Part shown: piece by piece, positions 1 to 64,000 of the stretch
Layout of the letters: each line of letters begins with the position of its first letter
Numbering within the stretch: the first letter of the stretch is position 1
Notes under the pieces: model-generated
Database searches by the model: none
What the model was told of the DNA's origin: nothing
The model's input: the letters and a program-made list of their open reading frames with translations, nothing else
DNA from: Triparma columacea
Lineage: Eukaryota; Sar; Bolidophyceae; Parmales; Triparmaceae
Assembly (NCBI GenBank): GCA_030267965.1
Contig: BRYA01001484.1
Coordinates: forward strand, 1-64,000
Reading direction: 5' to 3'
DNA length: 64,000 nt
Made by a program: the position numbers and the translations under genes

Positions 1-146
1 GAGAGAGAAGTTGAGAGGTAGGTAAAAGGTTTTTGTGTTAGTGTGAATGTGTGCTGGCCAAACCAACAAAAAAATATATACACTGCCTCAAATCCCTCTC
101 AAACTTTGCCAGCGTGCTCTTCTCGCATGTGGGTACCAGCCCACGC

Positions 147-154
147 AAAAAAAA
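147..154 (-). terminator. T8 Pol III-type terminator of the split tRNA
   Basis: Eight consecutive T residues on the minus strand begin 22 bases beyond the discriminator base of the tRNA at 176-374. Runs of four or more T on the coding strand are the usual RNA polymerase III stop signal. The duplicated copy has nine T at 16281-16289. The run supports Pol III transcription, but it could be a chance homopolymer. Confidence 0.5.
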
Positions 155-175
155 GTGTGGAGAGATCCATCACAA

Positions 176-374
176 TACTAGAACCCGGGGCTAAGAGGAA
201 GATGAAGGTAAGAATGGGTTGAAGGGTAGAGTTATAAGGTACAGGGGAATAACTTACTTGAACCGGGGACCTGCTCGGTGTTAACGAGCCGTCATAACCA
301 CCTACTGTAAGCGTGTGGATTAGAAGAGGTTCAGAGGATTGAATAGGGTGGCTGTTACTTACGACCATCCCAGC
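176..374 (-). tRNA. tRNA-Val(AAC) interrupted by two GT-AG introns
   Basis: Three segments on the minus strand (374-363, 304-258, 190-176) join into a 74-base cloverleaf. The acceptor is GCTGGGA with TTCTAGT (seven pairs, three of them G-U) followed by discriminator A. The D-stem is GTC/GAC with an 11-base loop containing GG. The anticodon stem is GCTCG/CGAGC with loop TTAACAC, giving anticodon AAC after U33. The variable segment is AGGTC, and the T-stem CCCGG/CCGGG carries loop TTCAACC. The middle segment resembles animal tRNA-Val(AAC) closely from the D-loop to the T-loop. Intron 1 (362-305, 58 nt) lies after position 12 and intron 2 (257-191, 67 nt) after position 58. Both begin GTAAGT and end AG, and neither can be shifted without breaking the cloverleaf. 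Intron 2 ends in a pyrimidine tract. No mature 3' CCA is encoded. The A box and B box are both split, so normal Pol III promoter recognition is in question. The alternative is a degenerate tRNA-derived exon in an mRNA, but no reading frame fits. Confidence 0.8.
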
Positions 375-482
375 TTGATGCATGATGAGTCGATTTTTTG
401 TTACAATTTCAACTTTGCAATAAGCTTACTATAACCACTGCCAACCAAACCAAAATACCCTCTCCCTCCCCCACCCCCCAAA

Positions 483-3277
483 ATGCCCAAAGTACGTACC
501 TCTCTCCCCCCCTTCTTCCCCCTCTCTCCCTCTCCCCCCCTCTCCACCCCCTCTTTCCCCTTCCCCACTTCCCTTCCCCCGATTCCTCCTCCACCACCGA
601 CCTCCCTCGAATTCTATAGAACTTTTCTCTCCCTCCCTAACCCCTCCCCTCCCCCTCTTCCCCGCAGACTTCGTGGAAGTTTACCAAGGCGCAGCCCGCC
701 AAGAATACCTCGAACCAGATCAAGAGATCGAATGCGTCTTCCCAACCTGGTCGAAGGGCTCCAGGGAAGGAGGGTCAAAATATGCGTTCTCAAGATACGA
801 TTAAGCGGTTGAAGATGTACAACAACGGGAAAGCGATCCGTAATGCCGAAGGAACGGTTGTCGGTGGTCAGTTCATGATGAAGGACAGGGCTGGAGATGT
901 CAAGATCACTGCCAGCACTGGTAGGGTTGCCCCCGATAGGCGTTGGTTTGGTAATACTCGTGTCGTGGGTGCCACCGAGCTGGATAAGTTCAGGGAGGAG
1001 ATGACGACTTCTGCCGCCGACCCGTACTCCGTCGTAGTCGCTCGCAAGAAGCTCCCCATGGGCTTGCTCATGGACAGCGACACTTCCAAGAATGCTGCCA
1101 AGGCTGCCAAGGAGGGCCTGCTCATGAACGAGTCGTTCGAGCAGGCGTTCACGGGGAAGGTCGGCGGCGGGGCGAGGAAGCGCGTCAAGGTTGATCAGTT
1201 GTTGATTGGTCGTGAGGCTCAGACGAAGCGCAAGAAGACTGGAGCCAATGCCGCTGAGGGAGAGGCCACGGTGGTCGACAACCCTTACGGAGACGATGCT
1301 GACCCCTACTCTGCGCTGCTCAAGGTGAGAACGGGCATCAAATCATTATAATCAAATCAAGGCGGACAGGAGAGGAGAGGAGAGGATAAGGCTCTCACTT
1401 GTCTGACCACTACAAATTCAACACCTTCCTCGACGCTCATTTCACATTGCTTCGCTCATCGCTCATCGCTCAGGTCGCAACGTCCTCGAATCAGACCTAC
1501 GAGAAGGTCAACAACGAGGAGGGCATGGTCCCTTGGGGTAGGGATTCCAACATTGAGAAGACATCAGGAGAGGGCGTTGATTGGGTGCACGAGAAGAGCA
1601 ACGACCTCTTCCTCAAGGGCCAGTCTCGCCGTATCTGGGCTGAGTTGTACAAGGTCCTTGACTGTTCTGACGTCGTCCTTCACATCATTGACGCTCGTAA
1701 CGTTCCTGGAACCAAGTGCGAGATGATCGGCCAGCACCTCGCTCACAACGCGAAGCATAAGCACCTCATTTACGTTCTCAACAAGATCGACCTTGTCCCT
1801 TCCTGGGTCGCCAAGAGGTGGGTCGGTGAGCTATCGAAGGAGCGCCCGACCGTCGCGTTCCATGCTTCTATGACGCACGCCTTTGGTAAGGGTGCCCTGA
1901 TTTCTCTCTTGCGCCAGTTCGGGAAGCTCCTCAGCGATAAAAAGCAGATTTCGGTCGGGGTCGTCGGCTACCCTAATGTGGGAAAGAGCAGGTGAGAGTT
2001 GAGACGTCCAGGGATGAAGACGGGACATTGACGAGCAGTAGGGGTATGACACTAACACGTCGCTGTCTCCGTCGCCCACTAACACAACCCTCGCCCACTA
2101 ACACAACCCTCGCCCAGTGTGATCAACACGCTCATTTCCAAAAAGTCGTGCAAGGTGAGACTGGTGAAAGATGGGGAAAAGTGCTGCTGCGAGCAAGGAC
2201 ACTCGCTCGCAACGACACTCGCTCGCAACGACTCTCGCTCAACGCACAAACCTAACCACCCCACTCCCCACTAACATCCCAATAACGCACCAACCCCTTC
2301 CGCGACTCGCTTCGCTCGCCACCCTCACTTCGCTCGTCGCCCCCCCGCAGGTTGCGCCTGTCCCCGGAGAGACCAAGATTTGGCAGTACATTTCACTGAT
2401 GAAACGCATCTTCCTGATTGATTGTCCCGGTGTCGTCGTGAATTCTGTCGGTGAGGAGCAATTCTAAGTCGCTACGGTCAATCTTCATGCGACTCGCTTC
2501 GCTCATCGCGCCCCACCGCCATGCAATTCTAACTCGCTACGGTCAATCTTCATGCGACTCGCTTCGCTCGTCGCAGGTGACACCGAAGAGGATTCCGTTC
2601 TGAAGGGCGTCGTACGTGCTGAGCGGCTGCCCGACCCTACGGAGTGGATCCCTGCCATCTTGAGGACCGTGAAAAGGTCATACGTTGCCGCCTGTTATGG
2701 CTTGCCGGAGAAGGGGGAAGGAACTTGGAAGGATGACACTGACCTGCTTGAGAAGGTAAGAATGCAAACATGAAGCATCCGTTCCCTTCATCGCGCCCCC
2801 CCCCCAATAACGCACCCACCCCTTCCGCGACCCGCTTCGCTCGCCGCCCTCGCTTCGCTCGTCACCCCCTAGATCGGTCGCCAGACTGGGCGCCTTAAGA
2901 AGGGTGGTGATCCTGATACCTTCGTCACTGCTGTTCAGGTCATCAATGACTTCCAGAGGGGCAGGCTCCCTTACTATATTCCTCCTCCTGAGCTCAAGAC
3001 TGACGATGATGGGGCTGACAATGCAGCTTCCGCCGACGCGTCTTCCGAGAAGGCCGAGACTGCCACAATCAAGGGCGTAAAGTTGAAGAAGCAGGACTTG
3101 GATTTGATAGGCTTAGATAAGGGTGACGGTATTGGAGGTATGGATGGGGAAGGAGATGAGGAGGAGAGGGACGAGATAAGTGGTGCGAGTGGATCTGAAT
3201 CTGATGATGAAGACGACGACGACGATGACGACGACATGCCTCCTGTGGTGGTAGCCAAGGAGGATGACGAGTGGTAG
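483..3277 (+). CDS. NOG2: nucleolar GTP-binding protein 2 (NOG2/GNL2), 60S ribosome biogenesis GTPase
   Basis: Circularly permuted GTPase acting in the nucleolus and nucleoplasm on pre-60S particles, where NOG2/GNL2 proteins occupy the site later taken by the export adaptor. Exons by splice-site and frame agreement: 483-491, 668-1324, 1474-1991, 2118-2154, 2351-2450, 2577-2755 and 2873-3277. The first exon codes only for Met-Pro-Lys. The family's N-terminal basic region ([19 protein letters not shown]) precedes the G motifs, which appear in permuted order: G4 NKIDLVP, then G1 GYPNVGKSS (split by intron 3), then G3 DCPG. The C-terminal family helices ([14 protein letters not shown]) and an acidic tail rich in Asp end at EW. 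Five of the six introns contain parts of the GC-rich TCGCTTCGCTC hairpin repeat. The 5' end lies about 110 bases from the divergent split tRNA. The 5' end is duplicated at 16.6 kb. Confidence 0.93.
2155..2350 (+). repeat. intron filled with hairpin repeat (introner-like)
   Basis: NOG2 intron 4. It carries stacked CACTCGCTCGCAACGA units, then the segment CCAATAACGCACCAACCCCT and the core TCGCTTCGCTC with 5' arm GCGAC (2302-2306) and a later GTCGC arm before the acceptor. Almost the same block recurs at 2807-2847 and 3384-3427. Confidence 0.75.
2451..2576 (+). repeat. intron made of two tandem hairpin-repeat copies
   Basis: NOG2 intron 5 consists of two ~58-base direct copies (CTACGGTCAATCTTCATGC is in both), each ending in a hairpin with GCGAC, core TCGCTTCGCTC and a pairing arm (ATCGC or GTCGC). 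The second hairpin abuts the 3' splice AG directly. Confidence 0.85.
2756..2872 (+). repeat. intron with hairpin repeat (introner-like)
   Basis: NOG2 intron 6. It repeats the AATAACGCACCCACCCCTTC segment followed by GCGAC, CCGCTTCGCTC and GCCGC, then a second CGCTTCGCTC half-hairpin just before the TAG acceptor. Confidence 0.8.
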
Positions 3278-3383
3278 GCAGGGCTTGTGCAACCCTTCCT
3301 GTGACGACCAGTGACAAGTAATCGTTGTTTTCATTCACCTTTGTTACACCAACATACAAATACAATTTTTACACACACACACC

Positions 3384-3427
3384 CCAATAACGCACCCAAC
3401 CCTTCCGCGACTCGCTTCGCTCGTCGC
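3384..3427. repeat. hairpin repeat outside an intron
   Basis: AATAACGCACCCAACCCTTC followed by the perfectly pairing arms GCGAC and GTCGC around TCGCTTCGCTC. It lies between the NOG2 stop and the stop codon of the convergent minus-strand gene, so it may sit in either 3' UTR. It is the clearest non-intronic copy in the window. Confidence 0.85.
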
Positions 3428-3430
3428 CCC

Positions 3431-5013
3431 CTACTCCCCCCTCTCCCCACGCATTGGTGTCCCAATCGAAACCTCGCTGCGCATGACTGTGACACTTGTC
3501 TGGGCTGACATGACACTCCTCTCTCCCTCCTCTGCATCTTTCTCCTTGTCCTTCCTCTGCCCGTCCCCTTCCCCATCCGCAAACACCTCCTCCTCCCCAG
3601 CCCACGCCTTGGCTAACCTCTCGTGCTCCTTCCTCCTGAAGTACAATTGCTGCGCCCTACTAATGTTGTCCTTCTGCGAATGCAGCCACTTTGCCACGCC
3701 AGGCCTACTGGGGACGCACTCGAAGTCACTGGGTGCTGGGGTGACCCATTTGGTCTTTGGCTTGAGCTCCTCGTCTGGAAGAGCATCGAGGAGTTTGATT
3801 ATTGTGCCCGTTGCGATTTGTTGCTTGCTCTCGAGCTTCTGGAAGTTCCTCTTGAAGCCGGGCATGGACTTCCAGAGCTGCTCCTTCTTTTTCTGTTCGA
3901 TTTCATGCGGGAACATTCCTCCGGCGTACTTTTTCCTCTGTACCTTCTCTTTCTTCTCCAGTTCCCTTCTAAGGTCTCCCACGGCCTTCGCGTCCATCTG
4001 CTGGAAGTCCTCCTTGTCGTACCTTCTTCCGTGGAAAAAGGTAACCTGTGGGGGGGGGGAGGGGGGACACGCGGTGAGCAAGGCGATGAGCAAGGCGATG
4101 AGCAAGAGGGACGAGGACAATATATAATACTAAAGATTGGAGCTTGAGACCTTCGCTCTTCGCATTGACGCAACCTTCTACGAGACTCGCTTCGCTCGCC
4201 TCTCATCGCTCGCCTCTCATCGCTCGCCTCTCATCGCTCGTCTCTCGTCTCTTCGCTCTTCGCATTGACGCCACCTTCTACAAGACTCGCTTCGCTCATC
4301 TCCGCTCGTCTCTCTCTCTCTCACCTTGAATCCGTCCTTCCTTGTCCCATCAGCCCAGTACTCGGCGTCGCAATCCACCCCCCACTTCTTTGCAATGACC
4401 TTCTCGACCCTCGTGAGTCCCTTGTTCTTCTCCAAACTCCACAGCCCACTCTGGTCCCTCGCGACCCTCCTGTCCAACTCCTCTCTCCCGGGAGGCTTGG
4501 GGAAGTGGTTCACAAAGCCAGTACCAACGTCTGTAAAGGACTGATTTGTCCCCTTACCCTTGTACTCCCTCTCATACATGTCCCTCTCCTCCGCCTCCTT
4601 CCTCAAAACCTCCCCCCTCTCAGCCTCCTTCCTGCAGTCCTGAGCCCTAAGGTCGTCCTGGTCGTACTTTCTCCCGTGATGGAAGGTCAACTGCATCTTT
4701 CCTGATGGGTAAAGCTCTTGGAATGTGGGCTCTATCTTCTTCTTTTGCGCTATGTCGAAGACTCTCTTCCTGTGGCTGTTTATCTCGTTCCTGGCCTTTA
4801 CTGTTTGGGTGGCAAGGTTCCTCGCAAAGTTTGCTTGGTCCCCAAATGTACACATCGTCATTGGTCCTGACGATTCCATGCCGTTCATTGGCGTATCCCT
4901 ATAAACAAGATTGATTGAGGGGTTTTTGTTGAGAGGAGTGCCGTTTCTTGACTTGTGAAATTAACGTACTTGACGTTCAGCGGCCCTCGGAATACAATCT
5001 TCAGCCGCTGGAA
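3431..5013 (-). CDS. unknown protein with duplicated HGRxYD motif
   Basis: Not recognised. Two well-supported exons, 4898-4325 and 4045-3431, join in phase 0 across an intron full of repeat sequence. A possible further 5' exon at 5013-4970 continues the frame (KIVFRGPLNV) but has no start codon, so translation may begin at the ATG at 4888, giving about 392 residues. The protein is hydrophilic and rich in Lys and Glu, with no signal peptide or membrane segment. The motif FHHGRKYDQDD recurs as FFHGRRYDKED just after the intron, each followed by a Lys/Glu-rich helix, which suggests an internal duplication. The gene is convergent with NOG2 and divergent from the secreted protein at 5168. The C-terminus overlaps the flank of a hairpin repeat. 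Confidence 0.7.
4057..4324. repeat. introner-like repeat block in a minus-strand intron
   Basis: Starts with CACGCGGTGAGCAAGGCG, then a GGGACGAGGACAATAT segment, then CCTTCGCTCTTCGCATTGAC followed by hairpins with GAGAC or AAGAC arms around TCGCTTCGCTC and GCCTC or ATCTC as partners (4182-4202, 4282-4302). Four TCTCATCGCTCGCC-like units lie between them. The whole series recurs at 5345-5525 in the same window orientation, although the host genes run on opposite strands. Confidence 0.85.
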
Positions 5014-5167
5014 CTATTTCTTGGGTGAATCGCACAAAGATATCGGCGCGTAAATGTTCCTGTGGAAAATAAAAACCCTCCTCGTTCTAACGTTTTTCTT
5101 GCTTGCCCTTTGGGTCTATTTTCGCATCTTCATAACCCTTTCTCTTGACGCGACAGTTCCTAAATAT

Positions 5168-6633
5168 ATGATCCGGACTATCTCTTTCCCGTTCAAGTCT
5201 TCGGTTGCGATTCTCATCCTAATTACGTCGTTCCTGCTCACAAGAGCACAAGGCGATGGTGCTTTTCGTGGGAGACAGGTAAGAATGCAGGTGACTAACA
5301 AAAGTGATGCAGTGCCTGTTGCATTTCGTGGGTTGTGCTTTGGGGGGGGCACGCGGTGAGCAAGGCGGTGAGCAAGAGGGACGAGGACAATATAATACTA
5401 AGGATGGGAGCTTGAGACCTTCGCTCTTCGCATCGATGCAACTCAACGAGACTCGCTTCGCTCGTCTCTCGTCCTTCGCTCTTCGCATTTACGCAACCTT
5501 CTACGAGACTCGCTTCGCTCGTCTCTCGTGTTGTAGCCGAAAGAGGACGTGGCACATGGATTTTAATGCAGGAGGCCTTTACGACATCCCCTCCTCTCAC
5601 TAACCCAAACCCCGTGCAGTTGGTTAGTTGTCCGTGCGGCATTGACCCAGACACAGAAAAGGTGAGACAGACATTCAGATAATTGCCTACTACCCAACCT
5701 TGACTCGGCTAAAAAAAGTGTCCTAACCTCTCTTATCTCTGCTCGCCCCCCCCCCCCTGAATTGTCACAGTGTGCCACGTGTAATTATGAGACAAAAGAC
5801 CCGCCGGTCGGTATATACTGTCCTGTTGGTAAGGGAATGGTTAGGAGCATAGACAATATGTTGGACGGGTCAAACACACTGGGCGGCAAAGACACCATCA
5901 AGGTAGAACAAGTTGCCATGAGGTACTGCACGGGGAGCTCCTACTGCTTCAAGTTGTCGACGACCGACATCAATGTCATGATAAACACATTCGGGCCGAA
6001 GCTTGGAGACGACGAGTGGGACGAGGTGAGTCGGGGAAGAGATTGCATATTAGCTAGTGCGATAGTGTGTTGGGATATCATTTGTTGAGCATGGTGCTCC
6101 ACCCACTGCTTTGTCGTCGCTGTACGTCTTTAACTCTTTTGTCCATTCTCACTGCTTCCCACATCCACTTGTTATCCTTTGTTACAGTACTACCAATTAT
6201 TCTACGTGTACGGTTGCGAGAATATGTACGGAACCAAAAAACCTGATTCTGCAGATTCCATTCAAACTTGCAATAATTATGGCTTCAAGGTGAGATTGGG
6301 GTGGGGAGGAGGGAAACTTGGAGTGGTGGGAACGGGGAACTGGCGCCCAGCATTTCAGTGTTGAAGACTCGTGTCACTTCACGAATCCTAACTCACCTGC
6401 GCCACCCTTTGTTCCTCCTCTCTCTCTCTCTCTCTCTCTCTCGTGATGCGCAGACATGGGACGCTGTGCCTGAGGTTACAATGATCGACGGTGAATACAC
6501 CTTGGTTTCAGGACTAGACTTCAATGTCACTGGGATAGACGCTCCAAAAAACCAGGAATGGGACCTCGACTACTGTTGTGAAGACCATTACTGCATGTCG
6601 TCAGCTAGAAGGCGGTGGGGAGGAGGTTGGTGA
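5168..6633 (+). CDS. secreted Cys-rich protein, unknown function
   Basis: Five exons in consistent phase: 5168-5278, 5620-5661, 5771-6025, 6188-6289 and 6454-6633, giving about 229 residues. The N-terminus is a clear signal peptide (hydrophobic core VAILILITSFLL, then TRAQG). The mature part has about twelve Cys, starting CPCG and CATCNYE and ending CCEDHYC. The terminal CCxxDxxC arrangement resembles the end of Ly-6/uPAR three-finger domains, but spacing elsewhere does not let me assign the family. No membrane anchor or GPI signal is evident; the tail is basic (SARRR). Intron 1 contains two copies of the hairpin repeat, and intron 4 has a CT run just before its acceptor. An alternative upstream ATG at 5054 would add a second hydrophobic stretch; I prefer 5168. 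Confidence 0.75.
5340..5530. repeat. introner-like repeat block in a plus-strand intron
   Basis: Near copy of 4057-4200: CACGCGGTGAGCAAGGCG, the GGGACGAGGACAATAT segment and CCTTCGCTCTTCGCATCGAT, then two perfect hairpins with GAGAC and GTCTC arms around TCGCTTCGCTC (5448-5468 and 5505-5525). It lies inside intron 1 of the secreted-protein gene. Confidence 0.88.
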
Positions 6634-6905
6634 GCTAGCATCGGCTTGGGGCTCGTCGTAGCACTGGCAGTGGTGTAAATAAAGGACAAGAGGGTAGTCA
6701 CGAAACTCATTGTGGTTGCTTCAAAAATAATAAGAATACCCGATTAGCTCCATCATGTGGCTGACTTCTTCCCCCGAAAACGTTATGGTGGAAGCGGCGA
6801 TAATAAGAGCTGCAAAATTTTCGACAAACCCAAACACAGAAATTAGGTTCCCACCCCGGCCTCCGGCTCACTTTGGATTGTTCTGAGGGGATTTTATTAC
6901 AGGAA

Positions 6906-7946
6906 ATGGCTTCTGCTACCCCTCCCCAATCATCATTGAACGTCCCTGACGTTAAGTTGAGTGCTTCCAGCCCCTCCGATATTTCTTCCTTTGAAGAAGA
7001 TGGCTTTCTCAAAGTGTCAAAGCCTGTTTTGTCTCCAATGTTTGTCGATGAGCTCAACTATGCACTAGAACGCGCTATCCGGGGCATGTACGATTCTGAG
7101 GATGGAAAGAGAGGGGGCGGAATTCCAGACAAGGCCGTGAAGAGGGTCAAGATGGCCCTCCCTCCTCCCCCCCCTTACGAATCTGCTCCTCCTCCTGCCC
7201 TCGGGTTCTCGAATAATCACCAGAACGTGAGAACACTGCAGATCGTTAACGTGTGGAAGGCGTCTTTGCCATTTGAAAGGCTTGTTCTCTCCAGTGAACT
7301 GGGGGAGTTCATTGCCTCTCTCACTGGCTGGCCTTCCGTTAGAGTCGTCCAAGATCAAACATGGCTAAAGCCCCCCTCCTCCCAAGCCCTCGCCTTCCAC
7401 CGGGATCGGGGGTATTTTATGTTCCGCTCTGCGGTGCCCTTCCCCCCTGATGAGGACTGCATAAACGGTGTCAGAATCGTCACAGCATGGATCGCCCTAG
7501 ACGACATGGACGATGAACTCGGTCCCCTCGAGTACGCGGTGGGAAGCCACAAGTGGCAGAAGAGCTCTCACGGCACAAACCCTTCCTTCTTTGAATCCAC
7601 AGACTACCGTCATCTTGCCCATCATGCCGCTGCTAAAGAGCCCCCGTGCGGCGGGGAGCCCCAAAATACCAAGGAGGCCCTGACCTTCACCTCCATGTCG
7701 GGACTGCCCCGAGGCTCCATGTCGATCCACGATGGTGACACCTACCACGGGAGCGGCCCTAACAAGTCAAGGACGAGGTGCAGGAGGGGTGTAGGAATAC
7801 ACTACGTCAGGGGAGACGTCGAATGGGATATCGAGGAGGCCCAGAAGAGCAAGATCTGGCGACGATACGTCTCAGACCGACAAAATACAAATCTTGATGA
7901 CAAACTCTTTCCAATTGTGTGGCCCCCAAGGCATGGAAAAGTGTAG
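6906..7946 (+). CDS. phytanoyl-CoA dioxygenase (PhyH) family oxygenase
   Basis: Single exon of 346 residues from the ATG at 6906. PhyH proteins are Fe(II)/2-oxoglutarate dioxygenases of the cupin fold that hydroxylate lipids or small molecules. The iron triad is readable: HRDRGYF supplies the HxD, and IHDGDTYHGSGPN carries the distal His; the following RRGVGIHYV contains the Arg-rich strand that usually holds 2-oxoglutarate. DDMDDELGPLEYAVGSHKW is the characteristic turn before the distal His. The N-terminal ~30 residues are Ser/Pro-rich, without a signal peptide. TATTACAG stands just before the start and could be the acceptor of a 5' UTR intron. Substrate unknown. Confidence 0.85.
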   Translation: MASATPPQSSLNVPDVKLSASSPSDISSFEEDGFLKVSKPVLSPMFVDELNYALERAIRGMYDSEDGKRGGGIPDKAVKRVKMALPPPPPYESAPPPALGFSNNHQNVRTLQIVNVWKASLPFERLVLSSELGEFIASLTGWPSVRVVQDQTWLKPPSSQALAFHRDRGYFMFRSAVPFPPDEDCINGVRIVTAWIALDDMDDELGPLEYAVGSHKWQKSSHGTNPSFFESTDYRHLAHHAAAKEPPCGGEPQNTKEALTFTSMSGLPRGSMSIHDGDTYHGSGPNKSRTRCRRGVGIHYVRGDVEWDIEEAQKSKIWRRYVSDRQNTNLDDKLFPIVWPPRHGKV

Positions 7947-8704
7947 GAAATAGTCCGCGTGTTGAGCGAGGGATTTCATTTCTAGCTTCCTAGGGCTATA
8001 ATGATTATGATTGTGCTGTTGTAACATAAGGTTCTGATATATTTTCTTTGGTAAGAAACTTCAAGGTTCACCATCAGCCTTCAATTTAAAAAGCTTTTGA
8101 CAGAAAAAGCTAAATTCATCTCTCTTAAGTTTGAGAATCTTGCTTACGAAACAGATGAACAGAGATTGACAGATGAATTTTTTAGAACGGAAATTTTGGA
8201 CCTCAACATAGGCTTTCAATTCAATCGATAATCTATGTGATAAGTTCTTTATGATACATAAATAATATGTGACTTACTTCACATAAATGATTTATATGAA
8301 TAACTCAAAATATAATTTTGGTATGATTAATGATTCAATGTTATCAAAATAGATTTGAAATGTTTATAATCATTAACCATATATTTCTCAAATGAATAAA
8401 ATTGAGAAAATAATTCAACTCCAAACATGTTTTTGAAAATATGTAGAATATATTCTCTGGGCTTAGAAACTCACATCAAGTATTTTGAATGATTGAAAAT
8501 AAGAAAACTAAGTTTCTAAGAAGTATCAAGCTCATTATCCTAGTAAAATTCAAAATGTCATTTTTTGTACATTTTTTGACGTATGAGCGAACGGCGTATC
8601 TTGCCTCCTTGATTTGTCAGGATGTCTTACTTTTGGCAAAATGAAATGCACAATCTGTAACTAATGAAACATACATGAATGTTATCTCCCTGTTCTCCCT
8701 GTGC
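7947..8704. other. AT-rich intergenic island
   Basis: No credible gene. From about 7980 to 8640 the sequence is strongly AT-rich, unlike the GC-rich or pyrimidine-rich spacers elsewhere. It contains many short imperfect palindromes around ATATGTGACTTACTTCACATA and repeated AATAAA-like words. It separates the 3' ends of two convergent genes. No rRNA, tRNA or organelle gene is recognisable in it. Confidence 0.6.
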
Positions 8705-11700
8705 CTAAATGTCCCCCACCGCCTCTTGCGTGAGCCCCTCGTAGCATGTGCACCCGTCCGCGTTGACGAGGCTGTCATCTGCTCCCTTGCTGAGGAGGTA
8801 CTGCGCAAGCTCAAAGTGGGAGTAGAGGTGGCAGTGGTGCAGGACGGAGTTCCCTGCAGCGTTCTGGGTCTTGATATCGGCTCCCCTCCTGAGCATGAAC
8901 TTGACCATCCTCTTGTTGCCCTGCTGGCAGCACAGGTGGAGGAGGCTGTTACCGTTTTCGTCCTTGCTGTTGACATCGATGATATTCCTGTCGAGGATGA
9001 ACTCCAAGTCTGTTATGTTTCCGGTTCTGCAGCACTCGATGGCCTTATGGGCGAGATTGTCGGCGTCATCTTCCTCCTCGAGACTCTTTCCCTTTGTCCC
9101 GTGTTGGTCCGCGAGGGTCATTTCGTTAGGTTGGTTGGCCGCTATCGCCTCGAGTCCTCCACCAGCCAACAGCTGTTCTTCCCTCTCCTTCCTCTGCCTT
9201 GTCTGCTCCACGACCCTCAAGCCATCGCCCAGCACATCCTTGATGAAGAGGCTCTCGAATCTATGCATGCTCTGGAAGTCGGGCTCCTTGACGTCACCTA
9301 TTTTGCTGGGGTCGACCATAGTTGCCATTCGGTAAGAGCTCATACTATTGGTGAAGGCCTCCTTCGTATGAAGGGGATGGGGCTTGGTGATCTTTTCGTA
9401 AAAGTTCGGAGAGACCTTGGCCCTGTCCAACCTCCTCCACCCCACCCCTTTGATGTGCTTCTCGATGTGCATGCTGTCGTCCTCCCCGTTCCCGAAGTCC
9501 CCAGTGCCTATTGCTGTCCCCTCATCCTTCTTGGGGTTGATTCTCAGTTTGGGGATATTAGCCGGAGTCTTCCCCACCTTGCCCCCCACCTCTGTCATCC
9601 TCATCCCTTCCGCCTTTCTCCTCTTCACTTTCATCCTCGCGACGTCGCCGTGGTGCTGGGGCAGCTCGCTCGCGCTCCTCATGTTGCTTTCCCCAAGAAG
9701 CTCATCCGCCGTCTCTGCCTCTCCCTCACCCGTATTTCCTTGCTCGTCGTCGCTGTCGCTCCAAGGGATGTCCTCCTCTGCGAGCTCTCTTGCTGCCTGA
9801 CCCGGGAATCTTTTCATATCATCCCCGGCCCCTTCCCTTGACCTCATCATCTCAACCAAGTTCTCCCCCTTGTCCAGCTTGATGAGAACCCCCAGTTTTT
9901 TTGCCAATGTCTGGATGAGCCCCTCGTCCTGTGCGATCATCCTTACCAGCAGCCGGACCTTGTCTCTCTCTTCGCTTTCCTTCATTTCATCCGTCGTCTC
10001 CCAGTTGTCCTCATTCTCTGCTGCTCCCCCCTCCTCGCCCTCCTCTCCCACCATCATGCCTTTCTTAATGCCTGATTCTTCGTATTGTTCAAAGTCTTCG
10101 GGTATATCCCAAGTTCCGATGACTTCCCCTCCTTCCACTCCCGCGACGTTCTTGAAGTAGAAGAGATGTCCGCCTTCGTTGAGCTCCCTCTTTTCCCAGC
10201 CGGCCCGTTCCTCCACGAGCTTTGACGCTTTCCTCCTTTCAAGCCACGCCTCCATGCTCATAGCCTCCGGCTGCTTCCCATCGAGGCTTCCAAATCTTTT
10301 CTCAACTTCCACCTTCTTCTGACTCATGAACCTCATCTCCTTCTCTAGCTGGTTGCGGTTCTTCCTAAGGTTCTCTTCCGCCTGCCTTATCTTTGCCTCG
10401 AGGCCCTCCGCCTTTTTAATCTTGTTGATTTTGTCATGGATCCTCGAGTAAACCTTTTCGTACGTTCCGAGCCCGACCCCAACCATTTCGTCGAGGTGGT
10501 ACCCGCTGAGCAGAAGCGTATAGCCCTTGGGGTCGCTGAAGCCGCTCCCGGCCTTGGCTTTGATGACGTCGAGATAGTCGAACGGAGTCCTCACCCTGCA
10601 CAGGACCTCGACACATCTACGATGCGAGTGAGGGGGGGAGTGAAGGGAGGAGTGAAGGAGGAGCTTAGCTATAAGAGCAGCGAAGCAACCGCAAAGGATA
10701 ATGTGGCATCACTGATTCGCATTTACTCGCACGCATTTATTCGCACTAACGCAACCCTTCAACGGCTTGCTTCGCTCACTGCGCTCGTCGCCGCCGCCCT
10801 TCTCACCTCTGATCACTATGCCAGATGGTTCTGCCTTCCACCCCCGTATTATTGCCAGTGGCACCCTTGCTCGTGACTCCGAAGATGGCAGGGTTAATTT
10901 CTAGAACTGGGCGCATGATCTCTTTACCAGTGACAATGTTGTGGCGTAACCCGTGATCACCCTTCAACTTCATCCTCCTCCGATGCTTATGCTGGGGCTT
11001 GAGGTGCCTTTTCGTCTCCTTAATTTCAAATCCGAGGTCGTCGTGTCCGACGACGACCTTTTCAATGTCATACTTATCCTCAACCGATGGTTCCTCCCGC
11101 CCCCCATAGTCTCCTTCCTTCTCCGATCCGTTGAGGAGGTAAATTACGGGGGCAAGCCTTTCGTCGATGTCGCTTATCAGCTTCTCCTTCTCCAGGTTCT
11201 CGCTCTTAAACACCCTTGAAACTACCCACGGGTCGCAAATCTCATGTTGGGCTGAAGGTATCGGTGCTTCGCTTAGTTCCCAGAACACGATAATCGGCGC
11301 AAGTGCAGGCGTCTCCAACGCCATGAGGTTCGTCACCTGCACACTATTGCTGCTGCTGGTTTCTTTGTCCCTAACCAACTGCATCACCGCCCTCGTTCTC
11401 AACTTATCGCCCTCGACTTCCTCCCCCCCCTCTATCTTCCCACAATACTGCAACCCCGGGATCAACCTCTTGTACTTGTCAAAGTAGCTCAATTGTACGC
11501 TCAAATTATCCTCGACATTGTCCGCCATGAACTCCCAGTCCTTCTCTGGGTCATTGCCCCATTCTACTCCGCCTACCCCGTCCTCGTGCTTCTCCTCCGC
11601 AACTCCCTTGATACGCACTTTTGTCATGCCTCCCTCGGCCAATGCTCCAGGGACCTTAGTTGGGAACCTGTGTAGGGGCGACGAGGAGTTAGTGAAGAAG

Positions 11701-14700
11701 GGAGTTAAGAGGGTGGTACTAGAAACCTTCTTTCGACTCGCTCCGCTCGCCGCCTCATTGCAACTCACCCAAACGCATTCTCCCTCCCTCCTTCCATCTC
11801 TGCATTTTGAAGTGTCACCAGAGACACCAGTGAGAAGGCTTTGGATATTACATGAAGCATGTTGTCGCTTTCCCTTTCGGGGAAGCCGAGGTTACCCGGG
11901 ATCGGGTCTAGCTGTACGATCTTCTTTTTCGAGGGACTCTTTTTCCTCGAGGGACTGCCTTTCTTTTTTCTTGATGGGCTCTTCTTCTTGCTCATCTGCG
12001 TTGAGTGAATGAAGGTTTAAAAGCGTTAGCTGATTGTGTTAATTATGTTTGTCACGCTAACCCTACCAGCTCACCTTCCCCTTCTCCTCCTTCTCTGTCC
12101 CCTCCCCTTCACTCTTTTCGGGCAACAGCAGCAGATCTTCAATCAGCGGTCTCCACACATCAAACTCCCTCTCTGGTCTCGACCACCACCCTAAATCAGC
12201 CGCAGGAGCGACGCCCCCCAGTCCCACCCTCTCTCTACCTTCCACCCCGGTGATGACCATGTTGACCCTTTGCAACCCCTCCTTCCGCTTGACATCGACC
12301 CTGAGATCAATGTAGATGTTGTCGTCCCATTCACCCCCCTCCTTCAACCTCACGGTTACCATGCAGCTGTAGGTCTTCTTGCCACAGAGCATCCTCTTCC
12401 CTTGCCTATGGCACACCAATCCGTCCCCTCCTTTCCCCTTCTTGCTGTCGAACTTGAGCTTCTTTTTCTTTTCGGCCTTTTCGATCACCTCAATAATGGT
12501 ATCTTCATCAATCCCCACCGTCTTGGCGTCGCCGTTCCTTTCATCCCTCACCTCAACTCTCCAAATTTTCTTGTCGACGAGGTCCTCGAACCCTCTCCCC
12601 CTGGCAGCAGGCCAAGCATCGACTTCGTTGAGGGTCTCGACAATCTCCCCAATTCTCGATATCTTTTCGCTCCTCTGATCCTCCATTTCAGTCTCCTCTT
12701 CCCCAGCCTCCTCTCTCTGTTTCTTTTCCCATTTCGCCTCGTTGAGCATCAGAGTGTCCTCTCCGAAGTTGACGCACCTTCCCTCCTCAAGACCCTCGCT
12801 CCCCCCCCCCACGGGAACCTCCCACCTTCCGTTTGTCAGGACTGCCGCGGTCTCGTAGTAATTTCGTGCCTTGGTCTCGAGCCTGCTGATGGTCACCATC
12901 AGCCTGCCGTCCACACCGTCCACGTTAATTGGCTCATTCACGACGAGCATGCTTAGCGTTGGGGTCTCCAGCGGCCTCTCTCCGACTCCTTCCTTAGAGA
13001 CTCGCTTCGTCTCTTTCTCTTCGACCCATTCCCCCTCCACGCCGCCCTTGCCTTCTCCAACTGCCCTCTTGTAGCTTACACTTTGGATTTGGCTCCTCGC
13101 TTTCTTGATGCTCTCAACGTCTCTCGCGTTCCTTAGTCCGTGCTCTCTTTGGACCATGGTATCCTCCTCGTTCTCAATTTCCCCAACCCCGAATCCCCTC
13201 TCCAACCCTCCCTTGAACTCCTTGAGGTGCTCGAGGTTCGTCAGCCAGACAGTGTGAACGTCCATGGCAAATCTGCGGGAGTTGGTCGTGGTGGGGTAAG
13301 AAAGTTAATACTTGCGCTGGCCTCTTTACTGCTCAAAACTCACCTCCTATTGTTGGCCCTCATCATGGCCCTCTTGCTCGCCTTTTCATTTTCTTCCTTG
13401 ATGTAATTCCAGTACTCCTCGAAGATGGGGTGCCTGCCGACTTCTACGACAGGGACAATCGCCCCAGTTTCTTTCTCGGTTTCTGCAGCAGCAATCTTGG
13501 CGGCTCTCGACACCTTCCACATTTCCTCCCTCCCCCTTTCGTCCCTCCATTTTATCCTAATGTCCTCGCTCATCCAACTTACGGGTCCTGCGACCTCCTG
13601 ATTGATGTCAAGCTCCTCTTCTCTCGGTGTGTCGATGCTCTTCCAGCTCGGCTGCTCCTTCTCGATCTTGTAATAGTTCTTGTTCATGGCTTCGTGGATC
13701 ATTCCCTCAGTGGGCTTTACATTGTAAACGTGTCCCTCGAGACTGATGTGTGTGTGTGTGTGTGTGTGCGCACACGAGTCAAGGAGTTAGCACGAAAACA
13801 ATTGGACGCACCCTGCCTGCCTGCCAACCTCAAACCCTCTCTCTCACCTCTTGGCAATCTTGTTGCGCTTCTTCTTCCCCCCCCCCCCCTTTGGCCTCCC
13901 TGTGCTGATGTCCCTCAGCTTGCTATCGATCCTCGCCATTGCAATCTTGGCGGCTGCCATCCTCGGAGCTCCCCTCGCTGGACTCATGCCTCCCCCGTGC
14001 TTGTTCTGCAGCTTGAGCGTCTCAGCCCTGCTCGCCGTCGTCACCGCGCCCCTGTAGTTATGCTGCCTTCCGCTCGGTAGCTGGATGAGCAGTGGGCGAG
14101 GGAAGGAGGACGGTGTTAGTGCTCGAAAAGATATCAATCGCCCCGCTTCACTTCGCCCCGCTCCTCGCTCCACGTCTCACCTTTTGGGGCACGTGCATGT
14201 CCTCCGGTTTCGCGAAGTGTCCCATGTCCAAGATTTTATTACCCCTTCCGATGGTAACCTCAGGCTTAGTCGACGCCCTGTAGGACACCTCCATGTTTCC
14301 AGGCTTTGCGGTCAGTGCCTCTTTCCTAATTGCCCCGAAACCCCTCGTAATTGCATTGGTGCCCTCCATCCCGTCCATGCCCTTGTTATCCAACGGGAAG
14401 TTTCTCCTCTGCCCGAAGGCGTCACTATCCCTGAACATGGCCGTCGCCGCCCCTGTCTCCCGAAGCCTCCCTGAGGAGGACTGCCTGAGCGTCGCTGCGT
14501 TGGTCGCTGACAGCATCCTGGACGCAGTGAAGCTGTCAACCTGAGTCTCGCCGGCGGCGGGCTGAAGCCTCACCGTCCTGGTCACGTTCGAAGGGAGCGT
14601 AGCGCCCCAACCGTTGGGACCCTGGGTGTCGGCCATCTCGGCGGTAGAGCCACCGTTCTTGTCCAGGGATGTGGAAAGGAGAGTGTTCATGGGCACCTCC

Positions 14701-15130
14701 TTGAGGGCCTTGCGGCCACCGGTGGCTGAAAGGGAACGCCGGAGGCGGAGCTTCTCTCTTTTTGCTTGCGGGAATTGCGAGGGGGAGAGGGTTGGAACGG
14801 AGAATAGGAGGAGACAGGGAGCAGGTACCAGGAGTTCAAATCGGGGAGGGGGGGCTGAGGGGCTTGAGGGGCGACAAAACAGCAAAATACGAGCAATATC
14901 CGCCGAAAGGAATGGTCTAAACCCAACAACTAAGGTTCGACTTGAGCCAAAACCACCCCTTAACACACCTTTGCAACCCTCTCGTTGTGTTTCAGCACCT
15001 GGGTTTTTATGATCCTCTTGGCTTTTAGCTCTGTGTCGCGCATGAAATCCCTCAGCTCAAACTCGAAGTCATCGCCTCCCCCCTTACGCCGTCTCGGCTG
15101 GGGGGACGTTAGCGGTCGTTGCGTGGCCAT
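8705..15130 (-). CDS. large ankyrin-repeat protein, eight exons
   Basis: Exons that join in consistent phase: 15130-14969, about 14753-14181, 14080-13848, 13742-13344, 13272-12075, 11995-11769, 11667-10807 and 10616-8705, giving about 1850 residues. The start is the ATG at 15130 (MATQRPLTS). Only the acceptor of exon 2 is uncertain. The long N-terminal part is charged, with coiled-coil-like stretches and a Lys/Ser-rich block (KKKSPSRKKKGSPSRKK in exon 6), and has no recognised domain. The C-terminal ~120 residues form about three ankyrin repeats (DENGNSLLHLCCQQGNKRMV, NAAGNSVLHHCHLYSHFELA), a protein-binding scaffold. No signal peptide or membrane helix. Length and composition would suit a cytoskeletal or ciliary scaffold, but that is speculation. 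Introns 3, 6 and 7 contain a CA/GT microsatellite or hairpin-repeat fragments. Confidence 0.75.
10630..10806. repeat. degenerate hairpin repeat inside an intron
   Basis: In the intron between the last two exons of the ankyrin gene: CGCATTTACTCGCACGCATT, ACTAACGCAACCCTTCAACG, then CTTGCTTCGCTC and GCGCTCGTCGCC. It matches the order and spacing of the blocks at 4.1 and 5.4 kb but is more diverged. A shorter relative (CGACTCGCTCCGCTCGCCGC) lies in the next intron at 11734-11753. Confidence 0.65.
13749..13769. repeat. GT/CA microsatellite
   Basis: About ten TG units on the plus strand, within intron 3 of the minus-strand ankyrin gene, immediately upstream of the acceptor of exon 4 where CA repeats replace the usual pyrimidine tract. 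Confidence 0.85.
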
Positions 15131-16130
15131 AGGTTGGGTTCCACACTTTAAAAATTTGTGTTTCAAGCCCCCAAAAGGCAAGAAATCCAAGGAGAGGAGG
15201 AGAGTCAAAGGGAGGAAGGTTACTTGCCGGTTACTAAGAGTTTACAGGTGAGTGGTTGTGATCGGGAGGAAGGTCGCATAGAAGGGGGGGGGCAGGGGGG
15301 TGATGACGATTGGGGAGCAAGGGTTGGAGAGAGAAAGTGATGAGGGAGGGAAGGAGTTCGGGGAGAGGGGAGGGGGGAGGTCAAAATAATCACAAAGAAA
15401 TGAGCTGTGAGCAGGAGATTTGATGGAGCGAGGTAGCGACCAAATAACCCGTGTTTCTGTGCACTTGGGAGGGGGGGGGGGGTTGAGGGTAAATAAGATA
15501 TCCCAAACCAAGCTGAGCATCTTGGCAAGCGAAGCAGTCCTGTTAACACCTCCTCCCCCGACTTCTCTCCTCGCAATTGCAGCCAATGCCGACGCCATCC
15601 GAGCTGAGANNNNNNNNNNNNNNNNNNNNNNNNNNNNNNNNNNNNNNNNNNNNNNNNNGGGGGGGAGGGTCTGTAGCATATCACCAGAAAAGAACCGAGA
15701 GGGGGGGGACTTCTACGGGGTTGATTAAGGGAACAGGGGATTGCACATTTGAACGAAAAGCTTCATATTCGCCCTAGTCCACCCCACGTTGCCGCCCGAC
15801 CTTCCTGAGGGAGCCCATCCCCTATCCTCCGCCTTGCAAACTCGCATAACATTCAGGTTCCTGGTACAGACCCAGTAGGTCCTACCTACAAAATCTAGCC
15901 AATGAGAAAATGGCTCAGGGTGTGTTTTGCCACAGTAAATAGAGAAGTGACCAGTAAATAGAGTAGAGAAAAGAGGAGGGTAAGCTGGAGCGGTGAAATG
16001 AGTGTGTGTGCGTGTGTTGGTATACGATAAATGTTACTTTTAGAATTAGGAGAAAGAAGTTCAGAGGAAAGAGAGGTCGAGAGGAGAGAAAAGTTGAGAT
16101 GCGAGAGAAGGTGAGAGGAGGGACAAGTTG
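15131..16130. other. intergenic sequence with assembly gap (49 N at 15610-15658)
   Basis: No supported gene. The sequence is G-rich or purine-rich on the plus strand with homopolymer G runs on both sides of the gap. From about 16060 it contains repeated GAGAGG and AAGTTGAGA words leading into copy 2 of the segmental duplication. Sequence is missing at 15610-15658, and the join across the N run may not be colinear. Confidence 0.8.
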
Positions 16131-16132
16131 AG

Positions 16133-16645
16133 AGGAGAGAGAAGTTGAGAGGTAGGTAAAAGGTTTTTGTGTTAGTGTGAATGTGTGCTGGCCAAACCAA
16201 CAAAAATATATATACACTGCCTCAAATCCCTCTCAAACTTTGCCAGCGTGCTCTTCTCGCATGTAGGTACCAGCCCGCGCAAAAAAAAAGTGTGGAGAGA
16301 TCCATCACAATACTAGAACCCGGGGCTACGAGAGGAAGATGAAGGTAAGAATGGGTTGAAGGGTAAAGTTATAAGGTACAGGGGAATAACTTACTTGAAC
16401 CGGGGACCTGCTCGGTGTTAACGAGCCGTCATAACCACCTACTGTAAGCGTGTGGATTAGAAGAGGTTCAGAGGAGTTGGATAGGGTGGCTGTTACTTAC
16501 GACCATCCCAGCTTGATGCATGATGAGTCGATTTTTTGTTACAATTTCAACTTTGCAATAAGCTTACTATTACCACTGCCAACCAAACCAAAATACCCTC
16601 TCCCTCCCCCACCCCCCAAAATGCCCAAAGTACGTACCTCTCTCT
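16133..16645. repeat. segmental duplication, copy 2
   Basis: Near-identical to 1-507, in the same orientation, about 16.1 kb away and only ~475 bases after the N gap. Similarity ends a few bases inside NOG2 intron 1 on the right. The differences seen are isolated substitutions and 1-2 base indels. It may be a true dispersed duplication or a leftover allele placed by the assembler. Confidence 0.95.
16311..16512 (-). tRNA. second split tRNA-Val(AAC)
   Basis: Segments 16512-16501, 16441-16395 and 16325-16311 are identical base for base to the three tRNA segments of copy 1. Intron 1 is 59 nt and intron 2 is 69 nt; both keep GTAAGT at the 5' end and AG at the 3' end. Against copy 1 there are two indels and two substitutions, all in the introns. 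A T9 run follows at 16289-16281. It should give the same mature tRNA. Confidence 0.75.
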
Positions 16646-16672
16646 TCCCCTTCTCCCCCCTGCAGCGAGGGA
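16621..16672 (+). pseudogene. truncated NOG2 5' end (duplicate)
   Basis: ATG-CCC-AAA followed by GTACGTACCTCTCTC repeats NOG2 exon 1 and its donor site, but the sequence then diverges. A CTGCAG acceptor follows after about 45 bases, and the next bases (AGGGAATCGATCG) are unrelated to NOG2 exon 2. No long frame continues. It looks like a promoter and first exon carried along with the tRNA duplication. Confidence 0.75.
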
Positions 16673-17382
16673 ATCGATCGAGGCGGCGGTGTGCAAAGCG
16701 AACCGCGTAGAAAGGGTTGTGTTGGTGGTTTATGATTGCGCGACGAGCGTGAGATGAGCGTGAGATGAGCGTGAGATGAGCGTGCCCCAACCTTCCTCCT
16801 CCTCTATCCGTCAATTCAGACCTCATAACATGGGAGGCCCCGAAACTAAAGAACAATCCCCTCCTAGGGCCGTTACGGTCGGAGATAACCATCCACAATA
16901 CAACACTAACTTCTCTGTAGATTGAAAGTGCCGTTGATGTTATAAACTATACGTTTCACCGCGATTGAATAGTATTTTACATGCCCACACCGAGCGTAGA
17001 GAAGCACGAACGAGGAACCTCCAGCAGCGCACGTATGTTACCTCTTTTCCAAGTACAGTCAGATAGGATCGAAACAATCGGAGAGAAAGAATCGGGTCAT
17101 AATACTAGATGATTATACGTTTTAACTGAAAACATGTAAGGATTGTTCGGCCCTTTTGAACAATGTGGTGAAAAACTGTAATAAACGCGTCATAAGTCTA
17201 TATTAATGCACTTCCGGCGGATTCATAAGTAGTAGAGGGGGGTGAAGCTTGCTGGCGCCCGAATCTTAAATTTTAAAACATTTTAAAAATCCAATGTCAG
17301 CTCACGCTCACCAGGTCGAGCCTCCAGCCAGGAAATCTGATGGATAGGGAAGGCTAGTGCACTTGAGCCAGCTTGAGCAACC
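16673..17382. other. intergenic region
   Basis: No supported gene. It contains three tandem GTGAGATGAGC units at about 16749-16782. The rest is unremarkable mixed-composition sequence up to the start of the DUF2061-like gene, with TTAAATTTTAAAACATTTT at about 17264-17282. Confidence 0.6.
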
Positions 17383-18411
17383 ATGATTCGCTCAATTCGC
17401 TCAATGATCGTAGTCGCGCTCCTGCTTGTTCAGGCTGCTTCATTTAGACCTCCCTTCCTGTCCCCTATGAAGGTGCGTAGGTGTATTATTTGTGTTTTAA
17501 TTTGGTTATTTCCCCCAGCCCACCGTTTTGTATGGGTTGGGTTTTCTGTTGATTTTGATTTTTTTGTCGTTACAAAACCATACTACCAATACAATAATCT
17601 AACAATATCCACCTTCCCATCCTCACCCCCTGAAGAATGTCCGTCTTAGTCCTCTTTCTCTCTCCTCTTCCTCTTCCTCGTCATCCTCTTCCTCCAAAAT
17701 GGATTCTGATGTTCGTCGTATGGACAAGATCCTTACTGTTGAGCTCGAGCGGCAATCCCGCCTTAAGGCTGAGCTCGAGCAGGTCAATGGGAAAATGGCA
17801 AAGATCAATATGCTGAGGGATGTAAGTAGAAGGCCCGGAACAGCTTTGTGGACCCCACAACCACCATGCCATCGAATCACCTAGCTCATCCCCTCCCCTC
17901 CACCTCCCACCCCCTGTCCATCTCCACCTCCCAATTTTAGAGCTACCTCAAGGGCATGGAGGTTACTGATGCTCAGGAGAGCGTGAAGGAGACCACCGCT
18001 AGGTCTGCCGTGAAGTCCTTCTGCTGGCGGTTAATCGCCGGCTCTGTGACTTTCTTCACATCGCTTAAATTCTCCGGCTCGATCAAAACCGCCCTTACCA
18101 TCGTAGGATCCGACTTCTTCAGCAAGGCCGCCACCATGTTCATCGGCGAGAGGCTCATGAACAACGCCCAGGCTGGGAGGTCCAAGGGAGGAGACGACGT
18201 CGGAAGGAGTCTCGTGAAGGCCCTCATCTGGCGCCTTTTTGCTCTCGCCAATACCCTCACCATGGCCATCTTCATCTCCAAAGACCTCTCCATCGCCAGT
18301 AAGATTGCCAGTTCTGACGCTGTAATCAAGACTGCAATGATGTTCGTCTACGAAAGAGCCTGGGCGGGAGTAGAATGGGGAAAGAAATACGATGTTGACT
18401 TCAGTATCTAA
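17383..18411 (+). CDS. DUF2061-like membrane protein with plastid-type presequence
   Basis: Exons 17383-17472, 17636-17821 and 17941-18411 in phase 0, about 248 residues. The N-terminus has a signal peptide core (MIVVALLLVQ) followed by AASFRPP, fitting the signal-cleavage motif with Phe at +1 used for import into red-derived complex plastids. A Ser-rich stretch (transit-peptide-like) and a short coiled coil follow. The rest contains two similar repeats, TRSAVKSFCWRLIAGSVTFF and GRSLVKALIWRLFALANTLT, each followed by a second hydrophobic segment and a K/FxxERxW/M ending. This two-helix unit matches the small predicted membrane family DUF2061, normally found as one unit in bacteria. The function of that family is not known to me. 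Location in the plastid envelope or thylakoid is inferred. Confidence 0.65.
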
Positions 18412-18662
18412 TGGTCGGTGGATTTTACGCGGAAAGGGAGGATTAGAGAAGGGGTCCCCCAAATTAGGATCGAGCACGCAAGGAGATAATAGTTTTTTTG
18501 TTGTGCATTTCGGATGTTATTACACATACCGACTTATGTAAATACAAACAGTAATTTCTCGCTGAGTTGAGATTTCTTTCTTTGTGCTTGTCCTTGTCCT
18601 TGTCTTTTCCCTTCGTTCTCACCCACCCGATTTCCCTCCAACCCCCAGCACCCACCCCCTTC

Positions 18663-20823
18663 TCAACACTCGCTCCTCCTCATCTTCGCAGAGTAGGGAT
18701 GGTTTATCTCGCTGCCGCCGCTCGCCCCCCTTTTGTGGCTTTTGATGGGTGTCTGGTTGTACGAGCTCCTCCCTGTGCTCCTCAGTGGGCTCTTGCTCCT
18801 GCTGTTGTCGAGGCCGCTCTTGTTCGAACGCACGGACGACAGGGACACCGAAGAGAGCACAGATGGGATCGGCGGCGGCTGCGGAGAGACGCCCTTCAGA
18901 AGCTCGTCCACGTCGATGCTAGAAGTTGAGGGACGGGCCGAGGGGGAAGGCCTGACGTCAGCGAAAAGTGCGTCTTCGTTGACAATTACGGTGGTTGGTA
19001 CTGTTCCAGTCGCGGTGATCGCAATCGACTCGGGCTGTTGCTCCTCTTTCTGTCCCTCTGTCTCCTCCTTCGTTTCGCCGCTGTCGTGCGTGTTGGCAAG
19101 GATGCTGCCCAAACCTCGGAGCCTCTCCATCGCCCCATTTCCAAGCTCAGCCACCGCCGCTCCAAACGAAGTAACGCAAGTTTCCTCTGCGGGGCTATCA
19201 TCCTGCTTATTGTCAGGGAATGAGGGAGCGCACTTAACGCTGGCCATCTTGGGGGATCTCGACCTCTCCTCCGCTTGCCTCTCCTCCTCAAAGACTACTT
19301 TCTGTTGCGGCGAGCGTAAGGGTTTGTTGGTTGCGTTGCTTTAATCATGAACTGTATTGCCAACACTCAGTTCCAAATTCACACTTTCTTTCCCCATTCT
19401 CACCTTTTCCACGACAAGCTTCTCCTTCTTGACCCTCTCCGTTGCGTGCTGCGAAATCAGATACTGGGCGTCCTTGGTCCATGGTGATTCGACGACCTTC
19501 TTCTCGGCCTCCTTGAGTCTCTTTTGCTCATCCTGGAACATGGCGACCTTTTCAGATACGCTGATCTGCGACGAGCAAAGGGCATTTCAATAGATGATTT
19601 TGACAACGAAATCTTCTCCTCCTCCAGTCTCACCTTCGCCTCGCCCTTGATAAGCTTGTTTGCGTCCTCAGTCCAGGGGGATGGGGCTGTCTTGAGCGAA
19701 GCGATCTTCCGCTTCGAAGTGGAGGGACGACGCTCAGAGCGAAGGGGTGACTGCGCTTTCAGGGGGGTGCAGTTGGCGTCCTCGTCAGCCTTCATGTCAA
19801 TAGCGAGGTCCTGCTTGCTGTCAGTGCTGTCGACGATGTTGGCAATAATCACATCGTCCCCGAGCTCCGAACCGACAACGACCTCGATGGAGCTGCGAAG
19901 AGTGAAGTGAAACAGGTGGAAAGGTCAGATTACGTACGGAGATGAGAGAGGGGGTGTAGGGGGTGTCAGGGGGGAGAGAGAGAGTGTTCGTGCTGCACGT
20001 AAGTGAGCCGTTGTCAACCATGGCACCCATGTGCTCACCTGAGCTCGTCTTCGGCTTCTTCCGCGGCGACGACGGCTTCCTCTGCAAAAACCGCCTCCCC
20101 CCCCTTCGTCGTCTCTTCTCCTTCCTCCTTTTCTTCCTTCTCCTCCTCAGATTCCTTTGCATCCTCAACCCCCTTGATCTTCGCCCCCTCAACCTTCTTG
20201 ATCTTTGTCTCTTCAACCTCCTTAATCGCCACCTCCTCTTGCTGCAACTTCAACTCCTTCTGCCTATTTTGCGCCATGATCGCAAGTACCTCCGCCTCAA
20301 GAGTGTCCCCCCCCTTAACGGCATCGTCGAACGCAAAGTCTTCCATCAGGCGGGTGTCAAAGACTTCCGACCCGGCGGCGTTGGACAGGGTGGGGCGGTG
20401 CTGCGGGAGTGGATATCAGATGGAATCGGTTTTGTCAGCGCACGTTCTGCCTGGGGGTGTCGTCGTGTCGCGATAATGAGACCGTTAGCCCAGCACTCAC
20501 CCTTTTCTTAGTTGAAGATCTGATCGAAACCGACGGCTTACCCTGCCCGCCGCCGACCTTCTCAGGAGTGAGGACTGCCTCCGCAGATTTCCCCATCATC
20601 TTCCCAGCCTTGGCTGCAGCTTTTCCAACGGTCTTGGCGAAGCTGCGGGATGTCCTCAGCGGGGAAGAGGTCAACCTGGAGATTGACTTGGTCAAACCTG
20701 AGGCAGGACCAAAAAATAGAGGCGTCAGAGGGCGGTGGTCGAAGAGATTCAACATTACAAATTCAAACCAAACGACAATATCGACTCACCTGTCTTCTTC
20801 GACTTCTTACCACCTTTTTTCAT
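18663..20823 (-). CDS. charged unknown protein with repeated SPWTxDA motif
   Basis: Not recognised. The model starts at ATG 20823 (MKKGGKKSKKT) and has exons 20823-20790, 20697-20501, 20400-20039, about 19893-19631, about 19569-19407 and about 19303-18663, all in frame. The N-terminus is very basic, the centre is Glu/Lys-rich and coiled-coil-like (IKEVEETKIKKVEGAKIKGV), and the C-terminus is Ser/Pro-rich and disordered. Two consecutive exons carry a related motif, PSPWTEDANKLI and ESPWTKDAQYLI, which suggests exon duplication. No signal peptide or membrane helix. The tail of the gene is convergent with the DUF2061-like gene. Confidence 0.65.
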
Positions 20824-21600
20824 CGCGGGCAAGATAAGATCATTGTTAGCTGAGGCTATCGGGTCAGAGTTCTCTGTGTTTCAAGTACGTGAAGGCGAGA
20901 GGAATGTAAGAAAATGAGGTTGATTGAAGGTGCAGTTTCGAAACAGGAGAACATCTCTCCCTCCCCTTCACTCTAATAAGCCCCATCGCGCGACAGAGGG
21001 ATTTCATCTCAAGTTGAACCACTGCTGATGTCCAAACGCAAAGAAGTTGTAAAAAAGGGGTTAAGAAAGCTCCTCACCGTCGAGAAGAGTTTTCTCATTT
21101 GGCTTTTTTGACAGCTTGGAAGCCTTCGACATATTCGGGCTTCGAACTTCCTTTGCAATTGCAATTTCACGGCGTGCTGGACAATTGCGAGGCGTCAGTG
21201 GGCTACGATGAGCAGACATTCTCAGAAGAAGGAAACTTTTTCGAATTGTTCCTCAACTCCAAAAAACAAACAGCTCTCTCTGTCTGACTAATTTTTTTTA
21301 GCTTGCCCCAAAGTGGGTACCACAGCAAAAGGGTATCGCAGAGGGGGGCTATGTGTGTTTGGCAAATCCCGTGCTCACCCCCCCAACGTAAGGTCCGAAC
21401 CCTCGTTCCAAATCGATTATTTTAACCTTGTCATGGCATTTTCGTGAGAATATGTTAAGTAGACGACAAAGGGCGCGGAAGGGGCCCACGTCAACTCGAA
21501 ACAGCAACTGACGAAGAAAGAAAACCGCCGCGATTTTACACCGTCAACGAGTCCTAGCTCTGAAAACACACAATAATTGAGCTCTGGATCGATTTCACCA
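20824..21600. other. intergenic, divergent promoter region
   Basis: Spacer between the 5' ends of the charged unknown gene and PAF1. No convincing gene; the only open frame (21099-21287) has no recognisable features. GGTTCGGACC on the minus strand near 21390 resembles a Pol III B box, but no cloverleaf fits around it. Confidence 0.55.
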
Positions 21601-23170
21601 ATGAGCTCCTCTAAGAAGCGATCGCGATCCTCGACATCGGTGAGTGTCCCCATTGCACCCTCCCCCCCCCCCTCCCCCATCTAACCCCTTCTCCCAGTCC
21701 AAGAAACAGCCGGCCTCAGCGTCCTCGAGTTCTGCTAAGTTTGCTGGATTTCGGGGCTTCAAGGGACTTGACAGTACAAAAGAGTTCTGTCAGTCGCTTC
21801 CCTTTCATAATCATCTACCACGTCCAATTATAGGTCCCGTAAGTCGCCTAAATCCTGAGAAAATCTTAAATCATCAAAACCCGCTCACCGTCCCACCCCC
21901 CCATATTCCCCCCATTCGATTTCCCGTCTAGGTCTTCCTGCCCCTTCCACCATTATCCCAATACAAGCGCTCTGACGTCGAGCAGTGGTGGTCATGGCGT
22001 CTCCACACAGAGAAGGACCTGGGCTGCCCAATCGAGACCATAGACCCTCAGGTTTATGAGCCCAATTCGGATGCGAAGATGGAGGAGGGCGATGATAGTA
22101 TCGTGAATTGGAAGGGTCATTGGGGGGATACTGAGGGGGATAAGTTGAGGTTGAAGAGGGAGGGCAAGGTGAGGTTTGGGTTGGAGGGTGTGGGTTCTTG
22201 ATGAGTTTGGAGTTGTTGTTTTGATCGCGCATGCCCTGCCCCCTCCCCCTTAACCCCCCACCCCCCAAAATCCACCGCAGGCAATAAACTCCAAGTCCAA
22301 TGCAACGAAAAAATCCAATGATTGGATCGGAGGGGCGGTCATATCCCTCAAGAATAAGGAGGGCCCTACCAGGGTGCTAGACGACCCCACGCAGTTCTGG
22401 ATGAAGAAGACCACTTACCTTGCCAACGATTTGCACAGGAGGGCCCACGCCCACGAGTCTTTGGCTTCCAAGAGGGCCCATCACTCCAAAAATCTCGACG
22501 AGGCGGTGGAGGAGGACAAGAAGAAGAACAAGAACCCGGAGGAGGTGAGAACAGACTGGCAATGCTACCTCCATCGCTGCCACCACGTCCCCCAACCTCA
22601 ACCCCCCTCCCCCCCACTCCCCACCAGAGCTTCATGCACAAGCCCATCACCAGGCACCCCAACAACCCCAACCTCAAGGTCGTCTCCTGCGTCCCCCTTC
22701 TTCCCTCCTCCAAAACATGGCCCTCCGCGTATGTCCTTGCGGACATCCCTAAGCCCACCACCTCCGCCTCTAAACCCGCGGACCTCAACAACGCCTTCAT
22801 CTCCGACGTCACACCCAAGGACAAAGTGGCGGCCTCGCAGGGGCACCAGACCAGGCTCATGTGCTCTGTGTTCGCCGGGCAGGGAGACGTCAAAGAGCTC
22901 TGGCAGCAGTACGACATCGACGTCATTCCCCTGAGGGACGAGGGGGTCGATTCGAACTTCGTGATTGCCTTCAGGGACAATGTGGCCTACTACCAGCCCA
23001 TCGGAGCTAGAGTCGTCCTCTCCACAGGAAGAATAGCGCAGGGTTCAAGCCGGAAGATCGTCTCAAGAAAGATGAATGCCGTAGAGCAGAGAGATTGGGA
23101 CACGGCGCAGGCAGAGATGGACAAGAACCTCGAGGAGAAAGTCATGGCGGAGCTGGGAGGCCACGCGTAA
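21601..23170 (+). CDS. PAF1: PAF1, subunit of the RNA polymerase II-associated PAF1 complex
   Basis: Five exons in phase 0: 21601-21639, 21698-21838, 21932-22168, 22281-22544 and 22628-23170, about 407 residues. PAF1 binds RNA polymerase II in the nucleus and promotes elongation and co-transcriptional histone modification. Family hallmarks are a basic Ser-rich N-terminus, the FCQSLPFHNHLPRPIIGP segment, IDPQVYEP, and the strongly conserved FWMKKTTYLANDLHRRAH. The C-terminal half (DIDVIPLRDEGVD, NFVIAFRDNVAYYQPI) matches the PAF1 core that pairs with LEO1. It lacks the very acidic long tail of the animal protein. Introns are short and pyrimidine-rich. It is convergent with the Sec7 gene, with only about 45 bases between the stop codons. 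Confidence 0.8.
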
Positions 23171-23214
23171 AAAGCAAACGAAATGCTGTTTCAGAACGAA
23201 ATGATCCCAGCGAT

Positions 23215-26200
23215 CTAACTTTCCGAGGTCTCGTGCCCACCAGCACTCTCTTCGAAGACATCCGTCACTCCCTTGAGCTCCCCCACCCTATCTACCGTGA
23301 CCTTCCTTAACTCTCCGCCCTCGGCAAACGCACCCATCTTTAGCATAACATTGAGGGTGTTGCGAAGCTGCTCCACGCACATCTCGATCCCTCCTGAGTG
23401 AAACTTCTCAAACTCTTCCCCCCTCCCGCCTTCCAAGACTATGCCAGCAATGTTCAGAAGTTTCGTCCAAGTATCTTCCATCTTGTCGCCCCCCTCTCTC
23501 AAGAGTTCCTCCAAGTGGCAAAGGAAACCCTTAAATGCGAGAAGGATGCTGAGGTTTACCTCCGCAACGACGTCATCTGCGCACGCTACGAGGTCCTCGG
23601 CGATATCCAGCCCGAAGATGTTTTCCAGCCTCTCCTCTCCTACCGAGCAGCAGCCCCACACGACACCCCTCAAGACCTCCTTGGAGAGCAACTTGGCGCT
23701 CACGTCCGTAACAGCCTCGAACAGTATCGTTATCGCGTGCTGTCTGACCGCAGTCATGCTGGCGTACTTAGCCACGACCTCCAACCCCAAGATGACGCCC
23801 ATCCAGTTCTCGGCCACGTCCTCTTCCTTCTTCATGTCGACCCTACTCTGGACCACCACGAGCATGTCCAACCCAGCTACAGCGATCCTACTCCTAAAAG
23901 CCCACTCTTCTTCACTCCCCTCGACTTCCCCACCCTTCCCATCCACCCCCGCCGCGACCTCGACAAGCTTCAGGACGGGCCTCGCCATGGCCCCACCTCC
24001 CATCCTCCCGAGCTCCTTGCTGTGAACAAGGAGGAAGGCAAGCCTGTGAGCCTTGAGTAGTCCGCCCCAGACCTCTTCAAGCCCGTCAGCTTCCAGATTC
24101 CCTTGGATGCAGTCAATGTACTCCTCAAGGAGTTCGCACCACTTGACCCAACTCGACGGATTCGTCATCGAGAAGATGTTTGGGTTCTCTTGCAAAATTT
24201 TGAGCAGTCCATCGAGAACGAGCGGCCACATGATTTCCTTGTAGGTTTCATTTTGTGAGGCGAGGGAAAAAAGCAGGTCCAGCAAGTCCTGGGTCATCTC
24301 CTTGACGCCTATTAGCCTTCCGCATAATCTCAACAGCCCCGAGGTACGTTTCACGACCGAGAACGTTACGGCCTCAACCCCCTCCAGTCCCTTCCGGTAG
24401 TGATTGAACACAATTTCACCCAGATGTCCCCTCAGCCTGTCCTTGTTCCTCAGGACGATCTCCACAAGCAGGACCTCGCACCAAGCCACACTGCCGATTG
24501 TGGAGGCACATCCATCCCAAATCTTTGCCGTCCCCTTTACAAGGTCCCTCGCAGTCTTAAGGCTTCCACCTTGCTTGTACTCATCAAAATCCCCTCCTAC
24601 CACCTCGCGCTTCTCCATCTCTATAGTTCTATCAACTCCATTGTCATCAACAATGATTTGAGTTAGCGCGGTCACGAGGGCGTTTATCGACTCATCACCG
24701 AGGTACTTTGTCTTCCTGACGATCTCCTCAAAATCGCAGCTCGAGGCGAGAGACTTTCGGAGCAGTGCCCTCTTGCTTAGCACCTTGACAGGCTGGCTCG
24801 TAATCATGCGGAGGGGGGTTCCATCAACGTCAATGCCCACCTCGACCGAAGGAGGAGGGCGGTTCATCTCTCTTTCGTCCTCGTCGTCATCTTCGTCCTC
24901 CGACTCAGCTGCCTCATCCCAGAGGTAATCAATGTCGTCGATCGATGAAATGTCAAGAGAAATATCCTCAGGGCGACTTGCGGAGGAGGGGGGGGAATCA
25001 GGTTCTTCAACGAGCGGATCCTCAAGGGTCAGAACCTCGGTAACCTCCCCCCCTGACCCAAAGAAAAAGTCCCCGATCTTGCTGAGAACTCCAACGGGAG
25101 TCGAGGGAGCATTTTGACGACCCTGTCCCCTGCCCTTAATCTCGCTATCAGCCACACTGTTCCTGAGAACCTGCATGTAAATATCGCCCTGAAGCTTGAC
25201 AGCTGGAGGGTCGGTCTCAGTTAGGATCTCCTTGGGCAGCAGCTTGACCTCACGAAGGGCAAGAAGCAGCATAAGGATTGACTTCCAGCCGTCAACGTTG
25301 GTAAGGTGATGGCCGAGGGACCTTGAAATCGCAAAGACTGCGGAGCAGCAGGCCTGCCGGCTGGAAGACGAGGCGAACTCTTGGCCCTTTTGGGAGGTGA
25401 AGCCTGCGTTGAGGTCCGCTCTGTCCCTCCACACGTCGTCAGGGTTAAGAACTGCGGGGCTGGGACCTATGGGGATGCTCCAGATGTCCGCGGAGGATTC
25501 CAGCCAGCTAGTCTTGGCCACCTCGCTGGAGGGTCGGGCACCTAGCAAGCCCGTGAAGGACGCCAGGCTGCAGACGATGCCCTCGAGGGCCTCTGTCATT
25601 CCGTACACCGCGCAGCATCTACCAAGGACTTCGCAGAGGTCGGCCCCCGCCTTCTTCTCGAAGGGGGTGGAGATGGGAGAGAGGAGGTTTGAGCACGCGG
25701 CAGCGAAGATGGGTCTCCAAATCTTTGCTATGACCTGGCGGTTGATCTTGGCGGCATTGTAGGAGCCAGGGGGCAGGAATGTCAAGGAAGATAGACCGTT
25801 TTGCGTAGCAGAGCGGAGGGTGTCCTTCCAGCGATCAATGGTCATCCCGTCTCCCTTGGGACCCTCAGACTTGGTGATAATCTCCTCGTCCCGTATGCTT
25901 TCATAGATGCCAATGAGGACCTCCCTGGGAAGCTCCGTCCCTTTCTCCATGATGTCCTCCCCGTAGTAAGTATTGTTCTTGATAAAAGCCGCCTGGGACA
26001 TTTTTCTATCGGGCCTAATGTTGGGGTTGTGGAGATCTGTGTTGAGCATGATTATGGAGAAGGAGAGAAGGTAGACAGTGTCGACCGCATGCTTGGGGTC
26101 AGAGGAGAGGATTCCACCTGCGAGATACTCCTGGCAACAGGTCCCACAGCTCTCACTGAAGGCCTGGATGATCCTGTCGATCTGCTGTGCCTCCCCGGGG

Positions 26201-27987
26201 AGCCTGAAACCGCTGAGGAACATTCTCAGGCAACTAAGCAAATCCTGACCTTCAAAGTCGAACAGGGAGCAGTACTCCTTCAGCAGGAGCTCCTTGAACT
26301 TGGTAGTTTTCGTCGTGTTTCCTGCGTTGGGCTTCCCCAGTTCCCCAAGGTACGCCCCCAGTACCGTCTTATCCAGCCCCACGCCAATCCCATTCCTCAA
26401 GAATTTCGCGAGCTCCTCCGGTCCCGGTTCCTTCTCCATCACCCCGCTCTTGACCAGGAAGTCCACCCCCAGCCCGGGCTTATCGTTAAACAACGTCGCA
26501 CCCTCCTTCAATATCATCTTCTTCCTCTTATCCTCCAGCAGCTTGAGCGTTCCCCTATCCTCCTCCCCTCCGAAGTCGTATTCCACATCCTCCGCCCCCT
26601 CCTCCACCACATACTTCCCCAGCCCTACCTTCAACACCTCCATGGCCAGCACCCTCACCTTCCCGCTCCACGCCCTCCCCTGCTGCTTGTCCCCCCAAAG
26701 CTCCCTGCTCCTGTCCCCATCCTCCTCCTTCTCCTGTCCCCCCCCCCCCCCCCCAACCCCCTGGCAGAGCTGCATGATTATTCCCTCCGCAAGGTCCCTC
26801 CTGACGACCTCGCAGTCGTAGTTCGCGTACATCAGCGTCAGCGCTCCCCCGTCTGCCCCCTCCCCCCCTGTAAAGGTGAAGATGTCGAGGATCCAGTTCA
26901 TCCACATTTCCTCATTCCTCTCCCTGGCCTCCTCCTCCTGCCACCCGATGAGGTCCGAGGGAGGGGAACCCCCGCTGACGAGTCGCCCGACCACCTTCTC
27001 GAGGACCATCTCAAACTGAAGTTTGAACTCCCCCCTATGTCGAGTCCAAGCAACGTCCAGCAGCTCCTTAACCTTGACCATGACCTTATTACTCCCGTTG
27101 TCAGGTCCATTCAGCGTCGACAACACTTTCAGTACGTACGTGAAAACCTGCTCCCTGAAAACCTTCAGGAGGCCCTCCGACATACTGCCAGGACAAGAGG
27201 AGAGCGCACAGGTGAGGATCCTGATGAAGAAACAGCTTCTGCCGGTCTCTTCGATGTCCATGCCCCCCTTGCCCTCACTGTGCATCAGCTGGCTCGTCGT
27301 GAACTCCACGATCCTCTTTTTCTCCTCCTCCCCCCCCCCCCCAGAGAAGAGCACCGAAGCCATCCCCAACGTTGTCTCCGCGGTGTGGTAGTTCATTGAG
27401 GGGCTATAAAGGTAAGGGTTGTAGGAGATCTGGGCGCTATTGAACACCCTGAAGACAGTGTCGGAGGAGAGGCAGCCGAGCGAGGGGGATGCGGGGGAGG
27501 AGGTTATCAAGGCGGAGAGCTTGAGGATGGAGAGGTTTATATTGTTCAAAGCCATCTCTACCACCTCATCTTCGCCCTCCTCCACCTGCGTGTAACGGAT
27601 CCCTTCTATGCCCGTGAATATGTCCTCCAGGCAGTACGTCCCAGTCTCCCCATTCCACGAGTTGGAGGCCCCGGGGAAACCAATTAAGAGGTGCAGGGGA
27701 TCCAGGACGGAAACAGGGGTAAGAAGGAGAGAGAGGAGCTCGAGGGTTGACACCACTTGGTGGCCGGTGTAGGTGGAGTTCTGCAGGATTGAAAGGAAGG
27801 GAGCTATCAGGTTTATGGATTTGGGGGCGGCAGTTGTTGAGCTGGTTTCATTGGCAAAGGAACAGAGATTTGTACGCAGTGTCCGAAGAGGAAGTATTGA
27901 GGCTGAAGGTGGGAGAGATGATATGAGGGAGAGCGTCTGGTTTGAGATTAATGTGTTTGCGTTTGAGGTTGATGGGAGAGGAGTCAT
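23215..27987 (-). CDS. Sec7-domain ARF guanine nucleotide exchange factor, GBF1/GNOM-like
   Basis: Intronless 1590-residue protein. Large ARF-GEFs load GTP onto ARF GTPases at Golgi or endosomal membranes and so control coat recruitment. The Sec7 domain spans roughly residues 495-700: FNDKPGLGVDFLVKSG opens it, FRLPGEAQQIDRI carries the catalytic glutamic finger (Glu near residue 600), and LLSFSIIMLNTDLHNPNI is the second signature. Upstream lie DCB/HUS-like helical regions, including FELLLKLYANYDCEV-type context (LTLMYANYDCEV). Downstream are several HDS-like helical regions with acidic linkers (DEDDDEDERE). The size and the MYANYDCE element fit GBF1/GNOM or BIG proteins; I favour the GBF class only weakly. 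The lack of introns in such a long gene contrasts with its neighbours. Confidence 0.9.
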   Translation of the reverse strand: MTPLPSTSNANTLISNQTLSLISSLPPSASILPLRTLRTNLCSFANETSSTTAAPKSINLIAPFLSILQNSTYTGHQVVSTLELLSLLLTPVSVLDPLHLLIGFPGASNSWNGETGTYCLEDIFTGIEGIRYTQVEEGEDEVVEMALNNINLSILKLSALITSSPASPSLGCLSSDTVFRVFNSAQISYNPYLYSPSMNYHTAETTLGMASVLFSGGGGEEEKKRIVEFTTSQLMHSEGKGGMDIEETGRSCFFIRILTCALSSCPGSMSEGLLKVFREQVFTYVLKVLSTLNGPDNGSNKVMVKVKELLDVAWTRHRGEFKLQFEMVLEKVVGRLVSGGSPPSDLIGWQEEEARERNEEMWMNWILDIFTFTGGEGADGGALTLMYANYDCEVVRRDLAEGIIMQLCQGVGGGGGGQEKEEDGDRSRELWGDKQQGRAWSGKVRVLAMEVLKVGLGKYVVEEGAEDVEYDFGGEEDRGTLKLLEDKRKKMILKEGATLFNDKPGLGVDFLVKSGVMEKEPGPEELAKFLRNGIGVGLDKTVLGAYLGELGKPNAGNTTKTTKFKELLLKEYCSLFDFEGQDLLSCLRMFLSGFRLPGEAQQIDRIIQAFSESCGTCCQEYLAGGILSSDPKHAVDTVYLLSFSIIMLNTDLHNPNIRPDRKMSQAAFIKNNTYYGEDIMEKGTELPREVLIGIYESIRDEEIITKSEGPKGDGMTIDRWKDTLRSATQNGLSSLTFLPPGSYNAAKINRQVIAKIWRPIFAAACSNLLSPISTPFEKKAGADLCEVLGRCCAVYGMTEALEGIVCSLASFTGLLGARPSSEVAKTSWLESSADIWSIPIGPSPAVLNPDDVWRDRADLNAGFTSQKGQEFASSSSRQACCSAVFAISRSLGHHLTNVDGWKSILMLLLALREVKLLPKEILTETDPPAVKLQGDIYMQVLRNSVADSEIKGRGQGRQNAPSTPVGVLSKIGDFFFGSGGEVTEVLTLEDPLVEEPDSPPSSASRPEDISLDISSIDDIDYLWDEAAESEDEDDDEDEREMNRPPPSVEVGIDVDGTPLRMITSQPVKVLSKRALLRKSLASSCDFEEIVRKTKYLGDESINALVTALTQIIVDDNGVDRTIEMEKREVVGGDFDEYKQGGSLKTARDLVKGTAKIWDGCASTIGSVAWCEVLLVEIVLRNKDRLRGHLGEIVFNHYRKGLEGVEAVTFSVVKRTSGLLRLCGRLIGVKEMTQDLLDLLFSLASQNETYKEIMWPLVLDGLLKILQENPNIFSMTNPSSWVKWCELLEEYIDCIQGNLEADGLEEVWGGLLKAHRLAFLLVHSKELGRMGGGAMARPVLKLVEVAAGVDGKGGEVEGSEEEWAFRSRIAVAGLDMLVVVQSRVDMKKEEDVAENWMGVILGLEVVAKYASMTAVRQHAITILFEAVTDVSAKLLSKEVLRGVVWGCCSVGEERLENIFGLDIAEDLVACADDVVAEVNLSILLAFKGFLCHLEELLREGGDKMEDTWTKLLNIAGIVLEGGRGEEFEKFHSGGIEMCVEQLRNTLNVMLKMGAFAEGGELRKVTVDRVGELKGVTDVFEESAGGHETSES

Positions 27988-28333
27988 TATTTTAAGTTAG
28001 AATGAAGTAAAGGGTGGGGTGATTTTCACAGGTGAAAATTGAAGAACGATATGTGCGAAAAAACAGGAACGAGCGCTAGAAGGTGTAGAGGAGAGGAGGA
28101 AGAGAAAACTGTCAAAAAATCCTGCTCTTCAGAACTCAAACACAAATTTTTGACCTATTTAGGATGCATTAAGAGCTCAGGAAGCAGCTGTGCCACGGAA
28201 ACAGAAATCTGATGTAGTGTTTCTTAATTTTTTTCGTTTCGTTTAAAGCATCTTCTTATGTTTTCTTGCATCTCCACTCATCCATCTCCTCTTTATGTAT
28301 GTTCGTTCTGTTATTGCCCCATGTATCCCCCAT

Positions 28334-29032
28334 TCAGTAGTTTCTGCTCTTGGCCATACGCCTCGTGACCCTGTCGAAGATCTCCCCCTCCGAATCCTCG
28401 ATCCTCTCATCTTCTTCCTCATCTTCCTCCCCAATCCGTTTCCTCTTCCCCTGCGGGCTCTCGCCGCAAATAATTTCCAGAGGTGCCGTCAATATGTCTC
28501 CTCCGAATGCCTCCCCGAAGATGCTTGTCGTATCCTCAACCTCCTCCTTCTCAAGCTCTCCATTCTCTTCTGGAGTTGCAGGGTTCATGCTCCCGTCGTG
28601 CTCGTCCCAGGTCATGCGGCGCAGGTGTACATGGTAAAGCTCCTCCCCGATCGAGTTGCTCCGCACGCGGGCCTCCGACACAGAGGACGACGTTGCAGAG
28701 GTGGAGCAGGACGATGTGACAGAGGGGGGGGGAGAAGGTGGGACAGGATGGGACTTGGACTTGAGGACATCAAAGTCAAGAACTTCGGTATTTCTGGCCA
28801 GGTGCGTGAGCCATAACTGAGAGGGAGGCGGAAAGGCAATATTTGAGCAAAGAGGGAGGCGGAAAGGCAATATTTGAGCAAAGTGCAAGGGAATTCTCGG
28901 GGGTGTCATGCAATTTGGGAGAGTTAAGGGAATCAGGTTGGTGGCGTCAGGTGAGTGGCGTACCTCCTCGCCGACTGTCTTGCTATTCAAAACTTTCATA
29001 TGGGGACTTATTGGCGTTGGAGAGGTAGACAT
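28334..29032 (-). CDS. small acidic unknown protein
   Basis: Not recognised. Exon 1 is 29032-28964 (MSTSPTPISPHMKVL) and exon 2 is 28816-28334, joined in phase 0, giving 183 residues. An unspliced reading is also open, so intron retention would add in-frame sequence. The protein is Ser/Pro-rich in the middle (SSCSTSATSSSVSEARVRSNS), then has HLRRMTWDEHDGSM and an acidic nuclear-looking tail (GKRKRIGEEDEEEDERIEDS). The gene is divergent from the peroxiredoxin, with less than 60 bases between the two starts, so the promoter is shared. Confidence 0.55.
   Translation of the reverse strand: MSTSPTPISPHMKVLNSKTVGEEVRHSPDATNLIPLTLPNCMTPPRIPLHFAQILPFRLPLCSNIAFPPPSQLWLTHLARNTEVLDFDVLKSKSHPVPPSPPPSVTSSCSTSATSSSVSEARVRSNSIGEELYHVHLRRMTWDEHDGSMNPATPEENGELEKEEVEDTTSIFGEAFGGDILTAPLEIICGESPQGKRKRIGEEDEEEDERIEDSEGEIFDRVTRRMAKSRNY
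28821..28882. repeat. 31-base tandem duplication in an intron
   Basis: Two direct 31-base copies (containing GGCGGAAAGGCAATATTTGA) lie at the 3' end of the intron of the minus-strand unknown gene, doubling its pyrimidine tract just before the acceptor. Confidence 0.9.
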
Positions 29033-29088
29033 GAGATCTCAAATAGATTAGGAACAAAGTGGTGAGACCAAATTTCCAAAAGTGTTCA

Positions 29089-29891
29089 ATGAAAGCATTT
29101 GGACTCCTTACATCAACTGTCCTACTCGCAACGCAAGTACGTATACACTGAATGCCTTTTTAGTGCCCCCCAATTTCCCACACAGTCACAGTAGACGAAA
29201 AAGTAGGAGCCAGCTCATCGTCACTTGTCGGATTTGTTAGACCAGTTTTCTTCCCCCTCCCTAACGACTCACCTCTCAACCCACCCATTCCCTAACGACT
29301 CACCTCTCAACCCACCCATACTCTCAGACCTCTGCATTTACAGCCCGCGCATTCAGCTCTCCCACCGCAACCTTCCTTATGTCCTCCAACGTTGGCAAGA
29401 CCTTCCCCTCTGGGATCACTCTTAAGGAGGGGCAACCCGATTACGCATCCCCCCTATCCTTCGACCTAGCCGAACTTACCTCCGGTAAGAAAGTCGTCAT
29501 CCTCGCGGTTCCTGGGGCATTTACGCCCGGGTGCTCCAAATCCCACCTCCCCTCCTTCATCAACAACTTTGACCAGTTGAAGAGCCTCGGGGTCGACGAG
29601 GTGATCTGCACCGCCACCAACGATGCCTACACAATGTATGCCTGGGGCGTCGACCAGGGCTGCGCCGGAAAGGTCCGCATGCTCTCCGATTCCTCTGGTT
29701 CCCTCATGAATTTTCTAGGCACTGTGAAGGATGACCCCATAATGAAGAGGAGTGAGAGGTACACGCTGATCGCAGAGGGCGGGAAGATCACCCACTTCTT
29801 CCCAGGGGTAGGAACGGACGGCCAGAAGACACCGGAAAACGCTTGGGCTCCAAACGTCATCGAGAAGGGACTTGAGGGCGCAAAGGTTTGA
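29089..29891 (+). CDS. type II (PRX5-like) peroxiredoxin, probably plastid-targeted
   Basis: Exon 1 29089-29136 and exon 2 29328-29891, phase 0, 203 residues. Thiol peroxidase that reduces H2O2 and alkyl hydroperoxides. The active site is PGAFTPGCSKSHLPSF, whose Cys is the peroxidatic residue, and the domain continues through ATNDAYTMYAWG to the C-terminus with the length usual for type II. The first exon adds a signal peptide (MKAFGLLTSTVLLATQ), and exon 2 begins TSAFTARAF, a good ASAFAP-type motif for complex plastids. A shorter cytosolic form could start at the Met at 29379, where many predictors would begin. The intron contains a ~30-base tandem duplication (CTAACGACTCACCTCTCAAC, twice). 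Confidence 0.88.
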
Positions 29892-29979
29892 AGGGGAGAG
29901 GCCGCGCGAGGTGGTATTTTGACTAACTAACTTGGAGGCATTTTGAAAGAAATGACAACACCTTACTTACGCGGCGCCC

Positions 29980-31316
29980 TTAAACGAACCCCCTCTCCGC
30001 ATCCCAAACGTCCCCTTTCGGTCCCTTCCTCTTGTCAACAATTTCCTGGATCACCTTCACCTCCCCCTCCTCAAGCTTAAACGAGTGTGTTCTCACATTA
30101 TCAGCCACGTGCCGGTCGTTCCTAACCCCCACCAGCAAGCACCCGTCCGTAGGGTCCGTATCCAGCACGAACCTCTGGGCGATATTGCCTATCGTCACCT
30201 CCCTCCCCCGACCGCTCTTCTCGACCGAGGCCCTGACCGCATCCATGGCGCCTAGCAGTTCCTGCACTAATTCCCAGCTCCCCCCCCCGAATCTGTTCGC
30301 TGTCCCAGCGTACATCCTCATGCTGTAAGTGTCAACTTCGCTAGCGGTTGGTTTACCGCGTCCGAGGTAAGCGTCGCTCAATATCCCGCTCCCGACCGTC
30401 CCGAAGCTCACCAGCTTAATCCCCTCCGCCGCGCAGTAGTCCGCCTGCCCTGACTGCACGACCCGACGGTCAAGGCAGCTGTTCTGGACCTGATTACTCT
30501 TGATGCCCACCCCGGCGTCCTGCATCAGCTTCAAGGACGGAAGGTTGAAGTTCGTTACCCCGACCTCACCGAACATGCCCTCCTCGCGCAGCTCGGCGAG
30601 CCAAAGCGCGACGTCCACGAACTTCTTATCACCAACATCGGCCCAAAAGAACTGCATCAAGTCAATCTTGCCCAATTTTTCCCTGCTCTCCTTCACCCTC
30701 TCCCTTATGCTCGCCCGGGTCACCTTCTTCGCGTCGAAGACGCAGAGCTTTGTGTTGACGCCGCAGCCCACGTCCTTGGCAAACTTCCCTACAATCGATT
30801 CAGAGGGACCGTAGATATCAGCGGTGTCAAGGGACGTCAGCCCGGAACGGTAGTGGGTCTCCATGGTCTTTAGAACGGTTGGTATGGAGTAGACACCGTG
30901 CCCGCCGGCGAGCTGCCAGTAGCCTGGATGGGATGGGATGAGATGGGGAGGGCGTGGAAGGAGTGTGTGTTAAAGAAGATATTCACAGGCACCCCAACAG
31001 CCCATTGGATACATGTAGGGTTTTACATACCTTGAATAGTCTTAGACACTTGACACTTCCCTATCTCACATTTCGGTACTCCTGTACTTGGTAGGGCAAG
31101 GGAGGCTGAGGGGAGGAGCAGGGTCGGGGAGGCAGAAGCAGCAATGCAATTTTTGATGATATTACGACGATTTATGATGGATTGAGATGGATTGTAGGCG
31201 TAGTAGGGGGTGGATAGTAACATGGAAATCACGACGATGATATATATGGAGTATATCATCGTTAAGGACAGCAATTTGGAAAGTTCAGATCTGGAATCTG
31301 GAAGATGGTGGGTCAA
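29980..31316 (-). CDS. aldo/keto reductase family protein with altered catalytic tetrad
   Basis: Two exons, 31316 (or ATG 31259)-31031 and 30923-29980, joined within a Gly codon (KTIQ-G-YWQLAGG). The TIM-barrel NAD(P)H reductase fold is clear: LDTADIYGPSE holds the tetrad Asp and Tyr, VNTKL the Lys, then GVTNF, SNQVQNS and a C-terminal cofactor region (CLLVGVRN). The usual His in QFHW reads QFFW here (residue Phe), so the tetrad is incomplete. The N-terminus has a hydrophobic stretch (IYIIVVISMLLS) followed by a basic and Ser/Ala-rich region, consistent with secretory-route or plastid targeting, though no clean AXXF motif is seen. The first ATG at 31316 places the hydrophobic core about 19 residues in; 31259 is the better signal-peptide start. 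Confidence 0.82.
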
Positions 31317-31336
31317 AAGCTGAGCTGGCTGCTTGT

Positions 31337-32470
31337 ATGCGTCTAAGATCCGCTTTTCTAGCTACCACCGTACTACTCTCCCCATCTACTAGCTCAAGTT
31401 TTCTATCCCGTTTCACGCCGACCATGGCATCTGCTCAGGGCCCTGCTCAGGGGAGCTGTGGTCTCTCGGCTTCTGAAGGGGGGGCGTGTTCTTTACCCTC
31501 CAAGAAGCATAAGGAGACTACTAAGCCTGTTACTAACATTGGTGAGTATACACATCAAGGCTAATGGGAGTTTAGACGTGCTCAATCAACGTTGAACCTG
31601 CAAACTCTTCCTTTCTCGATTCGGGTTCTTGTGATGACACATTAACAATGATGACACATCAACATCCTTTTAACCCCCGCCACCCCCTCTTTCTCCCTCA
31701 AACCCTAGACGACGAGGCCCTCCTATCCACTGTCCCCAGTCTGCTCCAGTCGCCCCTCTCCCCAATGGACTCAAAAACTGGCCTCCCTGTCCCCTCCACC
31801 CCTCCCACCAACCTACAGTCCCTACTAGGACCGACCGCGACGGTTCTCTACGTGGTCAGGAGACCCGGATGACAAATATGTCGCGAGGTGAGGGGGGGGG
31901 GGTAGTTACGTTTTGCCGATTGCAAGGGAAGGAGGAAACACACCTTACCTTACCTGCACACCTTACCTTTGCTTTTTCCCCCTGCACGCTCACCCCCCCC
32001 CCACCCCCCCCCCCCATCCTCAGGAAGGGCTCGACTTAACGAGCCTCCTCAGCGACTCCAAGTACTCCTCCGTTAAGCTTCTGGCTACGATCAAGGAGCA
32101 CGCCCCCACCAAACAGTGCCCCGACGACGACTGCCTTGGCGTCGGGGACTTCGCCACCAAGTACTTCCCGAAGGGGGACGTCTACCACAACCCCAGCCTC
32201 GACTTCTGGTCAGCCCTGGGGAACAGGAGGCTGACGAGCCAGAGGCCCTCTTCTTACAACCCCTTCAAAATATACAAGGGGATTAAGGAGATGGGAAAGA
32301 GGCAGACGGAGAAGGGCATCAAGGGCAACTTAAAGGGCGAGGGAATCGTCCAGGGCGGGGTGATGGTCTTTGATTCCTCAGGCAACCTCAAGTACGTTTA
32401 CAAGGAAATGACAGGGTACCTACTGCCAAAGGAGGAGATCGAAAAGGCCATTGACGAAATCCTGGGTTAG
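31337..32470 (+). CDS. SELU: selenoprotein U (SelU/PRXL2 family) with in-frame TGA
   Basis: Exons 31337-31541, 31709-31887 and 32024-32470. Exon 2 reads VLYVVRRPG, then TGA at 31870-31872, then QICRE, and exon 3 continues EGLDLTSLL. PRXL2A/FAM213 proteins have RRPGCxLCREE at this site, so TGA stands where the redox Cys is, giving a UxxC motif; Sec-containing members are known as SelU. Downstream, LKGEGIVQGGVMVFDSSG matches the family's NLxGEGxxxGGVxV segment. These are thioredoxin-fold, peroxiredoxin-like oxidoreductases. The N-terminus (MRLRSAFLATTVLLS, then SSSFLSRF) looks like a signal plus transit sequence. A candidate SECIS follows at 32565-32635. Standard prediction would truncate the protein at 31872 and miss the thioredoxin core. 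Sec plus stop at 32470 gives about 276 residues. Confidence 0.9.
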
Positions 32471-32564
32471 CGGGCGGGCGGGGGGAGAAAGGGAAGGGAG
32501 ATGAGAAAAGAGCGAAACGGGGGGGAAAGTTTGGGGGGGAAAACAAAATAAGACTGACAACACA

Positions 32565-32635
32565 CCTGGGAATGACGACGCCATAAATCATACCACCAAC
32601 CCTTACTGAAATGGGGAGGGGCGTCCGATATCAGG
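32565..32635 (+). promoter_or_regulatory. candidate SECIS element of SelU
   Basis: About 95 bases after the SelU stop. Helix I is CCTG (32565-32568) with CAGG (32632-32635). After a short internal loop come AATGA (32571-32575) on the 5' side and CGA (32626-32628) on the 3' side, matching the AUGA/GA quartet with its preceding A. Helix II is GACGCC (32577-32582) with GGCGTC (32620-32625). AAA at 32585-32587 is at the position of the conserved apical As. The apical region (~37 bases) is long and would need a further small stem, as in form-2 SECIS elements. Helix II at six pairs is short. Confidence 0.55.
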
Positions 32636-32684
32636 CTCCAGCTTATAGAAGCAAACGTCCAAAAAAATAACCGTCAAGTTTCTC

Positions 32685-33236
32685 TCATAAATCCTTCTTA
32701 TTATCGTCTTCTACCTCCAATTCCTCTCTCCTCTTAGCTCCTCCCCTAACTAGCACCTCCCTCATTCTATCAACCTCCCCCCCCCCCCCCCCGTTCTCCC
32801 TCATCCTCTCCACCACGTCCATGACTGTAATCCTCCCCCCCTTCTCGTCCCTAAATACCAAATTAACCTCCACCCCCTCTACCCCAACCAGGTGTTCAAC
32901 GCAGTCAACGTGGAGGCCGAAAACGTACCAGCTCAAAGGCGGCATATCAAGCCCCGTCTTTGTCGCTACTGGCAGGTTCAGTACCTTTGACCTGTGAGGG
33001 TGATTGTCTAGGCTTGCGGTGGCGGACTGAAGGAGGGGGAGTGAACATGATATAGCTAAAAGGTGAAGGCAGGACTCCCCGTCGGGGGTTAGGGGGAGGA
33101 GGGTTGAGGGGAAGGTGGGGGCTAAGGAGGGATCGGAGGAAGCGCAGAGGGAGAACGTATCTGGGGGAAGGGAAAGGGACGGAGGGAGGAGGAGGAGGAG
33201 AAGAAGGAGGAGGTGGGGTGGGAGGGGGAGAGACAT
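32685..33236 (-). CDS. possible small secreted protein, unknown
   Basis: Not recognised. From ATG 33236 the frame begins MSLPLPPHLLLLLLLLLPP, a strong hydrophobic leader, and runs for about 183 residues to a Lys/Glu-rich end. The middle (WYVFGLHVDCVEHLVGVEGV) looks coding, with a charged tail (DVVERMRENGGGGGEVDRMR). Coding status rests only on an open frame and reasonable composition. It is convergent with SelU and divergent from the first ankyrin-MYND gene. Confidence 0.45.
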   Translation of the reverse strand: MSLPLPPHLLLLLLLLLPPSLSLPPDTFSLCASSDPSLAPTFPSTLLPLTPDGESCLHLLAISCSLPLLQSATASLDNHPHRSKVLNLPVATKTGLDMPPLSWYVFGLHVDCVEHLVGVEGVEVNLVFRDEKGGRITVMDVVERMRENGGGGGEVDRMREVLVRGGAKRREELEVEDDNKKDL

Positions 33237-33486
33237 CGATTGTGTATTTGTGGAGTGTGTGTTTAGCGTGTAGTGTGTGTGGAGTGTGTGTGTGTGTGTG
33301 ATAATTTGGATTATATTCTGAAATGGGATCTCCAGCAATTTGGGGGAGCAGTTTTGTCACTGGACTCCAATATTAGCACCTGCACGACACTTCTGCCTAA
33401 GTGGAGTAGCTTCAAGGCTTTTTTTCATAAGTTTCACATCGTAATTTGCCGCTATAAACTTACATTCGGGATAGGTTCGCTCAAAA

Positions 33487-34665
33487 ATGGAAAAACAATC
33501 GTCACACAATACAAATGTGACAGTATCTAGTTTGGACGATTTGACAGAGGGTCAACAGTTGTGCATAGGTTGGGCTATTGAGCAAGACTGGGATCTCATC
33601 AAGGGGTATGCCAAGGAACATGGTCCTGAGGTTTTGTTAGGCGTTTATTCAGATAGGGAATTGGTATGTTCAGTCCTCAATGAGGCCTCTCTTGAACAAA
33701 ACGTTGAGATGGTCAAGCTTACCTTAGAGGCCGGCTTCGACAACAATAAAGCCATGTACTTGGCCGCAAATGCATCAATGAAGGAAAGTGACAATTCAAC
33801 AATCTTGAGATTGCTCTTAGAACATGGACTTGACCCTAATATGGACCTACAAGTCGAAGGGATGTTGGAAGAGTCTTCCAACAACCTTTTGATGCTTGCT
33901 GCTGAAACGGGACACATTGATCAGGCCATAGCACTTCTCGAGCATGGAGCAAATGTGAACAAGATCATTGTTCACGATGATGGACTTGTTCTTTCACCAC
34001 TTATTCGTTCTGTCAATTATGGAGCACACGACTTATGCAGGCTGTTTCTCACACGCGGTGCTATTCCATCCACCAACGACGTGGATGTTGTGTTTAATAT
34101 CTGCCTCAGAGCGTGCAAAGGAGAACACCCTAAACTTAGTAGAGATGTCGCAATAAAGATGTTCGCAACATTTCTTCATCTCGGAAAGCCCGATTCCGAC
34201 GTAGTTCGAGACCAATTCAATATATGCAATGACGTTCCTTTCTATCGCGATCCTACAATCACCAACATCACGAAACAGTACCTTCAAGGCCGTCCCTTCT
34301 GCTGCTTTGTTTGCGAGGCTCTAACTGCCAAGTCACGCGACAAGCTCCTAATGTGTCCCTGCCGCACTGTCGCTTACTGCTCGAGAGAGTGCCAGCTCAA
34401 GCACTGGAGGGAGCACAAGGTGCTATGCACGGGACCTCTGAACGAAAGGGGTGAGAGTGAGGCAATGGTCAACAAAAGATCAAAGACAGGGAAGGGGACG
34501 AGGGAGGGAGTAGCGGATGTGGGAGGAGCGGATGTGGGAGTAGCGGATGTGGGAGTAGCGGATGTGGAAGTAGCGGATGTGGGAGTAGCGGAAGGAGCAG
34601 TTGCGACGGGGAAGAATGGCAAGAAGGGGAAGAAGGGCAAGAAGGGTAGGGGTAAGAAGAAGTGA
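33487..34665 (+). CDS. ankyrin-repeat protein with MYND zinc finger, paralog 1
   Basis: Intronless, 392 residues. Ankyrin units (STILRLLLEHGLDPN, HIDQAIALLEHGANVN, HDLCRLFLTRGAIPS) occupy about residues 60-250. A complete MYND finger follows at about 278-318: CCFVCEAL, MCPCRTVAYCSRECQLKHW and HKVLC supply the Cys/His ligands. The tail consists of a repeated GVADV unit (from about 18-base DNA repeats, 34507-34590) and a Lys/Gly-rich end (GKKGKKGKKGRGKKK). MYND fingers bind short proline-rich peptides, so the protein is probably an adaptor. No signal peptide. The next gene downstream is a tandem paralog, with the promoter region also duplicated. Confidence 0.88.
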   Translation: MEKQSSHNTNVTVSSLDDLTEGQQLCIGWAIEQDWDLIKGYAKEHGPEVLLGVYSDRELVCSVLNEASLEQNVEMVKLTLEAGFDNNKAMYLAANASMKESDNSTILRLLLEHGLDPNMDLQVEGMLEESSNNLLMLAAETGHIDQAIALLEHGANVNKIIVHDDGLVLSPLIRSVNYGAHDLCRLFLTRGAIPSTNDVDVVFNICLRACKGEHPKLSRDVAIKMFATFLHLGKPDSDVVRDQFNICNDVPFYRDPTITNITKQYLQGRPFCCFVCEALTAKSRDKLLMCPCRTVAYCSRECQLKHWREHKVLCTGPLNERGESEAMVNKRSKTGKGTREGVADVGGADVGVADVGVADVEVADVGVAEGAVATGKNGKKGKKGKKGRGKKK

Positions 34666-34965
34666 ACGAAACAATACAGTAATGCGGCGGCTGTAAGCAA
34701 TTTTTCAGAATTCTATGTACATCAAATTGCTTATTTTTCATTGCGATTAGCGTGAGAATGAACCATTTTCATATTTCTCCAACTAATTTTGCCCCATCCT
34801 TTGCTTCTTTGCTTCAAATCAGATGAAACTTTCTCAGAGGTGGACTCCAATATTAGCACCTACACGACACTTCTGCCTAAGTGAAGTACTTTCAAGGGTT
34901 TTAATTCCACTTTCACATCGTAATTTGTCGCTATAAACTTACATTCGGGATAGGTTCGCTCAAAA

Positions 34966-36156
34966 ATGAATTCACAATCAGAGGTACAATCGTCACACAA
35001 TTCATCAGAGACCACAAATGTGGCTGTATCTAGTTTGGACGATTTGACAGACGGTCAGCGGTTGTGCTTGAACTGGGCTTGGGAACAAGACTGGGATCGC
35101 ATCAAGGGGTATGCCAAGGAACATGGTCCTGAGGTTTTGTTAGGAGTTTATAGGAAGTATGTTGATGAGAAATGGGGCGTAGTTTCAGTCCTCACCACCG
35201 CCTCACTAAAAGATAATGTTGAGATGGTCAAGCTTACCTTAGAGGCCGGCTTCAACAACAATGGAGCCATGTTCGTTGCCGCAGATATATCAATGAGGAA
35301 TAGTGACAATTCAACAATCTTAAGATTGCTCTTAGAACATGGACTTGACCCTAATATCGACCTACGAGTCGAAGGGCTGGAGAAAGACTGTTCCAACCTT
35401 TTGATGTCTTCTGTTAAAAGGGGACACATTGATCAGGCCATAGCACTTCTCGATCATGGAGCAAATGTGAACAAGACAGTGGTTGACGATAATGGAGTTG
35501 TTGTTTCACCACTTACATGGACTCTCGATTTTGGAGAACACGACATATGCAGGCTGTTTCTCACGCGCGGTGCTATTCCAACCACTAACGACGTGCTTCA
35601 TGTGTTTAGTCATTGCCTCCAAGCGTGCTTGGGAGAACACACTAGGCTTAGTAGAGATGGCGGAATAAAGATGTTCACAACATTTCTTCATCTCGGAAAG
35701 CCCGATTCCGACGTAGTTCGAGACAAATCCGATTCTTGCCATCCTTCCAGACGCGATCCTACAATCACCAACATCACGAAACATTACCTTCAAGGCCGTC
35801 CCTTCTGCTGCTTTGTTTGCGAGGCTCTAACCGCCAAGGAGCGCGACAAGCTCCATATGTGTCCCTGTCGCAACGTCGCCTACTGCTCGAAGGAGTGCCA
35901 GACCAAACACTGGAAGAAGCACAAGGTGCAATGCACGGGACCGCTGAACGAAAGGGGTGAGAGTGAGGCAATGGTCAAGAAAAGATCCAAGACAGGGAAG
36001 GGAGCGGCGGTGGGAGGAGTGGATGTGGGAGCAGCGGAAGGAGCAGGTGCGACGGGGGGAGGAGCGGATGTGGGAGTAGCGGAAGGAGCAGTTGCGACAG
36101 GGAAGAATGGCAAGAAGGGCAAGAAGGGCAAGAAAAGTAGGGGAAAGAAGAAGTGA
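34966..36156 (+). CDS. ankyrin-repeat protein with MYND zinc finger, paralog 2
   Basis: Intronless, 396 residues, clearly homologous along its whole length to the gene at 33487. The ankyrin core (STILRLLLEHGLDPN, HIDQAIALLDHGANVN) and the MYND ligands (CCFVCEAL, MCPCRNVAYCSKECQTKHW, HKVQC) are intact. The N-terminus carries a small insertion, and the Ala/Gly/Val tail has different repeat numbers, so the tail evolves by DNA slippage. About 120 bases upstream of both starts are nearly identical (including TTACATTCGGGATAGGTTCG just before each ATG), so both copies inherited the same promoter. Confidence 0.88.
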   Translation: MNSQSEVQSSHNSSETTNVAVSSLDDLTDGQRLCLNWAWEQDWDRIKGYAKEHGPEVLLGVYRKYVDEKWGVVSVLTTASLKDNVEMVKLTLEAGFNNNGAMFVAADISMRNSDNSTILRLLLEHGLDPNIDLRVEGLEKDCSNLLMSSVKRGHIDQAIALLDHGANVNKTVVDDNGVVVSPLTWTLDFGEHDICRLFLTRGAIPTTNDVLHVFSHCLQACLGEHTRLSRDGGIKMFTTFLHLGKPDSDVVRDKSDSCHPSRRDPTITNITKHYLQGRPFCCFVCEALTAKERDKLHMCPCRNVAYCSKECQTKHWKKHKVQCTGPLNERGESEAMVKKRSKTGKGAAVGGVDVGAAEGAGATGGGADVGVAEGAVATGKNGKKGKKGKKSRGKKK

Positions 36157-36188
36157 ACAAGACGGTAGAAACAAAAACACAGAATTAA

Positions 36189-36731
36189 ATGCACCGCGTT
36201 GATATTGCAAAAAGTGGATTTATTACGAGGAGTTGTGGCGGGCCCAGAACATTTTGCTTCAAAGGATCTTTCCTCACTTTGACCTCAACTTTGCTCAGTT
36301 TTTCAATGGGCATGTTTATTCGCTTAATCAGCTTTGTTCTCATCAAAGTAGCGTTAATATCTTCATTTGAATGTCCTAAAGTGTATATATCTAGTAATGT
36401 ACGTCATAATAGTGATTGTAGGTCAAATAAGGGCTATCTGTGTAAGCCACCTCGTCAAATCTCATTTGATACATCTCTTAAATCAGGGTTACAAGAGTTA
36501 CAAGAGTTACAAGGGTTACAAGAGTTACAAGGGTTACAAACGCTACAAACATCAATACTATTATCAACAGATATTATTAAAGAGCATAATATAGGTGAGT
36601 TACAAAGACAAGCCAAGACGAGGAGACGAAAAGGAAAGATGTTGATTGTTGTTTGTTCCGCTGATGTAAATAACCCACAAAGAGTTGAATGGTATGATAT
36701 GCGACGTGCATTTCGGAGACACGCGCAATGA
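36189..36731 (+). CDS. hypothetical ORF with tandem LQEL/LQGL repeat
   Basis: Not recognised; 180 codons from ATG 36189. It includes a hydrophobic segment (MGMFIRLISFVLIKVALISS) and a run of GTTACAAGAGTTACAAGG units (36487-36550) coding for LQELQELQG repeats. The last ~30 codons (MLIVVCSADVN to MRRAFRRHAQ) recur in a second frame ending at 37064. The sequence is AT-richer than the surroundings. It may be an untranslated or decayed region; the conserved C-terminus is the only argument for coding. Confidence 0.35.
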   Translation: MHRVDIAKSGFITRSCGGPRTFCFKGSFLTLTSTLLSFSMGMFIRLISFVLIKVALISSFECPKVYISSNVRHNSDCRSNKGYLCKPPRQISFDTSLKSGLQELQELQGLQELQGLQTLQTSILLSTDIIKEHNIGELQRQAKTRRRKGKMLIVVCSADVNNPQRVEWYDMRRAFRRHAQ

Positions 36732-37215
36732 TTAAACGCCAGTAACCGAAATGGCTGCCAAACGACCATACTGAGGAACAAACACATGACAACAACAACC
36801 TGTCATTACTTCACACTGTACCTTCCTGTCGAAGAATCACCTAACGCACACTTTCAATCGCACTCCATATCCGCCCCCCCGCCCGCCTCCTCCTCTCCCC
36901 CTTCACACACACATTTGACGATGCAGGTAAGGAAGAAAGGAAAGAAGGAGAGGTATTGCAAAGTCTTTGAGATGTTGATTGTTGTTTGTTCCAAGGATGT
37001 AAATATACCTCAATTTGTTGTCACCTATGATATGCGACGTGCATTTCGGAGACACGCGCAATGATTTAACGCCAGTAAGCATGAAATGGCTGCCAAACGA
37101 CCATACTGAGGAACAAACACATGACAACAACAAGCTGTTAATACTTCACTTCACACTGTACCTTCCTCTTTCCTGTTGAAGAATCACCTAACACACACTT
37201 TCAATCGCACTCGAC
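36642..37215 (+). repeat. tandem duplication, period about 330 bases
   Basis: A block beginning GATGTTGATTGTTGTTTGTT (about 36639-36870) repeats at about 36970-37212, both with ATATGCGACGTGCATTTCGG, GAGGAACAAACACATGACAA and AAGAATCACCTAAC segments in the same order. Similarity is high at the ends and low over about 35 bases in the middle. Both copies keep an open frame ending MRRAFRRHAQ. Confidence 0.88.
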
Positions 37216-37243
37216 ATTCCCCCTCCCCCTCCAACTCCAACAG

Positions 37244-38069
37244 CCTACTTTGCCTCCAAGCTCGTATCAAAGTCGTACCTGACCTCCTTCTTAGCCTTCA
37301 CCTTCCTCTACGCTGGTCTCCTCGTGGCTCTGATAATCTCCAACGTCCGTCTTTTCAAGGAGTTCACCTCTCCCCCCCCCACCTCCCCTCCTCCCCCCTC
37401 CCTCAACGGCGCCCCTAGCCTTGCCCTCCCCCTTACCCCCTCCCCCGTACCCCTCCCTGAGCTGATCGCTGTTTTGGGAAGGATCAGGGACCTGGAGGAC
37501 ATAGGGGACTGGGACGCCTACAGGAACAGACTCGCGAAGATGAACACCAAGGAGCTTACTCTAGAGGGATCCTGCCGCTGGGTCCTCAGGGAGGACTTCT
37601 ACGCAACAATCAGGTCAGGTGGGAGGAGGAAGTTCACCTGGCCCAACGGCAGGGACGGGACTCCCGTGTTCTCTGACCTGCAGAGGGAGTGGGAGCCATG
37701 GTGCCGTAGGTATTCTAAGGATATATCAGACGAGACCCTAAAAATAGTCTTTGACACTTGGGCCGGTAACACCGACGTTAGCGAGAGGAGGAAAGTGGAG
37801 GAGGCTTTGGGGGGGTACTTTGAGGGTGGGACGCTTGACGTTGACAAGTTCAAAGTGGCGGTGGGGAAAGCGAGAGCGCAGAGACTTGCGGGGATTGCGG
37901 GATTCATAGGGATACAGGTGAGATTTAAGGGGAAGACCCGGCGAAGGAGCAGAAAGGAAACATATACAATACGGCACAAAACTTACGCACACGACGCTAA
38001 ACTTATTTACAGGGGATCCTGGCAAAGGTCTTCTTCCTGCCTGCAATCGTTGAATTCTTCGAGCTTTAA
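37244..38069 (+). CDS. membrane-anchored unknown protein (5' end unresolved)
   Basis: Exons 37244-37917 and 38013-38069 join in frame (GIQ-GILAKVFFLP). The upstream exon with the start codon is not identified; acceptor CCAACAG precedes 37244 and the first exon must end in phase 1. The visible protein starts with a membrane helix (FLAFTFLYAGLLVALIIS), then a Pro-rich loop, then a soluble alpha-helical domain (LRDLEDI-like IRDLEDIGDWDAYRNRL, FYATIRSGGRRKF, EPWCRRYSKDIS), and ends with a hydrophobic segment (ILAKVFFLPAIVEFF). No family recognised. A plastid or mitochondrial membrane role is possible but not shown. Confidence 0.6.
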
Positions 38070-38111
38070 AGTAAAAGATTGTTAAAACTACTCCCAAAAC
38101 CCCTCCCTCCT

Positions 38112-39515
38112 TCACATGTCTTCTACTTCTACACCATTCCCAGCCCCCCCATCAAGTGGGAACCTCGTCCACAAGACGTTCCACTCCCTCGCGTCCTCAC
38201 ACCAGACCCTCCAAGGCATAGGCTTGTTGCAGCTCCCCCACAGCACCCCCCCCTCCTCCCCCTCCCCCCCCAGGCTCCCAGAGACCAGGCTGCTGTAGTC
38301 TGACATCCTGTCGGCGAGGAGGAGGGACCTGCCCCAGGTTACCCCCTGGTCGTCGCTGAACTTCACCGTCAGCCTGCTCCTGCTGTATTGCATATCCGGA
38401 TTGCTAAAAATTAAGACCCCCTCCCCCCCGTCCCCCGCGCTCCCTTCGACCCTGTTTATCGAGGCCTCGCATATGGGGTCCGGTAGCTGAGGGTCGAACA
38501 CGACCTCCCCGAACGTCTCCCCCCCGTCGTAAGACACCGCCACGGCCCTCTGCCTAAGATCCTCGTCAGCATTCCGCATGTTTATCATGACGCCTCCGTC
38601 CCCAATCTCCACGACCGCGCACTCGTCCATCAGAGGCAGCGGCGTAGACGTAACCGCCCACGTCTCCCCGTGGTCGTCAGAGTAGTACGCCACCGCGGAC
38701 CCGTAATCCCTGTACGCCGTCCCGTAATGCGCAGGAACCACGATCCTCCCGGCCCTGGGCCCTCCCTCCAGCTGAACGCCGGTGCCGGGCCCGGGGAGGA
38801 CGCCGACGTAGGGGCCGAGGAAGGGGGATATGTCCCTCGGCGTCGACCACGTCAGGCCGTCGTCCTCCGAGACGACCTCCCAGTTGCTGTTCCCGGGCAC
38901 GCAGTCACCGAGCTGGTTCACGCCGCGAACGAAGTGGAGGACGATCCTACCCTTAACGCCGTCCCACAACGTCACCACGTTACCCCCAACGTTGCTGGTG
39001 GGGTCGGTAGGGTCAGTAGGGCTGTGGTCGACCACCCACTTACTCTCCCCCCAGGTCAGACCCCCATCGGTGGAGGAGCGGTGGGCGATCCCGAGGACGG
39101 AACAGTCGGCACACTCGAAGTGAGCCTCGGAACCGAAACGGGCCTCGGCGAAGGCGTGGATAACGCCGGTTTCAGGATTCTGTAACACTGAAGGTATCCT
39201 GTAGCAACCAACCTCTTCCCCCGACGTCAAGACATCCTTGTCAAACACCACGGTTGCTGGGTAGTACAGCTCGCCATCACCGGGGTGTAGGAGACCACTG
39301 AGAACTGAAACCAGAGAGGGGGTGGGGGTTAGTGAAAATCCCTTTTTTTTTGGTCGTCTTCCGATAAAAGGGGGGTTACTTTTTTACCACTACTCACAGC
39401 AACCCTCTGAGAGACACTCCCTCCCCGCAGCGATGCCATCGGCGATATAATCCTTCACGGACTTCCCGACCGCAGACCTGGCGAGCAGGGAGATGACAAG
39501 GAGACTGCCCAACAT
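38112..39515 (-). CDS. secreted exo-alpha-sialidase-like protein (GH33 fold)
   Basis: Exon 1 39515-39398 (signal peptide MLGSLLVISLLARSAVG) and exon 2 39304-38112, about 437 residues. Sialidases release terminal sialic acid, or related nonulosonic acids, from glycans. The six-bladed propeller signature is clear: YRIPSV (the RIP arginine motif) and five Asp-box repeats STDGGLTWG, SEDDGLTWS, SDDHGETWA, SYDGGETFG and SDDQGVTWG. MRNADEDLRQRAVAVS resembles the motif carrying a further active-site Arg, and CEASINRV supplies the Glu near the nucleophile. Substrate in an alga is uncertain. Joining the exons requires the donor GCT-GTGAGT; the junction is my inference. Confidence 0.85.
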
Positions 39516-39643
39516 GGAGAAAACTGAGCTTTCTTTATTCCGAGCTATTCTATGTTCGGACTTTTGCGAACTTTCGGAGAGTCGGTGAGCTGGAGAGCTA
39601 ACAGACTCCACAATTTTAAGGCAAAGCCAACGTTTTTCTGGCG

Positions 39644-40570
39644 ATGCAGCCAATTCCTCAGTCAACCATTATTCCCACCGGTGAAAACCAGTACGGCGCT
39701 CCTCCTGCCTACGGCGCTCCTCCTGTCTACAGCACCCAAGCCATGCCGATGCAGCAGCAACCTGTTTATGGACAACCTTACGGGCAACCTCAGGCAACTT
39801 CGGCGGGAGCCATGCCGATGATGCAGCTCCAACCTGTCGCTGCGATGAACGTCGCTCCGAATGTGCCTCATAAACACAAAGCACAGACAAGAAACGGTTG
39901 CGGACCTGCACCACCTCCGACTCCAATACTCTTTTGCTTTATTCCGATATTTTGCGCATTTTTAGGAGGCGGAATTGCTCTTTCTGTCCATGGTTCAAAC
40001 AAGCTAGCGGACGCAGAAAGCATGGATCCTGAGAAGGACTTCACTTATCTCGGATATGCCTGCGAAATATCCAATGTTGATCACATTGCAGAATATGCAG
40101 AACAATGTGTTGAATGGAGTTATAGTGAACACCAAGGTGATTATTGCGAGAGGGAAGCTTTCATTTGCACCGACAACTACGAGGTTTCTTTCGTAGAGAA
40201 GGCGATGAAAGGTTCGTCTGAATTAATCGTGTACACCGGCCCATCCTCGAAGATGGATAGGGATGGGGAGAACGTGAAGTGCGAACACTCCTCTCAGATT
40301 CCGTCAGATTACACAGTTGATCAGACAATCGAATGTTGGAAACCGACACACGGTGCTGACACAATCCCTAAAACTGATGCTCATGGCGAAACAGTCGGCT
40401 ACACATGCTTCAACCCACAGTGCTGGAAGATGGAGGATCCCAGTGACGAAGCAGACGCGCACCTGGAAAATGCAATCGGTCTGATTGGGGTTGGGGCAAT
40501 TTTGAGTATCTTCGGCGGAATTATTGCCATGTGTTGGTGTTGCTGCGTCCAGAAAGCGTGCAATCAATGA
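39644..40570 (+). CDS. two-TM protein with Pro/Gln-rich N-terminus and Cys-rich loop
   Basis: Intronless, 308 residues. The N-terminal ~75 residues are a low-complexity GAPPAYGAPPVYSTQ/QQPVYGQPYGQPQ segment, probably cytoplasmic. Two membrane helices follow, ILFCFIPIFCAFLGGGIALS and LIGVGAILSIFGGIIAMCW, separated by about 150 residues containing about eight Cys, presumably disulfide-bonded outside the cytosol. The C-terminus CWCCCVQKACNQ is a likely palmitoylation site. No family recognised. It is divergent from the sialidase gene, with starts about 130 bases apart. Confidence 0.75.
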   Translation: MQPIPQSTIIPTGENQYGAPPAYGAPPVYSTQAMPMQQQPVYGQPYGQPQATSAGAMPMMQLQPVAAMNVAPNVPHKHKAQTRNGCGPAPPPTPILFCFIPIFCAFLGGGIALSVHGSNKLADAESMDPEKDFTYLGYACEISNVDHIAEYAEQCVEWSYSEHQGDYCEREAFICTDNYEVSFVEKAMKGSSELIVYTGPSSKMDRDGENVKCEHSSQIPSDYTVDQTIECWKPTHGADTIPKTDAHGETVGYTCFNPQCWKMEDPSDEADAHLENAIGLIGVGAILSIFGGIIAMCWCCCVQKACNQ

Positions 40571-40814
40571 GTCACGCAGTTGACCCCTGTGAGTGGGGGA
40601 ACGACCAACAGGATGTGGCCGCAGTGATGGTGAGGAGTTGTGTGGAACACGCCATTTTGAGGGGGGGGTACAAAGAAGTACACAAGAACCCTAAAGTAAA
40701 CACGTCAAAAACTTTTTATTTCAACACTGATCTTTTATGTCGAGTCAACCCCGAAGAGCCGAGAAGGAACCTCCCATCACCTCTCGTCAACAAACGTCGA
40801 CTCAGCATAATTAA

Positions 40815-41273
40815 TTAGCGCTGGGTAGATTTGATGGCCATCTTGTGGGCCTTGTGGGCGGCCTTCGTGAACTGGGCGCTCTTGTTGAAGCTCTTCTTGG
40901 TATCCTTCTTGGCGGCAGCCTTCCTATCCTTGATCTCCTTCTTGGCAGCCTTCTGCTGGGCATCCCTGAAAGCCTTGTTCTGGGTGCTCCTCTTGGCGAT
41001 CTCATCAATACTGGCTCCGACGACGGCACGCTGGATCTTGTTGACCTTCCTGGTCCTCTTCTTAAGAACAGTCTCACTGAGCCCCTTCTTGTGCCCCTTC
41101 CTCCAGGCCTGAGTCCAAACGAGCTTGGAGGGCTTCTTCCTCTGCTCCATCATACTCTTAGCCTTGGAAGATCCGAGGGTGACGGGGCGGCCGTCACGGC
41201 GCACGAAAAGCATTCCATTTCCGGGGTAGATACGGTAGTCGCTGAAAGCGCAGATCTCAGTCTTAATCACCAT
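40815..41273 (-). CDS. RPL24: 60S ribosomal protein eL24
   Basis: Intronless, 152 residues. The N-terminal zinc-binding-like domain reads ICAFSDYRIYPGNGMLFVRR, followed by KPSKLVWTQAWRKGHKKG and KRTRKVNKIQRAVVGASIDE, all standard eL24 landmarks, then a long Lys/Ala-rich helix. Length fits the family (about 150-160). eL24 is a late-joining large-subunit protein bridging to the 40S subunit. Codons are mostly G/C-ending, as expected for high expression. The stop is convergent with the two-TM protein. Confidence 0.95.
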   Translation of the reverse strand: MVIKTEICAFSDYRIYPGNGMLFVRRDGRPVTLGSSKAKSMMEQRKKPSKLVWTQAWRKGHKKGLSETVLKKRTRKVNKIQRAVVGASIDEIAKRSTQNKAFRDAQQKAAKKEIKDRKAAAKKDTKKSFNKSAQFTKAAHKAHKMAIKSTQR

Positions 41274-42390
41274 GGTGAAAGGCTGTGGGGGAGGTGAGGG
41301 GTGAAGGAGGTGGGGTTAGGGGGTGCAGGGAGCGCGGAAGAGTGGGAAAGGGGGGGAACTTGTAACAACAAACGGGTCACGCGCACGGGAATCTACAATC
41401 GAAGGGTGGGAGGGTTGTTCCTGAAACCAACTTTATCCACCGATTGTCGAGGAATTGATCATATTCCAACCATTTCGTCTTTTTGTAAAACTACATCGCG
41501 GGAGGAGGACTACCGAGCGTACATCATTACAGGGTTGTGGTCATAAATGTAAGGAGGATGCAGGGGGACGTGCAATTGACAAAAGTCTGGGCCTCGAGAT
41601 GAGGTTTCGTGGTGGGCCTGTCCCTTCATGATGGCACATTTGTCGACATTCGTTTCTTCGGAGGGCTTATAATCACTCATGTGACACGTGCTGAAAGAAA
41701 AACGGGCTTCAAACGGGAAGGGGGATTTTGAGTCTCACTGTCGATTTTGGCTTTTTCTTCATGAGGAAATTGGGTGATGAGACATGTTGGAGAGCTCTTC
41801 AAAATTGTGATGTTGACAGGAGGAAGGGATTGGGATGAATTGAGGGCGTCAGGGGGATTGCTGTGGGTGCGGAATGGTTGATTTTGGCGTGGAGAAGTGA
41901 CGGAAGCTCAAATCATTTTTGTTTTTTTTGTCTTCCCAAAAAAGTGGGTGACGTTGAAAGCAAAACATGGATCGCCATAACCGACGAAATTTCGAGATCA
42001 GCCTGCGGCCTATCGACGAGCTCACCTGCGATACTTCAAGATTCGCGTTTGCGCAAGCACAGTCAAATCCCCAACATCCAATTCACAAAACCACACCAAA
42101 ATTATTAACTTTTCAGCAATAAACATACATCACACTAGAGAAAGCTTCACCCCCGAACTTGAACAACAGGTACGCTGGAGTGGTCGAATACGCTGAAAAG
42201 TTGCAATCAAGAGATATTTCATTACATCCCTCTCGCCCATCCAGGATGAGGTGCTGCAATCTCATTTAGAAGCACCTTTACACCCCGTCCCCCCCTCCCC
42301 CCTCGCCCCCCTCTTCTCAACTCCCCCCCCTCTTATCCCCCACCCCCCCCCTCCACCTCCCTTACTTCTCCCACTCCCACAGTAACAACA
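41274..42390. other. divergent intergenic region, eL24 / cyclophilin H
   Basis: About 1.1 kb with no supported gene on either strand. It holds both promoters. A CACGTG E-box-like palindrome is at 41685. The last ~110 bases before the cyclophilin start are nearly pure pyrimidine. No repeat of the hairpin family is present. Confidence 0.6.
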
Positions 42391-42945
42391 ATGGCCGATC
42401 CCAATGTTGCAGATGTGATCAAGCGCAATAACACTTGCGTATTTTTTGACGTTGCAGTGGCGAACGTACCGATAGGCCGAATCAAAATGGAGCTTTACAA
42501 CAACCTCGTCCCCAAGACTGTCGAGAACTTCCGTCAGTTCTGCACTGGGGAGTTCCGCAAGGCGGAGCAGCCTATCGGGTACAAGGGTTCGACCTTCCAC
42601 AGGGTCATCAAGGGTTTCATGATACAGGGGGGTGACTTTATCAAGGGAGACGGGACGGGGAAGACGTCTATTTACAACGAGATTGGGTTCGAAGATGAGA
42701 ACTTTGAAGGGAAGCATGTGGGGCCTGGGGTACTCTCGATGGCCAACTCGGGACCCAACACGAACGGGTGCCAGTTCTTCATAACTTGCGGGGCCTGCGA
42801 CTGGCTGGACGGGAAGCACGTTGTCTTTGGGAAGGTGGTGGACCAGGAGAGCATGATGGTGGTGAGGAAGGTGGAGGCGGTCAGCGTGGGGGGGGGCAAC
42901 AAGCCTAACATGGAGGTCAAGATAGTAGAGTGCGGCGAGCTATAA
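42391..42945 (+). CDS. PPIH: cyclophilin H (PPIH), spliceosomal peptidyl-prolyl isomerase
   Basis: Intronless, 184 residues. Cyclophilin fold with intact catalytic and substrate residues: [15 protein letters not shown] (Arg, Phe, Met, Gln), [17 protein letters not shown] and [14 protein letters not shown] (Trp, His). [23 protein letters not shown] is diagnostic of the PPIH subgroup, which binds PRPF4 in the U4/U6 snRNP. The N-terminus is a short extension typical of PPIH, without any targeting signal. Confidence 0.92.
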
Positions 42946-43097
42946 TGAGCGAAGAAAACATAACGCCCTCTGTTTTGTATCGTCAAAATTATGCCATTTT
43001 CCAAGCCATTCTCCAAGCCCAAGCCCAAGCCCTCCTTGCTCTCATTCCAATCCATCCATCCCCCACCCCCAAAACCACCTCCGCCTCCCCCATCACC

Positions 43098-46000
43098 ATG
43101 CCACTGCTAGGCAAGCAGAGCGCCGCCGCTCGCGCCGCGGCAGAACGCTATAAAGGTGAGACCTAGCCCAAAATACCCCCTCACCCTAACCCCAACAGCC
43201 GAGTCCTAACCCTCCCATTCTTAGACGTTCCAAAGCAGGGAAGGCTCGACGCTCTTCGCCCCTACTTGATAAAATATAGGTGCTTCACACCCGACGTTGT
43301 TGATCACGAGAATGCGCCCATAGGCATGGAAGAGCTCAAGGTAAGGCAGCCCCTCGAGACTTGGGGGTTGTGCCTCCAATTTCTGACCCCCCCTTTACCC
43401 CCTCTCGACCTTGTTCCATCTACTCTAACCTCCTCTTCCCGACCCTGCATCATCCCCGCTCAGCTTCTCGTCCGTAGATGGAACATGCACCATGAGAGAA
43501 ACTTTTGGCGCAACCATCCTGACCAGGACTCTGTTGCCATGGCCCTTTACATGAAGCTAAAGCAGAAGAAAGAGGACGCGGCCCGCAAGGTTGAGTTAGC
43601 AAAGTCTCTTTCCTTGGACCCTTCATCCCCCCGTCATGGCACTGCTCACCCCCTCTCCCCTGCCAAGAGTGGGCCCCTCTCCCCTGCCAAGGCTGGGCGT
43701 TCCAAGTTTTTCGACGACGAGGATGAGGTCGGCTCGCAATATTCTGACTATCACGGATACCGGCAAAAGAGCGAACCAGCTTTTGGCCAGAGCTTTGCCA
43801 AGGACCTGTTCAAGAGGCCCCATAAGGCCGCCATCCACATGATCGCAGCCTCTGGAGACGGCCATGACCACGAAGCCTACCTAAATGTGGTGTCACCCCA
43901 GGGCCTCTTGGTAATGTCCCGGACAGACGGTCACATCCGCCCAATGGACCCGAGGAGACTCAAGGCCGACCACCACAGCAAACTCCATTCCGGCTCCGAG
44001 AACCCCGAAGTTGAATCTGGCGAAGAGAAGAAAGATGAAGCCCTCGCGTCAGTGGAGCCTGTCGACGACCCCAAGATCAGAGTCAAGAGAAAGTGCGCGG
44101 CGGCCCTCCTCAACATGTCTCTCAAGGAGCAGATGGAGAAGCAGTTCGCTGACGAGGGCGGCCTCGCCTCCCTCCTCGACCTCGCCCTTTCAACATCTGA
44201 TCGCGAGACGCTTACGTACTGTATGTCGTGCATTCTCAACTTGGCAGGCGAGGGTCGCGCCGACTCCAGGCTCTTCGACTCGGAGTTCGATATCGTCAGT
44301 TCAATTGCCACTCTCGCTGAGGGGCCGGACCACCGGATCAGGCAGTACAGTGCCAAGGCCCTCACCTTCTTCACCATGCTTGATGACATTGAGGAGCGCC
44401 TGGTTTCCATGGACATCATTAGGCCCCTCAAATACCTCTCCACCGACAAAGACAACAACGCCATCACGAGAATGGTCGCCTGCAAGGGCCTCATGAACCT
44501 CTCGGCAGTCCTTGTGAACAACACGGCCGACGGAGTGAACAAGGTCATAATGGACTGCCTTACCTCACTTACCAAGCTCGACGTCGGCTTCCTTTCCTCT
44601 TTCGCCGCCGAGGTGATTCAGAACCTCTCGACGCTCCCCAATGCCCGTCAAAAGATTGCCGACGAGGGTGCTATCGACATCATCAACACTCTCATCCGAT
44701 CAGACGCCAACGCCAGGACCATGAAGGCCGCCGCCATCAGCCTCTGCAACCTCTCCCAGCTCAAAAGTTGCAGGCAGGAGATGCTCGAAATGGGCGTTAT
44801 TGAGGTCCTGACCAAGATGCTCAGGACCGACAACGCTGAGACTGTCTACCTTTGCACCCTGGCGCTGTCCAATCTGACGGCGCAGTCGGATCTCAGGAAG
44901 GTCGTCGCCAAGGAGGGAGGGATCGAGGTACTTTGCGAGCTCCTCTCCTCCACGCACATCAAGACCCAGGCTGTCGCCTCCAAGTCCCTGGCAAACTTTG
45001 CCTGCGACAACGAAACCAGGCGCGCCGTCATTGACAGCGGGGGCGTCCGACCCATGATTAACCTCCTCTATTCCGATCAGGAGGGGCCCAGGCACGACGC
45101 TCTGGGGGCTCTCTGTAACCTCCTCTCCTACGATGATACTTACCAAGATGTAATCAATTGCTCTATTATCGGTGCCTTCTCCAAGATCATGCACCACAAT
45201 ATGCACCTCGAGGGCATCTCCCTTGGACTCTTCAACATCACGACTTACGAAAATATGCACATGCTGTTCGTAGATCAGGGGGGAGCCGCCCTCCTTGTCC
45301 AACTCCTCCTCAACCCGGATCTCGACTACCTCATCCTCCAAAACCTCTCCGCGCTTGCCAATATTGCCAAATCTTCCAAGACTCACCTCAAACTCATCAA
45401 AAGTGACATTGGAAAGGCTCTCTGGCAACCTATCCAGAACGCCATTCCCGAAGGCAGTACAACGGCGGTGCTGGACCTTGAGACTTCCTCTAAGATCTCC
45501 TCCATCCTCATGTACCTTTCAACGTCCGAGGACTGCTGCAAGAGATTGGTATCTGACGGGGCTGTCCTGTCGCTGGTGCAGCTATCTCGCCAGAATGACG
45601 ACAACACCAAGCTGTGCGCAGCGGCAATGTTTTACAACCTCTCCCTCAAGAAGGTCCTGACAGATCACGGCTTCCTTGACGCTCTTATAGCAACATCCAA
45701 CACCTCAATAAACCAGCGCGTCGTTTGGTGCGCCCAGACCTTCTCCAACCTGTCAACTTACCCTCGCGGTAGGTCAATGTTCGGCAAGGACATCGTCAAG
45801 GTCGCCCGGTGTCTCACCGCAATGATGAGAAGCGGCTGCGACGACGCAGAGAAGATCCAGCGCCACTGCGCAATCGCACTTTGCAACAGCCTCTCAACGT
45901 GGTTGAAGCAGGAGCACATTGAGGAGATGGTCGAGACTGGGCTCATCCAGGATTTGATCGTCATCACAGTTCTTCGCGTCAACGTGAAGGACATCAAGGA

Positions 46001-48299
46001 GACGCTGGCGAAGGCCCTATTCAACCTCCTCATCACCCAGCAGACCCGGGCTCTCATGGTCGAGAAGGGCATCATGAGCAGCTTGATTAGGCTCGTCAAC
46101 AAGGTCAGCACGAGCGAGGTCGTTGGGCTCTGCGTCACAGCCCTCATGAACTTAACATGCGAGCCGAAGCTGGCGACTATGTACATCGACCAACTGCTCG
46201 AGATGAACGCTGTCAGCGTCCTCGTTCAGCAGGCGGTTGCAGGAATGGCCCACATTGAGGTGAAGAAAATGTGCGCGAGCGGCCTGGCGAACTTGAGCCG
46301 CTTTCCTGTGACGCACAGGTACTTCCTCAAGGAGAGCAACCTTTGCCATGCGTTGAAGAAAATCAGCCTCCTGAGGCACGCAGAGGACTGGATCGAGAGC
46401 GCGGCCGAGGTGGTTTTGAACCTCAGCAAGTCACCCGACAACCACGCCGCCCTGCTCAAGCAGAACGTAACTGCAACCATTGACGACTTGATAGAAAATG
46501 GGAACGCAAACTGCAGGGTCCTCGGAACCTGCTCTCTATGCAACCTCTCCTCGTCAGCCAGCGCGTACAAGCAAGTTACAGATGATGGTATGCACATCCT
46601 CGTTGCAACACTGAAGCACATGTTCATGCCCATGGAGACCAAGATGAACGCCCTCGTCGCAATTTGCAACCTGGTCGTCGACTACGAGCCCGCTCGGAAG
46701 AGGGCGGTCGAGGAAGATTTGGTCCCAGCCTTGGGAATTATGATGAAGTCCCTTATGGAGGGCGGCGAAACCACCAACGAGGACGAGCTCGGAATAGTCG
46801 CCAAGATCATGAGGGAAATTAGCTTCTTCGCGGACGGCCATGTGACGATCCAGGATAGTAAGGGCGTAAACATCCTCCTCCGGTTGAGCAAGTTGGAGAA
46901 CGCCGTCATCAAAGTTGACGTGGCGACGGCCCTACTTAATCTGAGTACGTGCAAATTCTGCAGCACACTCATCGAGGACGGGGCTATCGAGGCTATATAC
47001 TGGTTGACCCTGCAGGACCTCCTCGGCTTGACAAAAAGTGTCTACGAGAGGTGCGTCATGACGGTCAGGAATTTGACTACCAACGAGAAGGCCATCGGTC
47101 GGGTGGTGCTTGAGTCGAAGATCATGCCCGTCCTCGGGAAGATGAGCGAGTTCGACGACATGTCGATAAAGTACTCAGCCTGCGTGAGCCTTTACAACAT
47201 CAGCTGCTACCCCGACAGCCAGGAGCTCTTCGCCAGGAGCAACCCCGGCATCATCAGCTACTTGGTTAACCTGGCGGAGCAGGGCAATGTGAGGATGAGG
47301 AGCATCGCGAGCGCTGCTCTTCATCAGTTCCCTCAGGGGCTGCTGAAGAATGACCCTAAGATCATCAACATATTGATGGACTTGCTGAGCATGGACACTG
47401 CGATTTTGGATGACTGCGAGATTATCACGGCCGAGTGCCAGACGGTTTGCAAGAAAGGCTGGGAGGGGAGGGGCGCCACGTGCGAGTACACCCCCGGGGA
47501 GGTCGTCTCAAGCTGGCTCAACATTGTCGCAGAGAGGGTGCTGACCTTCATCCCCGGGAGGGTGGAGGGCGAGATGAGCCAGGCTCTGGGCGTCGGGGGT
47601 GGAGCAGCACAAGCAAATTTGGGGGCTGGTCGGATCGTCGGTAGCTTCTCCAAGATGATGATCGAGCATGCTAAGCAAACCTCCAAGGACTTTGCCATGC
47701 CCTTGCCGGGGTCGGAGATCTCGATCGTGGAGAAAAGGGGGCTGTATAAGAGGGAGAAAGAGGAGGAGGAGGAGGAGGACGTGCTGCTTAGTATGCAGGC
47801 CATGGCCAAGTCGAGGGACCCAAATATGACCCTCGACGACAAGATGAGGGAGGCCAAGAAGAATGCACAGGGGGGAGGGATCGGGAGGGGCGAAAGTTAC
47901 GACAACTTTGCCGGGGACTCCGGTCCCACTGAGATGACGAAGCTTCCGAGCCTGAACCCCCCCGTCCCCCCCGAGGGAGGCGAGAAGAACAAAATATTCT
48001 CCAATGATTACAAGAGTAAGTTGATGACCAACGACTTGACCGGTTCCAGTAGTCCTGTCCCTTCCTCTTTGAGCGCGTCGTTTAAGTCCGACTTAAAAAA
48101 GAATGTGCCTTTGATTCCTTTGTCGGCGCAGGGCATCCCAGAGAACGTCCAGGGAAGCGGGATGGGGAGGAAGAGCAAGTACTCGGGCAACCACGCGTTG
48201 CTGAGGCAGAGCTTCGAAGTCAGCCAGCAGAAGAAGGCGGTCAAATTGGAGAACGACTACAAAGAAATGTTGTTGTTGAAGAGCAACAATATTTACTGA
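43098..48299 (+). CDS. giant armadillo-repeat protein
   Basis: Exons 43098-43155, 43225-43340 and 43464-48299, about 1670 residues. After a charged N-terminus and a stretch with SPLSPAK repeats, residues ~270 to 1400 consist of around 25 armadillo repeats, alpha-helical units recognisable by the recurring ALCNLS / ALSNLTAQS / ALMNLTC / TCSLCNLSSS core. The C-terminus is a disordered acidic and basic tail. No signal peptide or membrane segment. ARM superhelices bind extended peptides; size and continuity suggest a cytoskeletal or ciliary scaffold, but I cannot assign a named orthologue. Intron 2 (43341-43463) is 123 bases, a multiple of three without stops, so its retention would keep the frame. 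Confidence 0.85.
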
Positions 48300-48368
48300 G
48301 GAGGAGGAGGGATTCGAGAAAAGCGAGCCGCTGTACAATTAAAATTGTAAAATTTATACAACAAAACA

Positions 48369-49789
48369 TTAGTCTAGTTTTGGACAAAGGGAACATGGGA
48401 ACAGCGGTTGTGTTAGTGTTTGAATTGAACAAGGAATTGCCTTTTCTCGATTCTTACCTTCAAAGATGGACTCCAAGAAGGTGAGCAGGTCACCCTTCTC
48501 AAAGTCTGGCGGCACGAGCACGTACAGCGTTTCAGGGGAGGTAACCGGGGCGTTGAAAATCTTGTAGATCGACTCGTGGTCGGTTTTCGAAGCCGTCGAG
48601 TCCTCGTCGTCAATCTCCGTGGGTCGTTTTACAAAGCTGAAGTCCCACCCGTACCATGTGAGGTCCTCCGGCAGCTCGTCAACCGAGACGTCGTCGTAGT
48701 CATCTGGCCCCACCGTTATGAGCATCTCTTCGAACACCCTCCACTTCTTACCGTCTTGCAGCAGGGCGTCGCGCAGGGTGCGGATATAGTGACCGGAGGG
48801 GCTCATCATGGGAGGAGAGGGGACCATCAACTCGTGATGCAGCACGGACGCTATCCTGTCCAGAATTTCAGTGGGGGGGGGGGACATGGTGGGGGAGTCA
48901 GAGTCGGAGGAGGGGATCTGACGGACGTTCAGGAGGATCCTACGGATGGCGTTCTGCTTTACGGACACTTTTGAGGGGTCCGAAGAGGCGGTGAAGCTCT
49001 TGGGGTTGGAGAGGAGGGGATCTAGGTGGGCGCCGGTTGAGAGAATCTCGGACATCTCGTCCATGGCAGAGTCGAAGCGCTTCTTGATCTTCTTCATTTC
49101 CTCCTTCGAAATACTCTTCGATCTTCTTCCCGTTTTCGGTTTGTAGTGTGACGCGGCAGAGGGCGCCGATTGAGGTTGCGGGTTAAGCTTTCCGTTCCCC
49201 TCGTCTTGGCGTCTTCCGTTCGGTAGGGTTTTTGAGGGAGGGGGGGAGGAAAGGGGAAACTCCTTAAGCTCAGCAATGTTTACGACGGAGGAAAACTGCG
49301 ATTCAGCAGACTTAAGGATCGCGGAGGGGTTGGAGGGGAAGGATAGCGTCACCTGCTTCAGGTCAAGGGAGTTTGAGGGTTCGTTCCACACAAAGAAGGA
49401 GAGGTCAAAAGTAGATGAAACGAGTGTAGGGGTGTTACGATTGTTGTGTTTTGAGGATACAGAAGAAGGTGATGTTCTAGAGGGAGGGGAGTAAAGGAAG
49501 CGAGACAGCGTCAATGGGTATAGAACAAATGCAATTCGGGATGGTGCAGGGAGATGTGGTGACTTTCTTACCTTCTCGCTCTTTGATTTGGATCTAACTC
49601 GCTAAGGAGTGAGGTTATCTCATTCATTGTCGCTAAAGCAGCTGCATTTGTTGACTGTACATGTGGAAGGGGGGGGAAGGATGATGAGGCTGAAGACGAT
49701 GAGGACCCTCCTGGGTTGTGAAACTTGTCAGGGTGAATACGGAGGACGAGACGATTGGCGAGGGACTTAAGCTTTGAACGGGCAGACAT
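48369..49789 (-). CDS. TCAIM-like protein (J-like DUF4460 domain)
   Basis: Exon 1 49789-49569 and exon 2 from about 49491, joined within an Arg codon. Exon 1 starts KLKSLANRLVLRIHPDKFH and then NAAALATMNEITSLLSELDP, the HPDxF and Asn/Leu-rich pattern of the J-like DUF4460 domain found in TCAIM proteins (mitochondrial in animals). Exon 2 continues with a beta-rich stretch (LSFFVWNEPSNSLDLKQVTL) of the same family, a Lys-rich linker and a C-terminal domain (EDLTWYGWDFSFVKRP). The end is uncertain: reading on gives a stop at 48369, while splicing at GAAG-GTAAG (48462) to CGGCTCGC would give a stop at 48297-48295, overlapping the stop of the armadillo gene. No clear mitochondrial presequence is visible. 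Confidence 0.55.
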
Positions 49790-49934
49790 AGGGAGAAGTT
49801 TTAAGCGGTGGGCATTTTCAGGAAATTGCAGGAAAGTAAATGGGGGTTTCTCCTTTCACTTTTCGTCCACATCCAGACTCCAAGCTCGGTCTTCTTGTCT
49901 TCTTCGGCGTTCTCCCAGTATTGTTCCATAAAGA

Positions 49935-51607
49935 ATGGCTTTGCTTTCGAAGTCATGGGCGTGGAAACGCTACCTGGGACTTTTGGTCGTCTTAGTTGCC
50001 TTCCAATATGCCACGAATATTATAGGCTTGGGCGGGCTTCCTCCCCTCGCACAGATTGCACAGGTAGGTGCGGGAAACCCGGCGAAAATCCCTTTTATTT
50101 ATTGGGAGGAATAGCGATAGACGATGAATTAACAAGTTTATCTTCACGCAATTTGGCCACTGGACGACCATTTGACGCCCACGTGTCCCTCCATTCCCTT
50201 TTCCTGCTAACTCCTTCGTCATGTATCTTTTCCATCCCTCAGATTTGGATGGTGTACAATGTGATAAAGTACATGTGCCCGTGCTGCTGTTGCAAGGCGG
50301 AGGAGTTTTCGCCTGACATTGAGTCCACTCTCTCTCCCCTCTCGCCTAATGGCCTCAAAGAAGATATCATATCTACTCCGCAACCAAAGAGGGAGAGGCT
50401 CTACTACCTAGACAACCTAAAGGTTTTTCTTACCTTCATGGTGATCATTCACCATGTCGTCTGCATGTTCTCCGGGGGGGGATGGATATGGAACTTCAAC
50501 CACTATGACGGAGATGAAGACGATGACTATGTCAATTACACAAAGACCATGGGAAGCTGGATCCTGACGTTGAACCAGATGTACTTCATGTGCATGTTCT
50601 TCTTCATATCGGGATACTTTACCCCCGCCTCCTTCCGCAAGAAGGGAGCCCAGGCCTTCCTCGCTGACAAGTTTAAGCGTTTAGGTATCCCTTTCGTAGC
50701 AGTATCATGGGTGTACTTTCCGATCTGCATTTTATCTGGTATCTACATGATCGATTCCGTCGGCTCGGAAGAGCAAAGCGGCAACAAGATTACGGACCTC
50801 TGGTACTACGGTTGCATCCCCAACCCTGGCCCCCTTTGGTTTGTCGGCTGGCTTTGCATATTCTCCTACCTCTACACCAACGTGGACCACTCCGAGCCAA
50901 CTGTCATGTCTTGCCCTTCCCCCTTGAAGCTACTCGGTTGGTCGATACCCTTGAGTTTCCTGAACTTCCTTCTCATGCTAACAGGGCTTGGTCCCTTCAT
51001 CTATATGCCCATCGCTCAAGGCAGCCTCCCCTTCGACATTCTTTTCTTTTACGGAGGCTGCATCGCGTACAACAACAAGTGGCTCGACCGAGGAACACCT
51101 GGGGGGTTCGTTGAGATAATGGAGAACAAGTGGACGAAGATTTCGACGTATGGAACCCTCATCACCCTGGCAGTAGGAGCACTACCATTCATGCTGAGCA
51201 GCGCGAGCAGTAACTCTACTGTGTCGTTCCTTGCGCAGTTCGGGCTGTGCACCGTGGGGATCGCGCTGATATTCTACGTTGAGCTCGACTTCTTCCGTCT
51301 CTACTTCAACTTCACAGGCCCTGTGTCCAAGCTCCTCGCCAAGGCTGCTTACACTGCCTACATAATTCACCCAATGTTCGTGAACCTTGCTTCCTACATC
51401 TTCCTCAAGACTTACAAGAGTTCAACGGGAGACGAGGGGGTGGTTTTTATCGCGCATAACACCACGAGCACAAGTGAGTTCACGGCGGATAACGCGCAAG
51501 GGTGGCTCATGGGGGGTATGGTGACGGCGAGCGTTTTTGCCATTGTTACCACATTCGTTACGGCACATTTTGTGAGGCAGCTTCCTGGGTGCAGGGAGAT
51601 TCTTTAG
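49935..51607 (+). CDS. acyltransferase-3-like multipass membrane protein
   Basis: Exons 49935-50063 and 50243-51607 in phase 0, about 497 residues. Family members transfer acyl groups to sugars, lipids or peptides using ~10 membrane helices. The signature is YLDNLKVFLTFMVIIHHVV, whose His residues fit the catalytic position in helix 1. Further helices include YFMCMFFFISGYF, FVAVSWVYFPICILSGIYM and ILFFYGGCIAYNNKW. Exon 1 provides a signal-like hydrophobic segment (YLGLLVVLVAFQYA). A Cys cluster MCPCCCCKAEE just before the first helix may be lipidated. Substrate unknown. Confidence 0.82.
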
Positions 51608-52241
51608 GATGGGAGGTTTATTTAAGGTGGTTGCGATTTTGAAAGAGAAAATAACGACGCTTTTTGCACATCATTCGTGCGATCCCTCCGTAATCGAAAG
51701 AGTGGATGCGTTCGGAGTTTAAGCTTTCGTTTCTGGGGATTCTCCGAGTCTCCATTTAAGGCGGAATGGTCACAACCATTTAAGGCGGAATGGTCACAAC
51801 CATTTAAGGCGGAAAACGAGGGAGGAAAGCAGAAAAGAGGTCAGAATTGTTAAGGTTCGTCAATTGTTAGTATAGCGCATGAAATCTGCCCCCCGTCGAT
51901 TGTTCTCGTCCTCGCTGAAAACCAGTACATATTTCCCCAGCCTTTGCTGCGCGTGCAGGCTCACTTCGAGCGTTGGCCTGGGTCGTGGTCGTGGCCGGGA
52001 TGGGATTAAAGGGTTGTTTTGATACAATTATGCGCACTTCAATTGATCATGCGAATACTAACACCCACAATACCCCCTTTAATCGTCACAGCGAATAGAT
52101 ATTGTCTTATTACACACAAAAGCAGTGACAAAGTTGAGGGGTTCGTCGAGAGCCACCCCAAGAAGCAAGAGATCACCCCAAAGGAACAACTCCGATTTCG
52201 TTGAGGAAGGAGTAACGCAGTAGCTTAGTAGCAACGCAACC
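51608..52241. other. intergenic region with 24-base tandem repeat
   Basis: No gene seen. A direct repeat of CATTTAAGGCGGAATGGTCA-AAC type, 24-base period, occurs two and a half times at about 51753-51814. The region otherwise separates the acyltransferase 3' end from the NAA10 promoter. Confidence 0.7.
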
Positions 52242-52910
52242 ATGGTGTGCATCAGAATGGCCGAAGTTTCCGATTTGATCCAGATGCAGACGACGAACCT
52301 CTGGTGCCTCCCCGAGAACTACCAGATGAAGTACTACTTCTACCACGCCCTCTCCTGGCCCCAGCTCTTGTGGGTCGCCGAGGACCACAGCGGCAAGATC
52401 GTCGGCTACGTCCTCGCGAAGATGGAGGAGGACGACAAGGAGCCCCGTCACGGTCACATAACCAGCCTCGCCGTCCTCCGCACGCACAGGAAACGGGGCG
52501 TGGCGACCATGCTCATGAGGAACACGCAACGGGAGATGGCGAAGATCTTCAAGGCCGAGTACGTCTCCCTCCACGTCCGGCAGTCCAACGCTGCCGCGTT
52601 CCACCTGTACTCGCAGACGTTAAAGTACGAGATAAACGACATCGAGAGGGGGTACTACGCGGACGGGGAGGACGCGTACGACATGAGGTGCGTGTTCGAG
52701 GAGAACGTCAGCAGGGAGAGGAGGGAGGAGCTGACTAGGGAGAGGGAGGACAACGAGAGGAAGAGGAAGGAGGCCGACGAGAAGGGCGAGAAGGCTAAGA
52801 AGGAGGGGGAGAAGGCTACGGTTGTTGACGTTGACGAAAACGATGAAGGGATCGAGACGGGGATGGAGAAACTTACCGTCGGGGACGACCAGGTACAGGA
52901 GAGCAACTGA
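52242..52910 (+). CDS. NAA10: N-alpha-acetyltransferase 10 (NAA10/ARD1), NatA catalytic subunit
   Basis: Intronless, 222 residues. The GNAT domain occupies residues 1-155 and matches NAA10 nearly end to end: [53 protein letters not shown] (with the RxxGxA acetyl-CoA loop, R-K-R-G-V-A) and [15 protein letters not shown]. With NAA15 it acetylates N-termini co-translationally after Met removal. The C-terminal ~65 residues are a charged Glu/Lys/Arg helix and an acidic tail, as in other NAA10 proteins. Gene ends about 110 bases from the convergent TAZ-finger gene. Confidence 0.95.
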
Positions 52911-53022
52911 TGGGGGGAGAGGGAGGAGGATAAAAAGGTGAAAGCTAAGTGGGAAGGTTCGGAAAAACGTTGCAGCGGAAAGTCTCTGACTAACATTTAT
53001 TAACACGTTCCAGGCAAGGCGA

Positions 53023-55526
53023 TCAAACTTCGCAAACCATCTCCATAATCTCCTCCTCCGTAAGCTCTCCCACCTTCCCCCCCTCCTCAATATCCTCAAA
53101 CTTCCTCTTCACCCCTCCGCTCCCGTCGTCTTCCTCTTCCCCCCCCTCTTCCCCTCCCTCCTTCCCCCCCCCCACAATCCTCTCATAATCCTTCTCTTCA
53201 ATCTTCCCCTCCTCCCTAGCCATGTCCGCGATGATGATCTTAAGTTCCTTACATCCCTTCTCCCCGCACCCCTCCTCCTCCTCCCCCAATGTTCCGCATC
53301 CCTTCGTGTGTTCGATCAGACCTTTGACACGCTCGCACCATGGGTAACGGCACTTGGATGACCCTAGCGTGCAGGTGTATGAGTGCCTGTAAGCTAGCCT
53401 GTTTGAGAGGTTCTCTGGTAGGCATCCCGGGACGGGTGGGATTGGGAGGTTGGGAACGACGGGTTGGGAGAAGGTGGGGGATGGAGAGATGGAGGAGCCG
53501 GGGGCGAGAAGGCGAGAGGGTGGAGGAGATGTTGGGAAGTTTGAGTTTGAGGCACAGGCCTCGAGGAGGCGGGAGAGAGCGGGGGCGAGGACCGTGGGGT
53601 AGGTAGAGACGAGGGAGCGTTGGGTGGGGTTGAGGCGACGGACGGAGGAGGAGGAGATATCCTTATCGGCGTCATCATCGTCTTCATCTTCGTCGCTGTT
53701 GTTGTTGTTGTCGTTGTTGTTGTCGTTGTCGTTGTTGTTGTCGTTGTCCTTGTCGTTGTCGTTGTTGTCCTTGTCGTTCTTCTCTCCATTCCCGTCCTCC
53801 TTCTCCCCCTCCTCCTTTCCCCTCCCGTCCTCCTTCCCCCCCCCTCTTGTCCCCATGGTGTCTCCTCTGCCCCCCCTGGCATGACCACCAGGGGCCGTTA
53901 GCTCCTCGTAAGCCTGTCCGGTCCACCTCAATACCTCCTTAAGGTCCTCGAAGAACCCGCCCTCTAACTTAACTCCACCTTTCTTACCCTTCGATCTCGA
54001 CGTACCCACGTTACCCGACTTAGAGGAAGAGATTAAGAGGGATGATGAAGAAGTGGTAGAGGGGTCGCGGGTAGAGACGGAAGAACGACCACGGATCTGG
54101 ATACGGGAGGTAAGAGAACGACCGTGGTGAGGGGAGGAGAGGGAACCGATTGATAACCTGAAGAAACCGTCATTGTTCTAAAGGTGGGGGGGCGCGATAG
54201 ACGAGAAAACGAAGGGTGAGGTTAGGGGGGGGTTTACGTTCCCGTTTTTAACTGTTCCTCCAGATTCCCGAGACTTTCCCTCTTTTACATTTGCTCCTCC
54301 TTACCTTTGACGATATGGTATCGATCCTAATCTCCGCCTTCACCTCCGTCTTCCTCCCCGTCCCCCCTTCAACCATCTTGAATTTCTCCACCACGTCAAG
54401 TGTATTCTTATCCTTATACACCGGTAAAAGCTCACTCCTCTTACAAACCTCCCCCTCCAAACAACCACCCCCCCTGTCTGGTAAAGGCAATGACGTCTGG
54501 AGGGTAGATTGTTGTAGTACCTTTATCTGCCTTTGCGTAGGTGCGTAGTCATCCGCAAGGCACGTGTGTAGCGTGATTCCCAGGTCATCAACATTAGGGG
54601 TCTCGGTAGGGTGGGGGGAACCGGAGGAATCGACGAGGGTAACGGAGAGGATTAAACGACTGGACTTCTTGGTACGCCATACTACGTAATTGCAATGACC
54701 GAGAGTGGAGGTACTGGGAGAGATGGTGGAACTTGAGGAATCGAAACCTTCGTCAACAGCTGGAACCGATGACACTACCTCACCCAACCCGTTCGTAGAC
54801 TTCTTCTTCTTCTTCAAGATCTTCTCAAACTTCTGGGGGACCATCAAAACCTCCGGTTTCGTAGAATCGTAAAGGTCGATCTTGTACATATGAGTATGTA
54901 CCGTAACCTCTACCCCCTTCACGCTCGTCCTCATTTCCAGTCCGTCGTTAACCACGTGTTCGTATCCTTCTTTAATAGCGTAGCGTAGTAAGAAAGTCTC
55001 CCCGGATGCTAGGGGTGAGAATGTGAAGAAGAAACCCGAGGTTGAGGAGTAGGCTGACTCTATGAAGAGTGGGGGGGGGGTTGAGGTGAAGGGGGACATG
55101 GGGACTATCTCAAATGTCAGACACTTCATCATCTCCTTGACGCTATTGGGGGAGGGGGGGACGAAGGAGTGGGTGTGAAGGGGGCGCGTGTTAACACGTA
55201 TTGTTACACTGTCGTACACACGTAAATTTCTTCCGGGTATCCTCTCACCTGTCCAACTCGAATCCCCTACTTTCCTCCTCCACCTCCTTCTCTTCCTCTT
55301 TCGTTGTGATGACAATCTTGTCCTTCATGTACTCCACCGCAGCCTCCTTATCTCTAACCGGTTTCCCTCCCCTCCCGGCTTCAAGGCCAAGGACTCTGGC
55401 CCTCTTGGTGTTCTCAAAGAGGGTTAGAGGGAAGTGCTGCTCTTGCCCAGCGAAAATGGAGGGTGGGAGGGTATCGTTTATACGGAGGGAGGTTAACATT
55501 ACTCTGACGGAAGGGTTAACTGACAT
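53023..55526 (-). CDS. TAZ-type zinc finger protein with novel N-terminal region
   Basis: Exons 55526-55249, 55142-54305 and 54177-53023 join in phase, about 756 residues. The C-terminal ~110 residues include a TAZ-like finger: HSYTCTLGSSKCRYPWCERV, GLIEHTKGCG and CGEKGCKELKIII supply the H-C-C-C ligands of the CBP/p300-type domain, although the final His-Cys pair of a full TAZ domain is not evident. Preceding it is an Asp/Asn run (DNDNNNDNDNNNDNNNN) coded by GTT/GTC repeats at about 53693-53775. The N-terminal ~370 residues appear beta-rich (LPPSIFAGQEQHFPLTLFEN) and I do not recognise the family. The middle intron could alternatively contain a 15-base micro-exon at 54251-54237. Nuclear adaptor function is inferred from the TAZ-like part. 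Confidence 0.65.
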
Positions 55527-56252
55527 TGTGTTCGCTGTTAAAGAGGAAAGAGAGGGGGAAAGAGAGAAAGGGAGAAAGGGTTTGGGTTAGGGTTAGTTGG
55601 GAAAGGTCCAGGAAGGCAAAGGTGGATTATTGTTCGGTCTAAGTGTTTGTGGTGGATATAATATAGTTTTCCTACAGTATGTTTAGGTTGTATTTGTATG
55701 GAATGTAGTGTATGAGCATTTTCTTTTGATAGTAAATGAGACCCAACGAGACCTGATGAGAATTACCTCAGAATTACCCCAACAGAAGGTTTCTGAGCGC
55801 TAAAATAAGGCTATTCGCTTTCGTGAATGGTTGTTATATTGGGTTGTATGATCATAATTATGAGATATGCGAACGTACAATAGAATAAAAGAGTAGGAAA
55901 ACCAAAACACAATTTGCCTCAAATTTTGGCCAAGGTGGAAGGCCGAAATTTCATTTTAATCTGAATCTGACTCAAAGAATCCTCCCCTCCCTCACAACGC
56001 AATATTACAATCAATTAGTACGCTAATATAATCTATCTTCTATTCATATCAACTCCTACCCAACACATATAGCATGCCATCAGCTCAAACACCCACACCC
56101 ATACCAAATGGGGTTTCAGAAAACGGGGAAATCATAAAGAGACTTCAAATTAGCCCACACAGGAGAGAGAGAAGAAACGAGAGAAAGAGATTGGAGTAAG
56201 TACACGCTGAATAGAGCCTGTGTGGGAGTATGTGTGGGGGTAATGATAAAAC
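55527..56252. other. divergent intergenic region
   Basis: No gene seen. Two TTAGGG-like units occur in GGGTTTGGGTTAGGGTTAG near 55577-55595, too few to be a telomeric tract. The section 55650-56080 is AT-rich. The promoters of the TAZ and SEC14 genes lie here. Confidence 0.6.
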
Positions 56253-58249
56253 ATGGAAACAAAGGCTATCATAAAGTCGCCAAGGATAAGGTGTTGGATA
56301 AAGTGGCTGAGGATAAAGTCGCCTCCACCCAATTGCAGCCAATTCCTCTCTAACCCCCTCCAACCCCACACTCCGACCCCACCCTCTCCACGCAGACTAC
56401 AAGAATGGGGCACCCCATCTAACCTAACCCCATCCCAAACCTCAGCCTACGACGATCTCCACACATGGCTCACCGGTCCACAGGGTTCTATGTACACCTC
56501 CACAGCGTTCAACTTCTCCGCCGCCGGGGAGTCTACCCCCCACGCGATCTGCCGTTGGCTACGTGCCCGTAAATTCGACGTCGATGCAGCCAAGTCTATG
56601 ATTGCTGAGGCTCACGAGGTCCGTTCCACACCCTCCTCATTCGATTTCTACCCGGACCCTCATCAGGCTCTCGGTATCCGTCCAGCTGTTTACCTAAACC
56701 TCTACCCACAAGGTTACTTTGGTTACGCGAAAAACTCCGCCCCTGTATTCATCTCCAAGCCTTCCGCGATTGATGTTAACAGTCTCTACTGCTGTTTGAG
56801 TCTCGAGAATATTATGAGGTACCACTGGCACGCTATGCAGGTCGAGTTCGTCTCTGAGCTTTCCAAGAGCCGTGCCTCTAACTCTGGGTCTGGGGATAAC
56901 CCAGCGCAGTGTGTGTGCATCGTAGATTTGCGGGGCCTCAGCGCGTCGCAGTTAAACAAGAGGACGCTCCGCGTAATCAGGGAGCAGAGCGCGATCGACT
57001 CGGCGTGCTACCCTGAGATACTATGCAAGATGATAGTGCTGAGCGTACCGGGGTTCTTCAACTTCTCGTGGAAAATTATTAAGGGATTCGTTGATAAGAG
57101 GACGGCGAGTAAGATTGAACTTATTGGGAATAGGGAGAAGGGAGAGGTGAGAGATATTTTAGGGATGGGGGGAACAGGGGGAAGAGAGAAAGATAGGGAA
57201 GGGGGGAAATGATATTTTAGAGACATCAACAATCTAACATTCGAACACGAACACACGCCAAACCTCGTAGAAGAGACTCCTGGAGGTGAGAGAACGGACG
57301 GGCGACAAGAAGTGACGGAGTATTGGTAATCCTAAGTGAAAGTTATGGGTGGAGTCAACAGTGGAGTCAACACCAAATATACCCCCTAACGCCCCCCCCT
57401 CGCTCCCCCCTCACAACTCCTGCCCTCGCTTTCCTCTAGCTAATCGACGCTTCCCAGCTCCCTCTTGACTACGGTGGTACCGCTCCCTCAACCACTCAGC
57501 AGACCTTCATAAACAACGAGGAGCCCGGTTGCAACCGCCGGATAATCGAGTGCATAAGACCGGGCAAACACAACGTCACCTTCAAGGTGGGAAAGGGGGA
57601 GGAGGTTAAAATTAAGATACACACGAAATCAACGACGGACGGTACGTTCACGCTTACTAAATCTACAGACAATTCAACACCGTCACCACGATCAAGACAA
57701 AAGGGGAGGGAGGGGGAACCTAAGTTGGGTTGGTGCGTTGTCCACAATAGGGGTAACCCATTGAACACAAACGGGTCGGACGAGTTCATGACATACTCAA
57801 CCTCTAAGGACGTTTTAGGTTCAGGTGCCTTTAGCGGGACGACTACGTTTCAGGGTCCAGGTAATTTCAATTTAGCATGCGAAGCTAAAGGGGGGGGTAT
57901 GTTCGGGGGTGGGTGTCATGATTATTTGGTTGTTATTACTATCTACGATGTTAAGGATGTAACAAGGGGATTAGGGGAGAGCGTTGACGAACATAACGAA
58001 GAGGGTGTTGAAGGGACTGCTGAAGCTAGGGGTGAAGGAGGGGGGGGAAATTACGGGGAGAAAAACGGGGGGGTTATCGTTGGGAAGGGGACTAAGTTCG
58101 ACTATATCTCACCTAAGCGTGAGATGGGGGGGGAGGACGGGGGGGGGAAAGGAGGAGGGAAAGGGGGGAAGGATAAAACTAAGAAAGGGGGGAGGAGGGG
58201 ATCGTTCTTTGGGAGGAGGAGTAGTGGCAAATGCGAGAACAATGAGTGA
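56253..58249 (+). CDS. SEC14-like lipid-transfer protein (CRAL-TRIO plus GOLD)
   Basis: Exons 56253-56290, 56396-57146 and 57440-58249, about 530 residues; the tiny first exon is the least certain. ICRWLRARKFDVDAAKSMI is the CRAL-TRIO N-terminal helical unit. VNLYPQGYFG-like YLNLYPQGYFGYAKNSAP, VCIVDLRGLSASQL and KIELIGN plus LIDASQLPLDYGG build the lipid-binding pocket and its C-terminal strand. The second half is a GOLD-like beta domain (TTFQGPGNFNLACEAKGGG, DYLVVITIYDV), followed by a long Gly/Lys-rich basic tail (GGGKGGGKGGKDKTKKGG) coded by purine-rich DNA. Such proteins transfer phosphoinositides or other lipids between membranes. The intron between exons 2 and 3 may contain another cryptic exon at 57221-57285, but its phase does not fit. 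Confidence 0.82.
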
Positions 58250-58857
58250 GAGGGGGGGACGGAGGGGGTAAGGGAGTAAAACAGAGGGAGTAGGTGAAAG
58301 GATTAGGGGGTTTCTTTTACTTTGGTTTTCCTTTCTTCTTTTCCTCCTCTCCAAATCTGAGGATTCTTGCCCCAACAGCAAAAGACAGAGGACTTTTACC
58401 TACACGGACTTCCCTGGGTAAGTATCTTGATTCACATGTACGAGAGATGGGATTGACGATAATATAATAGCGCACCAAATGGGCGAGAGTGGGCGAGAGT
58501 CCCAAACAATTTTCCTCATTATCCTCTGCTCCCGATGTTGGATTGCAAAATTGGAATCTGATATCTCCTCTTGGGCGTCAACGTTGATTTGCTTCGATGT
58601 CCGGGATCTAAATACAGGGGATGACGGAGCGGTCACAGGATGTCACCAAAATGACCAGGGAGCCGAGAGATTTCCCATGGTCTCTACACTCCGACACTCT
58701 GCAGTTGGTCTAACGCCCCAATGGTGGTCTCAACGCCGGGCCTGTCCTTTTCGTATTGCCTTTCTAGTTTGTCAAGATTATACACTCTTCTAACCTTCAC
58801 CGATCCGTACACCCACCGCTCAGATTCCAAGATACAACACGAGTTGAGCAACCACAC
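58250..58857. other. intergenic region
   Basis: About 600 bases without a recognisable gene; the open frames seen lack coding character. GGGCGAGAGT is directly repeated at 58480-58499. It lies between the SEC14 gene and the START-repeat gene and presumably holds the latter's promoter. Confidence 0.55.
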
Positions 58858-61800
58858 ATGGACGTGAAGAATGAACCCCGAGGGGGGAGCGAAGAGGGTG
58901 TAGAGGAGACTGATATGTCACAAGTCAGTGCCTCGGTGTCTGAGAATCGACTCGGCGAACCTAATATAGGCCTTGACAGGACAATTAACTCAACATCAGG
59001 TGTTGATATGCCTCATGAAGACGCTGGACAAGGTGAGTTCGCGTCGTGGGTGAAGTTGGAAGAGCGCCAATCATCTATATCTGTGAACATAGGAGAGATG
59101 GTTGAGGAGCGTGTTGAAATGTTATCGAAAATCTCAAAAAAACATCATAATCGCCAACACCCATAGACTCTGATAATGATCACGGGGACGCCAGACGAGG
59201 TGAGTAAGCATCGGGCGCTTGAGGAGGATAAGAACAATTTCATACTTCAGTAGAGGGCAGGAGATGTGTCGGAGGACGAGATGAAGTTTGCCACCTTTGC
59301 TCACTTTTCCCCTCTTCGTCGTTTCCTCTGCAGCATCTGAAATGTCTCACGAGGATGCAGGACGAGGTGAGTTTCTGTAGCAGTCCAAAGAGGGAGCAGA
59401 ACATTTTGGTCTTTCGGGATAGAGCGGTGGTACAGGTTCGGGTGTCTTTCAGGTTTTGTCTTTTTCCACCTTTTTTTCAACTTTTTTCACCAAATGCCCC
59501 CCTCCCAAAACCCCCAGAAACTTCTGTCCATCCAGAAGTTCACCATAGAAATGTACATTTCAGTTCCGACATTTCCAGCGACCCTATTGTCGGTCCGGTT
59601 GCTGACGGAAATGATGTTACCGCCGCGCTCTCGTCCGCTGGGCGATTCAGCGCTGGGATGGAGGAGGGACGAACCGCGGTCGAAGCAGGTGCGAATCATT
59701 TGAGAGACTACGACCTCGTGATTCGCGAGAACGTGAAGCTGAGGGCTGCGTTGAAAGCAGCCGGTCTTGGAATCGACTCCGACATTTTGAGGGAAGAGAA
59801 GAATGGCAATGTTCACAACGGCATGATGGGAAAGCTCGTGGAGAGGGGTGCCGTTAAAGGAATCATCGAGGAGTCATGGGATAGTAAGAGAGCGAACGTC
59901 GGCGTAGTCGTTCACGACGAGAAAGAGCGTGTCCTCAATTACATCCTCGCTGGTTCAAGTGTGGGAGCGTTCCGACGTGAGATTATTCATGAGGGAGGGG
60001 ATGGGGAGGGAGGAAGCATTGTGCTTTGGCAGCATTACTTGACGAAGGGAAAGACTGTCGTCGAATATCTTCTGAGAATCCGGGTCGTGAGCAATGGTGA
60101 AGGCTCGGGCCGGTGCATCGTGATGAAGTCAGAGGACGAGAAAAGCTTACCGAAGGAAGCGAAGACGAAACTTGTAAAGATTGCGACTTCTACGAATGCG
60201 CAGAGAGCGAGGGTCGAGGGCGAGATCAGGCTTGCGAGCTACGAATATGGGCAAACCGCGCTTACTCTTGTCGGAATGTTGGAAGTTGAAGAGGTTGAGG
60301 GGGCTTCTCTGGGTAGTCTGGCTAGTGGCGGGGAGGGGAGGGGTGACGTCAACGTCATTTATGCGTCAATCAAGGGCCTGGTGGAGGAAATCGAGAAGAA
60401 CTTTCACAATCCTGAGGTTATTGATGAGAGAAAGAAAAGGCACTTTGTGGATGAGATCATGCCAAGTCCACCTCCCCTGACAGTAGAGGAGGATAGCATG
60501 CTGGAAGGAGTTCGAGGGTTGGAGAATGAGCTCTATGAGAAGGGAAAGAGAGTCAAGGGGACACTGAAGGAGGGGGTTGACAAGTTCCTGTGGAGAGACG
60601 GGGACAAGGTGTGGGGAGCCTTTGGGGTCACTTTGGACAAGTCAGCAAAGAGTGTATTGGCAGAGCACTTTCTGCTTGATGTATATGATTGGTCAGAGAA
60701 TCACTTCAAAAATAATGGGAACTTACCAAGGGTGATCAGGAACGGCGTTGGCGGAACTAGAAGCTTGCATCAACATGTTGGTTTGAAGCTCCCTGCCATC
60801 ACCAATAGACTATTAGAGAATTGGTTTGTGTGGAAGGAAGTCAAACTTGAGAATGGCCGGACTTGGTACATTTTGGCTTTTGTGCCACTGACAGAGTACC
60901 CAGGAGGCTTCAAGGACCTCAGTAAGGAAGGATTTGTGCTAGCAGAGTCTACAGGTGTCTACTTCTTCAATGAGATTGCCCCAAATGTCTGTAGGGTGAC
61001 ACGCATTCAAACAGTTGATCTAAACTTTACTGGCCTTCTTCAAAAGGCAGTGATGGACAAAGCGATTGACTACCTTACAAGGAATCAGCTACTTCAGGCC
61101 AACAGGTTGCAGAAGAAGTTCAGGAGGAACGGGAAGAAGGTTGATGCTGAGGTCAGGGGGGCCTTGGTGGAGAAGATGAGGGAGGGGGTTGAGTTGGAGG
61201 AGGACCAAAAGAAGGTGTTTGGGGAGTTGGAGGAGCTCTTTGGTGGGGAGGATGAAGAAGGGTGGGGGCCTCTTGAGTCACCTTATGAGGGAGTGAAGAT
61301 GGAGATCAAGTACAAGCAGCAGGAGGAAGGAAAAAAGACACTCACTTTTGGTAGAGCTGAGTGCATTACCGACTGCTCAGCCGAGGAAGCAGCTGCTTGG
61401 TTCTTTGAGTCCTGCAGCAGGGAGAGGATGCTTAAGAGCAGAGAGAGAGGGGAGCCTGCAAGACTTGAGATGAAGATGGAAGGACATGGAAGGATCAATG
61501 AGAAGCTATTTGCAGTAGTGACGAAACTTCCGTTCCCCTTTCGGAAAAGAGAGGCCATCATGAGATTTGTTTGGCAAAATGGACACCAAGACGGCGACGT
61601 GTCTGTAGCATTTGTTCCAGCTAAAGAGCAAGTAGACTATGGGGGAAATCTAGGGAAGCTTGTGCGGGCAACAGCAAGTGGCATTCTCACTGCCAAGAAC
61701 ATTAAGGACACAAGTGGTGTTCTCCAGTGTAAACTTACATTGACCCAATTTATGGACACAGGGGGGTATATTCCAGTCAAAATTGTTGACAGATCTACTC

Positions 61801-64000
61801 CACGAGTACTAAGTACAATAGCAACACTGAGGGACTCCTTCAAGCTGGATGAAGAGTTTGATAAAGCTGCACTGGCCTCTCTTGCCAATATCATCAAGAA
61901 TGTACATCAAGATTATACAGATGAGGAGAGCGTTGCAATTAGGAAAGGGAAGGAGTTCTATGAGAAGTGCATCAAAAGTAAGCATTTTGAAGATCTGAAG
62001 AGTCCTGACCCAAGGGTCAAGATGAAGTCAGTGCACATTGAAGGCCAGAGTCTCGTTTCGGGTGTAGGCAAGACAATTATTGATGCTTCTCTTGAAGATT
62101 GTGTAGCATTTGAATTCACCAAGGATTCAAGAGAGAAGCTAGCTGGGTTGCAAAACAAGAGAGTTGTGAAGCAGGAGATTAAAAAGCTAAGCAACCACTC
62201 ACAACTTTATGTGAGCGAGAGAAACCTGGGCATTCCTGGCTTCTCAAACAGAGAATATAAGACAAGCTGCGTCTGGGAAAAAGAGGAAGGAACCAAAGAA
62301 AGATGCTGGGTTGTATATGAGGACACTACAGAACTAAACAAGGAGTTCCCACTCAAGCAAGGAAATGTTCTAGGCTCTTCAAAGACGGTGTGGATGTTTG
62401 AAGAACTAGTAAAGGTTGGATGGATCCCTCAGACAAGAGTAGTAATGATAGCTACAGTTGATATTGGAGGCAACGTCCCAAAATTTGTTATGAACAGACA
62501 ATTTCACAAGTTTGCTTCTAATATGATTCACATCAGAAACAAATTTGACAAGAGCAGAGAAATTGATGCCTTTGCAAGGACACAGGTAATTAAAAATATA
62601 AAGGTAACGAAGAACATAACCTCAGAGAACTTTGTCAACAACTTCAAAGAGCTTAAAGGCAAACAAAAGGTTAAAGGTGCATTCCCTCTTTCAGATACCT
62701 GGATTAAGGTGGAAGAGAAGGGAAAGGGATGGGGAAAGACAACAGTGACAGTTAGAGCTGGTTTAGAGGAAGCTGCTGCCTACTTCTGGGACTTTGGAAG
62801 CAGAGTCCATCAAGAAACAACAGGAGATGTTGAGAGGCTTGTTGAGGAGAAGAAGGGGACATGGGAAGTTGTTGTGAGGAGAAGGCAGAAGTTAGAGTCA
62901 AAACAAGGTGTCAAAAACAGTGATAGGGAGTTCTGGAATGTGATGAAGCTGCACAAGATGGATGAAGATAATATTGTGATTATAATGGAGTCAATAATGG
63001 AGAATATGGAGAGAAGTGATGCTGTGAGCAACACTAAAAGAAGTGCTGCACAAAGGGCATCTGAAGAAGTTGCAATAATGTTCACAAAAAAGGGAGAGAA
63101 GACAACCAAGGTAGAATTTGTCACCAAGGTAGAGCTTGGTAGCTCTGTGAGTGTGGAGGCAACAAGACCAACTCTTGAGAGGCACCTAGACGAGGCTGCT
63201 GAGGCACAACGGTACTTTATTGACCTTGTCCCTTTAATGGAGATGTCTAAGCAAGTTGGCGAGGCCTTGGGTGCTGATTTAGTTTGGGATGGAGGACAAC
63301 TCGGAGGAGCACACTTAAGGAAGGACAGAGAGAGACATGTTGAGGAGGTTTGCAAGGATAATGTCGCTTTGAGAGAGGTTGTGAAGAAGTACCCTTGGTT
63401 TGTCACTTTGCTGAAGAGGGCAAGGCTTTGTGAGTACAACTTCAACAGCTCAGTGTCCACCAAGCTTGAGTGTGTAGAGGAGAAGGAGGCAAGGGTGATT
63501 GGAAACAATTTGATGCCTTGTTTGAAGAGCAGGAAGGTGATTGAGGCGGGGGTAGATATGTGGAGATTGCAGAACAGGGCTGTTGGGGAGCTGTTTGAGG
63601 AGTTTCCATGGATGGAGGGCATGTTTGTGGAGATAGGGAAGGGTGTCGTGAAATCAGCTCCGTGGGGTTTGACATGGAGAGTTACTGTTGGTGCTTTTAC
63701 ATCTATGTTTGATTTGCTCACTGATGTGTATGTGACGTACATGTTTTGGAGTGATAAGCAGTATGGGTACTTTAAGGCTTCTTCGGCAAGTTTGGCAGTG
63801 TCAATTGGGCTTCAGATGTTCTGTGTTTGGGTGCAGAATAGAAAGTTGGGGATACTGAGGGTAGTTAGGGAATGTTTTCCTATTTTGATTGGGTTTAAGC
63901 CTGCTGTTGATGCATACAGGGTTGCAAAGGGAGAAAAACAAGAGGCCGGACAATCATTTGATGCTCTACATGAGATGGCTTTCATGAAAGGAGCTGAGAT
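58858..64000 (+). CDS. giant multi-START-like protein with C-terminal membrane segments (3' incomplete)
   Basis: Starts at ATG 58858. Exons 58858-59032, 59167-59199, 59334-59366 and 59518 onward keep frame through phase-1 junctions; the last is open for 4.48 kb to the window edge, so about 1570 residues are visible. Several tandem START-like lipid-binding domains occur: WYILAFVPLTEYPGG through NVCRVTRIQTVDLNFTG (about 60640-61060) is the clearest, and divergent units begin at about 59880, 61270, 62020 and 62690 (TVTVRAGLEEAAAYFWDFGS). START domains hold a hydrophobic ligand in a helix-grip cavity. After these, hydrophobic helices (FTSMFDLLTDVYVTYMFW, FKASSASLAVSIGLQMFCVW) with the DLLTDVY motif recall XK-related channel or scramblase helices. 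A lipid sensor or transfer role at a membrane is inferred. Base composition shifts from GC-rich to AT-richer along the exon. Confidence 0.75.

Follow-up and report, generated by a model that had tools for sequence, protein, structure and literature searches.

The best explanation of the sequences described here, to which we assign a probability of about 85%, is that U2-type spliceosomal introns reside in a large part of the nuclear tRNA genes that would be transcribed by RNA polymerase III (Pol III). On the basis of a single tRNA-Val(AAC) gene, the initial annotation had proposed that either the spliceosome acts on a tRNA precursor or a new class of introns is involved. This proposal has gained support: ten more tRNA genes split by GT-AG introns were found in the same genome, none of the 14 introns has the bulge-helix-bulge motif at its junctions, and the Val(AAC) anticodon arm has no further exact or one-mismatch copy in the assembly.

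The Split tRNA-Val(AAC) Gene

The window (the whole stretch of DNA analysed, 64,000 nucleotides) contains two tRNA-Val(AAC) copies on the minus strand, at 374-176 and 16512-16311, both of them interrupted at positions 12/13 and 58/59 by GT-AG introns. The features of the two copies are:

363..374, minus strand: copy 1 exon 1, positions 1-12 (12 nt)
305..362, minus strand: copy 1 intron 1, 58 nt, GTAAGT...TTACAG, at 12/13, cuts the A-box region
258..304, minus strand: copy 1 exon 2, positions 13-58, 47 nt, anticodon AAC
191..257, minus strand: copy 1 intron 2, 67 nt, GTAAGT...TCTTAG, at 58/59, cuts the B-box region
207..212, minus strand: branch-site-like CTTACC within copy 1 intron 2
176..190, minus strand: copy 1 exon 3, positions 59-73 (15 nt)
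392..400, minus strand: copy 1 upstream element CAAAAAATC
147..154, minus strand: T8 run after copy 1, Pol III-type terminator
98..112, minus strand: copy 1 downstream tag CTGGCAAAGTTTGAG
16501..16512, minus strand: copy 2 exon 1
16442..16500, minus strand: copy 2 intron 1, 59 nt, GT-AG
16395..16441, minus strand: copy 2 exon 2
16326..16394, minus strand: copy 2 intron 2, 69 nt, GT-AG
16311..16325, minus strand: copy 2 exon 3
16530..16538, minus strand: copy 2 upstream element CAAAAAATC
16281..16289, minus strand: T9 run after copy 2
16232..16246, minus strand: copy 2 downstream tag

The spliced 74-mer has all seven acceptor pairs (three of them G-U) and full anticodon and T stems. Since ARAGORN calls tRNA-Val(aac) from this doubly spliced sequence, the split gene of the initial annotation is real, but its second copy with identical exons had been overlooked. 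The same program makes no call on the unspliced gene or on either of the singly spliced forms, and nothing was found when the window was scanned for tRNAs unspliced (ARAGORN, Rfam). Only three of 829 two-intron splicings, built from 62 candidate introns in the local 360 bp with donors and acceptors filtered by simple motifs, yield an ARAGORN call, and all three are variants of tRNA-Val(AAC). Copy 2 sits in a duplication (1-523 versus 16135-16661, 97.5% identity), and the 13 alignment columns that differ between the copies comprise eight in the flanks, five in the introns and none in the 74 exon bases. One of the intron changes is the insertion of two bases directly before the acceptor, which still reads TAG.

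The junctions had been regarded as unambiguous. This is roughly correct for intron 2, where three junctions within 6 nt have the same score. It does not hold for intron 1: the D loop offers 31 junctions that score as well or better, and one of these, which is not GT-AG, is ahead by one point. In both introns GT-AG belongs to the possible choices. The interruption of both the A box and the B box was confirmed, as both regions are cut in both copies.

Split tRNA Genes in the Genome

The assembly containing the window is eukaryotic and comprises 37.85 Mb in 789 contigs. The best matches of the Sec7 protein encoded in the window are from Triparma verrucosa (47% identity) and T. laevis (46%), the 8000 candidates sharing most words having been scored, and an exon of the NOG2 gene has one database match at 100% across its length. 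The window has a GC content of 52%; PMC10328945 gives eight Parmales genomes of 31.0-43.6 Mb, seven of them with 49.8-52.4% GC, values with which the assembly size and the GC content agree. The host thus looks like a bolidophyte-like stramenopile close to Parmales, a group of small marine algae with diatoms as relatives, and a fungal origin was rejected. A tandem repeat family without visible relation to tRNAs, GTTCRAGTGAGT, recurs at a spacing of approximately 237 bp or multiples of it at loci L009, L010, L019 and L020 and on contigs C218, C225 and C393.

The ten further GT-AG-split genes, all of which lie outside the window contig, are Arg(CCT) on C11, Gln(TTG) on C45, Pro(CGG) twice on C54, Lys(TTT) on C69, Trp(CCA) on C81, Leu(TAG) on C4, Leu(CAA) on C734, Arg(TCT) on C271 and Thr(CGT) on C326. 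Altogether this makes 12 split genes with 16 introns (14 non-redundant); Arg(TCT) and Thr(CGT) carry two introns each, as does Val(AAC). The 14 introns occupy 14 distinct positions (numbered by hand), ranging from the acceptor stem to the T stem: 5/6, 9/10, 11/12, 12/13, 13/14, 14/15, 15/16, 24/25, 25/26, 27/28, 57/58, 58/59, 63/64 and 64/65. None of them is at 37/38.

Loci to be read were picked by a B-box pattern, a tRNA model or a flanking tag. The Arg(CCT) and Gln genes were found via ARAGORN without a GT-AG rule, Lys and Trp came from a scan restricted to GT-AG introns, and the Pro, Leu(CAA), Leu(TAG), Arg(TCT) and Thr genes were assembled by eye with GT-AG in mind; the purpose-built scanner did not pick up Leu(CAA), Leu(TAG), Arg(TCT) or Thr(CGT), and these four genes were tested after their assembly. 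Three candidates from a scan that permitted one T-loop intron together with as many as two further upstream (scores 22-23) were false and consisted of low-complexity repeats. A first Pro assembly on locus L063 (score 23) was also wrong, and the genes kept score 24-26.

When spliced, each of the 12 genes gives a complete cloverleaf from which ARAGORN calls the right tRNA, with one acceptor mismatch in Arg(TCT). When unspliced, eight are missed. The other four are called, each with a spurious intron in the anticodon loop; the anticodon is right for Lys and Trp and wrong for Gln, and Arg(CCT) is called as Leu. Standard tRNA scans would consequently undercount genomes of this sort. The mature sequence is identical for both Pro(CGG) genes, but their introns (148 versus 108 nt) do not resemble each other significantly (best blastn segment of 8 nt, E 0.26). 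They are found on the minus strand of L063 (C54) in a tandem array with units of approximately 320 bp; in the two units the tRNA exons are identical, the introns dissimilar and the intron positions one base apart. At approximately 555-600 of L102 the tRNA-Trp(CCA) gene has an odd variable region of 16 nt, either a long arm or a further small insertion.

Two samples, both independent of intron position, place the split genes among the other tRNA genes. The downstream tag CTGGCAAAGTTTGAG occurs at 16 places in the genome, compared with none for a reversed-pattern control, and 15 of these hold a tRNA gene. Eight of the 15 are GT-AG split (C4, C11, C81, C271, C326, C734 and C762, the last twice), six are uninterrupted (Ile TAT, Ser TGA, Leu TAA, Leu CAG, Thr TGT and Gly CCC) and one, Pro AGG, has a 37/38 intron; at the remaining place, on C208, there is no tRNA within the 251 bp read. 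Twelve of the tag places were known beforehand, and the four new ones comprise one split gene, one gene with a 37/38 intron, one intact gene and the empty place. The B-box sample, in which 100 of 245 matches were read (approximately half of them as 101-base pieces) and which is blind to genes split inside the B box, contained ten well-formed tRNA genes, of which six are split, along with a single degenerate Arg(CCG) copy.

A genome search with RF00005 gave 14 matches at E 0.001 and 22 at E 10, counts that are incomplete because 63 of 675 candidates were scored and the intact Gly(CCC) gene was missed. The T-loop pattern GTTCRAGTRNGT had 128 matches against 120 for its control, with no tRNA among the 30 loci fetched, and a stricter form, GGTTCRAGTRAG, had 22 against 20; among its matches, a tRNA could be assembled only at the two window copies. 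The sequence ATTGCAAAAAAT was found at eight further places (C152, C155, C157, C220, C348, C471, C650 and C724). B-box matches with five T-stem pairs and no anticodon arm in the stretch read were observed at L125 (C141:19285) and L048 (C26:45629), where there may be a gene split near the variable loop.

Intron Ends and Internal Signals

All 14 non-redundant introns begin with GT and end with AG. The donor is GTAAGT in eight introns, GTGAGT in four, and GTAAGC and GTACGT in one each (GTRAGT in 12 of 14), and the acceptor is YAG in 13, the exception being AAG in Trp. No U12-type donor (ATATCC or GTATCC) is present among them. The word CTTACC is located 8-35 nt from the 3′ end in eight of the 14 introns, whereas in 2000 shuffles the average was 0.5 and the highest count 4. 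The looser CTNAC is present in 11, which equals the maximum of 500 shuffles (mean 5.5), and three introns have no CTNAC 10-60 nt from the 3′ end. The 22 nt preceding the acceptor are 81% pyrimidine, versus 57% in a noisy set of mRNA-like introns.

All 256 pairs of donor and acceptor dinucleotides were compared for the cloverleaf score that they allow (for Leu(TAG) with its 11-nt variable arm permitted). GT-AG reaches the top score in 12 of 12 genes and the next-best pairs, AG-TA and TA-GG, in four, partly as shifted versions of the same junctions. In Arg(TCT) GT-AG is the sole top pair, and elsewhere it is tied with 1-28 others; the weight of the test thus rests on the recurrence of GT-AG across genes and not on single genes. 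Nor is the test blind, because Lys and Trp came from the GT-AG-only scan and Pro, Leu, Arg(TCT) and Thr from assembly with GT-AG in mind. In ten of the 14 introns the choice is limited to 1-5 fitting junctions within 6 nt, always including GT-AG; the cloverleaf by itself does not pin down several D-loop junctions.

The tRNA introns are 58-75 nt long, except for the two Pro introns. By comparison, the five introns of the NOG2-like gene in the window, placed by eye from the reading frame, measure 117-196 nt, with CAG or TAG acceptors and the donors GTGAGA (three times), GTGAGG and GTAAGA, whereas the tRNA introns mostly have T at +6. The NOG2-like gene introns (window 1325-2872) contain CGCTTCGCTC-type repeats. 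The mRNA-like set comprises 95 introns with a median of 170 nt and mostly GTGAGG or GTGAGA donors; it was collected automatically with a donor filter, is noisy and serves as background only, a search without donor bias having been too noisy. Being shorter and having stronger donors, the tRNA introns are no random draw from the mRNA introns, and this gap in length and donors is a point against the simplest spliceosomal picture. The only sequences shared among the 14 introns are short 9-mers (pyrimidine-rich and branch-like words), and therefore no common introner-like element is visible.

Since CTTAC is complementary to the donor GTAAG, a role in pairing the intron ends is possible, and a separate, undescribed nuclear class of GT-AG introns could be imagined in which this pairing makes the classical spliceosome unneeded. 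In spite of the complementarity and of ATTCTTACC, which occurs in four introns, such a class seems very improbable, because the four GTGAGT introns have no CTCAC partners, Leu(CAA) and Arg(TCT) intron 1 contain CTTACC, Trp contains CTAACC, Thr intron 1 has no CTNAC at all, and YTNAY is the ordinary form of a branch site.

Flanking Elements and Transcription

The element CAAAAAATC or a close form of it is found 25-57 bp upstream of nine of the 12 split genes and of eight of the ten intact or 37/38-intron genes (Arg(CCG) left out). It was not seen at the two Pro(CGG) genes, Ile(TAT) and Pro(AGG), and the stretch read at Thr(CGT) was too short. A run of seven to nine T residues starts within 21 bp past the 3′ end of nine of the 12 split genes; the two Pro genes have T6 further off, and the Thr gene was read as far as T4. 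With at most one mismatch, the downstream tag follows ten of the 12 split genes and eight of the ten others, being absent at both Pro(CGG) and both Lys(CTT) genes. Both Pro(CGG) genes are thus without the shared flanking elements. No match to the tag was found in viral contigs. Should the assembly be metagenomic, some contamination would be possible, but the shared flanks tie most of the tRNA genes together.

Past the terminator of many tRNA genes, behind a short GC-rich stretch that may form a hairpin, there is a conserved block, approximately GAGAGGAGCAYGCTGGCAAAGTTTGAGAGTGATTGGAG. It was observed at L004, L044, L053, L057, L092, L094, L102, L111, L115, L164 and L165, and in the window at 98-112 and 16232-16246.

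The A-box and B-box regions extend over positions 8-19 and 52-62, respectively. One or the other is cut in eight of the 12 split genes, and in Val(AAC) both are. We infer that external signals bear much of the promoter function, so that the gene interior may be broken.

The pathway that we propose would run as follows. A large share of the nuclear tRNA genes would have gained U2-type introns, inserted at many different sites along the tRNA. The precursor would be a Pol III transcript that starts mainly where the external upstream element directs (CAAAAAATC or a near variant, approximately 25-57 bp ahead of the gene) and ends at the T run, and for this reason the cutting of the A and B boxes could be tolerated. 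The spliceosome would then excise the introns, using a GTRAGT-like donor, a CTTACC-like branch site and the AG acceptor, after which the ends would be trimmed and the tRNA folded in the usual way. The exons, the GT-AG junctions, the cloverleaves and the common flanks are visible in the sequence; transcription by Pol III, the promoter function of the upstream element, splicing and the part of the spliceosome in it are inferred.

Intact Genes and Dead Copies

An intact tRNA-Val(AAC) gene elsewhere in the genome, which could have supplied the tRNA, had been considered in the initial annotation. The 37.85-Mb assembly contains no further exact or one-mismatch Val(AAC) anticodon arm: there are two exact matches (both in the window), none at one mismatch, two at two mismatches (C137 and C473) and 22 at three, in a search that is blind to a Val(AAC) gene with a more different arm. 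The C137 match was rejected on reading, as it is not a tRNA. In the long ORFs of the window, GTT and GTC together account for 341 of 601 Val codons. Anticodon-arm searches covered Val(AAC) and Trp(CCA), and the Trp arm has two exact matches, the split gene on C81, which was read, and one on C394; we do not claim that all Trp genes are split.

The split copies might be dead genes broken by insertions, with intact genes supplying the tRNAs. Preserved exon pairing, the GT-AG ends of every insertion, the retention of promoter-like and terminator elements in most split genes, the identical exon columns of the two Val copies and the lack of another exact or one-mismatch Val(AAC) arm make this highly unlikely, even though intact tRNA genes of other anticodons are present, a further exact Trp arm exists on C394 and some tRNA-like copies, for example Arg(CCG), resemble dispersed repeats without gene flanks. 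Four Arg(CCG) copies (L005-L008; also L112 and L116) have neither the upstream element nor the tag; some are degenerate, and they look like a tRNA-derived dispersed repeat.

Bulge-Helix-Bulge Motifs and the tRNA Splicing Endonuclease

Ectopic and multiple tRNA introns are known in algae (PMC4090602, PMC3978253), and the genome encodes one tRNA_int_endo domain (C29), which is expected because 37/38 introns exist here. The introns could accordingly be of the archaeal, Cyanidioschyzon or nucleomorph kind, cut at a bulge-helix-bulge by the endonuclease and joined by a ligase, with the GT-AG ends coincidental. We give this reading a very small chance. The motif, raised in the initial annotation as the mark of ordinary ectopic tRNA introns, fits none of the 14 junction pairs in strict or relaxed form, equivalent shifts included, a test that is weak for relaxed eukaryotic forms. 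GT-AG ends with an extended donor in 14 of 14 introns and CTTACC in eight of 14 would, moreover, be unexpected from an endonuclease mechanism. The two 37/38 introns read in the same genome, in Val(TAC) (10 nt) and Pro(AGG) (approximately 27 nt), also fail the strict form, and the motif test therefore mainly excludes the archaeal and Cyanidioschyzon kind.

Spliceosomal removal of U2-type introns, our preferred reading, has wider implications. It is likely that in this free-living alga a large share of the nuclear tRNAs is made via the spliceosome, from Pol III precursors with one or two U2-type introns located anywhere from the acceptor stem to the T stem, that these precursors are the sole source of at least one tRNA, Val(AAC), and that external promoter elements free the gene interior to the extent that the TFIIIC boxes may be broken. 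If true, two pathways regarded as separate would be joined, and the spliceosome would be needed for translation itself, so that protein synthesis in this organism would hinge directly on the splicing of mRNA. It would also have to be asked how Pol III locates genes whose A and B boxes are broken.

Comparison with Known Systems

The components are known (spliceosomal introns, the U6 precedent for Pol III), but we are aware of no kind of tRNA gene to which the present ones would belong. Among the matches listed in a search of the open literature, with subscription papers mostly outside, there was no report of spliceosomal introns in nuclear tRNA genes. Introns of the mRNA type are known in the U6 snRNA genes of fission yeast and some basidiomycete yeasts. 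As in those genes, spliceosomal-type introns are found here inside a small Pol III RNA gene; here, however, the host RNA is a tRNA, many genes are affected and the internal promoter is cut. The U6 gene of this genome is uninterrupted (C272:8399-8507, 63.9 bits, positions 1-105).

Introners are known from protein genes. Introner elements and other surges of spliceosomal intron gain in algae (PMC12730881) resemble the present case in that many GT-AG introns occur in one lineage, but the tRNA introns here share only short words.

Canonical tRNA introns at 37/38 are present in the same genome, but none of the 14 GT-AG introns is at that position. To our knowledge, it is the tRNA splicing endonuclease that removes all nuclear tRNA introns described so far. 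PMC13149111 and PMC4090602 are in line with this, and the former treats the tRNA splicing enzymes as distinct from the spliceosome. According to PMC4090602 and PMC3978253, the ectopic introns of Cyanidioschyzon merolae, cryptophyte nucleomorphs and archaea are similar in occupying the D arm, the T arm and the stems and in occurring more than once per gene, and those of the Guillardia theta nucleomorph are 3-24 nt long. The ectopic introns of those systems carry the bulge-helix-bulge, whereas the introns described here are without it and are GT-AG introns of 58-148 nt.
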